Shown in pieces: positions 1 to 64,000 of a DNA stretch of 64,000 nucleotides. The first letter of the stretch is position 1. Every line of letters begins with the position of its first letter. Position numbers and translations under genes: made by a program. Below the pieces are notes generated by a model. The model did no database searches. It was not told the origin of the DNA and was given only the letters and a program-made list of their open reading frames with translations. The DNA is taken from NCBI RefSeq assembly GCF_003862475.1, contig NZ_RRCO01000002.1:496001-560000 (forward strand), given 5' to 3'. This DNA comes from Lachnoanaerobaculum gingivalis. Lineage in GTDB: Bacteria > Bacillota > Clostridia > Lachnospirales > Lachnospiraceae.

Positions 1-478
1 GTGCCACATCTTCAATTATCTTTAAAACACTTGGAATCGGGGCATGCTTAAGTAAAACCTGATCTCTCATGTTATGTCTTTCAACTACTTTTATGACATC
101 GGGGATACAATCCCCAATGCGATCAAGATTTAAAATACAACGTCCCTTAAAATGCTCTAATATATCGTCAAAAGAATTTATTCCCCATTGTGTAGGATTA
201 AAATCAACATTGATAAGGCGAAGTTTTTTTATCTCTTCACTGTCCAGTTTTGTAAGATCAATGTTTTTATTAAGTTGATACGGTTCTTTACCTGTATGAA
301 AAATAAATATTTTACCATCAGTACTTTTAAAAAGATCCATCTCTAAAATTGAAGCACCGCCTTTTAGAGCGATATCAAATGCAGGTATTGTATTACAAGG
401 AATATTGGAACCTGCCGCTCCACGATGAGCCACAATCTGTACATTATCATTATTGTATAAATGAAGTGTATTTTTCAT
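1..478 (-). CDS. Glycerophosphodiester phosphodiesterase, N-terminal part (runs off the window edge)
   Basis: Only the first 159 codons are present; the gene continues past base 1. The start at 478 follows a GGAGG site. The N-terminus contains the GDPD signature: an AHRG motif at residues 17-20, then LEMDL further on, the usual acid pair for metal binding. The family hydrolyses glycerophosphodiesters to glycerol-3-phosphate and an alcohol. No signal peptide is visible, so it is probably cytoplasmic. It is the last visible gene of the minus-strand ABC importer operon, 25 bases after the metallo-beta-lactamase-fold gene, which suggests the importer brings in phosphodiester compounds. Family assignment is strong; substrate is inferred. 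Confidence 0.85.
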   Translation of the reverse strand, partial: MKNTLHLYNNDNVQIVAHRGAAGSNIPCNTIPAFDIALKGGASILEMDLFKSTDGKIFIFHTGKEPYQLNKNIDLTKLDSEEIKKLRLINVDFNPTQWGINSFDDILEHFKGRCILNLDRIGDCIPDVIKVVERHNMRDQVLLKHAPIPSVLKIIEDVA

Positions 479-503
479 TCTAACTTACCTCCGGCATTCC
501 AAT

Positions 504-1193
504 TTATACTATCTTCGGAACACGAAATCCTGCTTTAACAATATCATCTTCAATATCATCTCCTAAATGCATGCAATAAACACGTTGTCTTTCTTCATAC
601 GGAATAATCTCACATAATTTCTTAAGAGAAAAATGTGATGTACTGTCTGTATCTAGGAATGTACATTCTTGATACATAGTCTTTATTTCTCTTGATAGAA
701 AGGCGTTTAAAATATCAGACGGAACATTGCTTGTATCACCACTGTAGTATATCTTTTCTCCATTACATTCAAAAATAAATCCGCAACATAACATATCTGT
801 AGCATGGCTTTCTCTCTTCACATAAATAGATAATCCGTCCGCTTCGCATTCTTTGAAGTCTTTTGTGAAATTATATTTATCAGTGTGAACTCCACTTTGA
901 TCCAATATATTTACAATGGTATCTTCCTCAGCTGCCAATAATACTTTTTTATCAAGTACATTTTTACAAAAAGAAAGAAAAGATCCCAGACTACCGATAT
1001 GATCAGCATGAAGGTGTGTAAGCAGTACAACTATATTATCATAATCATATATTTCATTACGTGAAAACATAGCTCTAAAAGTACTCTCTCCACAGTCTAT
1101 TAAGTATAGACAGTTATCATGCTCAAAAAATGCACAATTACTTCCCAGTACCGGATAATATGCCGCTCCTATTCCGGTGAATTTTAATTCCAT
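504..1193 (-). CDS. Metallo-beta-lactamase-fold hydrolase (RNase Z / phosphodiesterase-like)
   Basis: A 229-residue protein with the zinc motif HLHADH at residues 60-65, preceded by LIDCGE and followed by a YYSGDTS segment that supplies the later metal ligands. It lacks a signal peptide. Length and motif order resemble the RNase Z / PhnP-like branch of the fold, whose members cleave phosphodiesters. It starts after AAGGAG and sits between a metallophosphoesterase gene and a GDPD gene in one operon, so a role in breaking down an imported phosphodiester is plausible. It could instead act on RNA; the exact substrate cannot be read from sequence. Confidence 0.8.
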   Translation of the reverse strand: MELKFTGIGAAYYPVLGSNCAFFEHDNCLYLIDCGESTFRAMFSRNEIYDYDNIVVLLTHLHADHIGSLGSFLSFCKNVLDKKVLLAAEEDTIVNILDQSGVHTDKYNFTKDFKECEADGLSIYVKRESHATDMLCCGFIFECNGEKIYYSGDTSNVPSDILNAFLSREIKTMYQECTFLDTDSTSHFSLKKLCEIIPYEERQRVYCMHLGDDIEDDIVKAGFRVPKIV

Positions 1194-1233
1194 TTTATCT
1201 CCTTATTTTCCTATAATAAAATTTTTATATAAA

Positions 1234-2205
1234 TCACCATAAGATTTCTCTATCTTGTATAGATGCACTCAAATCTTCATCACACCCCATATCCAACGGA
1301 CTTGGCTTTATAAACTCTCCCGATTTTCCTTTAATATAAGCCCCTTTACTATTTAATTCTACTATTGCATACAACGGGCTCTTATATGGAAATGTATATT
1401 GAAGATTTGGAAAAGCCTCTTCTATTTCATCTGAAAATCTATGTTTTGCAAACTTTGTTCCGATCCAATGATTTGACATACTGTTTAGAGTATAGTAATA
1501 CACTCCTTTATCACATTCCAATCTATCTACATGTGTATGTCCGTTTATACAAAGTCTAACTTTTTTACCGCTTCTATTTGCCTTTATGAATAAATTTGAA
1601 AGTTCATCAGCATTTTTTATACCTCTGGGGCCTTCATTTAGAGGTTGATGTGAAAATATTATTTTAGGCATATCAGATTCCAACAGTTCTTTTTCAATCC
1701 ATTCCATTTGTTCAGAATCAATATATGGTAAATCATCAGAATCAAAATAATCCCCATAATAATAATCTTTAAGTTCTCCGGTCTTCGTTTTAAAATTATT
1801 ACCATCAAGCACTAAGAATTTCCAACCTTTACATATGAAAGAGTAATATCTCTTATCCATTCCATAGAGCTTCATCGCCTGTTCCTTTGAGCAAAAATCA
1901 AACTCATGATTTCCAAGTACATGATAATGTGGTTTGTAAAATTTATTAAATTTCTCCAAGAGTTCAATTTTCGGTACATCAACCGGTACTCTCATCGCAT
2001 TTTTAAGATTTATAGGCATATTCTTTTCTGAACATAGGCATTTACTTGTATCCTCCGGGTAACAAAAATCTCCCAGTTGAATGATAAAGTCAACATCTTC
2101 TTTCTTCATTTGTTCTATGAATGTATCCAGTCGTATTCTTCCATCATGCATAATATCCAGATGTAAATCAGTAAAAATCCCAAATTTCACATTACTATAA
2201 TGCAT
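1234..2205 (-). CDS. Metallophosphoesterase (calcineurin-like)
   Basis: A 323-residue protein with the calcineurin-like metal motifs in order: FTDLHLD near residue 12, GDFC near 45, GNHEF near 97, SHQP near 185, and GHTH near 222. These form the dinuclear metal site of the family, which hydrolyses phosphomono- or phosphodiesters. No signal peptide is seen. The gene begins 24 bases after the permease gene ends, on the same strand, and leads into two further phosphoesterase-type genes. It is probably cytoplasmic and acts on the product taken up by the importer, but the substrate is inferred only from context. Confidence 0.85.
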   Translation of the reverse strand: MHYSNVKFGIFTDLHLDIMHDGRIRLDTFIEQMKKEDVDFIIQLGDFCYPEDTSKCLCSEKNMPINLKNAMRVPVDVPKIELLEKFNKFYKPHYHVLGNHEFDFCSKEQAMKLYGMDKRYYSFICKGWKFLVLDGNNFKTKTGELKDYYYGDYFDSDDLPYIDSEQMEWIEKELLESDMPKIIFSHQPLNEGPRGIKNADELSNLFIKANRSGKKVRLCINGHTHVDRLECDKGVYYYTLNSMSNHWIGTKFAKHRFSDEIEEAFPNLQYTFPYKSPLYAIVELNSKGAYIKGKSGEFIKPSPLDMGCDEDLSASIQDREILW

Positions 2206-2229
2206 TTTGCCACCTCAATTATTATTAAA

Positions 2230-3090
2230 TTAACCCTTAACACCACCTGATGTCACCCCCGCCACAATTTTATCGGAAAGGAATAGGTATATAATTACAG
2301 TTGGCATAAATACAATTACTACAGATGCAAACATTCCGGCCCAATCACCTGATTGCATCATTGATTGTACAGTCTGATAAAGACCTACACCTACAGGGCG
2401 AAGTTCAGATTTATTGGCAAAAATCAATGCCATAAAATATTCATTCCATCTGCTTATAAAGTTAAAAATTGTTACTGTCATAATAGCAGGTTGTGCCAAC
2501 GGAAACATGATTCTCCAAAAGCATTGTATCGGACCACATCCGTCTATTGCCGCCGCTTCTTCATACACATCAGATATCCCCTGGAAAAATGCCATTAGAA
2601 AGAAAGTTGTGTATGGTACTGAAGTTGCCGTATATATAAAGATCAAAGTCAAATGTGTTCCACTCAATTTTAATGTACTGACAATTGAAAATAGCGGCAT
2701 AACAATCATAATACCGGGAATTCCAAGAGCTGTAATAATACTCTTTTTAATCAAACCGTTAAATTTAAACTTAAATCTGGTAAGGCAATATGCTGCAGGT
2801 GCGCTCACTATAATAGTGAGAAAACATGAAGGTACTGTATAAATCACTGAATTTAAAAGATTCATCAATGCCTTATTTCTAAAGAAAGCTTTAGTATAAT
2901 TTTCAAAATGTAATCCTGTAGATAATACATTACCCGTAAATACCTCTTTTGTTGATGACAGTGAAGCTGCAATAATCCAGCCAATCATAAATATTGTAAA
3001 AAATGCCCAAATAATTCCAATAATGTAACTAGGTAATAAAGTAACTTCTTTTCTCCATCTGAAATCGGACTTTCTTTTATTGTTCTTCAT
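2230..3090 (-). CDS. ABC importer permease, MalG/UgpE type
   Basis: An integral membrane protein of about 286 residues with six predicted membrane segments and the inner-membrane component loop EEAAAIDGCGPIQCFWRI, which docks on the ATPase. This places it in the CUT1 sugar / glycerol-phosphate permease family. I chose the ATG at 3090, which follows AGGAGGTGAAGTG; a GTG one codon earlier is also in frame. It lies 11 bases after the partner permease gene. No ATPase gene is in the operon, so it probably shares a multitask ATPase (MsmX/UgpC type) encoded elsewhere. Confidence 0.9.
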   Translation of the reverse strand: MKNNKRKSDFRWRKEVTLLPSYIIGIIWAFFTIFMIGWIIAASLSSTKEVFTGNVLSTGLHFENYTKAFFRNKALMNLLNSVIYTVPSCFLTIIVSAPAAYCLTRFKFKFNGLIKKSIITALGIPGIMIVMPLFSIVSTLKLSGTHLTLIFIYTATSVPYTTFFLMAFFQGISDVYEEAAAIDGCGPIQCFWRIMFPLAQPAIMTVTIFNFISRWNEYFMALIFANKSELRPVGVGLYQTVQSMMQSGDWAGMFASVVIVFMPTVIIYLFLSDKIVAGVTSGGVKG

Positions 3091-3101
3091 CACTTCACCT
3101 C

Positions 3102-3995
3102 CTACATCTCATAGTTATCATCTTTAATTGCATGATTTAGAATCATTGACACAATAACTACGATAACTGTCATTAGCACTGCCGCAGCGGCGGCCATTCC
3201 TGCATTTACCGACTCTGAGGCTACTTCCGTTCCAAACAAAGTCTGATATGTAAATAGCATAGGTGTATATGTATTTACACCTGAGAAAACTTGTGATAAG
3301 GCAAAAAATCCCATAGTTCTTGTTGTCCACAATACTATTGCAGTCCTCAAAACACCTTTTGTCAAAGGGAAAATAATATGTCTAAAGCGTTGAAATCCTG
3401 TGATTCCCTCTAATGATGCCGCTTCAAAGTAATCTTGTGGTATCTTTTCAATTCCTGCTATGAACATCATCATAAAGTATCCTACATTACCGAATACATT
3501 TGCAATACACATTGAGAAAAACATATGATCTGAATTTAGCCATTGATAATCTGCTAAAGCTTTTAATCCAAGTCTTGCAAACATAGTTGTAAGAAGTCCA
3601 AATCTGCTATTGTATACGTAAAGTAACCACATATAACCTACTGCAATAGCTGCAATTACATTTGGAAGGTAAACTATAGTTCTAAAAAACTTTTTGAATC
3701 GAATATCCTTTGTGAAAGCCAGTGCAAACAACATAGATAAAACCATTGTAGCAATACCGTTGTAAATCCATATTTTTAGAATATTTACCATGGATCTAAC
3801 AAATAAAGGTGTTTTAAATAACTTAAAAAAATTTCCAAAACCGACAAATTTCCAGTCCATTAGCGGAGTAGTTACACTCTTTACCTTAAACAAACTCATG
3901 GCAATAGTTCTTAATGTCGGATATAAAAATATAACTACCATAAGTACTACAGCCGGTAGCATAAACGTAATAATCGACCTTTTCGTCTGTTTCAT
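3102..3995 (-). CDS. ABC importer permease, MalF/UgpA type
   Basis: A 297-residue membrane protein with a start-proximal hydrophobic segment, several further membrane spans, and the EAAxLEGITGFQRFRHIIFP loop typical of CUT1 permeases. It forms the second half of the membrane channel with the downstream MalG-type permease. The start follows AAGGAGGA. It is separated from the upstream binding-protein gene by a 75-base gap that contains a terminator-like hairpin, a common way to make more binding protein than permease. Confidence 0.9.
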   Translation of the reverse strand: MKQTKRSIITFMLPAVVLMVVIFLYPTLRTIAMSLFKVKSVTTPLMDWKFVGFGNFFKLFKTPLFVRSMVNILKIWIYNGIATMVLSMLFALAFTKDIRFKKFFRTIVYLPNVIAAIAVGYMWLLYVYNSRFGLLTTMFARLGLKALADYQWLNSDHMFFSMCIANVFGNVGYFMMMFIAGIEKIPQDYFEAASLEGITGFQRFRHIIFPLTKGVLRTAIVLWTTRTMGFFALSQVFSGVNTYTPMLFTYQTLFGTEVASESVNAGMAAAAAVLMTVIVVIVSMILNHAIKDDNYEM

Positions 3996-4010
3996 AAAAT
4001 CCTCCTTATG

Positions 4011-4043
4011 AAAAAATGTAAAGGCAAGATGCCTTTACATTTT
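4011..4043 (-). terminator. Intercistronic hairpin between binding protein and permeases
   Basis: Perfect 10-bp stem (ATGTAAAGGC at 4016-4025 with GCCTTTACAT at 4031-4040) and a five-base loop. On the minus strand the stem is followed by a run of Ts. It sits between the binding-protein and permease genes, so it probably acts as a partial terminator or mRNA-stabilising hairpin. Confidence 0.7.
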
Positions 4044-4069
4044 AGCAATGATTTTATCACTGATATATA

Positions 4070-5395
4070 CTAGAACTTAGATGCCATTTCAACAAATTCT
4101 TCTGCGGTGATACTTCCACCCATCAGCTTTAAACAAGCATCTGCAATAATCTGCTTACTGTTACCATTTAAGATAAGCGCCGTCTGTGACGGATATCTGT
4201 TTGTATACTTTGACATAACCTGTTGTGCATCTTTTAAACTATCCGGCCATACACCGTCAACACCGACAGGAATAGCATTTGCCATATCAGAAAACTTCTG
4301 ATCGAATGCTGTAGTTACATAAACTCCAAAAGCTGCTGCCGCCTTAGCTTCTTCCTCTGTTGCATCCTTATTAATTGCTATTCCATAGCTGCTGTAGCAT
4401 CCTGATGTCTGATCATCAACTCCGCCTTCCACAGTTGGAAATGCGAAAGAACCCCATTTGAAATCATCCGGTGTTGACTCTTTTACTTCGTTAGGAAGCC
4501 ATGTTCCATTGATGTACATTGCTATTTTTTCATTTATAACCATACTTTGCTGTGCATTCGGATATGTATTGGTTTCTATAACCGGATCAAAGTATCCCTT
4601 CTTTGCCATATCCTCAATAGCTTTAGCCGCCTCTAACACCTTCGGATTACTCCATGCTGACGGATCATTGCTCAATTTTGTGACCTCATCATTACCCATT
4701 AAGCGGCTCATATAATATCCAACCCAGCTTGTAGCATAATTGCTGTCTGTAGTAACCGGAGTATATCCTTTTGCTTTGATTTTTTCGCAAGCATCCATAA
4801 ATTCTGTCCAGGTTTCAGGATATTTTGTTATCCCGCAATCATCAAATATGTTTTTATTGCAAAAAATCATAAATGCCTGCGGTGCGTAAGGAAAATATGA
4901 ATACTTTCCATCAAAAAGCTTAGCAGACAACCCCGACATACTTGGCATAATTTTATCAACATATTTCTCTCCACCGGTTGATTCGTATGACTCTTCAAAA
5001 TATGGTGTAAGATCCAATGTCAATTCTGACCACATTGATTTAATATTATCAGCATTAGCATCCATCATTGTAACCTTTGTTCCTGCTGATACTGCTGAGC
5101 CAACCAGGTTTCTGTTATCACGACCGTTAAATGTAAAATTAATTTTGACACCCGGATTAGCCTTCATAAATTCATCTGCTGCTTCCCTTAATGCATCTGC
5201 CTGAGCTTCAGTTTCACTCCAACTTGACCAATACTCAATGTCTGCACTTAGATTTGCATCACCACTCTTTGCATTATCTGCAACGGATTCTGCAGACTTT
5301 GTAGTCTCCTCTGCAGGCTTAGATGATCCACCACCACAAGCTACCAGTGACATTCCCATTGCTACCGATAATGCAGCTGCCAACACTTTTCTCAT
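4070..5395 (-). CDS. ABC importer substrate-binding lipoprotein, family 1
   Basis: A 441-residue extracellular solute-binding protein. The N-terminus is a lipoprotein signal with lipobox LVACG near residues 17-21, followed by a low-complexity Ser/Glu/Thr linker. The mature part shows the family-1 pattern: IEYWSSWSE at the start, KPWGFVY-like hinge segments replaced by ISYFPY, and NGTWLP late in the protein. It captures the ligand outside the membrane for the two permeases downstream. It starts after AGGAGG, under the promoter at 5439-5467. Sugars or glycerol-phosphate esters are possible ligands; the three phosphoesterase genes downstream favour the latter. Confidence 0.88.
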   Translation of the reverse strand: MRKVLAAALSVAMGMSLVACGGGSSKPAEETTKSAESVADNAKSGDANLSADIEYWSSWSETEAQADALREAADEFMKANPGVKINFTFNGRDNRNLVGSAVSAGTKVTMMDANADNIKSMWSELTLDLTPYFEESYESTGGEKYVDKIMPSMSGLSAKLFDGKYSYFPYAPQAFMIFCNKNIFDDCGITKYPETWTEFMDACEKIKAKGYTPVTTDSNYATSWVGYYMSRLMGNDEVTKLSNDPSAWSNPKVLEAAKAIEDMAKKGYFDPVIETNTYPNAQQSMVINEKIAMYINGTWLPNEVKESTPDDFKWGSFAFPTVEGGVDDQTSGCYSSYGIAINKDATEEEAKAAAAFGVYVTTAFDQKFSDMANAIPVGVDGVWPDSLKDAQQVMSKYTNRYPSQTALILNGNSKQIIADACLKLMGGSITAEEFVEMASKF

Positions 5396-5438
5396 AATTT
5401 TCCTCCTATAAAATCAAGGTTCTCTTTTTAGTAATTTT

Positions 5439-5467
5439 ATTATAACGTTTAAATTGAAACGTGTCAA
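5439..5467 (-). promoter_or_regulatory. Consensus promoter with embedded operator for the importer operon
   Basis: On the minus strand: -35 TTGACA (5467-5462), 17-base spacer, -10 TATAAT (5444-5439). The spacer contains a palindrome, ACGTTT-N6-AAACGT (5445-5462), occupying it almost exactly. A bound dimer would block RNA polymerase, so the operon is probably repressed by a LacI- or GntR-type regulator not encoded in the window. Confidence 0.75.
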
Positions 5468-5572
5468 TATTTTTTTTACTTCTATAAAAACATTATAATA
5501 TTCACTTATGCGTCCTTAATAAGCTTATTAATCTACAGCTATAAAACCAACACTTCATTCGAATATAATGCA

Positions 5573-5603
5573 AATAAAAAAAGCCCCGGTTTGAGGCTTT
5601 TAA
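5573..5603 (-). terminator. Rho-independent terminator after the GH2 gene
   Basis: AAAAGCC and GGCTTTT arms around a short loop, followed on the minus strand by a T-rich tract. It lies about 40 bases after the GH2 stop codon. Confidence 0.75.
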
Positions 5604-5643
5604 ATGGATTATCTTTTAAATAATCATAATTTTACTTAATATC

Positions 5644-7932
5644 TTATTTCTTAATTTCCTGCAAATTCTTATTTATAAGTGCAAGCACCTTTTCAGGATC
5701 CGCCTTATCAGAGCTGAAGAATGAAGACATTTCTTCTACAAGCATGCCACCCATTATTCCAAGCATACTCTTTTTAACCTTCATTGAGCCGAATTGATTT
5801 ACAATAGATACTAATATATCTCCCGCTTTATCATTTCTGATTACATCTTCCACTGTATCTTTTATACTGAAGTATTCAGGATTAAACTCAAGCTTTTTTA
5901 CATCAAAACTTTCCTTGTCTATATCATCAAACCGGTTCTTAACGCCGCTCTCTTCTTCTTCATCCGTAGGTCTTATATATCCGGCAAAAGGTTTCTCTTC
6001 TCTGATAAATGTGGTTCTGTCAGCTATTTCCTCATCATCACTTATGCCTACAGCCTTTATATAATTTGCTCCCATATCAAGACTTACATTCTCAAATATA
6101 AAAATCTTTCCACCTTTCTTTTCGCCAAGGTCCGTACCGTTTACAAACAACTTTACCTTTTCCATATTTGAATAGATTTTTATATTTATCTTTTCGTCAC
6201 TTCTGATTGCAAATCTCTTACTTGCGATGTGAACAAATTCCTCATCTGACCAATATGCCTTATATACATAGAAAGCGTCTTTCTTTATTTTTCTGTCTAT
6301 CGTTACAAGACCTTTGTTGTTTCTACCCTTAACACCGCCTTCATCTCTCATATCACAGCCAAAGTCAAACATATTCCAAACATATGAGCCCCATATCTCA
6401 GGTCTTTCAGCAAGAAGTTTTGCCATATGCTCATGATACTCAGCCTGATACTCCTCTGTATAATCCTTGCAGGCAGGTGTATTTGAATGCCAACTTATAA
6501 TACCCTCACAACCATACTCTGAAAGTCCTACAGCTCTGTTTGGATGCATGGCTCTAAACTTATCAAACCATACTTCGTTATCTGTATACTGTCCGCCATA
6601 CCATCCAAAGTATAGATTGTATGCAAGTATATCTGTGATCTGATTGTGATCAGAATCCATAGGAAGCATTGACACCTGAGCCATTGTTGTAAGTCTTGTT
6701 TTATCAATACTCTTTACAAGCTCATCCAGCTCTCTTAAATTATCTGTAAGTCCCGGAATATCTCCCGCAATCGTTATTTCGTTTGAAATTCCCCAAAAGC
6801 ATATACTGCTATGATTATAGTTTTGATAAATAAGCTCTTTCATCTGCTCCATAGCATTCTCATGTGCTTTTGGATTCTTATTCATTCTCGATATAAAAGG
6901 AATCTCAGCCCATACTACAAGTCCATATCTGTCACAAAGCTCATAGAAATAATCATCCTGCTGATAATGTGCCAGCCTTACACTGTTGGCACCTACGTCC
7001 ATTATCAAGTCATAATCGTCAAAATGGTCAAGCTCTGCAAGTGCATTACCCTTTCCAAGCCTGTCCTGATGTCTGCTCACACCTCTAAGAGGTAGGCTCT
7101 TTCCATTTAAGAAAAATCCCTTGTCCGGGTCTATATAATATTCTCTGATACCATGATTTACCTCTACATTGTCAAGTACTTCATTATGTCTTACAAGCTT
7201 TACACTCAATTTATATAAGAATGGATCTTTTACACCGTTCCAAAGATGGGCATCATCTATTTTCAGGCTCAGCTTTGTTATCTTCTTTGCAGGTGCAACA
7301 ACAAAACCTACATCCTCATAGCTGTCACCATCTTTTACTTCAACCATTACCATGTCTGATTCGTTTGGATCTTTTACATAGGCGGTAATGTCAATTATTG
7401 CATCTTCTCCTTCAATCTTAGAAGTAACAGCAACACCACTGCCAGCATAATACTCTATATCAAATCTTGTCTTAGGCACCGATATAAGACTTACATTTCT
7501 GTATATACCGCCATAGAATGTAAAATCAGCCATCTGAGGATATACATCGGAATGATTGGCATTATCCACTTCTACAGCCAGCATAAGAGCGTCTTTTTTC
7601 TCAAAAAATCTTGTGATATTAACTCTGAATCTTGAGTATCCGCCTCTATGCTCCTGTACAAACTCACCGTCAATATATACTCTTGCTATAGAATTTACGC
7701 CTTCAAAATTTAAGATAAAATCACTCTCAGGTGATACAAGCGGTCTGATAAGCTTCTTTACATATACTGCTTTACCTTTATAATAGTCATTTCCGCCGTC
7801 CTGACCGTCAAAACCGTTATAGGTATGGGGAACATTGATCATATCAAAGCTCTCATCTATTATAAGTTTGTCGGTGACTTCAATATTCTTTTTGAAAAGC
7901 CAGTCCTTATTTAAATCATCTATGACTCTCAT
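5644..7932 (-). CDS. Glycoside hydrolase family 2 (beta-galactosidase/beta-glucuronidase-like)
   Basis: A 762-residue cytoplasmic enzyme without signal peptide. It has the GH2 order: sugar-binding jelly-roll (to about residue 150), immunoglobulin-like domain (about 160-260), then the TIM barrel beginning at NGKSLPLRGVSRHQD (276-290). The acid/base is E385 in GISNE and the nucleophile is E472 in LSEYG. It removes a terminal beta-linked sugar; which sugar is not certain. About 100 residues after the barrel-associated beta domain (roughly 660-762) are charged and helical, and do not look like a standard GH2 ending. RBS is AGGAGGG. It is a single-gene unit divergent from prs. Confidence 0.9.
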   Translation of the reverse strand: MRVIDDLNKDWLFKKNIEVTDKLIIDESFDMINVPHTYNGFDGQDGGNDYYKGKAVYVKKLIRPLVSPESDFILNFEGVNSIARVYIDGEFVQEHRGGYSRFRVNITRFFEKKDALMLAVEVDNANHSDVYPQMADFTFYGGIYRNVSLISVPKTRFDIEYYAGSGVAVTSKIEGEDAIIDITAYVKDPNESDMVMVEVKDGDSYEDVGFVVAPAKKITKLSLKIDDAHLWNGVKDPFLYKLSVKLVRHNEVLDNVEVNHGIREYYIDPDKGFFLNGKSLPLRGVSRHQDRLGKGNALAELDHFDDYDLIMDVGANSVRLAHYQQDDYFYELCDRYGLVVWAEIPFISRMNKNPKAHENAMEQMKELIYQNYNHSSICFWGISNEITIAGDIPGLTDNLRELDELVKSIDKTRLTTMAQVSMLPMDSDHNQITDILAYNLYFGWYGGQYTDNEVWFDKFRAMHPNRAVGLSEYGCEGIISWHSNTPACKDYTEEYQAEYHEHMAKLLAERPEIWGSYVWNMFDFGCDMRDEGGVKGRNNKGLVTIDRKIKKDAFYVYKAYWSDEEFVHIASKRFAIRSDEKINIKIYSNMEKVKLFVNGTDLGEKKGGKIFIFENVSLDMGANYIKAVGISDDEEIADRTTFIREEKPFAGYIRPTDEEEESGVKNRFDDIDKESFDVKKLEFNPEYFSIKDTVEDVIRNDKAGDILVSIVNQFGSMKVKKSMLGIMGGMLVEEMSSFFSSDKADPEKVLALINKNLQEIKK

Positions 7933-8237
7933 ATATTTCCCTCCTAATTATAGTATCATTATTTTATAGATGAATTATAACAAGAAAATTCATTAAAAAA
8001 TACTGTCTTTCAGCAAGAAATCAATCTTTCAATTTTTGAAATAAATTGTATACATAACATTGTTAGTTTTTAAACAATTTCTATTTAAAAATCAAATTTT
8101 TATAGTCAAGAGATTGAAAGTTATATTGTTGACTTCATATTTTTAATAGTGTATAGTATCTTCGTAAATGAATAATAATATTTGTAATAGTTTATTTTTT
8201 ATAACTCTTACAAATCTTAAGTACCTAGGAGAAAGAA
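7933..8237. other. Divergent intergenic region, GH2 / prs
   Basis: A 305-base AT-rich region with no gene. It holds the prs promoter (8129-8157) and a weak minus-strand -10 (TATAAT at 7979-7974) for the GH2 gene without a good -35 box. No riboswitch-like structure is evident. Confidence 0.6.
8129..8157 (+). promoter_or_regulatory. Promoter of prs
   Basis: TTGACT (8129-8134), 17-base spacer, TATAGT (8152-8157), about 80 bases before the prs start codon. It closely matches the housekeeping sigma consensus. Confidence 0.65.
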
Positions 8238-9413
8238 ATGCCAAACGATTTTGTTTTTAGAGATCAATTGCCTATAGCGCCTCTAAAGATTGCCGCTCTT
8301 GAAAGCTGCTATGATTTTGCCAAGAAAGTCAATGATTATATTGTTGAGTTCAGAAGAAATGATACTACTGAGCTTATGAACAGTAAAATGGACTTGCATT
8401 ACAGAGGCTATGACTGTGATAATTATCTTCTTGATATTGCCTGTCCCAGATTCGGTTCCGGTGAAGCCAAGGGAATAATAAAAGAATCAGTTCGTGGTAC
8501 AGATATATTTGTAATGGTGGATGTATTAAACCACTCTCTCAGCTATAAGCTGAACGGTTTTACAAACTATATGTCACCTGACGATCACTATCAGGATCTT
8601 AAAAGAATTATCAGCGCAAGTATTGCCAATGCAAAAAGAGTAAATGTTATCATGCCTTTCTTATACGAGAGCAGACAGCATAAAAAGACCAAGAGAGAAT
8701 CTCTTGATTGTGCTCTGGCACTTGCTGAACTTGCGGATATGGGTGTAAGCAATATTATCACTTTTGATGCACATGACCCGAGAGTACAAAACTCCATTCC
8801 TCTTACAGGATTTGACAATTTCATGCCTACATATCAGTTTGTAAAGGCATTATTTGAAAATGTACCGGATTTGAAGGTAAGCAAAGATGATATGATGATT
8901 ATAAGCCCTGATGAAGGTGCTATGAACAGAGCGGTTTATCTTGCAAACAACCTTGGTGTGGATATGGGTATGTTCTATAAGAGACGTGATTATTCAAAGG
9001 TAATTGACGGCAGAAATCCTATAGTTGCTCACGAATTCCTTGGAAGCAGTGTGGACGGCAAGGATGTCATTATCATGGATGATATGATTTCTTCCGGTGA
9101 AAGTATGCTTGATACTGCAAAAGAGCTTAAAAAGAGAAATGCAAAGAGAATAATTATCTGTGCTACATTCGGACTTTTCACAAACGGTCTTGATAAGTTT
9201 GATGAATTCCATAATCTTGGACTTATAGACTATGTTTGTACTACAAATGTACATTACAGAAACCCTGAACTTCTTACAAAGCCATGGTATCTTGAAGCAG
9301 ATATGACAAAGTATCTTGCCGCTATTATAAACTCATATAACCATGATGTTTCAATAGGTAAGAGCCTCTCACCGACACTTAAAATCCAAAACTTTGTATC
9401 AAGATTTAAATAA
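8238..9413 (+). CDS. prs: Ribose-phosphate pyrophosphokinase
   Basis: A 391-residue enzyme that makes PRPP from ribose-5-phosphate and ATP for nucleotide, histidine and tryptophan synthesis. The PRPP-binding loop IIMDDMISSGESM lies near residues 276-288, and the DAHDP segment near 185-189 matches the catalytic flexible-loop region. It is longer than the usual 310-320-residue bacterial enzyme; the long form occurs in Clostridia. Start follows TAGGAGAAAG. It is a lone plus-strand gene with its own promoter and a strong terminator. Confidence 0.93.
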   Translation: MPNDFVFRDQLPIAPLKIAALESCYDFAKKVNDYIVEFRRNDTTELMNSKMDLHYRGYDCDNYLLDIACPRFGSGEAKGIIKESVRGTDIFVMVDVLNHSLSYKLNGFTNYMSPDDHYQDLKRIISASIANAKRVNVIMPFLYESRQHKKTKRESLDCALALAELADMGVSNIITFDAHDPRVQNSIPLTGFDNFMPTYQFVKALFENVPDLKVSKDDMMIISPDEGAMNRAVYLANNLGVDMGMFYKRRDYSKVIDGRNPIVAHEFLGSSVDGKDVIIMDDMISSGESMLDTAKELKKRNAKRIIICATFGLFTNGLDKFDEFHNLGLIDYVCTTNVHYRNPELLTKPWYLEADMTKYLAAIINSYNHDVSIGKSLSPTLKIQNFVSRFK

Positions 9414-9420
9414 GAATAAA

Positions 9421-9468
9421 GGGATGCTCGGAAATAAGTGATTTTACTTCCCGACATCCCCTTTTTTT
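9421..9468 (+). terminator. Rho-independent terminator of prs
   Basis: GGGATGCTCGG (9421-9431) pairs with CCCGACATCCC (9450-9460) with one bulge, followed by a seven-T run. It starts 8 bases after the prs stop. Confidence 0.85.
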
Positions 9469-9535
9469 AATTCACTTGCTCATATCCAAAAGTGTTTGTT
9501 AATAAAAATATGCTTTTCACAAATAATCATTCAAG

Positions 9536-9760
9536 CTAAATATTTCTACCTTTTTGAGATTTAACTCTCTTGAAAATTGCAATACATATTTTAATGATTA
9601 AATAAAGTCCCCAAAATACTATAAACGAATAACCAGATATAGTGCTTTTCAAGTCCCACGTAGTATGGAGTATAAAATGCGTAACCAAAAAGCCGGCTAT
9701 TATTTGCACTACTAGAATAAATAGCGCCCATAATATCTCCTGTTTCAAAAACTCCTTCAT
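9536..9760 (-). CDS. Small two-span membrane protein, function unknown
   Basis: A 74-residue protein with two hydrophobic stretches (about residues 10-32 and 41-63) and a basic C-terminus, so probably a small inner-membrane protein. I do not recognise the family. It starts after GGGAGAAAG. An upstream reading frame ending ATATGA overlaps this start codon and has no clear ATG, so this may be the second gene of a decayed pair. A promoter -10 and a palindrome lie upstream at 9834-9864. Confidence 0.6.
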   Translation of the reverse strand: MKEFLKQEILWALFILVVQIIAGFLVTHFILHTTWDLKSTISGYSFIVFWGLYLIIKICIAIFKRVKSQKGRNI

Positions 9761-9833
9761 ATTTTACTTTCTCCCAGCTCGCTTATTACAAAAACAAGCT
9801 CTTCCCTTAGTTCTTTAATACAACCTCCAATTT

Positions 9834-9864
9834 AGTTAGCTTCTGCTAACTACTTAGTATTATA
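9834..9864 (-). promoter_or_regulatory. Palindrome next to a -10 box
   Basis: AGTTAGC-TTCT-GCTAACT (9834-9851) lies just downstream of TATAAT (9864-9859, minus strand). A 7-bp palindrome at this place looks like a repressor site for the small membrane-protein unit. No good -35 is seen. Confidence 0.4.
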
Positions 9865-10129
9865 ACATCAATGAAGAAATATTACTAGTATTTATTGTTC
9901 TGTCTGCTCTATCTCTTTAATAAGTTCATTTTTAAATTTTCTGATATGGTTGAAATAGGTATCGATACTCTAAACATGATATTTTACCCTTTTGACATCT
10001 TGCACGTTAAGCATCTCTTAATGACGTTATTGATTTAAAATGGATTTCTATGCTCCATTAGATACATATTTCTATCAAAAGTCTGCACTCAATTATAGAT
10101 ATCCATATAATAAGACTTTTTCACAACTC

Positions 10130-10414
10130 TTATTTGCCATTTAATGGTACAATCGCAAGTGTTTTTCCCAATGGTGCCAAGACTTTTAATATTGTATCAA
10201 GTTGTGGACTTGTTTGTCCTTTTTCCATCCTTGCTATTACAGGCTGTTTTACACCACTTAATTCTTCTAATTTCTTTTGACTCAATCCCTTTTCTTGTCT
10301 GGTTTTAATAAGTTCTCCTATCAAAGCAACTCTTAAGTCACTTTCCAATATTTCTTCAGGTGTTAAAAGCGAATCTATAAATTCTAAAGCATTCTGCCCA
10401 ATCGCACTATTCAT
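10130..10414 (-). CDS. XRE-family regulator, HigA-type antitoxin-like
   Basis: A 94-residue protein with a helix-turn-helix at about residues 32-86, including GLSQKKLEELSGVKQPVIARME. The N-terminal LTPEEILESDLRV part and the C-terminal LAPLGKTLAIVPL match antitoxins of HigB/RelE-type systems. Such genes normally follow a toxin gene. Here the 155 bases upstream hold only a terminator and no toxin, so it is an orphan. It may still act as a DNA-binding repressor. Confidence 0.75.
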   Translation of the reverse strand: MNSAIGQNALEFIDSLLTPEEILESDLRVALIGELIKTRQEKGLSQKKLEELSGVKQPVIARMEKGQTSPQLDTILKVLAPLGKTLAIVPLNGK

Positions 10415-10516
10415 AATCCATTCCCATCTTTATCTTTATAAAAATATATATTGTACAAGTTCCCCCCTCCTTAAATCAATTATACTTAAAAGTTATTAAG
10501 CAGTCAACTTTATCAA

Positions 10517-10555
10517 TAAAAAAATTCCGACATAACTTTATTAAAGATATGTCGG
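10517..10555 (-). terminator. Terminator of the prfA-ilvE-kinase operon
   Basis: CCGACATA (10527-10534) pairs with TATGTCGG (10548-10555); on the minus strand the stem is followed by a seven-T run. It lies just past the kinase stop codon. Confidence 0.85.
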
Positions 10556-10569
10556 GAGATTATTAAGGC

Positions 10570-12204
10570 TTATACATTAAATGTGCTTCCACCTATAAAT
10601 TCTCTTAAAATAGAATTGGAAGGTACATTATCACTCGGTATACCGAGGAAATAGTCAAGGAACTTTAACAGTCTCTTTGCCTCGGGATATTCCTTACTGT
10701 CTTTTTGTACACTGAATAATACCGGCTCAACATATTGCTTTATAACTGCAATCTCGTAGTTGAGAGCCGAATTGAAAGTGGCATCCGCACTGCTTTGATA
10801 TGGGAATATATACTTTTCTTCCCCTCTTCTTACAGAATCCCACATTGAAATTGTCTTTGTAGGTGAAGTGCCTCTCTTTCTGACATCTCTTATCATTCTT
10901 CTGAGTAATCTGCCGTCTGTAGTAGGTATACGATTGTGCTCGTCTATATTTAATTGAGTCAGTGCACTTATATATATCTTATACCTGCTGTCCTTAGGCA
11001 ATCTGTATGAAAGTTCATCGTTTAAACAATGTATACCCTCTATAACAAGAATATCATCCTTACCAAGTCTTAAGAAGTTTCCATTGTATTCTCTCTGCCC
11101 GATTTTGAAATTAAAGCTTGGAATCTCCACTTCTTCCCCGTTCAAAAGGGCCAACATATCTTCATTAAACTTTTCAATATCCATTGCACCTAGACATTCA
11201 AAGTCAAGCTCACCATGTTCATCTCTCGGTGTATCTTCCCTGTTCTTAAAGTAATTGTCCACCTCAAGAGGATGAGGTTTCAATCCGTGAGATCTTAATT
11301 GTATACTGAGTCTGTGTGAAAATGAAGTCTTTCCTGATGAAGACGGACCTGCAATCATAACAAGTTTTACATTGCCTCTTTTTACAATATCATCCGCAAT
11401 ATCTCCAATCTTCTTTTCCATATATGCTTCAGAAATAAGGATCATTTCATTAGTCATACCGTTTGCAATCATCTCATTTAGAGAACCGACATCGGCAACT
11501 CCCATGTCTTCGGCATTTTTGCTCGCATTGTTAAGCTCATTAAATATTTTTTCTTCAGGTACAAACTCTTCCACCACTTCAGGGTTATCCTTCTTAGGTA
11601 TAATAAGAACAAGTCCGTCCTTATATTTTGTCAGGCTGAATTTATCTACAAATCCTGTTGAATACACAATATAACCGTAATTATAGTCTATATAGTCCTC
11701 AAGCTTATATATATTCACTCTGGATACTCTTCTGAACTTAAAAAGTTTTTCCTTTTCAAAAAAGCCTGCATCATGAAACATCTTTATCGCAGTATCGGTA
11801 TGAACACTCATCTTCTCTATTCTGATATTTTCATCGACAATTTCTCTCATCCTGCCGTCTATTTTATCAATATCAAACTCAGATTCACCGTTCATTCTGA
11901 TAAACAGTCCGTTTCCGGTGGAAAATTCCACAATAGGTTTTATATTCTCACCATATATATCTTTAATAGACTTTAAAAGTATAAGTACGGCACTTCTTTC
12001 ATATGTGGAACGCCCGATAACATCACTTAAAGTAATAAATTCAAGTTTTATATCAGATTTTAAAGTCTTATGCAGCTCCTGCAATTTAGAGTCTACCTTT
12101 ACTAAAAGTGCCTTTTTCTTATGCTCCGTTACAATATCAAAGTAACTTGTATTCTCTTCGTATTCAAATACTTCGTTGTTTATATTTACTTTAAACTTTT
12201 TCAT
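10570..12204 (-). CDS. Uridine kinase-like P-loop protein with N-terminal TGS/threonyl-tRNA synthetase-like region
   Basis: About 544 residues. The N-terminal third resembles the TGS and second domains of threonyl-tRNA synthetase. The C-terminal half is a phosphoribulokinase/uridine kinase domain with Walker A GPSSSGKT at residues 286-293, a DNYFKNRED segment and IEGIHCLND. Family members are annotated as nucleoside kinases; the real substrate is uncertain. I chose the ATG at 12204, which overlaps the ilvE stop as TAATG; an ATG at 12225 would add seven residues. It is the last gene of the operon and is followed by a terminator. Confidence 0.82.
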   Translation of the reverse strand: MKKFKVNINNEVFEYEENTSYFDIVTEHKKKALLVKVDSKLQELHKTLKSDIKLEFITLSDVIGRSTYERSAVLILLKSIKDIYGENIKPIVEFSTGNGLFIRMNGESEFDIDKIDGRMREIVDENIRIEKMSVHTDTAIKMFHDAGFFEKEKLFKFRRVSRVNIYKLEDYIDYNYGYIVYSTGFVDKFSLTKYKDGLVLIIPKKDNPEVVEEFVPEEKIFNELNNASKNAEDMGVADVGSLNEMIANGMTNEMILISEAYMEKKIGDIADDIVKRGNVKLVMIAGPSSSGKTSFSHRLSIQLRSHGLKPHPLEVDNYFKNREDTPRDEHGELDFECLGAMDIEKFNEDMLALLNGEEVEIPSFNFKIGQREYNGNFLRLGKDDILVIEGIHCLNDELSYRLPKDSRYKIYISALTQLNIDEHNRIPTTDGRLLRRMIRDVRKRGTSPTKTISMWDSVRRGEEKYIFPYQSSADATFNSALNYEIAVIKQYVEPVLFSVQKDSKEYPEAKRLLKFLDYFLGIPSDNVPSNSILREFIGGSTFNV

Positions 12205-13229
12205 TATTTTATTTTTCTGATCCATCCCTGTGGTGCTTCTATTTCACCCATCTGTATTCCGGTAAGTGTATCATAAAGTTTCTTTGTAATCTCACCCATA
12301 CCTTCCATACCTGCAGGTAAGCTTATTACTTCTTCACCTCTGTATATTCTGCCTACCGGTGAAATAACTGCTGCAGTACCGCAAAGTCCCGCTTCTTTGA
12401 ATTCCTTTATTTCATCAAATGCAACCGGTCTTTCCTCTGTCTTAAGTCCAAGATAATGCTCTGCAACATAAAGAAGTGATCTTCTTGTAATTGAAGGCAA
12501 TATTGAATTTGATTTAGGTGTAACTACAGTATTATCTTTTGTAATAAAGATAAAGTTTGCGCCTCCTGTCTCTTCGACATAGGTTCTTGTAGCCGCATCC
12601 AGATACATATTTTCATCAAATCCGTTTCTGTGAGCTTCCATAAGAGGATGAATACTCATGGCATAATTAAGTCCTGCCTTTATATGTCCTGTACCTCTCG
12701 GTGCTGCTCTGTCAAATTCACTTACAGTGATTGTAATAGGCTTTGCACCACCCTTAAAATAAGGGCCTACAGGTGTTACAAACATTCTGAACTGATACTC
12801 TGCAGCCGGCTTAACTCCGATTACAGGTGATGAAGCAAACATATAAGGTCTTATATAAAGTGTTGCTCCCGAACCGAAAGGAGGTACCCATGCTTCATTT
12901 GCAAGTACTACCTTATCTACCGCTTCAAGGAATCTCTCCTCATCAAACGGCGGCATCTCAAGTCTTTTAGCTGAATCATGCATTCTCTTTGCATTTAGAT
13001 CAGGTCTGAATGTAACTATATGTCCTTCCTTTGTTCTGTATGCCTTTAAGCCTTCAAAAACTTCCTGACAATACTGTAAAATACCTGCCGACTCATTTAT
13101 CGTAACATTTGAGTCTGCCAGAAGCTCTCCATCATCCCATTTTCCGTCTTTAAAATTGCTGACATATCTGTAATCAGTAATTCTGTAGTTGAAACCTATA
13201 TTTCCCCAATCTAAATCCTTTATTTCCAT
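12204..13229 (-). CDS. ilvE: Branched-chain amino acid aminotransferase
   Basis: A 341-residue PLP enzyme of fold type IV, which transfers amino groups between glutamate and leucine, isoleucine or valine. Supporting motifs are EVFEGLKAYR, RPYMFAS, the lysine segment GHIKAGLNYA (PLP lysine), EETGGANFIF and the GTAAVISPVG stretch that binds the cofactor phosphate. Length fits the BCAT family (type II, about 340-360). RBS is AGGAGG. It lies 9 bases after prfA and overlaps the kinase gene by one base, so it is translated in one operon. No leucine-type attenuator is present at this internal position. Confidence 0.93.
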   Translation of the reverse strand: MEIKDLDWGNIGFNYRITDYRYVSNFKDGKWDDGELLADSNVTINESAGILQYCQEVFEGLKAYRTKEGHIVTFRPDLNAKRMHDSAKRLEMPPFDEERFLEAVDKVVLANEAWVPPFGSGATLYIRPYMFASSPVIGVKPAAEYQFRMFVTPVGPYFKGGAKPITITVSEFDRAAPRGTGHIKAGLNYAMSIHPLMEAHRNGFDENMYLDAATRTYVEETGGANFIFITKDNTVVTPKSNSILPSITRRSLLYVAEHYLGLKTEERPVAFDEIKEFKEAGLCGTAAVISPVGRIYRGEEVISLPAGMEGMGEITKKLYDTLTGIQMGEIEAPQGWIRKIK

Positions 13230-13238
13230 GATAGCCTC

Positions 13239-14309
13239 CTATTGTTCATTAAGTTTGGCAAGTTTTGCAGCCTGATCCGCCGCAATACAGCCGTCTATAA
13301 GTTCCTGAATGTCACCATTCATTATCTTATCAAGTTTATATAAGGTAAGATTTATTCTGTGATCTGTTACTCTTCCCTGTGGGAAGTTGTAAGTTCTGAT
13401 TTTTTCAGATCTGTCACCTGTACCGATCTGGCTTCTTCTGTCAGCCGCTTCCGCACTTTGCTTTTTCTCAAGCTCTATCTCATAAAGCTTTGATCTAAGA
13501 AGTGCAAATGCCTTTTCCTTGTTTTGCAACTGGCTCTTTTCTGTCTGAGAGTAGATAACAATACCTGTAGGATAGTGAGTAAGACGAACTGCAGAGTCTG
13601 TAGTATTGACACACTGCCCACCGTTTCCGCTGGCTCTCATAACGTCTATTCTGACATCATTCATATCAATCTGTACATCAACTTCCTCAGCCTCAGGCAT
13701 TACCGCAACAGATGCTGTAGAAGTATGAATTCTTCCGCCCGACTCTGTCTCAGGTACTCTTTGTACTCTGTGAACTCCCGACTCATACTTAAGCTTTGAA
13801 TAAGCACCCTTACCGCTTACCATTGCCACTACTTCTTTATATCCGCCTATACCGTTCTCATTAACATCAATCATCTCGACCTTCCAGTTTTGGGACTCCG
13901 CATAATGAGTGTACATACGATACAGCTGCATAGCAAACAATGCCGCCTCGTCACCGCCTGCTCCGGCTCTGACTTCCAGCATTATATTCTTATCATCATT
14001 AGGATCTTTTGGCAAAAGCAAAATCTTTAACTTTTCGGAAAGTTCCTCTTCCAGTCTCTTACCCTCGGCAAGCTCTTCCTTTGCCATCTCCTTCATTTCT
14101 TCATCATTCATCTCAAGCATTTCAAGTGCATCCACCTGTAATTGCTTTGCTTTTTTATATTCTCCGTAAGTTTCCACTAATGGTGCAAGATCCGATTGCT
14201 CCTTCATCAGCTTTCTGAATCTGTTCTGATCATTTGCCACATCGCCGCTTGCAAGCTCCGCCATGATTTCATCATAATGTACTACTATATCTTCTAAATT
14301 ATCAAACAT
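13239..14309 (-). CDS. prfA: Peptide chain release factor 1
   Basis: A 356-residue class I release factor. The PxT tripeptide that reads UAA and UAG is PET at residues 186-188, inside [14 protein letters not shown]. The GGQ motif that triggers peptidyl-tRNA hydrolysis is at 230-232, with an unusual cysteine after it (GGQC instead of GGQH). The length is standard. The next gene upstream, prmC, methylates the GGQ glutamine, a usual pairing. RBS is AAGAGG. Confidence 0.96.
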
Positions 14310-14334
14310 CTTTTCCTCTTATGATTTATTTTAT

Positions 14335-15168
14335 TTAACTGTATATTATCGCTACCCTGTCTAAATTTGCCAGGTCCTTTTTTATCACTACATTTTTGCC
14401 TTCAAACAAAGCTCTTATATCATCCGCTTCATCATAGCCTATTTCAAGAGCCATTACTCCGTTGTCTGCCAAATAGTCCTCATAGTTTTCGGCAATTATT
14501 TTATAAAATTTCATGCCGTCAGCATCTCCGTCAAGCGCAAGCCTAGGCTCAAAATCCTTTACTTCATTTTCTAAAGTATCTACAACATCGCTCTGTATGT
14601 ACGGCGGATTGGATACTATGATATCATATTTAATTTCAGATGTTAAGCTTGAAAACATATCGCTCTTTAAAAAATTGATATCCAAATCCAGCTCTTTTGC
14701 ATTTCTTTTTGCAACTTCAAGTGCCTTATCCGATATATCCAGAGCATCAACTCTGTCAAATCCTCCAAGCTTTTTTAATGCAATGGCTATAGCTCCCGAA
14801 CCGGTACACATATCAAGTATTCTTTTACTCTTATCTTTTTTTGAAAGCGCTAAAACTTCTTCAACCAGTACTTCCGTATCAAATCTCGGAATAAGTACAT
14901 TCTCATTGACATAGAGTGGAAGTCCGCAAAAATATGCCTTATTTAAAATATACTGTATAGGCATATGACCAAGCCTTTTTTCCACATATTCATTCAATCT
15001 ATCAAGCTTTGATATATCCTCTATCTCTTCATACTTATACATCGTCCATTTTGAAAAATCAAAATCGAATATCTCATATATAAGCAGGAGTATATCACTT
15101 TTCGCATCCTTGAAGTTTTTTTCTTCCAACAGCTTTACATATTTATCAAAAACTTCAATATATTTCAT
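14335..15168 (-). CDS. prmC: Peptide chain release factor N5-glutamine methyltransferase
   Basis: A 277-residue SAM-dependent methyltransferase. Motif I DMCTGSGAIAI is near residues 119-129 and the catalytic NPPY is at 187-190, both hallmarks of PrmC. It methylates the GGQ glutamine of release factors, and it lies directly before prfA. I chose the ATG at 15168, one base after the DUF1385 stop; a longer frame from 15216 would overlap that gene and has no good RBS. Confidence 0.93.
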   Translation of the reverse strand: MKYIEVFDKYVKLLEEKNFKDAKSDILLLIYEIFDFDFSKWTMYKYEEIEDISKLDRLNEYVEKRLGHMPIQYILNKAYFCGLPLYVNENVLIPRFDTEVLVEEVLALSKKDKSKRILDMCTGSGAIAIALKKLGGFDRVDALDISDKALEVAKRNAKELDLDINFLKSDMFSSLTSEIKYDIIVSNPPYIQSDVVDTLENEVKDFEPRLALDGDADGMKFYKIIAENYEDYLADNGVMALEIGYDEADDIRALFEGKNVVIKKDLANLDRVAIIYS

Positions 15169-15169
15169 A

Positions 15170-16096
15170 TCAGAAGTTTTCCTCCAGGTACACTCTCCAG
15201 TCAAATACCCTTTCAACTGCCGCGATAGCTACCTCAACCATATCAGGTGTAGGTTCTTTAGTGGTAAGTCCCTGCATCCAAAGTCCCGGTTTACTTATAA
15301 GATTTACAAGCCAGAAATCACTTCTTCCTGCAATTCTTAAAAACTCATAGCTTACTCCGGCTATAACAGGTACAAGAACAATTCTGGATACCGCTCTAAG
15401 CCATATGGTATCAACTCTGATTACCATAAAGAAAAGTATACTTATCATCATTACAATGATAATAAAGCTTGTACCGCATCTCTTATGCTCTTTTGAGCTC
15501 TTCATAACATTTTCCACATTAAGCTCAAGACCATGTTCAATACAGTTTATACATTTATGCTCCGCTCCATGGTACATAAATGTTCTTTTAATATCTTCCA
15601 TTCTTGATATCATTTTTATATAGAAGATAAATATTGCAATTCTTATTATTCCCTCAAAAATTGCAATTACATAGTAATTATCAACTTTCAATTTAATAAT
15701 ATTACTGAGAAGCATCGGCAGGACCATAAAAATAGCTATGGATGCTATTACTGAAATAAACATCGTAACACCCATTATCACTTTATCCAGCTTATCTCCA
15801 AAAATTGCTATCAGCTTTTCTTCAAACTTTGAAGGCTTTGAATCCTCATCATCTTCAAAAAAGCTTGCTGAATATGACAGTGTTTTCATTCCCAAAACCA
15901 ATGAGTCTATAAATGAAAATATACCTCTAAGGAACGGAAGTCCCAATATCGGCATTCTTGTAGTTAAGCTCTCATATTTATCTTCCATTACCGCAATTGT
16001 TTTATCCGGCTTTCTTACAGCTGTAGAATATCTGTCACCGTTTTTCATCATGATGCCTTCTATAACAGCCTGTCCACCTATTCCTGAATATTTCAT
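15170..16096 (-). CDS. DUF1385 family membrane protein (YqhQ-like)
   Basis: A 308-residue protein beginning with GIGGQAVIEGIMMKNG, the diagnostic N-terminus of the DUF1385 family. It has hydrophobic spans around residues 110-160 and 205-250, so it is an integral membrane protein. The EHKCINCIEHG stretch in the middle is conserved in the family. Its function is not established. Gene order rpmE–DUF1385–prmC–prfA is common in Clostridia, and the stop abuts prmC. Confidence 0.88.
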   Translation of the reverse strand: MKYSGIGGQAVIEGIMMKNGDRYSTAVRKPDKTIAVMEDKYESLTTRMPILGLPFLRGIFSFIDSLVLGMKTLSYSASFFEDDEDSKPSKFEEKLIAIFGDKLDKVIMGVTMFISVIASIAIFMVLPMLLSNIIKLKVDNYYVIAIFEGIIRIAIFIFYIKMISRMEDIKRTFMYHGAEHKCINCIEHGLELNVENVMKSSKEHKRCGTSFIIIVMMISILFFMVIRVDTIWLRAVSRIVLVPVIAGVSYEFLRIAGRSDFWLVNLISKPGLWMQGLTTKEPTPDMVEVAIAAVERVFDWRVYLEENF

Positions 16097-16115
16097 ATTT
16101 ACTCCGTAATCTATT

Positions 16116-16143
16116 TAAAAAGAGCCAGACACCTGCCTGACTC
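16116..16143 (-). terminator. Terminator after rpmE
   Basis: GAGTCAGG and CTGGCTC arms (16122-16143) with a T-rich tract on the minus strand. It sits about 30 bases after the rpmE stop, separating it from the DUF1385 gene. Confidence 0.65.
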
Positions 16144-16172
16144 CCCCTAATAAATAGTATTTCTTTATCTTA

Positions 16173-16379
16173 TTATTCAGCCTTAACACCATATCTACGG
16201 TTAAACTGCTCGATACGACCACGTGCCTGAGCTGATTTCTGCTGACCTGTATAGAAAGAATGGCACTTAGAACAAATTTCTACGTGGATATCTTCCTTTG
16301 TTGAACCCGTTACAAATGTGTTACCACAGTTGCAAGTTACTGTTGCCTGATAATAATTTGGATGTATTCCCTGTTTCAT
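16173..16379 (-). CDS. rpmE: 50S ribosomal protein L31, zinc-binding form
   Basis: A 68-residue protein starting [10 protein letters not shown] with CNCG at 16-19 and CSKC at 36-39, the four cysteines of the zinc-binding (C+) L31 type. It is part of the large ribosomal subunit. Start follows AGAGG. It has its own promoter (16441-16469) and terminator. Confidence 0.96.
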
Positions 16380-16440
16380 AATTCACCTCTTTTAAAAATT
16401 TAACGGTTACATAAAGTAGACTCGTTACAAAGTACATCTT

Positions 16441-16469
16441 AGGATAGCATAAATGAAGATAAATTGCAA
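16441..16469 (-). promoter_or_regulatory. Promoter of rpmE
   Basis: On the minus strand TTGCAA (16469-16464), 17-base spacer, TATCCT (16446-16441), about 60 bases before the rpmE start. Confidence 0.55.
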
Positions 16470-16497
16470 GAGTATAATTTACTCTTTACTCTTTGAT

Positions 16498-16914
16498 TTA
16501 AGATATGATATCAAACTCCAAAGATCCGACAACGTATATCCTATCATTAATACCATATTTTACTTTACTTTCAAACTCGACCAATATTTCCTCATCACAT
16601 ATACTTGTTTTGGCATAAAGTGAAAATTCGTCTACAATTCTTTTTACTTCTACTGTCGCTATTATATGTGAGGAATGTCTATGTGGCTGTTCAAACATAA
16701 GTTCACCGTTTTTAATATAAGAGCCTGTTACTAAATCTATTCTTAATTTACCTTTTATTATACTTCCAACAAACTTCCGTTCAGATTTCTTGTCGTTATC
16801 TATATATTCATCATATTCCGTAAAATGTACTATAATCTTATTTTTGTCCTCCATTTCAGCATCAACAAATCTATCATAACCGAATGTACAGATATTAATA
16901 ATTTTCAAATTCAT
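16498..16914 (-). CDS. Hypothetical protein, possible immunity protein
   Basis: A 138-residue soluble, beta-rich protein with no signal peptide and no motif I recognise. It lies between rpmE and the distal, truncated end of the immunity array, on the same strand as the array. Small acidic soluble proteins in such places are often immunity proteins, but nothing in the sequence proves it. It is not an obvious member of the array's alpha/beta/gamma family, as it lacks the shared C-terminal W-x-Y ending. Confidence 0.55.
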   Translation of the reverse strand: MNLKIINICTFGYDRFVDAEMEDKNKIIVHFTEYDEYIDNDKKSERKFVGSIIKGKLRIDLVTGSYIKNGELMFEQPHRHSSHIIATVEVKRIVDEFSLYAKTSICDEEILVEFESKVKYGINDRIYVVGSLEFDIIS

Positions 16915-16945
16915 AATACTTTCTTTTTCTCATACCTTTTATAAA

Positions 16946-17340
16946 TTAAAAAGTTTTAGGATCCTCAAATACCCATAATTCATTCCAAGGTAGTTTTGCA
17001 TATAACTTATCTATATCATCCTTTGTATAAAAGTACTCCTCCATAAATACATCCTCAGAAAAAAGCTTAAAATATCTACGAAAAAATTCCAACAAAAGTC
17101 TTTCTCTACCTGATATATCCTCGAAAATAATATAACTTGGCACTGTTTCTCCCATACTTGGAATGTAGTATTCATGTGATTCTTTTGGCTTCGGATAAAA
17201 ATAAATTATAATATTATCATTATAATCAAACGAATCCCATTGATAATCGTCATCATCCCATTTTCTTTTCCAATGATCATTAATAAAACTAATACTAAAA
17301 CTTTCGCCTGTACTTAATTTATCTTTTTCTTTACTGCCCT
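16946..17340 (-). pseudogene. Array gene 1: 5'-truncated gamma-type immunity-like gene
   Basis: The sequence matches the 3' three-quarters of the intact gamma genes at 23726-24217 and 46022-46513 almost letter for letter, including the ending WNELWVFEDPKTF. Similarity stops at about 17340, where unrelated DNA begins, so the first roughly 35-40 codons and the start are lost. A shorter in-frame ATG at 17155 would give 69 residues but is unlikely to be functional. It marks the distal edge of the array. Confidence 0.75.
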
Positions 17341-17389
17341 TGTGTCAAGTATTGGATACATTTTATTAAATTTCCAATCTGCTTCACTT

Positions 17390-18203
17390 CTATCTTAACT
17401 TCAACACCGGATTTTTCAATAGGTTATTGATAAGGTCTGTATAAATCATCTGATTGACCACTTCCGTTATGCTTGTGATTCTTTGCCCTGCATCTTTGGA
17501 AGATGCTCCACAATGATAGATTCTCTGATGTTCGGTATTCCAGTCGATAATAATGTATCTGTCATGAAACTCTCCACAGGATTTTTGGAATGTTATCTTT
17601 CTAAACGGATACTCCTTACAAAAATCCTGATATTCAAGGGTATGAAGTCCTTTGCCGATGTTATCACTGAATATAATGACCTCTACCGATGAAGGGACAT
17701 CTTTTAACAAGACCAAGGTTTTCACTCCGATGTAGTTACCGACGATATAAATACTCTTTTTCGCTATGCTGTAAAAACTCTCTTTTCCCAATCAACCCTT
17801 GATTTTCTACGATATAGTCTTTCATCTTCTTAAAGGTACGAATAAGAGCTTTACTCTGCTTGACCGCAAGCTCTCCTTTGAGAACTGTCATCAGCATATA
17901 GATTCCCTGCTCGGTAAAAGCATGAGGATTGTACTTAATATTACTACCTCTTCCTGCACTCTTATTCAAGGTCACATTTTGTGACCTTGAAAGTTCAGAT
18001 ACTTCCTCGTCAGTTAATCGGAACATAAAATCTTCATCAAATTTTTCAATATTCCTTTTTACTTGCTGATTAAAAGCTTTTGTTTCATACCCATAAATCT
18101 CTGCCAGTTCAAAATCAAGCATAACTTTCTGTCCCCTAATAATATAAATCTTTTTTACAAGGGATTCATGATTTACAAGCATCATCTCGTCTTTTTTATC
18201 CAT
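17390..18203 (-). pseudogene. ORF6N-domain (KilA-N type) gene, frameshifted
   Basis: The N-terminal half (18203 down to about 17736) is an ORF6N DNA-binding-type domain with RGQKVMLDFELAEIYGYETK and an AFTEQGIYMLMTVLK stretch. The C-terminal half is in another frame (17791-17390) and carries SIYIVGNYIGVKTL and FHDRYIIID, the tail found on this protein family. The two halves normally form one protein, with a middle linker that seems deleted here. Start at 18203 follows AGGAAGGTGATG. Frame loss makes it a probable pseudogene. Family members are phage- and mobile-element-associated. Confidence 0.7.
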
Positions 18204-18340
18204 CTTTTTCATCACCTTCCTCAAATCTCCAAACAATCTCAACCGTATTCTTATCATAAACATAGATTTTGTCTATGACTTCGTTTATCCAGTCTAAAAC
18301 AAGTCCTCCTTTTGCTACCTCTTCTCTTAGCTTATCCACA
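18196..18340 (-). pseudogene. C-terminal relic of a serine recombinase
   Basis: An open frame of about 47 codons ending at 18196, with DWINEVIDKIYVYD and VEIVWRFEE, resembling the last residues of large serine recombinases. The frame has no start and ends upstream where the IS3-family sequence begins. Its stop overlaps the start of the ORF6N gene by eight bases. Remnant of an excised element. Confidence 0.45.
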
Positions 18341-18433
18341 TTCAGATGATGTTGGTGTTAGAATATATTTAGTACAAAACAAAATGAGATATTTCCTTAT
18401 TTGTTATATAATAAACCTTAGGAGGAACTCATT

Positions 18434-18733
18434 ATGTCAAGTAAAAGAAATCATCACTCAAAACAGTTTAAGCTGGATGCTATCAACTATCGAAATGAAC
18501 ATCCGGATCTTACTCAAGTTGAATGTGCCAAGAATCTTGGCATTGGTGTTAGTACACTTGCCAAATGGGAAAGTCAATTTCGTAATAATGATGGTGACAT
18601 TCCCGTTCGTGGCTCAGGTAACTATCAATCTGATGATGCAAAAGAAATAGCTCTCCTCAAACGTGAGCTACGTGATGCTCAGGATGCTCTTGATGTACTA
18701 AAAAAAGCCATAAGCATTCTGGGGAAAAGTTAA
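18434..18733 (+). CDS. IS3-family transposase OrfA
   Basis: A 99-residue protein with an N-terminal helix-turn-helix (about residues 9-50, including FKLDAINYRNEHPDLT) and a C-terminal leucine-zipper-like helix (ALLKRELRDAQDALDVLKKA). This is the usual OrfA of IS150-type elements, which binds the IS ends. It starts after AGGAGG. Seven As at 18700-18706 provide an A-AAA-AAA slip site that opens the -1 frame into OrfB. Without a full OrfB it cannot support transposition by itself. Confidence 0.85.
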   Translation: MSSKRNHHSKQFKLDAINYRNEHPDLTQVECAKNLGIGVSTLAKWESQFRNNDGDIPVRGSGNYQSDDAKEIALLKRELRDAQDALDVLKKAISILGKS

Positions 18734-19120
18734 CTATTGCTATCTATACAGAGGTTTCTGCAAAGGTAGAGGCAGCTAAAGTAAATGGGCACCGTGTCTC
18801 TACTTCCGGAATGCTTAAATTTTTGGGTGTGTCTCGATCCGGATATCGTTCTTTTCTTAATAGAAAAATATCTTCTGCTATTCAGAGGAAGGAAGCTATT
18901 AAGAAGAATATCCGGCTTATTTATGATGCTTCAAAACAAAACTATGGTGCTCCTAAAATAACCAAAGAACTTCGTAAGTCAGGTGAAACTATTACTGAGC
19001 GCACTGTAGGCAAATATATGCGTGAAATGGGTATTAAAGCCCAATGGATTAAGCCTTTTACTACCACTACCAGAGACTCTGATTTCAGTACTGAACTTAC
19101 AAACATACTTGATGAACAAT
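18700..19120 (+). pseudogene. IS3-family transposase OrfB, 3' truncated
   Basis: The -1 frame from the slip site is open and encodes the N-terminal part of OrfB: GMLKFLGVSRSGYRSFL, NYGAPKITKELRKSGE (the HTH_21 region) and MREMGIKAQWIKPF. The frame leaves IS homology at about 19120, before the rve integrase core. The D, D and E catalytic residues are therefore absent. Confidence 0.8.
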
Positions 19121-19127
19121 TACTCTT

Positions 19128-19534
19128 CTACTCAAAATATTTATCTACCAATTTTTGTAGTTTCCCTTCTTTAGCCGCAGGGATGGTATCTTCTAGAACA
19201 AAGTTCTTTCTACTAATATCTCGAGAAAGATTTCCAAAGATAAAATTAGTGGAAATATTATAGATAAATGGTGAAGGCACAAATCCACAAACTTGATTTT
19301 CTAGGATACGTTTTAAACGTTCTTCAAAATTTGGAAATGTATTTTTCAGACATTTGCTATTATATAATCGCTTAACGAGTTCTGCGATATAGAAGCCTGA
19401 TTTCATGTACAAATCAATAAACGTCTTAGATGGATTATAAAAAAATCCTGGGTTATCTTTTTCAAAATCATCTACCATCCTCTTCACCACTCGTTTAAGA
19501 GTGAAGATCTCGTTGGTATCATTGTATATATCTG
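19128..19534 (-). pseudogene. Fragment of a restriction-modification DNA methyltransferase
   Basis: About 135 codons with NEIFTLKRVVKRMVDD, FIDLYMKSGFYIAELVKRL and ERLKRILENQVCGF, a pattern like the motif I region of large N6-adenine methyltransferases of restriction systems. It has no proper start (a GTG at 19490 is weak) and is cut by the IS3 fragment before the NPPY/F region. It overlaps the stop of the preceding gene by a few bases. Family call is from pattern memory and moderately sure. Confidence 0.5.
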
Positions 19535-19957
19535 TTACTTAAGTGGTGATACATAATCATCTGGAAGTTTGCCTCTCCAGTCAATCCACATTTGCTCAGC
19601 AATTGGAATTAATCTTTCAAGCTCTTCCTTAGTAAATAACTCTGTAGTTTCAGGTAAATCAATTAATGATGTAGGACTCTCTTCTATGAATCGTTTCTCA
19701 CTAGCTTTCTTTCCTTCTTCCGTTGGTGGCCAACGATCGTTCTCCGCTTTAAAATCAATTTCACGTGCCGTTCTCCTACCTAATAAATATTCGTTAAAAT
19801 CAGAAGGATTAATCTCAAAGATACGACGAACTGAAGCTACTCCAAACTCACCAAAAGTGTAGTATTTTCCTTCATGTGTTCGAAAATCATATCCTTTTGG
19901 TGATTCAATCTTTTCAAAGGTATCAAACTCCTCCCAAGTTATTTTAGTTAAACTCAT
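19535..19957 (-). CDS. Hypothetical protein next to an Imm74-like gene
   Basis: A 140-residue soluble acidic protein with a clean start after GGAGGCAATTAAA. I do not recognise the family. Notable segments are TFGEFGVASVRRIFEINP and EQMWIDWRGKLPDD. Its place after an Imm74-like gene and a toxin tip suggests another immunity or antitoxin-type protein, but this is context only. Intact, in contrast to the broken sequences around it. Confidence 0.6.
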   Translation of the reverse strand: MSLTKITWEEFDTFEKIESPKGYDFRTHEGKYYTFGEFGVASVRRIFEINPSDFNEYLLGRRTAREIDFKAENDRWPPTEEGKKASEKRFIEESPTSLIDLPETTELFTKEELERLIPIAEQMWIDWRGKLPDDYVSPLK

Positions 19958-19958
19958 T

Positions 19959-20067
19959 TTAATTGCCTCCTAATTTTCTAATTGTAAATTCTCCCCATGT
20001 AACTTTCAAATTCTTAATTGAATCATAAGGGATATCTATTGCCACAGGTTTACTTAGAATATATAGA
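19959..20067 (-). pseudogene. Short C-terminal gene relic
   Basis: An open frame without start, ending at 19959, reads about 35 codons including DIPYDSIKNLKVTWGEF. It fills the gap between the Imm74-like gene and the next gene and looks like the tail of a lost gene. Not identified. Confidence 0.3.
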
Positions 20068-20078
20068 GTTCAACATAA

Positions 20079-20312
20079 TTATATAAAGTCCAATCGAATA
20101 GTTTGATCGCTCTCCATTTTTTTAGCCATGTTAATAATATTGTCTATTTCTCTTGGAGTTATCGGAAGATTTTCATGAGGGGGTTCCCAATGTGTCATAC
20201 TATCTTTATAAACAACAAATTTTTTATTAATCAACAATTCTCCTTGTGCTTTTAAGAGGAAACCATTCTCTAAATCAAAAGTAATTGTTGATCTTGTTCC
20301 TGTAATTTTCAT
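20079..20312 (-). CDS. Imm74-like immunity protein
   Basis: A 77-residue protein starting MKITGTRSTITFDLENG, with KDSMTHWEPPHENLPIT in the middle. This pattern matches what I recall of the immunity protein 74 family, small beta-strand-rich proteins encoded next to polymorphic toxin tips. It begins two bases after the stop of the orphan toxin tip, so the two are a likely cognate pair that has been moved together. Confidence 0.65.
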   Translation of the reverse strand: MKITGTRSTITFDLENGFLLKAQGELLINKKFVVYKDSMTHWEPPHENLPITPREIDNIINMAKKMESDQTIRLDFI

Positions 20313-20314
20313 TT

Positions 20315-20658
20315 CTACCTCTCGAATATAATTTTTTCTACCCCTGTTTTAGGATCTATTGTTGTAATCTTAGTAACATTTGGATTGGCCTTCAATCTTG
20401 GTAATTCGATATTTTCCCAAATATTTCCTGGTCTTAGTTCGCTACCAACTACAGCTCTTATTTCACCAGATACTTGCTCTGCGTAAACATTCGAAGCTTC
20501 CTCCCAAGCTGTTACACTTGAAGGAGCATTAAAATCCCATTCAGGCATTACAATATTCGTATCATCAATCGTAGATTCTAATGTAACTCCTCCTTTATTT
20601 TTTGCTATTTTTTTCGCAACATCCATTCCTCCAATACTATCTGTTTGTCCTGACCAGA
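20315..20658 (-). pseudogene. Orphan polymorphic-toxin tip (FWSG-type C-terminal domain)
   Basis: The frame is open from about 20658 with FWSGQTDSIGGMDVAKKIA, GGVTLEST, TAWEEASNVYAEQ and GNIWENIELPRLK. This is a C-terminal toxin domain type that I associate with Rhs/hemagglutinin-like toxins. There is no carrier protein in front; the frame runs directly into the end of an array gene. An internal ATG at 20626 would make 103 residues. It looks like a displaced toxin tip kept beside its Imm74-like immunity gene. Confidence 0.6.
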
Positions 20659-20659
20659 A

Positions 20660-20902
20660 TCATCCTTTTTTATACATATCCGGGCTTTTATAAATCCACC
20701 CTACATCAGGCTCAAGCATATTATATATTGCGTCAATATGATGTTTTCTGAATGTGTAACCGTTATCAACATAGAATGCGCTATTTGGGTATTCTTCCAT
20801 ATATCTGTGTACTATCTCCAATATGGTAAGTTCTATTCCAATCATATCCGGAAAGCGAAAGAAGGTAACAAGCTCATTTTTTCTTGATTTTCTTGTGAAA
20901 AC
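20660..20902 (-). pseudogene. Array gene 2, alpha type: C-terminal half (split by IS110 element)
   Basis: Continues the gene whose first half is at 22767-22991. It encodes VFTRKSRKNELVTFFRFPDM, HRYMEEYPNSAFYVDNG and WIYKSPDMYKKG, near-identical to the alpha gene at 44337-44804. The two halves total 468 bases, the exact length of that intact copy, so the gene was whole before insertion. Confidence 0.85.
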
Positions 20903-20927
20903 CTCCTCATATAATCAAGTATTTTTT

Positions 20928-20940
20928 GTTGAAAATTCAA
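20928..20940 (+). repeat. Left subterminal inverted repeat of the IS110 element
   Basis: GTTGAAAATTCAA; its reverse complement matches the copy at 22728-22740 in 12 of 13 positions. Confidence 0.7.
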
Positions 20941-21363
20941 GGTTTTTTGACCTTGTCTGTCTCAGTAAATAAGCCAGAGTTATGAACATTTCGGTGTATC
21001 TGGTACTGAAATAGCGGTAAAAGGGTACACGAAATAAAACGTCATTGTTTTTCGCTTTACTGGCCTTGTGTATACCCATCCCTCTATGGCAGCTAACCTC
21101 CTATATCCACCAGGATCATCTCTGTCTCCAGAGGTCCTAACTTCCTTCGTCCTGCCTGCCCATAACCAGGGTGTCAGCTATGCTCCTTTACGGGGTCATG
21201 CCCCATGGTTACAATTCCTGCCGACTACCGGCTCATTCTTTGTATTGTTGATTACTGACTCGCTTCCTGTACCAGCACTTTGATCAGTGGACGTTATCTG
21301 CTACATTCTGCTTTGTTTAGTGACCTCCCATAGGACGGCCGCTGTATTGATTACATTGTACGC
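20941..21363 (-). ncRNA. Candidate bridge-RNA region of the IS110 element
   Basis: A 423-base non-coding stretch after the recombinase stop, more GC-rich than the host DNA, with several possible stems. In IS1111-type elements the bridge RNA is encoded on this side of the gene. Bases 21095-21106 read AACCTCCTATAT, against AACCTCCTTTAT in the uninterrupted target: 11 of 12 match across the insertion point. No RNA fold was computed. Confidence 0.4.
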
Positions 21364-22656
21364 TTATGCTACCTGCAGATATACTGCCGGTCTCTTTATA
21401 TCACCAACCAGCTTTTTGGGATCATAGTCCACACCCTTGGTCAGCATTGCAAAGAAGACACGGAGCAGCTTTGCCGCCACAGCCATCAGCGACTGCATCT
21501 TCTTTAATGGATTCAGCTTTCTGGTTGTATAGTATGAGTGGAGTTCCCTGAATTCCGGATTCTTTGACACAAGAGACATTGCAACCTCGAAGAGCAGATA
21601 TCTTAGTCTCTTTCGACCTCGTCTGCTTATTGTTGTCTCACCCTTATGTTTACCCGAACTATTCTCAACCAATGCTAAACCTGCAAGTTTCTGCAGTTCT
21701 TTGGGGTTATTGAAGCGGCTTATATCGCCCACTTCAGCCAGGAATCCCGACACCGTCTTGATTCCTACTCCCTTAATTTCCAACAGCTTTTCAGCCATTG
21801 GAATCTTTTTTACCAGCTCTTCAATCAGAGCTACTACTTCCTGAAGACGAGTATTTCCGGACTCATAATCCTCCAGCAGCATACGGATTTCCATCCTTGC
21901 AGATATTTCACCTTCTTTGCTTCCAACACTGTGCTCAGCAGCTTCTATCAGGGTCTTTGCCCTCGCTTTCCCAACTGCTCTCACCTTCGCATCTCGCCAG
22001 ATTTGGTTCACACCATCGATACCCAACGTCAGGATATCTTCCGGAAGTGGCGCCACCTTGAGAATCAGCATTCCGCTTTTAGCATCCGGCTGCCCGTACA
22101 CTGTTTTGTATTCAGGAAAATATATATTGAACCAACGACTGATCCTATTCTGAATTCTTGTAAGCTCCGCTTGTAGCTGAAATCTCATGTTAGATGCAGT
22201 TCTAAGATCTGCATAAACACCCTCAGGCAGGTATGGGATCATGTAACGTCCCCCTCTAACTAGTCCTGCTATGACTTTCGGATCTTTACGATCGTTCTTT
22301 GTCGGATTGTTATCGTCGAGTTCTTTTGATTTCTTTACATGATGAGGATTCACAAGAACCGGCTTCATCTCGTTGTCCTGAAGGAACTTACCAAGATTGA
22401 ACCAGTAGTGGCCGGTAGGCTCCATTCCCGGAACCACCTTGTCCTTACCATGCTTTTCTTTGATGTCCAGAATCCATGCCTTAAACATCACGAATCCGGC
22501 CTCATCATTACTAAACTTAAACGGTTTCTTAGAATACTCGATTCCTCGGTAATCAAAAGCTCTTGCATAATGCGTTTCACTTCCGACATCGATTCCGAGC
22601 ACCAAAGTAGTTTCTGTAATTGCTTCAATTTTTGTATTTTGTGTGTTAGACTTCAT
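21364..22656 (-). CDS. IS110-family recombinase (transposase)
   Basis: A 430-residue DEDD recombinase. The N-terminal RuvC-like domain has D23 in LGIDVGSE, E79 in GMEPTGHYW, and D122/D125 in NDRKDPK. The C-terminal Transposase_20 domain has KGVGIKTVSGFLAEVGD and a serine-bearing ENSSGKHKGE segment. Such enzymes move the IS as a circle guided by a bridge RNA. All expected residues are present, so it may be active. It sits inside an array gene in the same orientation as that gene. Confidence 0.93.
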   Translation of the reverse strand: MKSNTQNTKIEAITETTLVLGIDVGSETHYARAFDYRGIEYSKKPFKFSNDEAGFVMFKAWILDIKEKHGKDKVVPGMEPTGHYWFNLGKFLQDNEMKPVLVNPHHVKKSKELDDNNPTKNDRKDPKVIAGLVRGGRYMIPYLPEGVYADLRTASNMRFQLQAELTRIQNRISRWFNIYFPEYKTVYGQPDAKSGMLILKVAPLPEDILTLGIDGVNQIWRDAKVRAVGKARAKTLIEAAEHSVGSKEGEISARMEIRMLLEDYESGNTRLQEVVALIEELVKKIPMAEKLLEIKGVGIKTVSGFLAEVGDISRFNNPKELQKLAGLALVENSSGKHKGETTISRRGRKRLRYLLFEVAMSLVSKNPEFRELHSYYTTRKLNPLKKMQSLMAVAAKLLRVFFAMLTKGVDYDPKKLVGDIKRPAVYLQVA

Positions 22657-22727
22657 TGTAGATACCTCTCTGTTTGATAAGATTTACCAACCTGCCAGTC
22701 AGTAGTCTTATTTTACTCTGAGGTATT

Positions 22728-22740
22728 TTCAATTTTCAAC
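22728..22740 (-). repeat. Right subterminal inverted repeat of the IS110 element
   Basis: Reads GTTGAAAATTGAA on the minus strand and pairs with the copy at 20928-20940. Confidence 0.7.
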
Positions 22741-22766
22741 GTCCACCATTTAAATTATACAGGAAG

Positions 22767-22991
22767 CTCCTTTATACCTACATAAGCATAAATTTGAATC
22801 ATTGGTGCGGGATCTTCTTCATCAAAAAAATCGTATTCATTATCTTCCTTAGACAGTATAATAATACAATCTCTTTTACGTATATTCACTATTCTATGGT
22901 AGTTCATAGCATCAAGTATTTCTTGCATCCTGTCATCAACAAATATATTTCTTTCCTCAAATTTTTCTAATATTCTTCCCTCACATATCAT
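22767..22991 (-). pseudogene. Array gene 2, alpha type: N-terminal half (split by IS110 element)
   Basis: Starts MICEGRILEKFEERN after AAGGGG and reads through IQIYAYVGIKE to the insertion point; into the IS it would end as a 78-residue product. The rest of the gene is at 20660-20902. The start matches alpha genes at 43799-44272 and 44337-44804. Confidence 0.85.
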
Positions 22992-23033
22992 ATATACATC
23001 CCCTTCTTATACTGCTGCCACAAGAGAGCTTTT

Positions 23034-23498
23034 TTACAAAGCATCCGGACTGCTATATATCCAATTTGAGTCTTTATTACAGTATACTTTTTCAATGTCT
23101 TCTTTTCTATAAACATATCCTGACTCATTTAAGAAAATATCCTCAGTAAAGAGTTTAAAATATCTATATAAAAACTCCGATATTATCAATTCTCTTCCTT
23201 TAATGTCATCAAAGTGAATATATGCATAATAATAGCAATTTTCTCTTGGATAAAAAAACTTATAACGCCCTTCTATATCTATCTCCACCAGAAACATACT
23301 TACATCCAGATAATAAACTCTTTTTTTTATATTACTTTCATCATCTTCTTCAAGTATACTTGCAGACAAACTGTAATAATCCTTTGAGTCATAAATCGAA
23401 CAATGTGTATATCCTATTGACATTAAAATGTTTATGACTTTTTCCATGTCTTCTTTATCAGCTGTTACTTTTTTTCTTAATATACCTGTGCGCCACAT
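23034..23498 (-). CDS. Array gene 3: beta-type immunity-like protein
   Basis: A 154-residue soluble protein starting MWRTGILRKKVTADKEDMEK after AAGGAG. It is a close copy of 44847-45311. The N-terminal half differs from alpha and gamma members, but the C-terminal half shares the array signature: DDIKGRELIISEFLYRYFKL, then a Y-x-K-x-D-I segment and a terminal WIYSSP. No enzyme motif is seen. As part of a toxin-linked array it is probably an immunity protein; the partner toxin is not proven. Confidence 0.75.
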   Translation of the reverse strand: MWRTGILRKKVTADKEDMEKVINILMSIGYTHCSIYDSKDYYSLSASILEEDDESNIKKRVYYLDVSMFLVEIDIEGRYKFFYPRENCYYYAYIHFDDIKGRELIISEFLYRYFKLFTEDIFLNESGYVYRKEDIEKVYCNKDSNWIYSSPDAL

Positions 23499-23534
23499 TA
23501 TAAAAAATCTCCTTTATCTCCTCAAATCTATTTA

Positions 23535-23665
23535 TCAATTTAATTCCCTGATATAGCAAGGCGTTATTTTGTCTGCCGGCCATACTTTTTCATTTCCATG
23601 TATTCCCCTTCTTCTATCATCTTGTCTATAGCTTCTCTAAACCAATCTATAAGTTTATCAACTTT
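23535..23665 (-). pseudogene. Fused relic of SUKH-like gene and kptA
   Basis: 23665-23601 encodes the tail of the SUKH-like gene (IDWFREAIDKMIEEGEY), then jumps within one codon to the last 22 codons of kptA (HGNEKVWPADKITPCY, stop at 23535). Compared with the intact arrangement at 45349-45961, about 480 bases of kptA are deleted. Confidence 0.75.
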
Positions 23666-23705
23666 TTAGTAAAGAAGAGCTGTTAGATATAAAACAGCTC
23701 CTCTT
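23665..23705 (-). terminator. Terminator after array gene 4
   Basis: GAGCTGTT (23677-23684) pairs with AACAGCTC (23693-23700); T-rich tract on the minus strand. Nearly identical hairpins follow the gamma genes at 46022 and 46700. Confidence 0.75.
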
Positions 23706-23725
23706 AAAAACATCAATAGTATAAT

Positions 23726-24217
23726 TTAGAATGTTTTAGGGTCTTCATACGCCCATAATTCATTCCAAGGTAGTTTTGCATATAACTTATCTATATCATC
23801 CTTCGTATAAAGGTACTCCTCCATAAATACATCCTCAGGAAAAAGCTTAAAATATCTACGAAAAAATTCCAACAAAAGTCTTTCTCTACCTGATATATCC
23901 TCGAAAATAATATAACTTGGCACTATTTCTCCCATACTTGGAATATAGTATTCATGTGATTCTTTTGGCTTCGGATAAAAATAAATTATAATGTTATCAT
24001 TATCATCCAGTGAATCCCATTGATACTCGTCATCATCCCATTTTCTGCTCCAATGATCATTGATAAAACTGATACCGAAACTTTCGCCTGTACTTAATTT
24101 TTCTTTATCTTTACCACCTGCATAAAACTTCATCTTTCTAAATATATCAATTATTATATCCAAGTCTTTTTCTGTTGGATATTCACCTTTTCTAAACAGC
24201 GATGCCGATGCTCCCAT
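23726..24217 (-). CDS. Array gene 4: gamma-type immunity-like protein
   Basis: A 163-residue acidic soluble protein starting MGASASLFRKGEYPTEKDLD. Gamma members share this N-terminus, a W-rich middle (HWSRKWDDDEYQWDSLDD) and the array C-terminus (FEDISGRERLLLEFFRRYFK, YTKDDIDKLYAKLPWNELW). It is the second-closest relative of 46022-46513. The leader before its ATG still resembles the last codons of the Rhs toxin gene. It is followed by its own terminator. Function inferred as immunity from the cognate gamma gene that overlaps the toxin gene. Confidence 0.78.
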   Translation of the reverse strand: MGASASLFRKGEYPTEKDLDIIIDIFRKMKFYAGGKDKEKLSTGESFGISFINDHWSRKWDDDEYQWDSLDDNDNIIIYFYPKPKESHEYYIPSMGEIVPSYIIFEDISGRERLLLEFFRRYFKLFPEDVFMEEYLYTKDDIDKLYAKLPWNELWAYEDPKTF

Positions 24218-24250
24218 TATCTTACTGTACTCCCTAAATTAATATTTTTA

Positions 24251-24724
24251 TTATTTACTCTTCTTTTTATATTTATCAGGATTTTTATAAATCCACTCTG
24301 CATCCGGTTCTTTTAAATTATAAATTCTATCTACATCTTGCTTTGTAAAATAAAGTCCATTATCTATATAAAATATAGAATCGCTATACTTTTCCATATA
24401 TTTATGTAATATTTCAAGTATAACCAGCTCTCTGCCAAGTATATCTGTAAATCTGAAAAAAGTTTCAAGTCCTGCACTCTCTGCTTTTTTAGTCGGAAAC
24501 TCTTTACATTCTTTGTATGCATATACGTTTAATAAAGATGAAGTATCATTCTTATTTAAAAAAAATTTATCGTTTCCTTTCTTTATATATATTAGGTCTG
24601 TAGTTTCCTTTTCAAGAACTATATATTTAATATATCCAAGTTCTCTCAATATATCTACAAATTTAAACGCAATAAATCTCTTCTCTATACAGCCTTTATT
24701 TAATATCCTACCCTCATATATCAT
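24251..24724 (-). CDS. Array gene 5: alpha-type immunity-like protein
   Basis: A 157-residue protein starting MIYEGRILNKGCIEKRF, the most divergent alpha member. It keeps the shared C-terminal half: FRFTDILGRELVILEILHKYM, FYIDNGLYFTKQDVDRIY and WIYKNPDKYKKK. Start follows GAGGG. It lies between the 3' half of the Tn916-split beta gene and gamma gene 4, all on one strand. No catalytic motif is visible; immunity function is inferred. Confidence 0.75.
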   Translation of the reverse strand: MIYEGRILNKGCIEKRFIAFKFVDILRELGYIKYIVLEKETTDLIYIKKGNDKFFLNKNDTSSLLNVYAYKECKEFPTKKAESAGLETFFRFTDILGRELVILEILHKYMEKYSDSIFYIDNGLYFTKQDVDRIYNLKEPDAEWIYKNPDKYKKKSK

Positions 24725-24741
24725 TATCTGATCCCTCTAAC

Positions 24742-24821
24742 TTAAAAACTATCCGGACTAATATATAACCAATTAGGATCATAAGTTTTTGAATATATTT
24801 TATCTATGTATTTTTTAGTAT
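24742..24821 (-). pseudogene. Array gene 6, beta type: C-terminal end (split by Tn916)
   Basis: About 26 codons read YTKKYIDKIYSKTYDPNWLY and end ISPDSF, the expected beta ending. The first 128 codons are at 42862-43247, on the other side of Tn916. Combined length is about 155 codons, as in the intact beta genes. Confidence 0.8.
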
Positions 24822-24962
24822 AAACAAAGTATAAATTTCTAATTATCTTTTTATATTTTCTTAAATGCTCGTAAAGCCTTATTCTATGTGCTTTCGAGTA
24901 TTTTTACTGTAGGAAGATACTTCACGTTTCTTTGCATATTTCCTCATGTCTTAGCTGTCAGA

Positions 24963-24984
24963 AGTGGTAAATAAGTAGTAAATT
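24963..24984 (+). repeat. Int arm-type direct repeats, int end of Tn916
   Basis: AGTGGTAAATA followed at once by AGTAGTAAATT, two 11-base repeats matching the pair at 42763-42784. Confidence 0.6.
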
Positions 24985-24995
24985 CATTTGTACTA

Positions 24996-26213
24996 CTAAG
25001 CAACAAGACGCTCCTGTTGCTTCTCTTTATTCAAGCGTTTCATTTCTGCCATTGCAGAATCGAATGTTGCATGTGCGTAATAGTTCAGCGTCATGGCTAT
25101 ATTAGCATGTCCCATAATGTACTGTAATGCCTTTGGATTCATTCCTGCATTTGCATAGTTGGTACAGAATGTATGTCGCAAACTATGTGGAGTGATGTGT
25201 GGCAATTTATCCTCGTTATACTTATTGTATTTCTTAACAAGACCTTTCATCATGCCGTTGTAATCACTTGCCACTTTTGGATAGTTCTTTCTATTAAGAA
25301 AGAGGAAATCACTATATCCATCAATCTCAACACGCTTATCATTCTTTCGATTCGCTAACACTCGCTTAAATGCTTGATAGGCTTCTTCAACCATAGGAAC
25401 TTGACGTTCGCCACTTTTGGTCTTTGGTGTTTCAATGTAGTACCCAATTTCAGTATCTCTCAATAGCTGATGGTCTATATTGACAAGACGATTCTCAAAA
25501 TCTAAATCTGGAAGTGTCAAACCACCAAACTCTGAAATACGAAGACCTGTTTTTAAGAGTATCAGAATTTCATCATAATTTTTGCTGTAGGTTTTATCAG
25601 CTTTTGCAAAGGCTAACAGTTTTTCTTCCTGTTCTTCTGTTAGTACGGTCTTAGGGACAGTATCATCATCAAGAACTGCTTTCAGTTGAAAGTCAAATGG
25701 ATTCTTCCGAACACAATCATCTTGTATAGCAATATAGAATGAAGCCTTTAAAGAACGTTTGTAGTTATTGATGGTTTGATAAGCATAACCATTTTCACTC
25801 ATTCTAATAGCCCATTCTTTAGCGTCTGATGGCTTAATACTGTCAATACTTCTTACACCTAACTTGTCTTTCTTCAAAATATCCATAAGATATTTGCGTC
25901 CAGTTTCAGTGTTTTTTCTAACCTTTGGTCTTTGAGCGTTCTGTTTTGCGTAAAGCTGGCAGAGTGTCATTTTCTTTCCTACAACATCAATACCATCATG
26001 AATGTCTTTCTGTAACTCTGCGATTTTCTCTCTAAGTGAGATACAATCACGCTTTCCTGCTGGTACTCGGTCTGTAGCCACAAGTTTCCACGAGTAAACA
26101 AATTGCGGTTCTCCAAATGAATCTATATATTTGTATAAGTATCTTCCGTCTTTTCGTTGGCTCTCTCCAGTCTTTAAGATTCGACCTTTATTGTCACGTC
26201 TTTTTTCTGACAT
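24996..26213 (-). CDS. int: Tn916 integrase, tyrosine recombinase
   Basis: A 405-residue tyrosine recombinase. The N-terminal arm-binding domain is followed by a SAM-like core-binding domain (about 85-165) and the catalytic domain with TGLRISE (first Arg), HSLRHTF and the nucleophile region GHANIAMTLNYYAH. It excises and inserts the element with Xis. Sequence agrees with Tn916 Int as I know it. It is the last gene before the element's end. Confidence 0.97.
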   Translation of the reverse strand: MSEKRRDNKGRILKTGESQRKDGRYLYKYIDSFGEPQFVYSWKLVATDRVPAGKRDCISLREKIAELQKDIHDGIDVVGKKMTLCQLYAKQNAQRPKVRKNTETGRKYLMDILKKDKLGVRSIDSIKPSDAKEWAIRMSENGYAYQTINNYKRSLKASFYIAIQDDCVRKNPFDFQLKAVLDDDTVPKTVLTEEQEEKLLAFAKADKTYSKNYDEILILLKTGLRISEFGGLTLPDLDFENRLVNIDHQLLRDTEIGYYIETPKTKSGERQVPMVEEAYQAFKRVLANRKNDKRVEIDGYSDFLFLNRKNYPKVASDYNGMMKGLVKKYNKYNEDKLPHITPHSLRHTFCTNYANAGMNPKALQYIMGHANIAMTLNYYAHATFDSAMAEMKRLNKEKQQERLVA

Positions 26214-26294
26214 GGCATTTGCTCCTTTCCTTTATGGAAAGAGCCTTGATACGACTTAATACTATTTTATCATATACAAGACCCTTTGGCGACG

Positions 26295-26498
26295 CTAGAT
26301 TGCGTCCAATGTATCTATAATTTTTTCAAATTGTTTTCGTTTAATCTGAATACGATTGCCATTCATAATCAGCCAATTTGCATTTTTATTTTCCTCTGCC
26401 AAGCGTCGTAGCTTGTTTTCGCCAATACGAAAATATTTTGACGCTTCTTCAATGGTTAGGGTATAACGTTCCCAAATAGGAATGTCAGTCTGCTTCAT
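26295..26498 (-). CDS. xis: Tn916 excisionase
   Basis: A 67-residue winged-helix DNA-binding protein, [20 protein letters not shown] at the start, with the MerR/Xis-like pattern [16 protein letters not shown]. It directs Int toward excision. It lies 81 bases upstream of int on the same strand and is preceded by AGGAGGATTTT. Confidence 0.95.
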
Positions 26499-26733
26499 AA
26501 AATCCTCCTTTCCAAATCACTTATTTGGATTTCATAAAAGTTGTTTTACCAGCAATCGAACAGCTTTAGCAAAGCTCACGGGAGTTCCACCCCTGCATGG
26601 TTCTCATGTAGCCATACTCATTGCCTGCGACGGTTTTATCACGCTCGGACTATTGACTGTATGGGAGTATCATTATCACGATAAGAATGTCGTTGCAGGC
26701 AATCCTGCTAAAGATTGCTTCTCGGATCACTAA
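26482..26733 (+). CDS. Tn916 orf5, doubtful gene
   Basis: An 83-codon plus-strand frame that starts inside xis on the opposite strand and covers the region between xis and orf8. It matches the position of the annotated orf5 of Tn916. No domain is recognised, and composition looks like that of a chance frame, so coding is doubtful. Confidence 0.25.
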
Positions 26734-26958
26734 CATGAATCGCTCGCTATCTTTATAAGATAGGTCATGGCGGTTAGTTCCGTTGGCTCTTTTCTTATCG
26801 AAACGTATTCGATTACTTTTATTCAGTTTTCAAAGAACAATGGCTCGTTAGCCTATCAAAACACATTGAAAGCTCAATATGCTTTGGTGGAATAACAAAC
26901 CTCCCTGTTCGGGAAGCGTGGAATGGTTTAGCACGCTTCCACGAAAGGAGAGAGGATA
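26734..26958. other. Tn916 non-coding region between xis and orf8, with hairpin
   Basis: No gene on either strand. A strong 9-bp stem, GGAAGCGTG (26912-26920) with CACGCTTCC (26932-26940), sits just after the orf8 stop and may slow or end transcription into xis-int. No T-run follows, so it is not a classic terminator. Confidence 0.45.
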
Positions 26959-27189
26959 TTACTTAATTTCAAATGACAAAATCTTTGTAATCAGTCTGGT
27001 TTCCATTCTTCCACGTAAGACTTCATCAACGACCATACTTTGATTGCCATATTCATCTTTCATAAGTCGTAGGGAACGCTTCGTTATGTACCCTCTGTAA
27101 TGATGTAGAATCTGGTTAATCGCTTCGGTATCGCCATCTGTTGCCTTTACAATGAGAGGAAAGGGAATCATAGGATATTGTGTTTTCAT
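26959..27189 (-). CDS. Tn916 Orf8, HTH-domain protein
   Basis: A 76-residue protein with the helix-turn-helix type found in sigma-factor-linked conjugative element genes: LIVKATDGDTEAINQILHHY. It overlaps orf7 by four bases (ATGA). In Tn916 studies orf7 and orf8 together promote transcription toward xis, int and, after circularisation, the transfer genes. That role is from literature knowledge, not visible here. Confidence 0.88.
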   Translation of the reverse strand: MKTQYPMIPFPLIVKATDGDTEAINQILHHYRGYITKRSLRLMKDEYGNQSMVVDEVLRGRMETRLITKILSFEIK

Positions 27190-27608
27190 TCTTCAAATTC
27201 CTCCATAAACTTTTTAATTAAGGCTAGTCCACTGGTTCTATGCCGATAGACAGTAGAACGGTTCAATTTCAACAGGTCTGCAATTTCTGAATCGCTCATG
27301 TCCATAAAGTAAAACAGCAGTAGAATTTCACGTTTCTTGTCTGGCAACTCACGTAATGCTTCACTCAACAAATCATTTTCAACGCCTACTGATAACCCAT
27401 TGAGTGTAAAAATCTGAAAGTCAGTTGAATAGTTATCTGTTGTCGCAAACTGGCTAACAAGATAATCGCCAACATCCGAAAAGGACACCTCACGCTTTGC
27501 AATCCTTGAAAGATAAAGCATATAATTCTTTCGCTCGTCTTCCATAGCACGTTTACAGATATAGTCAAACTGATTTTCTATTGTGGTCTGAAAAGAAGAT
27601 GGTTTCAT
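27186..27608 (-). CDS. Tn916 Orf7, sigma-factor-like activator
   Basis: A 140-residue protein with a C-terminal sigma region 4-type helix-turn-helix (LPDKKREILLLFYFMDMSDS then EIADLLKLNRSTVYRH). I chose the ATG at 27608 after GGGGGTGAG; a start three codons upstream is also possible. It belongs to the Tn916 regulatory circuit with Orf8 and Orf9. Confidence 0.9.
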   Translation of the reverse strand: MKPSSFQTTIENQFDYICKRAMEDERKNYMLYLSRIAKREVSFSDVGDYLVSQFATTDNYSTDFQIFTLNGLSVGVENDLLSEALRELPDKKREILLLFYFMDMSDSEIADLLKLNRSTVYRHRTSGLALIKKFMEEFEE

Positions 27609-28112
27609 GTTTCTCACCCCCTTTCTGTCTAGGAAAGGAAGTGAGCCTTGCTCGTTTATCTCCTTTCACTCTTAGTCCCAATGTGAAAGGGGGATTTGTT
27701 GCATTACTGATAAATAAACTTTGTAAAAAAGTTCTGAATAGCCAAAAAAGCATATAAACAGATTTATTTCTCTGTTTACATGCTTCTGTTATTCTATCTA
27801 TATGATTTATAAAACCACATTGGTGGACGTACTTATCTATTGCAGATAGACGACTTTTTTTGACAAGAACCCAATGTAAGGAAATTTATTGTATATGATG
27901 TACTTCATGGCGACGTTGACCTCCAACAAACCGCCATTTGGAAGTAATATACAATATTTTAACAGCGTAAATAGCACTACCATATAACGGTTTTTTTTAT
28001 TGGCGTTTAGTAGTGCTTTTTATTAAATATAAACCTATAAACCATATAACACGTTTTTCTATACCTGTTTTTAATTCAGTAGGAACAATAAAATGTATAG
28101 AGGTGGTCTACT
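27609..28112. other. Tn916 regulatory region between orf7 and orf9
   Basis: About 500 bases without a convincing gene. It carries the divergent promoters for orf7 (minus) and orf9 (plus). ATTGTATAT (27889-27897) pairs with ATATACAAT (27947-27955) around GTACTTC/GAAGT inner arms, forming a large hairpin. A terminator-like hairpin with T-run is at 27973-28022. Confidence 0.5.
27973..28022 (+). terminator. Terminator-like hairpin upstream of orf9
   Basis: AGCACTAC (27973-27980) and GTAGTGCT (28010-28017) followed by TTTTTATT on the plus strand. No annotated plus-strand gene precedes it, so it may end a small RNA or leader transcript. Confidence 0.5.
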
Positions 28113-28466
28113 ATGCGTAAAAAAGAAGATAAATATGATTTTAGAGCCTTTGGTTTAGCCATTAAAGAAGCTCGATTGAAACGAGGTTTAACTCGTGAAC
28201 AAGTGGGAGCATTGATTGAAATTGACCCACGGTACTTAACTAATATTGAAAATAAAGGGCAACACCCCAGCATACAAGTTCTTTATGACCTTGTATCGTT
28301 ACTTCATGTTTCCGTTGATGAATTTTTCTTACCTGCTAATAACTTGGTAAAAAGCACCCGACGATTACAGATAGAGAAATACATGGATAGCTTTACAGAC
28401 AAAGAACTATCCTTAATGGAATCTTTAGCCAGCGGTATCAACGAAGCAAGAAACATCGAAGACTAA
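28113..28466 (+). CDS. Tn916 Orf9, XRE-family repressor
   Basis: A 117-residue protein with a helix-turn-helix at about residues 14-70 ([37 protein letters not shown]). It is the only clear plus-strand gene of the element. It is thought to repress orf7 transcription and is itself lowered when tet(M)-region transcription rises. Preceded by AGAGGTGG. Confidence 0.9.
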
Positions 28467-28491
28467 TTAAAAGAATCCATACATAACGGAA

Positions 28492-28536
28492 AGAGCCGAT
28501 AAAATGAGATTGTATTAATCTCATTTTATCGGCTCT
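28492..28536. terminator. Long perfect hairpin between orf9 and orf6
   Basis: AGAGCCGATAAAATGAGAT (28492-28510) is the exact inverse of ATCTCATTTTATCGGCTCT (28518-28536), a 19-bp stem with a 7-base loop at the convergent ends of orf9 and the KTR gene. It probably terminates transcripts from both sides; no long T-run follows. Confidence 0.65.
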
Positions 28537-28714
28537 GCGTCTTTGCGTCTGGCTCTGTAATCACAGTTACTTTGAACTGCTTTATTTCAATTAAATTTTC
28601 TTGTCTGCATTTCGGACAATAGAGGGGGAATTTTTTTAATTCAGTATCTTCCCTTATCTTTAATCGTGTTTTATTTCCACATACAGGACACAATATCCAC
28701 TTGTAGTTTATAAT
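28526..28714 (-). CDS. Tn916 Orf6, cysteine-rich KTR-domain protein
   Basis: A 62-residue protein starting at an ATT codon at 28714: the frame reads (M)INYKWILCPVCGNKTR and later LYCPKCRQEN, so two CxxC zinc knuckles and the KTR motif. AAAGGAGGAG lies just upstream and no ATG, GTG or better TTG is in place. It sits after tet(M) on the same strand. Function unknown. Too short to stand out as an ATG frame. Confidence 0.75.
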   Translation of the reverse strand: MINYKWILCPVCGNKTRLKIREDTELKKFPLYCPKCRQENLIEIKQFKVTVITEPDAKTQSR

Positions 28715-28811
28715 AACTATCTCCTCCTTTACACTTTAATTCAAATCTTTATTAAAAAATATTTCATCTTATTTAACAAGAAACCATATTTATATAACAA
28801 CATAAAATACA

Positions 28812-30731
28812 CTAAGTTATTTTATTGAACATATATCGTACTTTATCTATCCGACTATTTGGACGACGGGGCTGGCAAACAGGTTCACCGGTAGTAACAT
28901 GGTACCCTTTTAACTCTGTTAAACAAACACTACGTCCATTTGTAAAGAAAGTTAAATCACTACGATATTCTTGAATACACCGAGCAGGGATTTCTCCACT
29001 AAGAATGACCTCATTATTTTTCAATTGAGTGTCTACGATGTTCGCACAATATTTAGGAGCATCGTTGTATGCTCGTGAAAGATATTCCTGTGGCGCATAA
29101 ATTTTAAAACTAAGATATGGCTCTAACAATTCTGTTCCAGCTTTTTTTAAGACTTGTTCCAATACAATAGGAGCAAGCATCCGAAAATCTGCTGGGGTAC
29201 TAACAGGGCTATAGTATAAGCCATACTTAAAACAGATTTTACAGTCCGTCACATTCCAACCATACAATCCTTGTTCACAGCCATAGCGTATCCCCTCCAT
29301 AACTGCATTTTGAAACGATTGATTTAAGTATCCAAGAGAAACCGAGCTCTCATACTGTACTCCGCTCCCTAATGGAAGCGGTGCTACAGATAGACCAATG
29401 GAAGCCCAGAAAGGATTCGGTGGAACTTCGATGTGAATGGTATACTCTGCTTTTTTTAACGGTCTTTCCATATAAATGACTGTAGGCTCTTTTATTTCTA
29501 TCTCCACATGATACTTTTCTTGCAGCAGAGCACAAGTCACTTCCATTTGTACTTTCCCTAAGAAAGAAAGTATGATTTCATGTGTCGCAGAATCCACATA
29601 ATATCGCAGAAGCGGGTCACTGTCGGAGATTTCTAAAAGTGCATCAAGTAACATTTCCCTTTGTTGAGGTTTGCTCGGTTCAACAGTCGTTTGCAGCAGA
29701 GGGAGGGGATTTTCAATTCTCTCTCTCTGTGGCAATAGCTTTGTATCTCCAAGAACACTATTTAACTTCAAAAACTCATTCTGCAAAATAACAATTTCCC
29801 CGGAATAAGCCTTATCGATTTTACATAATTCACCATTTATTGAAGTATACATTTCTGTAATTTTTATTTTTTCCTTTTCCGATATTCTAACCGAATCTCG
29901 CAAATGCAGTACGCCACTATAAAGACGTATATATGCAAGACGCTGTCTTTTTTCCGAATACTCAATTTTGAAAACTTTTCCGCAAAGTTCAGACTGACCT
30001 CGATGTGTTGATGAATAAAATTTATTCGTAATCACTTCTATAAGGTTATCAATCCCTATATTGTTTTTTGCACTTCCGTGATAAACAGGGAACAGGGAAC
30101 AATTATGAAATCTTATGCTTTCCTCTTGTTCGAGTTCTAATGCTTCCAATAATTTCCCAGACGTATATTTCTCCAAAAGGTAATCATTTCCTTCTATTAC
30201 CATATCCCATTGTTCAGATTCGGTAAAGTTCATTACACGCATATTAGGATGCAGTTCTACCTTCTGTTTGATTACAATTTCCGCAGAAAGTTTCTCTTTA
30301 ATATCCTGATAAACCGTTGATAAATCAATTCCATTTTGGTCAATCTTATTGATAAAAAAGATTGTGGGAATACCTATTTTCCTAAGTGCATGAAACAATA
30401 TACGAGTTTGTGCTTGTACGCCATCTTTTGCAGAAATCAGTAGAATTGCCCCATCTAATACTGATAATGAACGATATACTTCTGCTAAAAAATCCATATG
30501 TCCTGGCGTGTCTATGATGTTTATCTTAGTATTTTTCCACTGAAAAGAGGTTATCGCCGTCTGAATTGTAATTCCTCTCTGACGTTCTAAAAGCGTATTA
30601 TCCGTTTTCGTTGTACCTCTGTCCACGCTTCCTAATTCTGTAATCGCTCCACTGTTATATAATAAGCTTTCTGTTAAGGTAGTTTTTCCCGCATCAACAT
30701 GAGCTAAAACTCCAATATTAATAATTTTCAT
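28812..30731 (-). CDS. tet(M): Tetracycline resistance ribosomal protection protein TetM
   Basis: A 639-residue GTPase of the EF-G-like ribosomal protection group. G motifs: AHVDAGKTT (G1), RGITI (G2), DTPGHMDF (G3), NKID (G4). It displaces tetracycline from the ribosome. I chose the ATG at 30731 after GGAGG; an in-frame start at 30746 is less likely. It differs from the Tn916 reference as I recall it at scattered residues (for example VDRGTTKTD for VDKGTTRTD), as in known mosaic alleles. Regulated by the leader attenuator upstream. Confidence 0.97.
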
Positions 30732-30746
30732 GTGATTTTCCTCCAT

Positions 30747-30833
30747 TCAAAAGCCCAAAAGGGCATAAAAATCCCAGTGATAAATACTCTTATCACTGGG
30801 ATTTTTATGCATAACCATAGGCATACAAAGCAT
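30747..30833 (-). CDS. tet(M) leader peptide (Orf12)
   Basis: A 28-residue peptide, MLCMPMVMHKNPSDKSIYHW at the start and ending LLGF, read just before tet(M). Its coding sequence contains the attenuator hairpin. When tetracycline slows ribosomes on the leader, the terminator is thought to be prevented and tet(M) is transcribed. Confidence 0.85.
   Translation of the reverse strand: MLCMPMVMHKNPSDKSIYHWDFYALLGF
30766..30806 (-). terminator. tet(M) attenuator hairpin
   Basis: ATCCCAGTGATAA (30771-30783) is the perfect inverse of TTATCACTGGGAT (30790-30802), with A/T runs on both sides, inside the leader peptide gene. Acts as the transcription attenuator. Confidence 0.88.
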
Positions 30834-31107
30834 ACAGATATTCTCCGGATACTTTAGAATCACATGATAAAGGTATTCTTAAACTGGGTACAAAAAACTA
30901 AGCCCTCCTAAAAAAGGACATCCAATTATTTGTTCCCACTATCAAATTGACAGTTTATTTAAGAATACCTTGCCGCATATTTATTAACTCCTTTTAAATA
31001 GATACTTAAATAATAGCACGTAAGAGCATATTTGTAAAGGAATCTCCAATTTTTTATCAAAGAGAGTACGTGATTACAAAATAGCTGTAATAATGTACCA
31101 ATATTTG
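30834..31107 (-). promoter_or_regulatory. tet(M) upstream region with mini-ORF
   Basis: About 270 bases between orf13 and the leader peptide, holding the tet(M) promoter. AAGGAG at about 30990 precedes a seven-codon frame, MRQGILK (30978-30955). GGTATTCTTAAA (in that frame) is repeated inverted as TTTAAGAATACC nearer the leader, giving a second structure that could refold with the attenuator. Confidence 0.5.
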
Positions 31108-32025
31108 TTATTCTATAATCTTCCAATTACTCCCGTTCTTTTCAAGTACCAAATCAAATTGAGATACCTGCGTTGCTTTGGTCTGCTGGTCGATATACTC
31201 CACTGTCAGCGATACCGTGACTTGATTATCCTTACGATTGTGAATAGGATTTACCAGTTCTTGAAAGATGTACTCTTTTCCGATTGGTTTTAATATCCCG
31301 TCATTCACATAGTAGGAAAGTTCACTGGCTGTCGCTGTAGGATAGAGCTTGAAGAACGTCGTTAAAAACTCATTGATTTCATTGGTTGTAATGGAATCAA
31401 CCGTCCCCTCACTTTCAATGGCTTTTGGTTTATAACTTGATTTCTTAGGTATGTTGGTAATGGTCGGATTCTTAACCAGTACCATATTTCCAGAACCATC
31501 TACATAGACACTCACTATATAAGCAGAGTGGACGGTCTTTGTATTTTCTCCCTCTGTAATGAGCTGGTCTACACTGTAGGTTACATTAAACTCATTGTCG
31601 CCAGTTGGCTCTACCGTCCATATCTGAAATCCTCTTACAGAAGACGATACAGGAATATCTTTGCGTACTGTATCAACATTGAGAGCTTGAAGTTCATCTG
31701 TCAGATAGCCTTTTAGACTTTCCATTCGATTATCAATGGACTTATCGGATTGCTCCCATGAATAGTAGACTTTCGCAAAGTTCTCTACAAAATTTTCTAC
31801 ATGATGAGTATCAACGTATTCCTTTTCTATGATAGTTGTTTCGTGAATAGTATGAGTATCTATAGCTGTAAAGTGCTTGAATATCGCAAAGCTGAAACTA
31901 AGCCCTAAAAGTACCCACAAGGCAATCACAACCTTTTTATGAGGATTGACCTTATAGTAGACACGAGGTTTCTTTTCCTTTGGTATCTGTTTTTCTTTAT
32001 TCTGATTTTTTCTAAATTTCATCAT
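31108..32025 (-). CDS. Tn916 Orf13, conjugation channel protein (TcpC/VirB8-like)
   Basis: A 305-residue protein with a short basic N-terminus, one membrane span (about residues 31-50, KKVVIALWVLLGLSFSFAIF) and two extracellular NTF2-like domains typical of TcpC/VirB8-type proteins. It is part of the type IV secretion channel. I chose ATGATG at 32025 after AAAGGAAG; an ATG at 32043 overlapping the orf14 stop is also possible and adds six residues. Confidence 0.88.
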   Translation of the reverse strand: MMKFRKNQNKEKQIPKEKKPRVYYKVNPHKKVVIALWVLLGLSFSFAIFKHFTAIDTHTIHETTIIEKEYVDTHHVENFVENFAKVYYSWEQSDKSIDNRMESLKGYLTDELQALNVDTVRKDIPVSSSVRGFQIWTVEPTGDNEFNVTYSVDQLITEGENTKTVHSAYIVSVYVDGSGNMVLVKNPTITNIPKKSSYKPKAIESEGTVDSITTNEINEFLTTFFKLYPTATASELSYYVNDGILKPIGKEYIFQELVNPIHNRKDNQVTVSLTVEYIDQQTKATQVSQFDLVLEKNGSNWKIIE

Positions 32026-32039
32026 TAAATCTTCCTTTC

Positions 32040-33041
32040 TCATTGTTTGATTCGTCCTGCTCCCACTAAATGCTGTTGCCAGTAGGGGCTTGTTAAGTCG
32101 GCATAACCGATTGGGTCGCCTGCATGAAACATACGGTTATTGCCAAGGTATATCCCAACATGAGTAATATAAGAGCCAGCGTTATAGGTAGAATGAAAGA
32201 AAACCAAATCGCCAGCTTGTGCTTCCGATAGTGGGATATGCTGGGTCACATCATATTGCTGTTGTGCGGTTCGTGGTAAGTTAATTCCAGCTTTTCCATA
32301 CGTCCATTGTGTCAGTCCGCTACAATCAAAAGAAGTAGTCGGGGAAGCTCCACCGTAAACGTATCGCCAGCCCTCATATTTCAGTGCTTCGTCCATGATG
32401 GCTTGTACCGTATCATCATCAAACTCTGTTGTGACAAGATACTGCGTTACCAGTTGCACATAAAACATATTGCCATAGTTGTATCGCCAGCCCCCATTGA
32501 TAGGTATGGCTATGGGATTGGGGTAAGACACTTTTTCGCCACCTGAATACTCTTTTGAGAAACTTTGAGCCAGTTCAAAGGTATATTTATTTCCACGATT
32601 AGCCACATACCCTAAGAAACCACCACCATAATTGTAGGACTGGATAACCGATTCTAAATCTACACTGAGCCTTTCGCTACTGGCTAATAATTCACTGAAA
32701 TACTTCACACCTTGCTTAATGGATTCTTCTGTACTCAATGAATTAGGTGGAAGACCGAGGGATTCCGAGGACTGCATAACATCTTCCGCAGTACCGCCCG
32801 ATTCCACCTGTATAATCGCAAGAAGTATGTTGACATATTCTTCAACGCCATATTCTTTGGCATATTTTTCTACCATAGGCTTATGAGCCAGCACTTCTGC
32901 GGAAACATTCACACCTCCATAATGAATATTGGAAATTCCGCTGTCCTGTTCATCTGAAAATAAAATGGCAACAAACAGAAGCAGTGAGAAGACCATCAAG
33001 AATAATCCAGAACCACCAATCACTAAAGTTTTCAACTTCAT
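32040..33041 (-). CDS. Tn916 Orf14, bifunctional cell-wall hydrolase (CwlT-like)
   Basis: A 333-residue protein with an N-terminal membrane anchor, a lysozyme-like domain (AIIQVESGG with catalytic Glu, then YNYGGGF) and a C-terminal NlpC/P60 domain with SFDCSGLTQW (Cys) and YITHVGIYLG (His). It opens peptidoglycan for the conjugation channel. Overlaps orf15 by four bases. Confidence 0.92.
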   Translation of the reverse strand: MKLKTLVIGGSGLFLMVFSLLLFVAILFSDEQDSGISNIHYGGVNVSAEVLAHKPMVEKYAKEYGVEEYVNILLAIIQVESGGTAEDVMQSSESLGLPPNSLSTEESIKQGVKYFSELLASSERLSVDLESVIQSYNYGGGFLGYVANRGNKYTFELAQSFSKEYSGGEKVSYPNPIAIPINGGWRYNYGNMFYVQLVTQYLVTTEFDDDTVQAIMDEALKYEGWRYVYGGASPTTSFDCSGLTQWTYGKAGINLPRTAQQQYDVTQHIPLSEAQAGDLVFFHSTYNAGSYITHVGIYLGNNRMFHAGDPIGYADLTSPYWQQHLVGAGRIKQ

Positions 33042-35215
33042 GGTTTCTTACCGACTTTCTTAATGGTGGCGGTTTTGATTGGTGGTCTACTTCTTGTATT
33101 TTGTAGTGGTACTCTTTGAACAGTAGACGGACGTTCTTTTGTGATTGGACGTTGTGAAGTTCTATCTGCTGTAGTGGTTGAAGTTGCTGGCTTTTGAACG
33201 GTTTTTTCTTGAACGGTATTGCCTTGGCGTTCCACTTTTGGACTTGAAAAATCGGACTTAACTGCTGGACGCTCTTGTTTGGCTTGTTGAGATTCCTTAT
33301 ATGAAGTCTGAATATTAGACTGTTTTGAGGTCTGTTCATCATGATATTGTTCTTGTCTTGTAGTCGGTCTTTCATGAACAGAAGAAGCAGGCTGTTTTTT
33401 CTGTTTGACCTGTTCCATTTCAGAGCGACGCTTCGCAATGGTTTTTCGCCTTTGTTCCTGCTGTTCCTTGCGTCCACTGGCTCTGTCCGCTTTGGTTTGA
33501 GAAATACTACTGGTTAAATCACGGACATTCTCTTTTACTTTGGATTTTCCTTGATATACTGCATATCTTGCATTGGTCGGCAAATCTTTAACCTGTTCTT
33601 TCAAACCACTAGCAGTGTCTACCATTCTGTCTTTGGTATCAGCTACTGTACCGATGGTTTGACCGATACGTTTTCCAAGTGTTGATTTTTCCTTTCCGTC
33701 TGGTCGGGAGTGATCTGCTTGTGTCCTTGCAGAACTCCCCGAACCCGACTGTCCTTTTTTACCTGTAACAATGGCAGACCCAGCCCCTAGAGTAGTCATG
33801 GAACTTCCAAGTTTCCGCTGTAGACGGTGCATGTGAGCGTGCATAAGCATACGAGGTTTTCTCATCACACGACTTCCCACACTTTGAGAATCGTTACTCT
33901 GTAGAGAAAACATACTCATTAAATCGCCCAGCTTGAAGTAGATTCCTGCAAAGGTCACAATCTGTAGAAAAGCAATCAAAAAGAACGGATAACCAGCCGA
34001 TAAGGTATAGAGCATGGTTGAAATACTAAATGCTGTCGTAATAATCAATGTGATTCCAGCTCGTGTCAAAATGGTATTAAAGAGCTTTGTTATGGCTCGT
34101 TTTGACATACCATCAAATGATGGAATCATGCTTAAAATAAAGCTCACAGGCAGAAACATAGCATAGATGATAAAAAGTACCTGCGAGAAAATCATGATTC
34201 CTGTTAATAGGAATACAAATATGGAAATCCCAATATTGAAGACAAATAGGAAGAAGACTGTACCTAAACGGTTAATGGTCTTTGTAATGGTTAGATTGGT
34301 ATTGCTTCTGTCTTCAATTTCTTCCGCAACAATTTTTTCTCTGTCTTCGCCATTGTTGGAATCTGGGCTGGTGGAGAGCAGGCTTTCCACACGGTCAATA
34401 CCGATACTTTCAATGTCTGAACTGTTGTATTGAAGCAGTAGCCACGGTTGCTGAACCTGTATGGAAAACAGGCTATCTCTGATTAAGTCCACGCTGTCCT
34501 TGCCTTGACTATCGGAATGGGGCATGACAATCTTCGTGCCAAGTGATAAACTGGCATTACTGATGTCTGATGAAAAGTCATTGATTTTTTTAATGTAGTC
34601 GGGAGCGTAGGCAATAAAGGAAGCCGATAGGATAAACACCAGCACAAAATTCATAATGGCATGAATTGCCTTTGTGGTTTCTCTCTTTATCAGTCCCGTA
34701 TAGGCAACATAAACCCCAAGAACCAAAATCAAGAGTAAGAGGAATCCAACATAGAAACCCTCTGTTGAAAATCCGTTTGCACTCACACCAGCTAAGGTCT
34801 GCATATTCTTACCAATGGAATCTGCTGTAGCGGAAATGAAGTCTAAGGAATAGGCTTCCTGTACTAAGTAACCTGTCGCATTGGAAACATACAAACTGAT
34901 TGTCCAAATAAAATTGGTAATGGCATATAGTCCATACATGACCTGTTTTCCAATCCCGTCCGACCAGTTCCACGGAAGCCAGCCCCAGCTATTATCCACA
35001 TAAAAATCCAGTTGATAGTTTTCAAGTGGGTATCGGCTGTATTCATTTGCCACATTGACCGTATCATCTACCAAGCCCGCAGCTTGAACCACCGTTCCCA
35101 GCATGGCTAAAAGAAAAATGGCAATCACAAGTGTGAAAGCCACTGTCATTGCCACTTTACCTAGACGTTTCAGCGTCCAGTTTGATTTTATTCTGTTTAC
35201 TATTGATGGTTTCAC
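33038..35215 (-). CDS. Tn916 Orf15, VirB6-like membrane channel protein
   Basis: A 725-residue protein with a leading membrane span, several more spans between about residues 75 and 430, and a long charged, Gln/Lys/Arg-rich C-terminal tail (about 480-725). This matches the polytopic inner-membrane component of Tn916 conjugation. The C-terminal tail is low-complexity. It starts two bases after the orf16 stop. Confidence 0.9.
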   Translation of the reverse strand: MKPSIVNRIKSNWTLKRLGKVAMTVAFTLVIAIFLLAMLGTVVQAAGLVDDTVNVANEYSRYPLENYQLDFYVDNSWGWLPWNWSDGIGKQVMYGLYAITNFIWTISLYVSNATGYLVQEAYSLDFISATADSIGKNMQTLAGVSANGFSTEGFYVGFLLLLILVLGVYVAYTGLIKRETTKAIHAIMNFVLVFILSASFIAYAPDYIKKINDFSSDISNASLSLGTKIVMPHSDSQGKDSVDLIRDSLFSIQVQQPWLLLQYNSSDIESIGIDRVESLLSTSPDSNNGEDREKIVAEEIEDRSNTNLTITKTINRLGTVFFLFVFNIGISIFVFLLTGIMIFSQVLFIIYAMFLPVSFILSMIPSFDGMSKRAITKLFNTILTRAGITLIITTAFSISTMLYTLSAGYPFFLIAFLQIVTFAGIYFKLGDLMSMFSLQSNDSQSVGSRVMRKPRMLMHAHMHRLQRKLGSSMTTLGAGSAIVTGKKGQSGSGSSARTQADHSRPDGKEKSTLGKRIGQTIGTVADTKDRMVDTASGLKEQVKDLPTNARYAVYQGKSKVKENVRDLTSSISQTKADRASGRKEQQEQRRKTIAKRRSEMEQVKQKKQPASSVHERPTTRQEQYHDEQTSKQSNIQTSYKESQQAKQERPAVKSDFSSPKVERQGNTVQEKTVQKPATSTTTADRTSQRPITKERPSTVQRVPLQNTRSRPPIKTATIKKVGKKP

Positions 35216-35217
35216 AT

Positions 35218-37665
35218 TTACACCTCTTTTCGCACAGGTGGTCTGGTATCAAAGGCATGGAGCAGTTCTTCAAATACAGGGTGGAACTGTATCACACCGA
35301 CACGACCATATAAATCACTGATAAGGCATTGCCCGTTTTCCAAATCACGCAATCGCTTCTGATTGTTTTCGTCCTCTGGGTCTACACCAAAAAAGGCTAA
35401 GGTCTTTTTAATCTCGTTAAGGTCAGTGGAACGAAATGCAAATTTTAAGCCGAGGTTATTTTTCAGTTTTTCATCTAAGAGGTCGTCTGTATTTTGGGTC
35501 ACGAAATATACCCCAGCGTTCATAGCACGACCAGCCCGAACCAGCTTCATAGATAGTGTTTTTCCTTGTGCTACCTGTAAAAAGCTCCATGCTTCGTCTA
35601 AATCTACAATCTTGAAAATGCTTCGGTCTGTATGGATAAAGTCTAAAGCAAAGGTACTAATGACAATCAGCATAGCAACGGATAAAAGCTCCATAGTGGT
35701 ATATTCCTCAAAGGAAGTTTCCTTGTCGGGAAGTACCAAGTCCGCAACCTGTATAATGTTCAGTTGTTTTTCTAAGCTGATAGACTGCTCCACATAACCA
35801 TTACTGAATAATAAATGTGCAAAGTCATAGTCTGTAAAACTTTCGATATGGTCGGCTATACTGGTACTTAGTGGCGTATTCTCAACCCGTAATTCCTCAA
35901 TCACTTTCATCAACCCTCGTACTTCACTATTGGTTACTGCACGAATGGCTTTTCTAAGGATTGGGAAGCGTTCCCCATCACGAGAGGAAATCCCCGTAAG
36001 GAATGTCAGAATATCAATAGCCAGTGATTCAGAATCTTTGGGATTTTTCATAATCACATAAGGGTCAAGTAAGCCTTTGTTTTTCTCATCAGAAGTCAGA
36101 GTGACGATATTGATTTCATGGGAAATCTCTGGCAAGGTTTCTTTCCATCTGCCACGTTCTGCTTTTGGGTCTACAATCACTGCTTGTGCCCCATAAAGCA
36201 CCGCATAATAGACGATAAGGTTATTCGCAAAGGATTTACCACCACCCAGCGAACCAACAAAAGCCGACGCTAACGCATTGGTTACTGAACCCTTAACCCC
36301 TTGACTGGCAAGAGCAGGTTTCAGATAGACATTGCGTCCAGTATCTAAGCTGTAGCCAACATAAATCCCCTCATTTTCCCCCAGCATTTGAGTAGCACCA
36401 AAACCTAAACCAGCGAGGAAATCAGAGGTCACGTATTGAATATAATCATTCATATAACGCTTGCTGGCAGGTAAAAATTCTTCATGTAAGCCGAGCATAT
36501 CCCCAAATGGTCGTACCAGTTTTACGCTTAAATCGTCATAAAAATCTTTCACTTCATTACAACGACGTTTGAGTTCGTCAAGATCATTTGCTGATACCCT
36601 TACCACATAAGACAGCTTGTACATAGATTCCTTGCTTTGGTCTAAATTGGTTTCCAGCTCATTCACACTTTCCAGAGCTTCCGCCACATTGGAGCTGGTT
36701 TCATTATCACTTTGCCAAGCGTGGTTATCCAAGTCTTTCAGTTCTTTCTTTTTATTGCGGACAGTAGATAGGGCTTTACGATTCGCTACAATTTCCACAT
36801 TCATTGACGTATCAATCGGGAATGTAAATTGCTGTTGCTGGTAGTAGAAGATTTCAGAGGACGGGAAGTCCAGTTCTCCGACAATGCTGTTAATGGTAAA
36901 GTAAGCTACATAGACGGTTTCATCTTCCTGCTGGATTTTCAAATATCGCTGTTTTTCTTCCACCAAACAGCGAGTAGGCTTAATCAAGTCATAGTATTTA
37001 ATCAGCGTTTCATTATCCAGCTTTTTCTTTGATAGATGGTACTCATACTCTTCATAGGCAGTGCCTGTCTGTCCGTAAAGGTGTTCAATCAGATAGCCGA
37101 AGTCGTCCTTATCTAACCTGCGGATTTTGAAACGACGAGAGATTTTATTTTCTAAGAGCTTTTCCACCTTCTGAAAACGCAGGATTTCATCATTACTCAT
37201 ACTAACAAAATCGCCCATCAGCTTATGGTTCACATCATAGACAAAATCAGACAAAGCATTTTTTGCTTCAACGGTAAGACTTTTCATAGAAAACTCCTGA
37301 TCGTTGAGAAGCAACTTAAAGCCGATAAAGAAACGGTAGTTCACTTGATTTTCGCCAATCATGGATATTAAAGCGTCTGTCTGTTGGTCGATTTTGTCAT
37401 AGGCAACCGCTTTGAGCTTGCCAGTGACTTCATTTTTGGAACGCTCTTGTGCAGAACGTATGCTGGATTCTGTACTGATTTGTAAAGCATGAATTTTGCC
37501 ATCACGATTTTGTGCGATAAGCTGTCTGAAAGAATCATGCACTTGTATTTTCTGTTCTGGACTTAGAAATGAGTAATTGTAAGGAACAAGCTCATAGTAA
37601 GCATAACATTCCCCGTCTTTATTCCAGACGAGATTGTTTTCAATGTATTTAATTGGATATGCCAT
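35218..37665 (-). CDS. Tn916 Orf16, VirB4-like conjugation ATPase
   Basis: An 815-residue cytoplasmic ATPase that powers the type IV secretion machine. Walker A is GSLGGGKSFANN and Walker B is FKIVDLDEAW. Start at ATG 37665 follows TTAGGAG; a frame extending 17 codons further has no RBS. Length equals that known for Orf16. It overlaps orf17 by 17 bases. Confidence 0.95.
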   Translation of the reverse strand: MAYPIKYIENNLVWNKDGECYAYYELVPYNYSFLSPEQKIQVHDSFRQLIAQNRDGKIHALQISTESSIRSAQERSKNEVTGKLKAVAYDKIDQQTDALISMIGENQVNYRFFIGFKLLLNDQEFSMKSLTVEAKNALSDFVYDVNHKLMGDFVSMSNDEILRFQKVEKLLENKISRRFKIRRLDKDDFGYLIEHLYGQTGTAYEEYEYHLSKKKLDNETLIKYYDLIKPTRCLVEEKQRYLKIQQEDETVYVAYFTINSIVGELDFPSSEIFYYQQQQFTFPIDTSMNVEIVANRKALSTVRNKKKELKDLDNHAWQSDNETSSNVAEALESVNELETNLDQSKESMYKLSYVVRVSANDLDELKRRCNEVKDFYDDLSVKLVRPFGDMLGLHEEFLPASKRYMNDYIQYVTSDFLAGLGFGATQMLGENEGIYVGYSLDTGRNVYLKPALASQGVKGSVTNALASAFVGSLGGGKSFANNLIVYYAVLYGAQAVIVDPKAERGRWKETLPEISHEINIVTLTSDEKNKGLLDPYVIMKNPKDSESLAIDILTFLTGISSRDGERFPILRKAIRAVTNSEVRGLMKVIEELRVENTPLSTSIADHIESFTDYDFAHLLFSNGYVEQSISLEKQLNIIQVADLVLPDKETSFEEYTTMELLSVAMLIVISTFALDFIHTDRSIFKIVDLDEAWSFLQVAQGKTLSMKLVRAGRAMNAGVYFVTQNTDDLLDEKLKNNLGLKFAFRSTDLNEIKKTLAFFGVDPEDENNQKRLRDLENGQCLISDLYGRVGVIQFHPVFEELLHAFDTRPPVRKEV

Positions 37666-38041
37666 AAAATTCACTCCTAACTGCTGTAATGGCTTCTTGT
37701 GGCTGGTTTCTGCCAAGCGTTACTTTTTTTCCTGCATAGGTCAGCTTTGGTCGCAGTGCATAAGCAATGACAGACTTCAAAAATCCATAAGGCTTTTTAC
37801 CATCAAAAGTTTTTGTAGACATAAACCATGTGAAAGCCACAGGAATCCCAAAGTATTTGAGAAATGCTCCCTCTATCATGGAAAGAGGGGGCAAGTTGCC
37901 AAGTATCATCACTGCAAAGAGTGACACGACAAACCATGTCATTTGCGTAAAGGTTATGGGAAACGGAAGTCTAAAATCATTGATAGAATACAGTACCTTT
38001 TCCACAGACCAGATACTGGTATAGCTTCGTATTTTCTTCAT
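37649..38041 (-). CDS. Tn916 Orf17, TcpE-like conjugation protein
   Basis: A 130-residue protein starting MKKIRSYTSIWSVEKVLYSI with two membrane spans in the middle, matching the TcpE family of Gram-positive conjugation systems. I chose the ATG at 38041, which has AAAGGA eight bases upstream. A longer frame from 38155 (168 codons) overlaps ardA and lacks an RBS. Confidence 0.85.
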   Translation of the reverse strand: MKKIRSYTSIWSVEKVLYSINDFRLPFPITFTQMTWFVVSLFAVMILGNLPPLSMIEGAFLKYFGIPVAFTWFMSTKTFDGKKPYGFLKSVIAYALRPKLTYAGKKVTLGRNQPQEAITAVRSEFYGISN

Positions 38042-38129
38042 GTAATCAATCCTTTCATAAAAAATAGGGGTAGCTGATTGAGCCACCCCGTAAAATAGAA
38101 AATCTGCCAGTAGTAATGTACCGACAGAT

Positions 38130-38627
38130 TTAATAGACGATTTCAAAAATCCCATGATTGGTTGAGATAAACGTTCCTGAAAGGTCTAAATCCCGACCAT
38201 AGGCTTGATAATCAATATAGTTTTGAAGACTAGCTGGTACTTCGCCTAAAGCACCCGTTTCTTCAATGTAGTAGCGTGCCACGTCATACATATCATCACA
38301 ATCGGAATGAATGATAATATCCTCTTGATGTTCGCTTAGTTCTTCAATGCTTGAAAAATGAGTGAGCAGAGCAGATAGCTCCGATTGTAATTCTTCGGGT
38401 AATTCCGATACCATTTCCCATAGTCGATTGAGTTCGCCAATGGAAGTGTATTCGTCAACCGTAAAGGGTAACTCGTAGTCATGAATGGCGTATTCCTCAT
38501 ATTCATCATTCAAGCCGATTTTCTCTTTGACTTCCTCAAAGTCAATGGGAAAGGTAAACCACGCACCGACCAATTCGCCCTCATTGTATTTGCCTAAATT
38601 CGCAATATAGACTTGCATATCGTCCAT
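38130..38627 (-). CDS. ardA: Antirestriction protein ArdA (Tn916 Orf18)
   Basis: A 165-residue highly acidic protein, the DNA-mimic inhibitor of type I restriction enzymes. MQVYIANLGKYNEGELVGAW and the dense Asp/Glu pattern (EEYAIHDYELPF) are typical. It protects the incoming element in the new host. Located between orf19 and orf17. Confidence 0.95.
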   Translation of the reverse strand: MDDMQVYIANLGKYNEGELVGAWFTFPIDFEEVKEKIGLNDEYEEYAIHDYELPFTVDEYTSIGELNRLWEMVSELPEELQSELSALLTHFSSIEELSEHQEDIIIHSDCDDMYDVARYYIEETGALGEVPASLQNYIDYQAYGRDLDLSGTFISTNHGIFEIVY

Positions 38628-38743
38628 ATATTCACGTCCTTTCTTTGTAGAGATTCAAAAATCCCTACCGCACTTCGTTTGGTGTACCATTCCTTTGCGG
38701 AACATAAGAAAACCACTTATATTCCACAAAAGAACGGTTTTAT

Positions 38744-38965
38744 TTAAGCACCAATAATGCGATTGAATAGCTCTAGTAAAATGTCTTTTACTCCAGCAGC
38801 GTTGAAGACTAAGCCAACCGCAATAATCGCAATAATTAAAAAGCCAATCAGTTTGCTAAACTCACGCTTGAAGCCAAGATACAAGCCAATCACAACGATT
38901 GCTAAAAGCACCAGTGATTGAGCGTTTGATAGAAACCAGTTATAAAGGTTTTGTCCAAAATTCAT
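38744..38965 (-). CDS. Tn916 Orf19, small membrane protein
   Basis: A 73-residue protein with two hydrophobic spans (about residues 15-32 and 37-57). It lies between relaxase and ardA. Resembles small membrane subunits of Gram-positive conjugation systems (TcpD-like position). Start follows AGAGGAGAAC. Confidence 0.85.
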   Translation of the reverse strand: MNFGQNLYNWFLSNAQSLVLLAIVVIGLYLGFKREFSKLIGFLIIAIIAVGLVFNAAGVKDILLELFNRIIGA

Positions 38966-39007
38966 AAAAATGTTCTCCTCTCTATATTCAATGAATTTGT
39001 ATTTGAG

Positions 39008-40213
39008 TTATTTTTTTGTTGTTATCACGTCCTGTTCTTTTACTGACTGTTGCTTCAAAATCTGCTTGTGTCGGTCTGTCAGTTTCGCATGGTCGAGAAT
39101 GTCTTTTACAACCTGCGTCTGGTTGATTTCATCAAGTTTAATCGCAACCTTTAAGGTCGGGGCAACTTGATGAGATAGCCAGTTCAGCGTCCTTTGGAAG
39201 GAGTAAGGCTCTGGTTTTGTGGTTAGTTTTAATCGTTCACGATTGTTCCCAATAAACCAAGCCCATTCTTCATTCAGTTTCCAATCAGAACGAGGTTTGG
39301 AATCGTCTTTATCTACAAAACGGATATACCGATTGATAATTTTAAAGGCGGTATGCTCTGGATTGTCATAGACGAGTAAATCACGGACTGCATAATAGGC
39401 ACGCTCATTTTTCAATCGAATCTCAAAACGGTTTTTTACTTCTGCGTCTTCAATGGGAATATCATTTTTCTTGTACTGCTCGTAGTCCTTTTCATAGATA
39501 CAGAAATAAACTTCACTTTGTAATGAACCGATATAGAGGGTGTTTCCCATACATTCCTTTTCCTCTTTGCGTACCAGTTCGCCACTGCGATAGCTTTTAA
39601 AACTGCGGAAGACGGAGATACATTCTTCCTGTTGGCACTTTTCAGTGAGTACAGGGATATTCAAAATCCCTGTCTTATCGTTAATGGCAAGGTCAAGGCG
39701 TTTCATCACACCGCCAGCCACCAAAACGTCCATAAAGAACTCATACCAGCTTCTTTGTTGTGCCAGAAGATAGCTTTCAAATTGTCTGCACCCACGACCT
39801 TTCAATTCCACCAGAACTCCTTTGTCCAGTTCATGGGAGCAAAGGACGAATATGTCGCCTAAAGCATAATGCTCTGAATAAGAATAGAAACCATAGTCCT
39901 CATGAAGAAAATAGGACAGTTTCAGTTGTAAGATGTTTTCGACCACCTGCTGTACGTCTGTTGTCGGAAAGCGAATCCTTACATAATCAAACAGCATTTC
40001 AAGGGGAGCGTCGGGATTGAAGCGTTCCAGAGCTTCCCAAAGGGACTGCTGTAAATCCTCTGATGGCTTGACTTTTCCTGTTTCAATATCGCTTAGATAC
40101 TGCCTTGTAATACCAGTCGCAACAGCTAAACGGTTTTGAGATAGTCCATAAGCCAAGCGTTTTTCTTTTAAATGCTGTAACCAAGTTTGTTCATTCAGTA
40201 AAAATCCCTCCAA
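39008..40213 (-). CDS. Tn916 Orf20 relaxase (MobT, Rep_trans type)
   Basis: A 401-residue relaxase with an N-terminal helix-turn-helix (about 14-70: GLSQNRLAVATGITRQYLSD) and a Rep_trans replication-initiation domain, as in rolling-circle plasmids. It nicks oriT in the region just upstream to start transfer. An extended N-terminus compared with the older 329-residue annotation is present here and fits the HTH domain. Confidence 0.92.
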   Translation of the reverse strand: MEGFLLNEQTWLQHLKEKRLAYGLSQNRLAVATGITRQYLSDIETGKVKPSEDLQQSLWEALERFNPDAPLEMLFDYVRIRFPTTDVQQVVENILQLKLSYFLHEDYGFYSYSEHYALGDIFVLCSHELDKGVLVELKGRGCRQFESYLLAQQRSWYEFFMDVLVAGGVMKRLDLAINDKTGILNIPVLTEKCQQEECISVFRSFKSYRSGELVRKEEKECMGNTLYIGSLQSEVYFCIYEKDYEQYKKNDIPIEDAEVKNRFEIRLKNERAYYAVRDLLVYDNPEHTAFKIINRYIRFVDKDDSKPRSDWKLNEEWAWFIGNNRERLKLTTKPEPYSFQRTLNWLSHQVAPTLKVAIKLDEINQTQVVKDILDHAKLTDRHKQILKQQSVKEQDVITTKK

Positions 40214-40436
40214 TCAAAAAGGCGTATGTCAACTTTTAAAGCCCATTTGACATACGCTGAAATTTTGTAAATCCCTTGTAACCAAAGGATTTTCTAATGT
40301 TTTTTTGACTGTTTCCTGTCGATTTGTACCCCCCTGTTAGATACGGGGGGTTAAGTGCTGGCGTGGCTATTGCCACACCAGCCAGCAAGATCAGTCCACA
40401 CCTGCGACTTCCGCTTCGCACGTCGCCTGCGTGGAC
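40214..40436 (-). promoter_or_regulatory. Tn916 origin of transfer (oriT)
   Basis: The region between relaxase and coupling protein, known to hold oriT. It shows CCCCCC-N10-GGGGGG (40329-40350) and a larger hairpin, TGCTGGC (40356-40362) with GCCAGCA (40381-40387) around GTGGC/GCCAC. The nick site itself is not marked here. Confidence 0.7.
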
Positions 40437-41776
40437 TGTCTGCTGTTGGATAACTTTTTAATTTCCTCCAAGAAATCATATCCTTTTGGTACAAGGGGAG
40501 TATAAAACTCTGATATGACACTTGTTCCTACATCAACATAGCCACGACCTTTGATTCGCTTTAAGAAGAAATCCTTTTGTACGTCACTGCCAAACATCAT
40601 GCCATAGCCCATTTCAGACATACGACCTAAAGCCACTCTGAAATTAAACTGATCACGGATTCCGTCGCCTAAATATTTTGCGTCTGGACGTTGACAAGCC
40701 AGTATTAGAAAGAAGCCAGCTTGACGACCTAACATGACAATCTGTTTCAGCTTATTCATAACTGCGGTGTTTTCTTTTGTTCCCAGCATTTCCATGAAAG
40801 CGACGTATTCATCAAAGATTAAGAAGTGTGCCGGGAGACCTAAGTAAGCATAATTTTTGCCAGTCTTATAGTTCTTCATCTGCTTCATTTCCTCACTACG
40901 TTTCATCATTTCTTCATAGAATGTTTCAATGCAAGAAAGCAAGTCTTCTTTTCTATAGTAGACATTTGCCATCACAGAACCTAAGTCCGCAAGGTCAGCA
41001 TTTTTCGGGTCAAGAATATACAGTTTTGAATCTGTATGAAGCAAGGCTTCAATCAGTGTCAGTATAAAGTAAGTTTTACCGCCACCTGTACCACCAGCAA
41101 TCAACATATGAGGGAGCTTATCATATTCCCACCATACGTTTTTCATTAAGCGAAGTTTACCATCTTTAGCTTCTACTTCATCAATAGAAATACGACTGGC
41201 TATGGTGTCATAGAGCAAAGTATATTCCACATAGGAATCCTTTAACTCTTTATCCGTCAGCTCACAGTACAAGCCACTCTCTAATTTCTTTTCCAAGTGT
41301 AAGAGTTGGTCTTGATATTTTCCCAGCGTGATTTCCACCCGTATCTGTATCAAGCCATTTTTAAGTCGATAATACATTTTAGGGAAGTAGGTTATCTTTT
41401 CCTTTGTACGACCAGCACTATCTTTAAAGAAACCCTCTGTTTTGACCTGTTCAGATTCATACCACTTGTTTTCAAGTATCATCTTTGCCAGTTTTTGACG
41501 GTGGTAAAGTTGTTTAACCGTATCATAGCGAACCCGTTTGAATACAAACGCTACCAGCAAGCAGATAAGAATTGCGACACTGAAACTGATAATTAAATAG
41601 GGAATGTCAATCTTATCTGCTTGTGATAGGTTAAAATCCTGCCAGTTGATCTGCTGGATTGTCTTCACATGAAACAGTCCGACAACCAGCAGGAAAACAG
41701 GCAGGAGTGACGCTATCGTAAAATGAAAGACTAAATCTTTACCAGATGGGCGAATCCTTTTACCACGCTGTTTCAT
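40391..41776 (-). CDS. Tn916 Orf21, FtsK/SpoIIIE-type coupling protein
   Basis: A 461-residue protein with two N-terminal membrane spans (about 20-40 and 58-80) and an FtsK/SpoIIIE ATPase domain: Walker A AGGTGGGKTYF, Walker B HFLIFDEYVAFM. It brings the relaxosome to the secretion channel (TcpA-like). Its 3' end overlaps the oriT region. Confidence 0.93.
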   Translation of the reverse strand: MKQRGKRIRPSGKDLVFHFTIASLLPVFLLVVGLFHVKTIQQINWQDFNLSQADKIDIPYLIISFSVAILICLLVAFVFKRVRYDTVKQLYHRQKLAKMILENKWYESEQVKTEGFFKDSAGRTKEKITYFPKMYYRLKNGLIQIRVEITLGKYQDQLLHLEKKLESGLYCELTDKELKDSYVEYTLLYDTIASRISIDEVEAKDGKLRLMKNVWWEYDKLPHMLIAGGTGGGKTYFILTLIEALLHTDSKLYILDPKNADLADLGSVMANVYYRKEDLLSCIETFYEEMMKRSEEMKQMKNYKTGKNYAYLGLPAHFLIFDEYVAFMEMLGTKENTAVMNKLKQIVMLGRQAGFFLILACQRPDAKYLGDGIRDQFNFRVALGRMSEMGYGMMFGSDVQKDFFLKRIKGRGYVDVGTSVISEFYTPLVPKGYDFLEEIKKLSNSRQSTQATCEAEVAGVD

Positions 41777-41804
41777 GCGAAAAAGTCTCCTTTCTACCTA
41801 GCGA

Positions 41805-42191
41805 CTATTTGTCTTGTGTCGGTTCTTTCTTTGCTTGTGGTTGAGCTTTGAATGAACTAGAATCCTTTGTCAGCACAATATCGTCTGCCTTGATATACCA
41901 GTCAACATCTGCTCCTTGATAGGTGGCAGTAGCAACGGTGTCCGCAATGGGATTGATAAGTTCCACCCGTGCGTTATAATCAAACTCTTTCAAAGGCACG
42001 CTGGCAGGAATACTTACTTGAATCATGCGTCCTTGTCCTTTGGATTTTAAGTCATAGGTACGTTCCTTGATTTCATCTGAAACCGACCCGTCTTCATTTT
42101 GGATTCTCACTTCACGACGTAGAGCAGAGAATTTCAATTCTCCAAAAGTCGTGTCTTTATCTAATACAATGCCATTTGCTAATCTCATCAT
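41805..42191 (-). CDS. Tn916 Orf22, DUF961 family
   Basis: A 128-residue soluble protein (MMRLANGIVLDKDTTFGELK), paralogous in pattern to Orf23: both share FGxLxF and a later VELINP/VKLVNP stretch. DUF961 family, conserved in Tn916-type elements, function unknown. Start lies after GAGAGGAAAA. Confidence 0.88.
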   Translation of the reverse strand: MMRLANGIVLDKDTTFGELKFSALRREVRIQNEDGSVSDEIKERTYDLKSKGQGRMIQVSIPASVPLKEFDYNARVELINPIADTVATATYQGADVDWYIKADDIVLTKDSSSFKAQPQAKKEPTQDK

Positions 42192-42206
42192 TTTTCCTCT
42201 CTTTCT

Positions 42207-42521
42207 TTATTCTTTTATCATGTCGTCAGCATGTAAAAGGTAATTTGTAAAACCACGAGTGCCGATTTTGTAGCCCTCTGCGGTAATACGTGGATTGACT
42301 AACTTCACACGTTCCTCAAAGCCGAAATGTTTTTCGCCAGCTTCAGCAGGAAGCACCACCACAATATCATCTGCTCTTTGAACATCAGAATAGAGATTAT
42401 AGCTTCTTGATAAGACAGTTAGCCGTCCGTTGATTCTTCGCTGAACGACTTTATCCTCGCCAGCAAATTCTAAATTGCCGAATGTTTTTTCCATGTTGGG
42501 AATCACAAATTTAAGTTCCAT
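42207..42521 (-). CDS. Tn916 Orf23, DUF961 family
   Basis: A 104-residue protein starting MELKFVIPNMEKTFGNLEFA, related to Orf22. It is early in the transfer operon and has no recognised catalytic motif. Start follows AAAGGATAGG. Confidence 0.88.
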   Translation of the reverse strand: MELKFVIPNMEKTFGNLEFAGEDKVVQRRINGRLTVLSRSYNLYSDVQRADDIVVVLPAEAGEKHFGFEERVKLVNPRITAEGYKIGTRGFTNYLLHADDMIKE

Positions 42522-42543
42522 ATTTTTACCTATCCTTTCTTTT

Positions 42544-42618
42544 TTATTGGCTGAATGAATGTTTGATGGTCTTAAAGAGTGGGGAACGACCTTTTGATTC
42601 TTGATTTTTTGTTTTCAT
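42544..42618 (-). CDS. Small basic peptide at the head of the Tn916 transfer operon
   Basis: A 24-codon frame, MKTKNQESKGRSPLFKTIKH then SFSQ, with a strong AAAGGAAG site. It lies 22 bases before orf23 and after a terminator-like hairpin. It may be a real small protein or a leader peptide; corresponds in place to orf24 of the element. Confidence 0.5.
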   Translation of the reverse strand: MKTKNQESKGRSPLFKTIKHSFSQ

Positions 42619-42642
42619 AAGTTCACTTCCTTTCAAAATCGG

Positions 42643-42678
42643 GTAAAAAAATAGACACCTCATTTTTTGAAGTGTCTA
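42643..42678 (-). terminator. Terminator at the head of the Tn916 transfer region
   Basis: TAGACAC (42652-42658) pairs with GTGTCTA (42672-42678), followed on the minus strand by TATTTTTTT. It would stop transcripts entering the transfer genes from the chromosome or, in the circle, from int. Confidence 0.7.
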
Positions 42679-42762
42679 CCTATTAAATATTCAAATTTTA
42701 TTGGAAGTATCTTTATATCTTCACTTTTCAAGGATAAATCGTCGTATCAAAGCTCATTCATA

Positions 42763-42784
42763 AGTAGTAAATTAGTAGTAAATT
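42763..42784 (+). repeat. Int arm-type direct repeats, transfer end of Tn916
   Basis: AGTAGTAAATT occurs twice in direct tandem (42763-42773, 42774-42784), matching the pair near int. Confidence 0.6.
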
Positions 42785-42861
42785 GAGTGGTTTTGACCTT
42801 GATAAAGTGTGATAAGTCCAGTTTTTATGCGGATAACTAGATTTTTATGCTATTTTTCTTT

Positions 42862-43247
42862 GAAAAAAACTTATCACAGTCCCAAAATATATCATCCGGA
42901 TAAAGTTCAAAATATCTATGTAAAAATTCCAATATTATTATTTCTCTAGAGCTAACATTTTCAAAAAATAAATAAGAGTAATATTTTTTACAAGTTTTGG
43001 GACAATAATACATTTCCTCATCGTTCTCTATTAAATCGATATAAATAATTGTACTCTTTTTAAGGTTCTCTGAATTAACTAACTCATCATCAGTAATCGG
43101 CATAGCTATTGTTAATATATAAACATCTATTTTATCATCCATACTAAATCTTGTATAACCTAATGATACAAAAATATTTATTATCTCTTCTATTCTTGTA
43201 TAATCAGGGTGAATTTCACTTCTTAAAAGTCTCATTGCTGTTGCCAT
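42862..43247 (-). pseudogene. Array gene 6, beta type: N-terminal part (split by Tn916)
   Basis: Starts MATAMRLLRSEIHPDYTRIE at 43247 after GAGGAG and reads about 128 codons of a divergent beta-type gene, through FFENVSSREIIILEFLHRYF, to DKFF, where Tn916 begins. In place it reads a few codons into Tn916 and stops at 42837. The ending is at 24742-24821. Confidence 0.82.
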
Positions 43248-43284
43248 CACTTTAATATCTCCTCAAGTTCTTCAAAAATATTTG

Positions 43285-43770
43285 TTAAAATGTACCGGGA
43301 TCCTCATACATCCAAGTCTCATTCCATGGTACCTTCGCATATAACTTATCTATATCATCCTTTGTATAAAAGTGCATTTCCATAAATACATCTTCCGGAA
43401 ACAATTTAAAATATCTATGCAAAAATTCCAGTAATAATCTGCCTCTACCTGAAATATCTTCAAAGTAAAGAAAATCAGGTACTTCTTCTCCCATACTTGG
43501 AATATATTCTCCAAGCTCTATTTCCACATTAGGAAAGAAGTAAATTCTAATATTGTCATTATCATCTAATGAATCAAATTCGTTCTCATCCCACTTTCTT
43601 ATCGACTCATCATTAAAAAAACTCACAGTTGAATATACTCTTTCACCTGAAGTAATATTCAACTTATTACTTGAATAAAATCCCATTTCAGTAAATATAT
43701 CAATTATTATATCCAAGTCTTTTTCTGTTACATATTTACCTTTTCTAAACATTGACGCTGATGCTCCCAT
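43285..43770 (-). CDS. Array gene 7: gamma-type immunity-like protein
   Basis: A 161-residue protein starting MGASASMFRKGKYVTEKDLD. It is closest to the toxin-overlapping gamma gene 12 (46700-47185): both have MGFYSSNK, SIRKW/WVRKW, EIELGEYIPSMGEEVP and WNETWMYEDP. The two thus form a gamma subgroup distinct from genes 1, 4 and 11. The sequence before its start retains the GGGAGGATATTAAGGTAATG found at the toxin end. Probably an immunity protein. Confidence 0.8.
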   Translation of the reverse strand: MGASASMFRKGKYVTEKDLDIIIDIFTEMGFYSSNKLNITSGERVYSTVSFFNDESIRKWDENEFDSLDDNDNIRIYFFPNVEIELGEYIPSMGEEVPDFLYFEDISGRGRLLLEFLHRYFKLFPEDVFMEMHFYTKDDIDKLYAKVPWNETWMYEDPGTF

Positions 43771-43798
43771 TACCTTAATATCCTCCCAAAATTATTTT

Positions 43799-44272
43799 TT
43801 AGTGTTTACTCTTATCATATTTATCAGGATTTTTGTAAATCCACCCTACATCAGGCTCAGGCATATTATATATTGCATCAATATTATGTTTCCTGAATGT
43901 ATAACCGTTATCAACATAGAATGCGGTATTTGGATATTCCTCCATATATCTGTATACTATTTCCAATATAACCAGTTCTTTTCCAATCATATCAGGAAAG
44001 CGAAAGAAGGTCTCAAGTCCCTGTTTCCTTGACTTTCTTATGAAAATCTCTTTTATATCTACATAAGAATAAATCTGAATCAATGGTGCAGGATCCTTTT
44101 TATCAAAAAAATCATATTCACTGTCTTCTTTAGACAGTATAATATCATAATCTCTTTTACCTATCATCAATCTTCTATTGTAGTTCATAGCATCAAGTAT
44201 TTTCCACATGCTGACACCGATAGATGTTTTTCTGCCCTCAGATTTTTGTAATATTCTTCCCTCACATATCAT
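43799..44272 (-). CDS. Array gene 8: alpha-type immunity-like protein
   Basis: A 157-residue protein, MICEGRILQKSEGRKTSIGV at the start, followed by the alpha middle (DYDIILSKEDSEYDFFDKKD, PAPLIQIYSYVDIKE) and the array C-terminus (FRFPDMIGKELVILEIVYRY, WIYKNPDKYDK). It is 28 bases upstream of gamma gene 7 and about 64 bases after alpha gene 9. No motif of an enzyme. Immunity function inferred. Confidence 0.78.
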   Translation of the reverse strand: MICEGRILQKSEGRKTSIGVSMWKILDAMNYNRRLMIGKRDYDIILSKEDSEYDFFDKKDPAPLIQIYSYVDIKEIFIRKSRKQGLETFFRFPDMIGKELVILEIVYRYMEEYPNTAFYVDNGYTFRKHNIDAIYNMPEPDVGWIYKNPDKYDKSKH

Positions 44273-44336
44273 ATATAATTCTCCCTTTTATACTGCTGCC
44301 ACAAAATAGTCCTGTTAAGCATATAACTTATCTACA

Positions 44337-44804
44337 TTATCCTTTTATATACGTATCCGGGCTTTTATAAATCCACTCCGCATCCGGTTCAGGCATTTTA
44401 TATATTGCATCAATATGATGTTTTCTGAATGTATAACCGTTATCAACATAGAATGCGGTATTTGGGTATTCTTCCATATATCTGTGTACTATTTCCAATA
44501 TGATAAGTTCTTTTCCAATCATATCCGGAAAGCGAAAAAAGGTAACAAGCTCATTTTTTCTTGATTTTCTTGTGAAAACCTCCTTTATACCTAAATAAGC
44601 ATAAATTTGAATAATTGGCGCAGGATCTTTTTCATCAAAAAAATCGTATTCATTATCTTCCTTAAACAGTATAAGACTACCATCACTTTTATCTATTGTC
44701 ACTATTCTATGGTAGTTCATAGCATCAAGTATCTTTAGCATCCTGCAATCAACAGTTATACTTTTTCTCTCAAATTTTTCTAATATTCTTCCCTCACATA
44801 TCAT
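44337..44804 (-). CDS. Array gene 9: alpha-type immunity-like protein
   Basis: A 155-residue protein, MICEGRILEKFERKSITVDC at the start. It is the intact near-twin of the IS110-split gene 2 and served as the reference for rebuilding it: IQIYAYLGIKEVFTRKSRKN spans the IS110 target without interruption. C-terminus: FRFPDMIGKELIILEIVHRY and WIYKSPDTYIKG. RBS AAGGGG. Confidence 0.8.
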   Translation of the reverse strand: MICEGRILEKFERKSITVDCRMLKILDAMNYHRIVTIDKSDGSLILFKEDNEYDFFDEKDPAPIIQIYAYLGIKEVFTRKSRKNELVTFFRFPDMIGKELIILEIVHRYMEEYPNTAFYVDNGYTFRKHHIDAIYKMPEPDAEWIYKSPDTYIKG

Positions 44805-44846
44805 ATGTACATCCCCTTCTTATACTGCTGCCACAAGAGATCTTTT

Positions 44847-45311
44847 TTACAAAGCATCCGGACTGTAATATATCCAATTTGAGTCTTTACTAGAGTATAC
44901 TTTTTCAATGTCTTCTTTTGTATATACATATCCTGACGCACTTAAGAAAATATCCTCAGGAAAGAGTTTAAAATATCTATATAAAAACTCCGATATTATC
45001 AATTCTCTTCCTTTAATGTCATCAAAGTAAATATATGCATAATAATAGCAATTTTCTCTTGGATAAAAAAACTTATACACCCCTTCTCTATCTCTCTCCA
45101 CCAGGAACATATTTAAGTACATATTGTAAACTCTTTTTCTTATATTACTTTCATCATCCTCTTCAAGTATACTTGCAGACAAACTGTAATAATCATTTGA
45201 GTCACTAATTGAACAATGTGTATATCCTATTGACATTAAAATGTTTATGACTTTTTCCATGTCTTCTTTATTAGCTGTTACTTTTTTCCTTAATATACCT
45301 GTATCTAACAT
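44847..45311 (-). CDS. Array gene 10: beta-type immunity-like protein
   Basis: A 154-residue protein, MLDTGILRKKVTANKEDMEK at the start, nearly identical to gene 3. It carries the array signature FDDIKGRELIISEFLYRYFK and ends WIYYSPDAL. It lies between kptA and alpha gene 9, the same order as the partner block at 23 kb. Soluble, acidic, no enzyme motif. Immunity function inferred. Confidence 0.8.
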   Translation of the reverse strand: MLDTGILRKKVTANKEDMEKVINILMSIGYTHCSISDSNDYYSLSASILEEDDESNIRKRVYNMYLNMFLVERDREGVYKFFYPRENCYYYAYIYFDDIKGRELIISEFLYRYFKLFPEDIFLSASGYVYTKEDIEKVYSSKDSNWIYYSPDAL

Positions 45312-45348
45312 TATTTAAAAAACTCCTTTATCTACTCAAATCTATTTA

Positions 45349-45891
45349 TCAATTTAATTTCCTTACATAGCAAGGCGGTATTATGTCTGCCAGCCACACT
45401 TTTTCATTTCCATGATAGAATGCCACTCCGTCCTCATACGCTCTCTTAGAATCAATTTCCAATATACATGGACTCTTGTCACGCCTAAGCCCTACTTTCT
45501 TCGCTGTATCTATATCAGCTGACAGGTGTACATATTGTCTGCTCATAGGTAAAAGTCCGTTCTTTTTTATGCTCTCAATAAATCTCCTTGCAGTACCATG
45601 ATATAATTTATCAGGTGGAATCTTCTCTTCCTTTACTATATGCATCGGTATGGAATGCCCGTACATAGCTCTTATTTTTCCTGCCTTTATTTCATGTCTT
45701 TTCTTTTCAGACTTGTCAATCATAACAGCCAAATCATTCCTTGTTATATTTCCAAACTTACCTTCTGTATTTAGAGCACTCAAAAGCTGTTCAATACTTA
45801 CCCAACCTTCTTCATCCATTTCAAGTTCATACTCCCACGGCGCATGTCGAAGTGCGTATGAAACTTCCTTACTTAATTCTTCATATTTCAT
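45349..45891 (-). CDS. kptA: RNA 2'-phosphotransferase (Tpt1/KptA family)
   Basis: A 180-residue enzyme with the KptA layout: an N-terminal winged-helix lobe (YALRHAPWEYELEMDEEGWV, with the RHxP motif) and a C-terminal ADP-ribosyltransferase-like lobe (YHGTARRFIESIKKNGL, HLSADIDTAKKVG). The family transfers an internal RNA 2'-phosphate to NAD+. Start overlaps the SUKH-tail relic. Bacterial KptA roles are unclear; here it is embedded in an immunity array, so it may be cargo or a repair activity. Confidence 0.9.
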   Translation of the reverse strand: MKYEELSKEVSYALRHAPWEYELEMDEEGWVSIEQLLSALNTEGKFGNITRNDLAVMIDKSEKKRHEIKAGKIRAMYGHSIPMHIVKEEKIPPDKLYHGTARRFIESIKKNGLLPMSRQYVHLSADIDTAKKVGLRRDKSPCILEIDSKRAYEDGVAFYHGNEKVWLADIIPPCYVRKLN

Positions 45892-45961
45892 CGTATTCCC
45901 CTTCCTCTATCATCTCGTCTATAACCTCTCTAAACCAATCTATAAGTTTATCAACTTTTTT
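45881..45961 (-). pseudogene. C-terminal relic of SUKH-like gene upstream of kptA
   Basis: About 26 codons (VDKLIDWFREVIDEMIEEGE then YDEI) match the end of the intact gene at 53017-53379 and overlap the kptA start by 11 bases. The rest of the gene is missing. Confidence 0.75.
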
Positions 45962-45999
45962 AGTAAAGAAGAGCTGTTAAATATAAAACAGCTCCTCTT
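45962..45999 (-). terminator. Terminator after array gene 11
   Basis: GAGCTGTT (45971-45978) pairs with AACAGCTC (45987-45994); T-rich on the minus strand. One of three near-identical hairpins behind gamma genes. Confidence 0.75.
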
Positions 46000-46021
46000 A
46001 AAAAAATATCAATAGTATAAT

Positions 46022-46513
46022 TTAGAATGTTTTAGGATCCTCATACGCCCATAATTCATTCCAAGGTAGTTTTGCATATAACTTATCTATATCATCCTTT
46101 GTATAAAAGTACTCCTCCATAAATACATCCTCAGGAAAAAGCTTAAAATATCTACGAAAAAATTCCAACAAAAGTCTTTCTCTACCTGATATATCATCAA
46201 AAATAATATAACTTGGCACTGTTTCTCCCATACTTGGAATATAGTATTCAAGTGATTCTTTTGGCTTCGGATAAAAATAAATTATAATATTATCATTATA
46301 ATCAAACGAATCCCATTGATAATCGTCATCATCCCATTTTCTTTTCCAATGATCATTGATAAAACTGATACTGAAACTTTCGCCTGTAATTAATTTATCT
46401 TTTTCTTTACCACTTGGATAAAACTTCATCTTTGTAAATATATCAATTATTATATCCAAGTCTTTTTCTGTTGGATATTCACCTTTTCTAAATAACGATG
46501 CTGGCACCCCCAT
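46022..46513 (-). CDS. Array gene 11: gamma-type immunity-like protein
   Basis: A 163-residue protein starting MGVPASLFRKGEYPTEKDLD, very close to gene 4 and to the truncated gene 1. Middle region has HWKRKWDDDDYQWDSFDY; C-terminus FDDISGRERLLLEFFRRYFK and WNELWAYEDPKTF. The 20 bases before its ATG (LGRILR-like codons, TAATG) repeat the toxin-gene end. Own terminator. Probably immunity to a related toxin tip. Confidence 0.8.
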   Translation of the reverse strand: MGVPASLFRKGEYPTEKDLDIIIDIFTKMKFYPSGKEKDKLITGESFSISFINDHWKRKWDDDDYQWDSFDYNDNIIIYFYPKPKESLEYYIPSMGETVPSYIIFDDISGRERLLLEFFRRYFKLFPEDVFMEEYFYTKDDIDKLYAKLPWNELWAYEDPKTF

Positions 46514-46629
46514 TATCTTAGTATCCTCCCTAACACCTATTACCTCGGAATAATTTTATTCCAGCCTATCTTCAACTTGTACAGAAATTTGTGACCACTT
46601 TCTTACAACTATTTCCCTATTAATATTAT

Positions 46630-46676
46630 TTTAATGAAGAAGAGCTGTTAGATATAAAACAGCTCACAGCTCCTCT
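46630..46676 (-). terminator. Terminator after array gene 12
   Basis: GAGCTGTT (46642-46649) pairs with AACAGCTC (46658-46665), with a second CAGCTCCTC copy next to it. Separates the toxin/gene 12 unit from gene 11. Confidence 0.7.
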
Positions 46677-46699
46677 TAAAAAAATATCAATAGTATAAT

Positions 46700-47185
46700 T
46701 TAGAATGTTTTAGGATCCTCATACATCCAAGTCTCATTCCATGGTACCTTCGCATATAACTTATCTATATCATCCTTTATATAAAAGTGACTTCGCCTAA
46801 ATACATCTTCCGGAAACAATTTAAAATATCTATGCAAAAATTCCAGTAATAATCTGCCTCTACCTGAAACATCTTCAAAGTTAAGATAATACGGTACTTC
46901 TTCTCCCATACTTGGAATATATTCTCCGAGCTCTATTTCCAAATTAGGAAAGAAGTAAATTATAATATGGTCATTATCATCTAATGAATCAAGTTCGTCC
47001 TCATCCCACTTTCTTACCCACTCATCATTAAAAAAACTCACACTTAAACACACTCTTTCACCTGAACTCATATCCACTTTATTACTTGAATAAAATCCCA
47101 TTTCAGTAAATATATCAATTATTATATCCAAGTCTTTTTCTGTTACATATTTGCCTTTTCTAAACATTGACGCTGATGCTCCCAT
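46700..47185 (-). CDS. Array gene 12: gamma-type protein, likely cognate immunity of the Rhs toxin
   Basis: A 161-residue acidic protein, MGASASMFRKGKYVTEKDLD at the start, with FFNDEWVRKWDEDELDSLDD and the array C-terminus (FEDVSGRGRLLLEFLHRYFK, WNETWMYEDPKTF). Its ATG overlaps the toxin stop codon (TAATG at 47187-47183), and its RBS GGGAGG lies inside the toxin's last codons. Such coupling is typical of a toxin's own immunity gene, so this is the best candidate for the cognate one. No search of immunity families was possible. Confidence 0.82.
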   Translation of the reverse strand: MGASASMFRKGKYVTEKDLDIIIDIFTEMGFYSSNKVDMSSGERVCLSVSFFNDEWVRKWDEDELDSLDDNDHIIIYFFPNLEIELGEYIPSMGEEVPYYLNFEDVSGRGRLLLEFLHRYFKLFPEDVFRRSHFYIKDDIDKLYAKVPWNETWMYEDPKTF

Positions 47186-50100
47186 TACCTTAATATCCTC
47201 CCTAATTCTTCTAAATCTGTAACTATTATAGCCCCAAGCTCTCTTGACTTTTCTATCTCTTCAAGTTCTTTTACACTTGCTCCCTCCAGTCCACTGTCTA
47301 TATATAAAATAACCTTTTTATCCCCTACATTAATGTATTCAGGATTATTTATATCCAAATACTTCTTCATCTGAGAAAAACTCACATTTTGTACATCGCT
47401 CTTTACCTCTATAAGATAGTTATCCGTCATTATATCCAAGTCTCCTATATCTGCTCCTATCTTTTTCGGTTCGAGCTTTTTACCTGAAAGTGCCTTTACT
47501 TTTGCGCCTATCTTTTTTACAGTTTCACTTGTATTATTCATTATATACTCTGCAACTTTTCCTTCAAGAATTTTTCCGATTTCCTTCTTATTAGATAGCC
47601 TTGATTGTATAGAATTATTTATATTTTTACTATTTTGTTCAGCAATTTCGAATACTGTTTTTGAATTATTTTCATACTTTGTCTTATTACCATTCGTACT
47701 TAAGAATGTAGTTCCCGGTTTCCCTGCCGCTGTAGCACCTTCTATAGCATTTGGTACTTCCTTCTTATCCTCGTGCTTTACATCTTCTTTAGATAAAGGC
47801 TTTTCTTTGGCTATATTATCAGCTTTATCTACCTGCTTTTGGGGTTCAGGCATCTTTGGTGGGTCTGTTATATCAGGAAGCTTCGTAGGATTTTTAGAGT
47901 CAGGTATCTCTATCAGCGACTTATTATTTCCCGGCAATTCTATAGGTGCCTTATTTGGCTTAGCTATTTCTGATGGTTGTTTGATAAGACTTACTTTCTT
48001 ATCAATACCTGCTATATCACCTGCTTGTTCTCCAATTTCTGCAGCCTTAGATGAATAAACTATCTTTGACGGCTGCTTTATATTTGAACCTCCCGCAATT
48101 TCATCTCCAATCCCGGATATTTTTGATGAGATTTTTGATCCATTTGATATATCACCAACATCATCTGCTATATCAGCGACTTTTGATGATCCAATTGCTT
48201 TTTTAGCCCCTTGTCCGGATTTCGCAAAACCATTTGTAACTGCAGCCAAGCCTATTTCAAATACTACATGTCCTAAAAGCTCTGCTCTATCCTCACTACT
48301 TCCATGAATTATCTTTTCGTTTGTATAGTTTTTTACAGCTTTCACTAACATCCCGGGGTTCACTATTATATCTGTTAATCCCTCTACAGTTTTTATAGGA
48401 TGTACCACTGTACTATAAATACCGTCTGCAGTACCGAAAAGTCCCTTTATATACACTCCTCTATAGTATGCCCCTATTGTAGACATTAAGCCGGCATTCT
48501 TCGGCATATTTGTAGCTCCTAGGAATCTTCCTAGTCCATTTGATATTATAGGTATCTTTGCAGCATATACAGAATTTCCTGCTTTTGTAGTCTCCCTTAT
48601 AACGATATTCCTTAGATTATCATAGTGTATACCTATGTTCGGTAATTTTATAACCCCTGCTTCTACAAGTGCTTTAAGGTTTTTTGTATTTGTATTTAAG
48701 GAATCTATTGCTCCATAAGCTGTATAAAAATAAAGTATCGGATCTTTCTTTGCCCTTTTTGCAAAGTCATCATTATTCTTGTTTATATCTTGAAAAGCCT
48801 TTTTAGCCTTTGCTGTATCGGCATTAGGGTTAATTATTGTAGGCGGTATCGTTATATTTATATTACTCCTATAACTTTTTCTTGACTTTTCATTTACACC
48901 CTTAGCAACCACAGGTCTTGGTCGTATACTTGATGCAAATCTGTTGGCGGTATTTCTCCCTGACCTACTTGCATTTGCGTTAACATTCTTTGAATGGTTT
49001 TTAGAATAGCTGTTGGCAGTTCTTCTTCCAAAGCTTCTTGACAGGTTTGTACTTTGTCTTATATTTTGCTTACCTAATCTTCTGCCTGAATTATTTGGTT
49101 TAGCCTGTCTCTTTGATTGTGCTTTTGTCTTTGGCGATATTTTCGGCATCTTCAGCTTTGGAGATTTGGATTTATTTGAAGCTTTTCCCTTAGCACTTGT
49201 GGTTGTCTTTTTGCTTACTTGCTTTCCATTTGCACCATTACCTCTGCCTGTGGATTTTCCCCTGTTTCTTGTATTTCCGCTTGGGTCGGTATAATTGACA
49301 GGGTCATTTTCTACAAAGCTGTACCCGTTTAAGCTGATCGCTGACTCTATATCTCCACTTACACTGTCTTCTGATAAGAACACCCCTGCATTCGGATCAT
49401 AATATCTGGCTCTTAGATAATATAATCCTGTACTATCTTTCCATTCTCCATCAAATCCAAAGCCGGTTATTAAAGCTTTTTGAGTATCAATAAAATTTGT
49501 ATCTTCATTATCTCCAAATGGTGTATAGAATACATTTTCTTCTCCGATTCTACCTAATACACTTTCTTTTTCATCTGTTATAAATATACTCTCAGTACCG
49601 GTTGAAAGTTCAACTGTCCTTTCATTTCCGTATATTAAATTCGATTTTGAACTGTCATTATAAACAGATAGCACCTGTGTATCTTCAAAGCTTACATCAT
49701 TTAATCTGTATTTACTTTCCAAGGTACCGTCGGAATTCAGTTCTTTGGTAAGAACTCGCTCTCCCATTGCATCATAGATTGCTTCAAATATTGTTACATT
49801 ATTTTTCTTTATTCCTGTCAAGTTATCATTGATATCATATGTGTAGCTAAACTTCTCTCCATCACTTGTAGCTGATATACGATTGCCGTTTTTATCATAA
49901 GAATATATGGTAGTTTTCTTAGGTGATTGTTTTTTTATAAGCCTGTTGCTTTCATCATATGTAAATGTAGTTACTTCTTCTTTATCACCTGTTTTTATGG
50001 TTTCACTTGTTCTATTGCCTGCATTATCATATGTATAGCTTATATCTTTTGTACCTATATCACCTGTGATACTCTCACTTTTTAGCTGTGAATTATCAGT

Positions 50101-52896
50101 ATAACTGTATCGGTATTCTAACTTTATAAAATCTGTATTATTACCTGAATTATCTGATACAGTATCCTCCACTGATAATACATTCTCACTTGTGGCTGTC
50201 AGCGTATCCTGATCTGTTAATGCACTTTCTTTAGTATTAGATTCCTTATTATCCTTACTCAACACAACATATCTTTTAGATATTCTGTCTTCACCGTCAT
50301 ACTCCAATGAGATCTTATATATGATATTTCCTGCATCATCAGTATATGTCTTTTCTACTAATTCACCGCTATCATTATATTTTTCTACGATAGTCTTGTT
50401 ATCCGGCAGATGTGTAATTGTAGTATTTTCCACATACTCATAGCTGACAGTTTTATTATCACCGTATATTACAGATATAATTCTATCTTCACTGTCATAT
50501 GTATATACAGTTGGCGGCTCACCGGCTACTTCAAGCTTACTTAAATTTCCTCTTTCATCATAAGTATAATTTATTGTCTTTCCGAATATATCTGTATAAT
50601 TTAAAATATTTCCACTGTTATCATACTTGTAGGTAGAAGTTCCGGTATTCCCTGTAGCTTCTGATATATTCCCATTCTCATCATAGCGGTATTCTAAAAG
50701 TTTCTTACTTTCACCATCTGACACTTCACTTTGAGATAGTATTCTGCCCTCACTGTCAAGCTCATAAGTTAATTGCTTTCCGTCAGCCTTTACTATCTTG
50801 ATTGGAGTATCACTGTTGCCATATTCATAATACTCCACATCACCACTTGGATTTTTTCTCTCTACCACTCGCCCCTGACTATCTCTTTTTAAATATGTGG
50901 TATGTGAATTTCCGTCACTGTACTCTACTATTCCATTATCATCAGATTTGTAGAAAATATCTCCAAGCTTGGTCTCTATAAGCTCTTTTTGTATATCATT
51001 ATTTTCTTGTTTCTTATTAGGGTTTATAGAAAGCAGACGATTTCTTACACTATATGTAAAATTGGTATCCTCTTTGCCTCCTCCGGTTATTTTTGTAAGA
51101 TTGCCGTTAGCATCATATGAGAATTTTTCACTCCCTGCTTTACTGTCTTTTTGTGTTATCTGCCCCTTGGCATTATAATATAACCTGATATCATCCGCAT
51201 CTGTTTTCATACCTGTTACTTGACTCTTATTATCAAGTGTATATGAAATATTTTCAGATGCTCCGGTATTTATATTCTTATATACCTCATTTATTAAGTT
51301 TCCTACATTGTTGTAATTATAGCTGTTGGCTTCTCCGGTGCTGTTATTTTCTTCTATCAGCTGACCAAGTTTATCATACTTATACTGTGCATTATATCCG
51401 CTGCTGCTCTTCTCTTCTAAAGTATTTCCAAAAGTGTCATAAGTATATGAGAAATCTTCACCATCAATGCTTTCTGAAATCACCTGACCTATTTTATCAT
51501 AGGTGTATGTATATCTTTTTCCGCTTTGGTCACTCTCCTCTGTAAGCTGTCCATACAAGTCATAGGAGTACTTTTTTTCATTACCTTTATTATCTGTAAT
51601 AGAAGTTATATCACCAAGAGTATCATAGCTGTATTTTTCATAGTTTCCCAACGTATCTTTCTTTTCTACCAATCTACTTAGTGAATCGTAAGTGTATGTT
51701 GTTTTACTGCCGTCTATATCTATAAATTCAATTATATTTCCAAGTGCATCATACTTATACTTTTCACTACTGCCGTCAGGATATACTATTTCCGTATTTT
51801 GTCCAAGTGCATCATATCTATATACTATCGGCTGATTTTTACCATCCACATACAATATCAGATTGTCATTGATGTCATATGAAAACTTTTGTATATTACC
51901 CAGTGCGTCCTTTGTTTCTACTATATTCCCTTTAGCATCATACTTATACTCACTCTTACTTCCGTCAGCTTCTTTTTCAGTCAACAGATTGCCGGCATTA
52001 TCGTATGTATACTCAATGACATCTTCTCCGCTTGCTTCTTTTATCAGATTACCTGATGTGTCATAAGTGTATTCTGTACCCACTCCATATATATCTACAC
52101 TTTTTATCAGATTACCTGCTTCATCATATGAAAAACTCTCAGAAGTTTTATCTGCATAGTCTATCTTTGTTACTCTACCCTCTGAATCATATGTATAGCT
52201 TGTCTTTTCTCCCAAGCTGTTTGTTTCCGTCAGTAGATTATTAGCACTGTCATAAGTATAGTTTTCATCTAAATCCTTATTATCATAAAGTCTTATGATA
52301 TTTCCGGCTTCATCATATTGTATATTTGTAATAAGACCGTTAGCTTCTGTTTGAGTAATAACTCTACCCTGTGAGTCATACTTATAGCTTGTTTCACTAT
52401 TATCCGGCAATATAACTTTTGATAGATTTTCACCATCATAAGTATAATTTGTCTTATTCCCCAATGCATCTATATTGACAATAAGCCTATTGCTCTCATC
52501 ATACTCATACTTTGTTTCAAACCCGAGTACGTCCTTGATACTCGTTATATTACCGGCACTATCATATGAAAACTGTACAACATCTTTACCGTTAACATTT
52601 CTCCTAATCAGATTCCCGGCTTCATCATAAGTATCCTTAGTAACGGCACCATACTCATCGGTATACTCTTCTGCCAACTCACTTGGTATTTTTTCATGAG
52701 TTGTATCTTTTTTTGCCACCTTAGATACTTTGCTCTTCGCATCTCTAAGTACATCTTGATAGTAATAGTATTTTCTTACCGATTCCTTATCCTGTACCGC
52801 CCCAAAGGTCGGCAGAATATGCCCCAGCATTAAGCTGAAAGAAACAATACCTGCAACAAGACTTTTACAAAATATTCTGTTTTTCATCCTATTCAC
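47185..52896 (-). CDS. Rhs/YD-repeat polymorphic toxin with C-terminal PD-(D/E)XK-like nuclease domain
   Basis: A 1903-residue secreted protein. Order: signal peptide (about 1-33), YD repeats (about 75-1150, many Y-x-Y-D-x-x-G), the Rhs closing core GLYYLRARYYDPNAGVFLSE, a basic Ser/Lys/Arg/Asn-rich linker, a hydrophobic pretoxin region (about 1430-1600), a Pro/Lys spacer, and the C-terminal domain. That domain has D1821, E1830 and K1832 in a D-x8-E-V-K pattern typical of PD-(D/E)XK nucleases. The shell likely carries a DNA-cutting tip to competitors. Start GTG 52896 or ATG 52887. Confidence 0.9.
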   Translation of the reverse strand: MNRMKNRIFCKSLVAGIVSFSLMLGHILPTFGAVQDKESVRKYYYYQDVLRDAKSKVSKVAKKDTTHEKIPSELAEEYTDEYGAVTKDTYDEAGNLIRRNVNGKDVVQFSYDSAGNITSIKDVLGFETKYEYDESNRLIVNIDALGNKTNYTYDGENLSKVILPDNSETSYKYDSQGRVITQTEANGLITNIQYDEAGNIIRLYDNKDLDENYTYDSANNLLTETNSLGEKTSYTYDSEGRVTKIDYADKTSESFSYDEAGNLIKSVDIYGVGTEYTYDTSGNLIKEASGEDVIEYTYDNAGNLLTEKEADGSKSEYKYDAKGNIVETKDALGNIQKFSYDINDNLILYVDGKNQPIVYRYDALGQNTEIVYPDGSSEKYKYDALGNIIEFIDIDGSKTTYTYDSLSRLVEKKDTLGNYEKYSYDTLGDITSITDNKGNEKKYSYDLYGQLTEESDQSGKRYTYTYDKIGQVISESIDGEDFSYTYDTFGNTLEEKSSSGYNAQYKYDKLGQLIEENNSTGEANSYNYNNVGNLINEVYKNINTGASENISYTLDNKSQVTGMKTDADDIRLYYNAKGQITQKDSKAGSEKFSYDANGNLTKITGGGKEDTNFTYSVRNRLLSINPNKKQENNDIQKELIETKLGDIFYKSDDNGIVEYSDGNSHTTYLKRDSQGRVVERKNPSGDVEYYEYGNSDTPIKIVKADGKQLTYELDSEGRILSQSEVSDGESKKLLEYRYDENGNISEATGNTGTSTYKYDNSGNILNYTDIFGKTINYTYDERGNLSKLEVAGEPPTVYTYDSEDRIISVIYGDNKTVSYEYVENTTITHLPDNKTIVEKYNDSGELVEKTYTDDAGNIIYKISLEYDGEDRISKRYVVLSKDNKESNTKESALTDQDTLTATSENVLSVEDTVSDNSGNNTDFIKLEYRYSYTDNSQLKSESITGDIGTKDISYTYDNAGNRTSETIKTGDKEEVTTFTYDESNRLIKKQSPKKTTIYSYDKNGNRISATSDGEKFSYTYDINDNLTGIKKNNVTIFEAIYDAMGERVLTKELNSDGTLESKYRLNDVSFEDTQVLSVYNDSSKSNLIYGNERTVELSTGTESIFITDEKESVLGRIGEENVFYTPFGDNEDTNFIDTQKALITGFGFDGEWKDSTGLYYLRARYYDPNAGVFLSEDSVSGDIESAISLNGYSFVENDPVNYTDPSGNTRNRGKSTGRGNGANGKQVSKKTTTSAKGKASNKSKSPKLKMPKISPKTKAQSKRQAKPNNSGRRLGKQNIRQSTNLSRSFGRRTANSYSKNHSKNVNANASRSGRNTANRFASSIRPRPVVAKGVNEKSRKSYRSNINITIPPTIINPNADTAKAKKAFQDINKNNDDFAKRAKKDPILYFYTAYGAIDSLNTNTKNLKALVEAGVIKLPNIGIHYDNLRNIVIRETTKAGNSVYAAKIPIISNGLGRFLGATNMPKNAGLMSTIGAYYRGVYIKGLFGTADGIYSTVVHPIKTVEGLTDIIVNPGMLVKAVKNYTNEKIIHGSSEDRAELLGHVVFEIGLAAVTNGFAKSGQGAKKAIGSSKVADIADDVGDISNGSKISSKISGIGDEIAGGSNIKQPSKIVYSSKAAEIGEQAGDIAGIDKKVSLIKQPSEIAKPNKAPIELPGNNKSLIEIPDSKNPTKLPDITDPPKMPEPQKQVDKADNIAKEKPLSKEDVKHEDKKEVPNAIEGATAAGKPGTTFLSTNGNKTKYENNSKTVFEIAEQNSKNINNSIQSRLSNKKEIGKILEGKVAEYIMNNTSETVKKIGAKVKALSGKKLEPKKIGADIGDLDIMTDNYLIEVKSDVQNVSFSQMKKYLDINNPEYINVGDKKVILYIDSGLEGASVKELEEIEKSRELGAIIVTDLEELGRILR

Positions 52897-52928
52897 CCAT
52901 CTTTTTCTATTTTTTTTATTTAATCAAT

Positions 52929-52958
52929 TTTATACCACAAATAATACATTAGTGTCAA
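52929..52958 (-). promoter_or_regulatory. Promoter of the Rhs toxin gene
   Basis: On the minus strand TTGACA (52958-52953), 18-base spacer, TATAAA (52934-52929), about 35 bases before the start codon. Consensus -35. Confidence 0.6.
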
Positions 52959-53000
52959 TTAATATAACTATTAAACTTTAACTATATTATTTAACCAAAC

Positions 53001-53027
53001 TTCCTTGCTTAATTCTTCATATTTCAT
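53001..53027 (-). pseudogene. kptA 5' relic
   Basis: Nine codons, MKYEELSKE, identical to the kptA start, overlapping the end of the SUKH-like gene. Homology stops at about 53001, where the Rhs promoter region begins. Confidence 0.65.
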
Positions 53028-53379
53028 CATATTCCCCTTCTTCTATCATCTCATCTATAGCTTCTCTAAACCAGTCCCAAAAGCTTTCATAATCCTTTCT
53101 CTGTTCCCATCCTGAACTTGCAAAATCGTGGATTTTTTGTACCCTTCCGCCTTTGTCGATATCAAAGCAAACTATATCATCATTGTCATCTCTTCTTGCA
53201 AAGGGAACCAACTTTCTCTCAGGATATCTTTCTTGCAGTCCCTTTATTCTACAGGCAGCATGCTCATAATCCATCAAATACCAAAAATCAAAATCCGTCA
53301 AACCTAAATGTACAATTTTCAAAAATTCTTTCGGATATTCAAATCCTTTATATATACTGCCGGCATCTAACAATTTCAT
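53017..53379 (-). CDS. SMI1/KNR4 (SUKH)-like protein, possible immunity protein
   Basis: A 120-residue soluble protein. The segment VPFARRDDNDDIVCFDIDKG followed by IHDFASSGWEQRKDY and FWDWFREAID is the core pattern of SUKH-type immunity proteins. It has its own start and lies just upstream of the Rhs toxin promoter, with the kptA relic overlapping its end. Its tail is repeated as relics at 45881-45961 and 23601-23665, always next to kptA sequence. Confidence 0.72.
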   Translation of the reverse strand: MKLLDAGSIYKGFEYPKEFLKIVHLGLTDFDFWYLMDYEHAACRIKGLQERYPERKLVPFARRDDNDDIVCFDIDKGGRVQKIHDFASSGWEQRKDYESFWDWFREAIDEMIEEGEYDEI

Positions 53380-53402
53380 TTCTATACCTCTTTCTTAAAT
53401 AC

Positions 53403-53447
53403 AAAAAGCGGCCAAATTCCTCTACTTATAAGAATTTGACCGCTTTT
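53403..53447 (-). terminator. Terminator after the yitT-like gene
   Basis: GCGGCCAAATTC (53408-53419) pairs with GAATTTGACCGC (53432-53443) with one mismatch; T-run on the minus strand. It ends the opp-yitT transcription unit. Confidence 0.85.
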
Positions 53448-53462
53448 AAATAACTATTTTTT

Positions 53463-54347
53463 CTAATCCGCTCTTCTTCTGTAAAATCTTCCAAGGAGCT
53501 GTTGTGTCTTTATAAGATTTATAAATGCGGCCTTATCTATTTCTTTGATTGCCTTTACCACTTTATCAGCCTCGGCACTTGATACTATTGAGTATACAAG
53601 CGTTCTCTCACAATGATTGTAATGTCCTTCTCCCTTCCATGTTGTGGCACCATGGTGGCTGATTTTTGAAATTATCTCACAGACTTCATTTGGATGATCT
53701 GTAACAATGAACAGTGTAATCTGTTGGTACTTTCTGTACAATACATGTATAACAGTTGTGGTAACGTATTGAAAAATAATCGAATACAGCGCTCTGTCCC
53801 AGCCGAATAAAAGTCCTGCAATCAAAAGTACTACCGCATTTCCTACAAGGATGATATTAAATGCATCCATTCCCTTTTTTTCAGATAAGTAAATGGAAAT
53901 AAAGTCGGTTCCTCCTGTAGTGGCATTCATAAGAAGACAAATACTTATAACAAGGCCGTTTATAATTCCTCCGAAAATTGTTATAAGCAATATATCCTCC
54001 GTTATTACATATCCCGGAATAATATCTACCAAAAATCCTGCCAGCAATATAACCCAGCAGGAAAAAAGTGTAAATTTCTTTCCTATAAATCTGAAACCTA
54101 TATATACAGGTATCGCATTTAATATAATATTTACCAGTGTATATGGCAATTGCACATTAAAAAATATTCGTGCAGATCTGGTAATAAGCAAAGTAATACC
54201 TGTCGCACCTCCCGGGAATAAATCTCCGGTTCTTACAAAGGTCTTGATATTAACGGCCATCAAAATAGCCGCTAAAGATATAACGACAAATCTTTTTATA
54301 TCATTTTTTATAATGTTATTTTTATTGTTTTTTATACTTTCTTCCAT
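53463..54347 (-). CDS. YitT family membrane protein
   Basis: A 294-residue protein with six membrane spans in the first 190 residues and a C-terminal DUF2179 ferredoxin-like domain (TDHPNEVCEIISKISHHGAT). The motif FVRTGDLFPGGATGITLLI in the first part is typical of YitT. Function in bacteria is not established. It starts 18 bases after oppF, so it is probably cotranscribed with the peptide importer. Confidence 0.88.
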   Translation of the reverse strand: MEESIKNNKNNIIKNDIKRFVVISLAAILMAVNIKTFVRTGDLFPGGATGITLLITRSARIFFNVQLPYTLVNIILNAIPVYIGFRFIGKKFTLFSCWVILLAGFLVDIIPGYVITEDILLITIFGGIINGLVISICLLMNATTGGTDFISIYLSEKKGMDAFNIILVGNAVVLLIAGLLFGWDRALYSIIFQYVTTTVIHVLYRKYQQITLFIVTDHPNEVCEIISKISHHGATTWKGEGHYNHCERTLVYSIVSSAEADKVVKAIKEIDKAAFINLIKTQQLLGRFYRRRAD

Positions 54348-54365
54348 TAAACTATCTCACAAAAC

Positions 54366-55316
54366 TTATTTTACCCTATGACAGGCTACACTTCTGCCGT
54401 TTTTTTCGCTCAAAACAGGCTCATCCGTTCTGCAAACTTCCATGCAATACGGGCATCTGGTATGAAATCTGCAACCGCTTGGAACATCTATAGGACTTGG
54501 TATTTCCCCCTTAAGCATTTCCTTTTGCCTTCCTGCATTTTCAATACTTGGAATGGCATCAAGTAAAAGCTTTGTATATGGATGTAGAGGATTTTCAAAA
54601 ATATCATCAGTATTCCCGATTTCACATATTTTACCCAAAAACATTACACAAACCCTGTCGGCAATAAAATTTACCACGGATAAATCATGTGATATAAATA
54701 GATACGATGCTTTTCTCTTCTCCTGTAAATCCTTAAGTAAGTTTAAAACCTGTGACTGTATTGATACATCCAACGCAGATACAGGCTCGTCACATACTAT
54801 AAGCTTAGGATTTAGGGCTATTGCTCTGGCAATTCCGATCCTTTGTCTCTGGCCTCCTGAAAACTGATGCGGATATCTGTTATAGTATTCCTTTCTGATA
54901 CCTACATCTTCCATTAAATCAAGGACTTTTAACTTTATATCTTCTTTTTTCATTCCCTTATTATGTGTGATAATAGGCTCTGCAATAATCTCGCCTACAG
55001 TCATTCTTGGGTTTAAAGAAGCATACGGATCTTGAAAAATTATTTGAAGATTTTTCTTAATCTGTTTTAATTCTTCGCCCTTTTTTTCATAAATATTTTC
55101 ATTAAGAAATATACTCTTACCGCTGTTTGGACTTATAAGTCCTATAGCACATTTACCGAGAGTTGATTTTCCACATCCACTCTCGCCAACCAAAGCCAAG
55201 GTCTCATTCTCATATATATCAAGACTGACATTACTTATTGCATGTACTTTTTTATTTTTCTTTGATGTAGGAAATTCCTTAACTATGTTTTTTAAACTTA
55301 ATACTACATTTTTCAT
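54366..55316 (-). CDS. Oligopeptide ABC transporter ATP-binding protein (OppF/DppF type)
   Basis: A 316-residue ATPase. Walker A GESGCGKST, signature FSGGQRQRIGIARAI, Walker B LIVCDEPVSALD, H-loop SHDLSV. The C-terminal extension has GCRFHTRCPYCMEVC, the Cys-rich oligopeptide/dipeptide domain that may bind an iron-sulfur cluster. It pairs with the OppD-type ATPase, whose gene it overlaps by 38 bases. Confidence 0.93.
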   Translation of the reverse strand: MKNVVLSLKNIVKEFPTSKKNKKVHAISNVSLDIYENETLALVGESGCGKSTLGKCAIGLISPNSGKSIFLNENIYEKKGEELKQIKKNLQIIFQDPYASLNPRMTVGEIIAEPIITHNKGMKKEDIKLKVLDLMEDVGIRKEYYNRYPHQFSGGQRQRIGIARAIALNPKLIVCDEPVSALDVSIQSQVLNLLKDLQEKRKASYLFISHDLSVVNFIADRVCVMFLGKICEIGNTDDIFENPLHPYTKLLLDAIPSIENAGRQKEMLKGEIPSPIDVPSGCRFHTRCPYCMEVCRTDEPVLSEKNGRSVACHRVK

Positions 55317-56286
55317 CTTCTATCCTTTTATATAGGAAACATGAAACCATATGATTATCCTTTATGTACTCGTCTGCCGGTCTTGAAGAAAAACAGATAT
55401 CCTGTGCATAATCACATCTGTCTACAAATCTGCATCCCTCCGGCAAATTTAAGATATTCGGTACATTTCCCTTTATAGTATACAATCTGTCCTGCTTTTT
55501 TCCGATAGTGGGAATTGACTTTAAAAGTCCGTTTGTATATGGATGTGCAGTCTCATTAAAAAGCGTTTTTGTCAGAGTTGACTCCACCACTCTGCCTGCA
55601 TACATTACATATACATAGTCACATATTTCGGCAACAACTCCCATATTGTGGGTGATCATTATAATTGATGTTCCGACAGATTCACACAGTTTTTTCATCA
55701 GCTTTAAAATCTGTGCTTCTATGGTAACATCCAAAGCTGTCGTAGGCTCATCGGCAATTAAAAGTTTAGGTTTACATATCATTGCCATACCTATCATTAC
55801 TCTCTGCCTTAGACCGCCTGAAAGTTCATGAGGGTATGAGTTAAATCTTTTTTCCGCTTCCGGAATTCCGACCTCATTAAATATTTCAATGACACGCATC
55901 TTTGCTTCTTCTTTTGAAATCTTTTCATGCAAAATAATGGCTTCCATTACCTGCTTTCCCACTTTTACAACAGGATTAAGCGATGTCATCGGCTCCTGAA
56001 AGATCATGGAAATATCCTTTCCTCTGATTTTTGCATAATCTCTAACACTTATTTTTGTAAGTTCAGTGCTGCAAAAGTCTATACTTCCTCCTACTATTTT
56101 TCCGGGATTTTTTATAAGTCCCATAATGCTCATGGCAGTCATAGACTTTCCGCATCCGCTTTCACCTACTATTCCAACTATCTTGCCTTTAGGTATATCT
56201 ATATTTATGCCGTCAAGTGCATAGGCAAGCTTACCCTTTACTTGAAAAGCAACTTTTAAATCTCTTATAGTCAAAATATTGTCCAT
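55279..56286 (-). CDS. Oligopeptide ABC transporter ATP-binding protein (OppD/DppD type)
   Basis: A 335-residue ATPase. Walker A GESGCGKSM, signature LSGGLRQRVMIGMAM, Walker B LLIADEPTTALD, H-loop THNMGV, and the C-terminal GCRFVDRCDYAQDIC domain. It energises peptide import with OppF. Start after AAGGAG. Two bases follow the oppC stop. Confidence 0.93.
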   Translation of the reverse strand: MDNILTIRDLKVAFQVKGKLAYALDGINIDIPKGKIVGIVGESGCGKSMTAMSIMGLIKNPGKIVGGSIDFCSTELTKISVRDYAKIRGKDISMIFQEPMTSLNPVVKVGKQVMEAIILHEKISKEEAKMRVIEIFNEVGIPEAEKRFNSYPHELSGGLRQRVMIGMAMICKPKLLIADEPTTALDVTIEAQILKLMKKLCESVGTSIIMITHNMGVVAEICDYVYVMYAGRVVESTLTKTLFNETAHPYTNGLLKSIPTIGKKQDRLYTIKGNVPNILNLPEGCRFVDRCDYAQDICFSSRPADEYIKDNHMVSCFLYKRIEDEKCSIKFKKHS

Positions 56287-56287
56287 A

Positions 56288-57205
56288 TTACTGCTCCTTA
56301 AGATATGGATCTAATATATCTCTTAGTCCATCACCTAAAAAATTGAATGCTAAAACTACAATCATTATAGCCATAGCCGGTGCCAATACAAGTACAGGCT
56401 GTGTAAACAGATATTTTTTTGCACTCACGACCATAAGTCCCCAGCTTGCTGTAGGTGGCTGTGCACCCACGCCAAGGAAGCTTAAAGAACTCTCCGAAAG
56501 TATGGCTGAAGGTATACTTAAGGTAAATAATACCACCAATGTAGGTATACAGTTCGGTAATATATGTCTGAAAATAATTATTGCATTACTTACACCCATG
56601 CTTTTTGCAGCCTCAACATATTCTTTTTTTGAAAGTGACAATGTTTCTGAACGTATTACTCTGGATGTGGATGCCCAGTTTACCAAAGATAATGCTATAA
56701 ATATATTTATAAGTCCCCCGCCCATTGTATACATTACAACCATCGCAAGTAAAAGTGACGGAAATGCCAGCATTATATCTGCAAGTCTCATTATCGCAAA
56801 ATCTATCTTTCCGCCGAAGTAACCTGCAATAAGTCCAAGTATTGTACCTATTGTCATTGAAATAAATGTCGGTAAAAGTCCTATGGTAAGTGATATTCTT
56901 GCTCCGTAAATAACTCTCGTCAATGTATCTCTTCCAAGTTCATCTGTACCGAGAGGATGTGCAAATGAAGGTGCCAAAAGTCTGTCCTTTAAACTCTGCG
57001 CATTAGGTCCGTATGCGCATATCACATTTGCGAATATGGCGCAAAGTATAATTATAAAAATAACTATAAGAGAAAAGAATGCCAACTTGTTTTGTTTAAT
57101 TACAGTGTTCAGCTTTTCAATAAAGCGCTCTTCCATTAGAATTTCCGTGTCAGCAACTGACTTTCTATCAATATTTTTACTCATATTATCGTTTTTCTTC
57201 ACCAC
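56288..57205 (-). CDS. Oligopeptide ABC transporter permease (OppC/DppC type)
   Basis: A 305-residue membrane protein with an N-terminal cytoplasmic stretch, six spans and the BPD loop EAAKSMGVSNAIIIFRHILP. The N-terminal HPLGTDELGRDTLTRVIYG is diagnostic of DppC/OppC. Start is a GTG at 57205 after AGGAG; an ATG at 57184 is an alternative. Forms the channel with OppB. Confidence 0.92.
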   Translation of the reverse strand: MVKKNDNMSKNIDRKSVADTEILMEERFIEKLNTVIKQNKLAFFSLIVIFIIILCAIFANVICAYGPNAQSLKDRLLAPSFAHPLGTDELGRDTLTRVIYGARISLTIGLLPTFISMTIGTILGLIAGYFGGKIDFAIMRLADIMLAFPSLLLAMVVMYTMGGGLINIFIALSLVNWASTSRVIRSETLSLSKKEYVEAAKSMGVSNAIIIFRHILPNCIPTLVVLFTLSIPSAILSESSLSFLGVGAQPPTASWGLMVVSAKKYLFTQPVLVLAPAMAIMIVVLAFNFLGDGLRDILDPYLKEQ

Positions 57206-57210
57206 TCTTT

Positions 57211-58131
57211 CTATATCTCCTTTCTAATTCTCGGATCTAGAATAGAGTACAATGAATCCGCTATCAAATTTCCTAATATAACCAGTATCGTAGTAAATAT
57301 AACCGTTCCCTGTAAAAGTGGCATATCTCTGGTCTCTATTGCATTTACTGCAAGTCTGCCTATTCCCGGTATACCGAAAATATTCTCGGTAATAACCGCA
57401 CCTGAAAGCATTGATGATATCTGGAGTGCCATCATTGTAACAACAGGAAGCATGGCATTCTTTAAAGCATGTGATTTCATAACCGCAAATTCCAAAAGTC
57501 CCTTGGCTCTGGCAGTTCTGATATAGTCCTCCTGCATTACTTCCAAAATATTTGATCTTGTCATTCTTGCGATACTTCCGGCGGAATTCCATCCAAGCAC
57601 TATAGAAGGTAATACCATTGAAGCCGCTGTCTCATATCCCGATACAGGAAATATTTTCAGCTTGTAGGCAAAAAGATATTGCAATACCAGCGCTATCATA
57701 AATACAGGCATAGATACACCAAGAAGTGCAGTGCCCATAAACAACCTGTCTAAAATATTATTTTTATTTACTGCCGCAAATATTCCGCTTAAAATGCCGA
57801 CTATCCATGAAACTATTGCTGCACATACTGCAAGTCTTACCGTATTCGGAAATGCATCAAGTATTATACCTGTAACATTCCTGTTCAGTCTGTAGCTTGT
57901 CCCGAAATCTCCTCTTACAGCATGTGAAATATATGTAAAGAATTGCATATACAGCGGTTTATCAAGTCCCATCTCTTTACTTATCTTATCTATTACAACC
58001 TGATTTACATGTTCACCAAGCATTGTGGTTACAGGGTCTCCCGGTACTACTCTTAACATTATAAATATTATCAAAACCACGCCTATCAAAACAGGTATGG
58101 AAATCAAAATTCTTTTTAATATATTTTTCAA
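57211..58131 (-). CDS. Oligopeptide ABC transporter permease (OppB/DppB type)
   Basis: A 306-residue membrane protein, KNILKRILISIPVLIGVVLI at the start and the OppB hallmark RVVPGDPVTTMLGEH. BPD loop: RTARAKGLLEFAVMKSHALK. I chose a TTG start at 58131, eight bases after GGAGG; a TTG five codons earlier has no spacing to an RBS. First gene after the binding protein, past a terminator. Confidence 0.9.
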   Translation of the reverse strand: MKNILKRILISIPVLIGVVLIIFIMLRVVPGDPVTTMLGEHVNQVVIDKISKEMGLDKPLYMQFFTYISHAVRGDFGTSYRLNRNVTGIILDAFPNTVRLAVCAAIVSWIVGILSGIFAAVNKNNILDRLFMGTALLGVSMPVFMIALVLQYLFAYKLKIFPVSGYETAASMVLPSIVLGWNSAGSIARMTRSNILEVMQEDYIRTARAKGLLEFAVMKSHALKNAMLPVVTMMALQISSMLSGAVITENIFGIPGIGRLAVNAIETRDMPLLQGTVIFTTILVILGNLIADSLYSILDPRIRKEI

Positions 58132-58163
58132 CAAAACTGCCTCCAAAAAGCTCCGTCATAAAA

Positions 58164-58192
58164 TTAAAAATGGAGCGATATCTCGCTCCATT
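58164..58192 (-). terminator. Terminator-like hairpin after the peptide-binding protein gene
   Basis: ATGGAGCGA and TCGCTCCAT arms (58170-58191), four-base loop, T-rich tract on the minus strand. It lies between the binding protein and oppB and probably lets part of transcription through. Confidence 0.8.
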
Positions 58193-58221
58193 ATACCAAT
58201 TATCTATTTTAAGCGCTATAG

Positions 58222-59850
58222 CTATTTTTTTGAAAAGCCTACAAATCTCATATCTGAAATTCCTGCCCAGTTAGGCTCAAATCCCTCGATATTCTTGCTT
58301 ACACCATAATAGTGTTCTTTTGAGAACATAGGTAACCATGCAAAATCCTCTGTAACAATTTTCTTTTCAAGATCATTATACTCTGATAATCTCTCCTCAT
58401 TGTTTACTATAGTTCTTGCCGCACTTACTCTGTCCATTACAGCCTTGTCAGGATAATTCAATGATCTTTGCTTTGTATTATTCTCATTTCCGAAGAATGT
58501 GTAAATAAAGTTGTCAGGGTCATTGTAATCTGCAGTCCATGTTGACATAAATGAGCCGAGTGTTCCGTCTTTTCTTGTTGCAAGCCATGTAGACTCGTCA
58601 TAATTCTTTATCTCTGCATTTATACCGACTTCACTTAGCTGTGATGATATTACTTCAAGTATAGTCTTTGTAGTATCTGATGATGATGAATCAACTGAAA
58701 TCTCCATATCAAATCCGTTCGGATAACCTGCCTCTGCAAGTAAAGCTTTCGCTCCGTCCGGATCATACTTAAGTTCAGGTAATGAAGAATTATATCCTAT
58801 AAGTCCTCTTGGGAAAATACCGTTTTCAATTGTTGCTACACCGCCAAGTAATGAATCAATGATTTCCTGACGATTGATTGCCATAGAAATTGCTTTTCTC
58901 ACATTTACATTGTTTAAAGGCTCAGTATTCTCATTGAATGTAAAGTATGTAATACCTACTCTTGGAGTATGGTAAAGTACATCAGGCATCTCTTTCTTAT
59001 ATGTATCAATATAGTCAAGCATGTAATCAAAATCAAGTATATCAAGCTCACCGTTCTTGAACATCATATTCCTTGTTTCGGAATCAGGTATAACTCTTAT
59101 AAGGACGCCGGGAAGAGATACATCTCCACCCCAATATATGTCATTCTTTGTAAGTACAATAGAATCATTCACTGTCCACTCCGCCATCTTGAATGCGCCT
59201 GTTCCTACAGTTACTGAAGGATCGATACCGAACTTGTCGCCTGCAGCCTCTGTAGTCTCCTTATCAAGCATACATACAGGTGATGATGACAGGCAAGCTA
59301 AAAATCCCGAATAAGGCTCAGATAAAGTGATTTCTACAGTATAATCGTCCAAAGCTTTTACACCTGTAAGTTCTTTACTGCTTCCGTCCATAACTTTATC
59401 AGCACCTTCAATCTGGCTTACAAAGTCACCGTTTACAGCACCTGTAACTCCCAGAATTCTTGTTAGTGAATACACCACATCGTCAGCTTTAAAATCGGCA
59501 CCGTTTGAATATTTTACACCTTCCTGTAAATGCAAAGTGTAAACTTTTCCGTCCTCAGATATGTCCCAACTCTTTGCCAATGAAGGTACAAGCTCACTTG
59601 AACCGTCGCTCTTTATCTTTGCTTCTACCAATCTGTCAAAGATATTTAAAGGTACCATATAATCCTTTGATGTCTTATGCGGATCTGCAGTCTGAATATC
59701 CGCATTAATTGAAGTTACAAGAAATCCTGTAGTATCAATATTTGTTGTTGCTTTGCTCTCCTGTGAGGAGCCTGTTTCCGTTTTCTTAGAAACGCATGCA
59801 CTTAGAGTTAATGCTAAAACAGCACCTAACAATATAAATCTTTTTTTCAT
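58222..59850 (-). CDS. Peptide-binding lipoprotein of ABC transporter (family 5)
   Basis: A 542-residue extracellular binding protein. Lipobox LSACV lies near residues 16-20 after a hydrophobic signal. Family-5 markers: [60 protein letters not shown]. It captures peptides for OppBCDF. I chose ATG 59850 after GGAGAGG; a frame running 36 codons further lacks a signal-like start. Confidence 0.92.
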
Positions 59851-59881
59851 TTTCCTCTCCCGTTTCTTATTACTACATGAC

Positions 59882-59910
59882 ATTATAATACTTTTTATAA
59901 TCAATGCCAA
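59882..59910 (-). promoter_or_regulatory. Promoter of the oligopeptide transporter operon
   Basis: On the minus strand TTGGCA (59910-59905), 17-base spacer, TATAAT (59887-59882), about 30 bases before the start codon. Confidence 0.65.
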
Positions 59911-59932
59911 ATAATTTTTACATCCAATATAT

Positions 59933-59970
59933 AAAAAAGTCGGGCAAAATAATCGCAACCCAACTTTTTT
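59933..59970 (-). terminator. Terminator after the NlpC/P60 gene
   Basis: AAAAAAGTCGGG (59933-59944) pairs with CCCAACTTTTTT (59959-59970); symmetrical A/T runs let it act in both directions. It lies 8 bases after the stop. Confidence 0.8.
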
Positions 59971-59977
59971 ATAAAAT

Positions 59978-62023
59978 CTATCTTAGGAATGTAACCGCTT
60001 TTATAGGAGTTCTGTAATCACTTCTTCCTATTGTAATTCCAAGATTCTTATTTGCAGCATGAACTATCTTTCCGTCGCCCATATATATACCTACATGGCT
60101 TATCTCTCCGCCGCTTCCGTAAAAGAGCAGATCTCCCGGCTGAACTTCGGATAAACTTATTTCTCTTCCGTTATTAGCCTGCTGTCTTGTATTTCTTCCG
60201 GTACTGATTCCGAATTGTTCATAAACTCTCATAACAAATCCTGAGCAGTCTGCACCGTTTGTCAAAGATGTACCGCCATAAACATATGGATTTCCCACAT
60301 ACTGCTTAGCATAAGCAACTATTGCGGATCTTGAAGCATTTTCCTTGACTGCCGCCTTTGTGCTTTCCGTTGTAGCGGTTGTGGTAGCCTTTGATTTACT
60401 TACTCCCGGTCCACCGTTCTCACCTGTTACGACTGAGCTTTCTTTCTGAACCGTCTTTGCCTTGGTCTCTGTTTCCTTAGGCTTTTCAGTATTTCCACCC
60501 GGTCCATATCCTGCCGCAGTTGTAGCTTGCGTAGTGATTTCAACCTTGGATTCTGCAGGCTTAGTCTGTGGCGCCTCAGCTACCGTTGTAGCCTCAGTCT
60601 GCTTTGTTGTATCTTCTACAGCACTGATAGTTCCCGGTGCCTGTACGGCATCTATCTTTTCCTGAACCGTTTCAGTTTGCTTGGTTGTTTCCGGAATACT
60701 TGTTGCCTCAGGCTCTTTAACAGTTTCTATGGTGACTTTAGACGATTCCGTTTCTTTTTTAGTATCTTCTATCGCCTTTATAGTTTCCGAAACTTTTTTC
60801 TCCTCGGAATTTTTTGTAGCTTCAACCGTATCAGCATTTGTTTCCGCCTTAGTTGACTGCTTTGTGGCATCTTCCGTAGGCTTTGATGTAGGCTTTAGCG
60901 TTGTTTCAGGCTGTTTTGTCGTCTCTTTTGGAGCCTCCGATTTTTCTTCATTAGCCTTTGTTGTTCCTTTTATTGTATCCGGAACATTGATATTCACCTC
61001 TTTACTTGCAGGTGTTTCTCTTTTTTCGGCTGCCGGAGATTTTATGGTCTTAGGTTCAGTGCCTGTTTTTTCTGAAGTTGTCTTCTCGGTCGCCTCTGTA
61101 GACTTCTTTGTCTCTTTGGCTTTTGTAGTATCTGCAACTACTGTGTCTTTATTTGCCGCTACAGTTTTATCGCCGTCCGCATCTACCAGATTTTGATAAA
61201 TATCCATAGCCTCTTTAGCTTCCGTTTCAAGCTTAGCCTTTTCAAGAGCCTCAATAGTACTCTCTTGTGTGGTCTTGGCTGTTTTATAAGATATGTCCGT
61301 CTTTATAAAGTCCTTATAAACATACCCTGTAAGATCGTCATCTACCTGAACCTTTACAAAGTTGTTATCCTGTCCTACGACTACAAACTTCTCTCCGCCT
61401 CCAAGCATAGTGAGGGTATTTGAAGTTATATTAGGTGTTGTTCTAAGTCTTACATTATCAATGTCTACAACAGTTGCATATGTGACGATTGCATCTTTCG
61501 CCAATTTTTTGGCTTTTTCTCCTGTAGCCACTTCTGAAGCCTTTACATAACCTTCAACACTTCCGGAGTTGATTTTTAACCACTCTCCGCTTTCATTCAC
61601 CTCAGTTCCTACAACTGTCGCAACCGAACTGTATGAAATACTTCCTACAGCCTCACCGGTCTCTTTTGCGCTTGAATGAACAACCGTGTCTTTTTTTCGA
61701 TTGGCTACAACGATATCATCTTTTATGATATCCTCTTTGAGTTTGTCTTGTATTGACGGCGCTTCATATTTTACCGTATCATTTACAAGTTTTGTTCGTG
61801 CATCGTCAGCTCCCGTTATCTCTATAGTATTGGTGGTTGCTTCTTTTAATGACTCACCAAGAGCCGTCTGTGGAGATATAGAGCTTGCCTTATAATTGTT
61901 TAAGGCTACGGCCATACCGGAGACTGCATTACTTGTCTCCAAATCCATATCTGCATAGGCGTTGAAACTACATAATGAAACAAGGGTTAGAGCGGATGCC
62001 AATGTTAGAATTTTCCTTTTCAT
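59978..62023 (-). CDS. Secreted SH3-domain NlpC/P60 cell-wall hydrolase
   Basis: A 681-residue protein. Signal peptide (about 1-24, ending NAYA), two bacterial SH3 domains (about 115-165 and 185-235), a long Thr/Lys/Glu-rich, probably disordered linker (about 265-555), and a C-terminal NlpC/P60 peptidase with Cys in [12 protein letters not shown], His in [10 protein letters not shown] and a third polar residue in the following segment. It cleaves peptidoglycan stem peptides. ATG 62023 follows AAGGAG. Single-gene unit with own promoter. Confidence 0.93.
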
Positions 62024-62055
62024 GAGCACTCCTTGCTTTATTTTAGAGTGTTTAA

Positions 62056-62084
62056 ATTATACCAAAATTTGTAAGATTGAACAA
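62056..62084 (-). promoter_or_regulatory. Promoter of the NlpC/P60 gene
   Basis: On the minus strand TTGTTC (62084-62079), 17-base spacer, TATAAT (62061-62056), about 33 bases before the start codon. Confidence 0.6.
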
Positions 62085-62164
62085 TTACTTTACACTAGTA
62101 TATTTATTACAATATTTTAAACTTTTGATTACGTTTATCGTTATAAATCTGTTAAAAAAGTGTT

Positions 62165-62194
62165 ACAAAAAAAGAACAACCGTAGTTGTTCTTT
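62165..62194 (-). terminator. Terminator of the rRNA-tRNA operon
   Basis: AAAGAACAAC (62171-62180) pairs with GTTGTTCTTT (62185-62194), followed by a T-run on the minus strand, right after tRNA-Leu. Confidence 0.88.
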
Positions 62195-62197
62195 AAG

Positions 62198-62281
62198 TGC
62201 GGGAAAAGGGACTTGAACCCTCACGTCTATACAGACACAAGATCCTTAGTCTTGCCTGTCTGCCAATTCCAGCATTCCCGC
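62198..62281 (-). tRNA. tRNA-Leu (anticodon AAG)
   Basis: 84 bases with a GCGGGAA/TTCCCGC acceptor stem, discriminator A, a long variable arm as in type II tRNAs, and anticodon loop CTAAGGA between CAAGA and TCTTG. CCA is not encoded. Confidence 0.93.
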
Positions 62282-62303
62282 ATAGGATTAGATTTTCTAA
62301 TCA

Positions 62304-62374
62304 AGGCGACAACCAGATTTGAACTGGTGATCAGGGTGTTGCAGACCCACGCCTTACCGCTTGGCTATGTCGCC
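62304..62374 (-). tRNA. tRNA-Cys (anticodon GCA)
   Basis: 71 bases, acceptor GGCGACA/TGTCGCC, discriminator T as expected for Cys, anticodon loop TCTGCAA between GTGGG and CACCC arms. Confidence 0.93.
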
Positions 62375-62395
62375 GTGTCTAGTTGCCTAAACAAG

Positions 62396-62468
62396 CGCCC
62401 CGAACAGGGCTCGAACCTGTGACACTGCGGTTAACAGCCGCATGCTCTACCTACTGAGCTATCAGGGC
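62396..62468 (-). tRNA. tRNA-Asn (anticodon GTT)
   Basis: 73 bases, acceptor GCCCTGA/TCGGGGC, discriminator G, D-arm AGCTCAGTAGGTAGAGC, anticodon loop CTGTTAA between GCGG and CCGC, T-arm AGGTTCGAGCCCT. Confidence 0.93.
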
Positions 62469-62622
62469 AAATACTCGTGTATTATATCAGATAATCACTG
62501 ATTATGCAAGTACTTTTCTTCTAAAACTCAAACTGCACTTCGTTTGTTTTCGTTAAGAAGAAAATGCACCTTCAAAACTGCCTACCAAATTCCGATTATA
62601 TACATAAATTTTCCTATCTTTT
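62469..62622 (-). other. Spacer between 23S rRNA and tRNA-Asn, without a 5S gene
   Basis: 154 AT-rich bases. No 5S rRNA pattern is seen where it would normally follow 23S. It carries CTTCTTAACG/GAAGAAAAG-type pairs that may belong to the 23S processing stem. Confidence 0.6.

Positions 62623-64000
<1,378 letters not shown>

What the first reader, a model, noticed from the sequence alone, without database searches (positions are those of the whole stretch)
20941..21363. Possible bridge RNA with a target-matching segment 3' of the IS110 recombinase
IS110-family enzymes use a non-coding bridge RNA that pairs with target and donor; in the IS1111 group it lies 3' of the gene. Here the long non-coding side is 3' and the element has subterminal inverted repeats. 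Bases 21095-21106 (AACCTCCTATAT) match 11 of 12 bases of the uninterrupted target (AACCTCCTTTAT) across the insertion core CTCCT. This could be the target-binding guide. A chance match in about 430 bases is possible but not likely.
Basis: partly seen in the sequence, partly recalled or inferred. Interest (0 to 1): 0.7.

Follow-up and report, generated by a model that had tools for sequence, protein, structure and literature searches.

The report
Jumping gene guided to ribosome-binding sites
A bacterial insertion element carries, just after its recombinase gene, a two-loop guide RNA that appears to steer it to ribosome-binding-site-like sequences; the segment first flagged as the target guide is really the part that recognises the element's own end, and the true target guide lies about 80 bases away.

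Summary
The match is real: bases 21095-21106 match the uninterrupted target at 11 of 12 positions. A bridge RNA 3' of the IS110 recombinase is well supported, but the role given to that segment is wrong. I compared about 75 related elements. The segment (minus strand AUAUAGGAGGUU) is nearly invariant while targets change. It shows no within-clade association with left flanks, and its last five bases equal the element's own right end in all seven clades (AGGAG, GGGAG or GAGAG). It is therefore the left donor guide; it resembles the target because donor end and target share AGGAG. The real target guides are in the other loop: 21183-21190 (UAAAGGAG, 8/8 with the window's left target) varies with left flanks (0 of 10,000 permutations as high), and 21207-21214 varies with right flanks in one register only (2 of 10,000). 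Thirteen more distant elements, mostly from Bacillales, agreed. Most relatives insert at Shine-Dalgarno sequences: 44 of 57 have a start codon 4-13 nt downstream, against 24% background. RNA position and guide order fit IS1111 elements; the 430-aa recombinase and the lack of canonical subterminal repeats do not. RNA expression and activity were not tested.

The parts
20903..22766 (-). Whole insertion element, 1864 bp counting one copy of the AG core
   Evidence: Two identical copies and about 40 relatives share exactly these ends
21364..22656 (-). IS110-family recombinase, 430 aa, RuvC-like DEDD domain plus Transposase_20 domain
   Evidence: PF01548 and PF02371, NF033542; D23, E79, D122, D125, S334, G335 invariant in 16 relatives
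22767..22768 (-). AG core at the left junction
   Evidence: Only AG is shared by both junctions in clades with other ends
20903..20904 (-). AG core at the right junction
   Evidence: As for the left core
22767..22774 (-). Left target with core, TAAAGGAG, in the flanking DNA
   Evidence: Identical to the left target guide, 8/8
20895..20902 (-). Right target, GTTTTCAC, in the flanking DNA
   Evidence: Right flank; paired in part by the right target guide
21085..21231 (-). Core of the bridge RNA: target loop then donor loop
   Evidence: Conserved far beyond close relatives; proposed structure 97.6% paired against 27-52% when slid, 21 cells with two-sided change against 5.1 shuffled
21207..21214 (-). 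Right target guide (RTG), 5' strand of the target loop, UUGUAACC
   Evidence: Covaries with right flanks in one register only: RT2-8, 2/10,000; 8/8 match in L144, L145, L149
21192..21204 (-). Apical hairpin of the target loop, GGGGCAUGACCCC
   Evidence: Two pairs with compensatory changes (helix 3)
21183..21190 (-). Left target guide (LTG), 3' strand of the target loop, UAAAGGAG
   Evidence: Covaries with left flanks within clades: 0/10,000; blind set 1/20,000
21139..21146 (-). Right donor guide (RDG), 5' strand of the donor loop, AGGAAGUU
   Evidence: Pairs with AGCTTCCT of the left end; reads AGGAAU where the left end is CATTCCT
21098..21106 (-).
   Evidence: Last 5 nt equal the last 5 nt of the element's right end in seven clades; no overall within-clade association with left flanks
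20913..20918 (-). Promoter -35 (TTGATT) in the right end, predicted to act in the circle
   Evidence: TTGATT and TATAAT are 17 nt apart across the joined ends with one AG (15 nt without the AG core)
22754..22759 (-). Promoter -10 (TATAAT) in the left end, predicted to act in the circle
   Evidence: As for the -35

Best explanation
This is an IS110-family insertion element whose 3' non-coding region encodes a bridge RNA. Inferred cycle: the element excises as a circle, which creates a TTGATT-17-TATAAT promoter that transcribes the recombinase gene and the RNA; the recombinase binds the RNA. The first loop pairs with the target: the right target guide (21207-21214) with the top strand right of the core, the left target guide (21183-21190) with the bottom strand left of it. 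The second loop pairs with the element's own joined ends: the right donor guide (21139-21146) with the left end, the left donor guide (21098-21106, the flagged segment) with the right end. Recombination occurs at a shared AG core. The guides of the window's clade and of most relatives specify Shine-Dalgarno-like sequences (AAGGAG|G), and the right end itself ends in AGGAG, so an insertion leaves an SD-like sequence in front of the downstream gene. Shown by sequence: the ends, the RNA fold, and guide-target and guide-donor covariation. Inferred: transcription, RNA-protein binding, the circle and the strand chemistry.
For: Ends from two identical copies and about 40 relatives. RNA fold supported by covariation. 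Left target guide against left flanks within clades 0/10,000; right target guide against right flanks 2/10,000 in one register and nothing in three others. Further set of 13 distant elements 1/20,000, with 8/8 right-guide matches in three of them and two compensating differences between L144 and L145. Donor guides follow the element's own ends in all clades read. Target guides are hypervariable (0.52, 0.54 identity) and donor guides conserved (0.95, 0.83), as reported for IS621 (PMC11208160). SD targeting 44/57 against 24% background. Recombinase catalytic residues intact.
Against: No RNA or activity data. The single-sequence fold of the RNA core is not better than shuffled. The right target guide is weak in SD-targeting clades. 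Some elements disagree, such as L062. The flagged segment fits the window's own target slightly better position by position than it fits the right end beyond the last five bases.
Confidence: 0.9

Rival explanations
1. One reading: 21095-21106 is the target-binding guide of the bridge RNA.
For: 11/12 match to the window's target; the segment lies in an unpaired loop strand.
Against: The segment is nearly constant while targets vary; 14 other insertions match 6-9 of 12. No overall within-clade association with left flanks (823/10,000; 8930/10,000 for -5..-3) apart from one single position, -6, p 0.008. It changes with the element's own right end in clades B-F, and another segment follows the targets.
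Confidence: 0.05
2. The 3' region is an ordinary regulatory or decaying non-coding tail, and its resemblance to flanks reflects common purine-rich, SD-like motifs.
For: AGGAG is common and near matches occur elsewhere in the window; Rfam has no match.
Against: Two-sided, in-register covariation with targets, including non-SD targets (GGGCAG|TTTAGTTG, AAACTAG, ATAGTAG); hypervariable guides inside a conserved fold.
Confidence: 0.03

Closest known systems
IS1111-group elements with seekRNA (ISEc11, ISPa11, ISKpn4; PMC11187229)
   Same: Guide RNA encoded 3' of the recombinase gene; segment complementary to the top strand precedes the one complementary to the bottom strand; circle-junction promoter; natural retargeting
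   Different: Recombinase 430 aa instead of 330-350; no canonical 11-13 bp subterminal repeats with 7 and 3 bp extensions
IS621 and other IS110-group elements with bridge RNA (PMC11208160, PMC11208158)
   Same: DEDD plus serine recombinase; separate target and donor loops with left and right guides; dinucleotide core (CT, here AG on the coding strand); -35 in the right end and -10 in the left end
   Different: RNA is 3' instead of 5' of the gene; guide order on the coding strand is reversed; PDB matches are only weak (E 3e-06)
IS900 (IS110 family; Doran et al. 1997, cited in PMC8141618)
   Same: Reported to target translation initiation signals
   Different: Only the citation was seen here; its sequence, guides and RNA position were not compared

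Membership tests
IS110 family (broad) | RuvC-like DEDD catalytic domain and Transposase_20 domain with conserved SG | tested here: met
   PF01548, PF02371, NF033542 above cut-offs; DEDD and SG invariant in 16 relatives
IS110 family (broad) | Element-encoded bridge RNA with target and donor guides | tested here: met
   By sequence covariation and structure only; RNA not observed
IS110 family (broad) | Circular intermediate with a promoter formed at the joined ends | not testable with these tools
   A TTGATT-17-TATAAT sequence would be formed; the circle itself needs an experiment
IS1111 group | Long non-coding region and guide RNA 3' of the gene | tested here: met
   456 nt 3' side holding the RNA; about 110 nt on the 5' side
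IS1111 group | Guide complementary to the top strand precedes guide complementary to the bottom strand | tested here: met
   Right target guide 21207-21214 is 5' of left target guide 21183-21190 on the minus-strand RNA
IS1111 group | Subterminal inverted repeats of 11-13 bp with extensions of 7 and 3 bp | tested here: not met
   10 bp exact repeat at 26 and 23 bp, only in the closest clade; other clades at shuffled level
IS1111 group | Recombinase of 330-350 aa | tested here: not met
   430 aa; the range is from PMC11187229
IS110 group (narrow) | Longer non-coding region and RNA 5' of the gene | tested here: not met
   RNA is 3' here; PMC11187229 notes some IS110 elements with a downstream region
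IS110 group (narrow) | Recombinase of 395-455 aa in the subgroup with IS110 itself | tested here: met
   430 aa; no tree with ISfinder members was built
IS900-like targeting | Insertion at translation initiation signals | tested here: met
   44/57 relatives have a start codon 4-13 nt after the core opening at least 25 codons, background 24%; the window copy itself sits inside an open reading frame

The most novel reading that the evidence does not exclude
A distinct, widespread Firmicutes branch of IS110 elements joins an IS110-length recombinase with a 3'-encoded, IS1111-ordered bridge RNA whose guides are mostly tuned to Shine-Dalgarno sequences and whose right end restores an SD for the downstream gene. 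Core strand (AG or CT) and guide order flip together, so the RNA-DNA geometry is the same as in IS621 and only the gene's orientation differs.
Probability: 0.4. Interest if true: 0.65.

Novelty: new member of a known kind. Interest (0 to 1): 0.5.

Why it matters
It gives a worked case in which all four guides of a bridge RNA are placed from natural variation alone, with natural retargeting to several different targets (AAGGAG, AATAG, ATAGTAG, GGGCAG, GTGGCAG, AAACTAG). An RNA-guided element aimed at Shine-Dalgarno sequences has targets in front of many genes of any host and may spare translation of the gene it lands before. The guide map makes this recombinase a directly testable RNA-guided recombinase from Firmicutes. 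It also shows a trap: when donor end and target share a motif, a donor guide can pass for the target guide.

Tried and rejected
Rfam scans of the window and of the region alone found nothing for this RNA. The single-sequence fold of the RNA core was not significant; the longer region was (z -2.40). Automatic consensus folding on 46 sequences missed the closing stem of the target loop because two clades aligned out of register there; realigning 31 well-aligned sequences and testing a stated structure worked. Viral contigs held only two relatives. Literature searches for IS110 or IS900 with Shine-Dalgarno or ribosome binding site found no direct report apart from the IS900 citation. The right ends of L148 and L150 and the right guide of L155 could not be placed with confidence and were not scored. 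Calling the element a plain IS1111 member was rejected after the repeat and length tests.

Full report
What was checked. The element lies on the minus strand. Its gene (21364-22656) encodes a 430-aa IS110-family recombinase with invariant DEDD and SG residues among 16 relatives. The genome holds a second identical copy at C1:181017-182874. Comparing the two copies with about 40 relatives fixes the ends: TATAAAGGAG/CTTCCTG on the left and TATATGAGGAG/GTTTTC on the right, coding strand. Clades with other ends share only AG between the two junctions, so the core is AG (CT on the + strand).

The RNA. The region 3' of the gene keeps nucleotide similarity to relatives whose recombinases are only about 51-58% identical. 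An alignment of 31 copies supports two stem-loops: 97.6% of cells pair, against 27-52% when the partners are slid, and 21 cells have two-sided changes against a shuffled mean of 5.1. The structure was proposed from these sequences, so the slid control favours it; the shuffle control is the better guide. Loop 1 has an apical hairpin at 21192-21204. Loop 2 is closed by UAUGG/CCAUA. Within this conserved RNA two short stretches of loop 1 are hypervariable (mean pairwise identity 0.52 and 0.54, against 0.85 elsewhere), and so is the apical hairpin of loop 2 (0.50). The two unpaired strands of loop 2 are conserved (0.95 and 0.83). A variable target loop and a conserved donor loop is the pattern reported for IS621 (PMC11208160).

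Which segment is the target guide. For 62 elements with a left flank, the loop 1 segment (window 21183-21190) matched the element's own left flank better than flanks of other elements of the same clade: 4.39 against 3.87 of 7 positions, 0 of 10,000 permutations; positions -5 to -3 also 0 of 10,000. The 5' strand of loop 1 (window 21207-21214) matched right flanks in exactly one register (2 of 10,000) and in none of three others. Against other insertions of the closest clade it matches 6-9 of 12. Its last five bases equal the last five of the element's own right end in seven clades: AGGAG, GGGAG or GAGAG, with two damaged or shifted right ends (L083, L036) as exceptions. Likewise the 5' strand of loop 2 reads AGGAAG where the left end is CTTCCT and AGGAAU where it is CATTCCT. 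Loop 2 therefore reads the donor. The window's target and donor both contain AGGAG, which explains the resemblance.

A further test. Thirteen more distant elements, mostly from Bacillales plasmids, were read at the same guide positions. Left guide and left flank agree over 5-8 contiguous bases (mean 6.8; 4.5 when shuffled; 1 of 20,000). Targets differ from SD sequences in most: GGGCAG, GTGGCAG, AAACTAG. In L144, L145 and L149 the right guide matches 8 of 8. L144 and L145 differ at two bases in the right guide and at the same two bases in the target (TTTAACTG and TTTAGTTG). Limits: the guide segments were located by hand, and L143-L145 had already been seen before this test, so it is not fully blind.

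Target. In clades aimed at GGAG, 44 of 57 insertions have a start codon 4-13 nt after the core that opens at least 25 codons; the background is 24%. The family thus mostly inserts at Shine-Dalgarno sequences, and its right end carries an SD-like purine run. IS900 was reported to target translation initiation signals (Doran et al. 1997, cited in PMC8141618), so the habit is not new to the IS110 family. The window copy sits in AAGGAG inside an open reading frame. A second, 58% related element in the same genome has the guide AAUAG and lies at AATAG sites in most copies.

Affiliation. RNA position and guide order (right guide first) are those of IS1111 seekRNAs (PMC11187229). The recombinase length and the lack of canonical subterminal repeats are not. 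The same paper notes IS110 elements with a downstream non-coding region, and this may be that group. On the strand where the core reads CT, the guide order equals that of IS621; that the RNA-DNA geometry is therefore shared is my inference.

Not shown: transcription of the RNA, its binding to the recombinase, circle formation and recombination.

Noticed in passing
G000:C5:242645-243925, C6:112919-114199, C1:926779-928059 (L140, L141, L005): A second related element (58% identical recombinase) is present three times in the same genome with a different left target guide (AAUAG) and mostly AATAG targets, so two guide specificities coexist in one genome.
   Followed up: yes
window 20580-20605 and L005: The window holds what looks like an uninterrupted paralogue of the site into which one of those elements (L005) inserted, AAATAAAGGAGGAGTTACATTAG; it supports insertion at a single AG core without target duplication.
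   Followed up: partly
L144, L145, L146, L147, L149, L151-L153: Bacillales relatives share a longer non-SD target of the form GGGCAG|TTTAGTTGAA, in some after a T-rich stretch that looks like a terminator; what this target is was not worked out.
   Followed up: no
window 18434-19263: Open reading frames that look like pieces of an IS3-type transposase (orfA-like and a truncated orfB-like), judged by eye only.
   Followed up: no
window 30787-30951 and 27896-28125: Strong Rfam matches to sRNA_0030 (Enterococcus sRNA 30) and SQ2397, in a genome whose searched family relatives look like Lachnospiraceae.
   Followed up: no
L062, L071: Element with left flank GTGGGAAG that does not fit its left target guide UUCAAGAG; an exception to the guide-target rule.
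   Followed up: no
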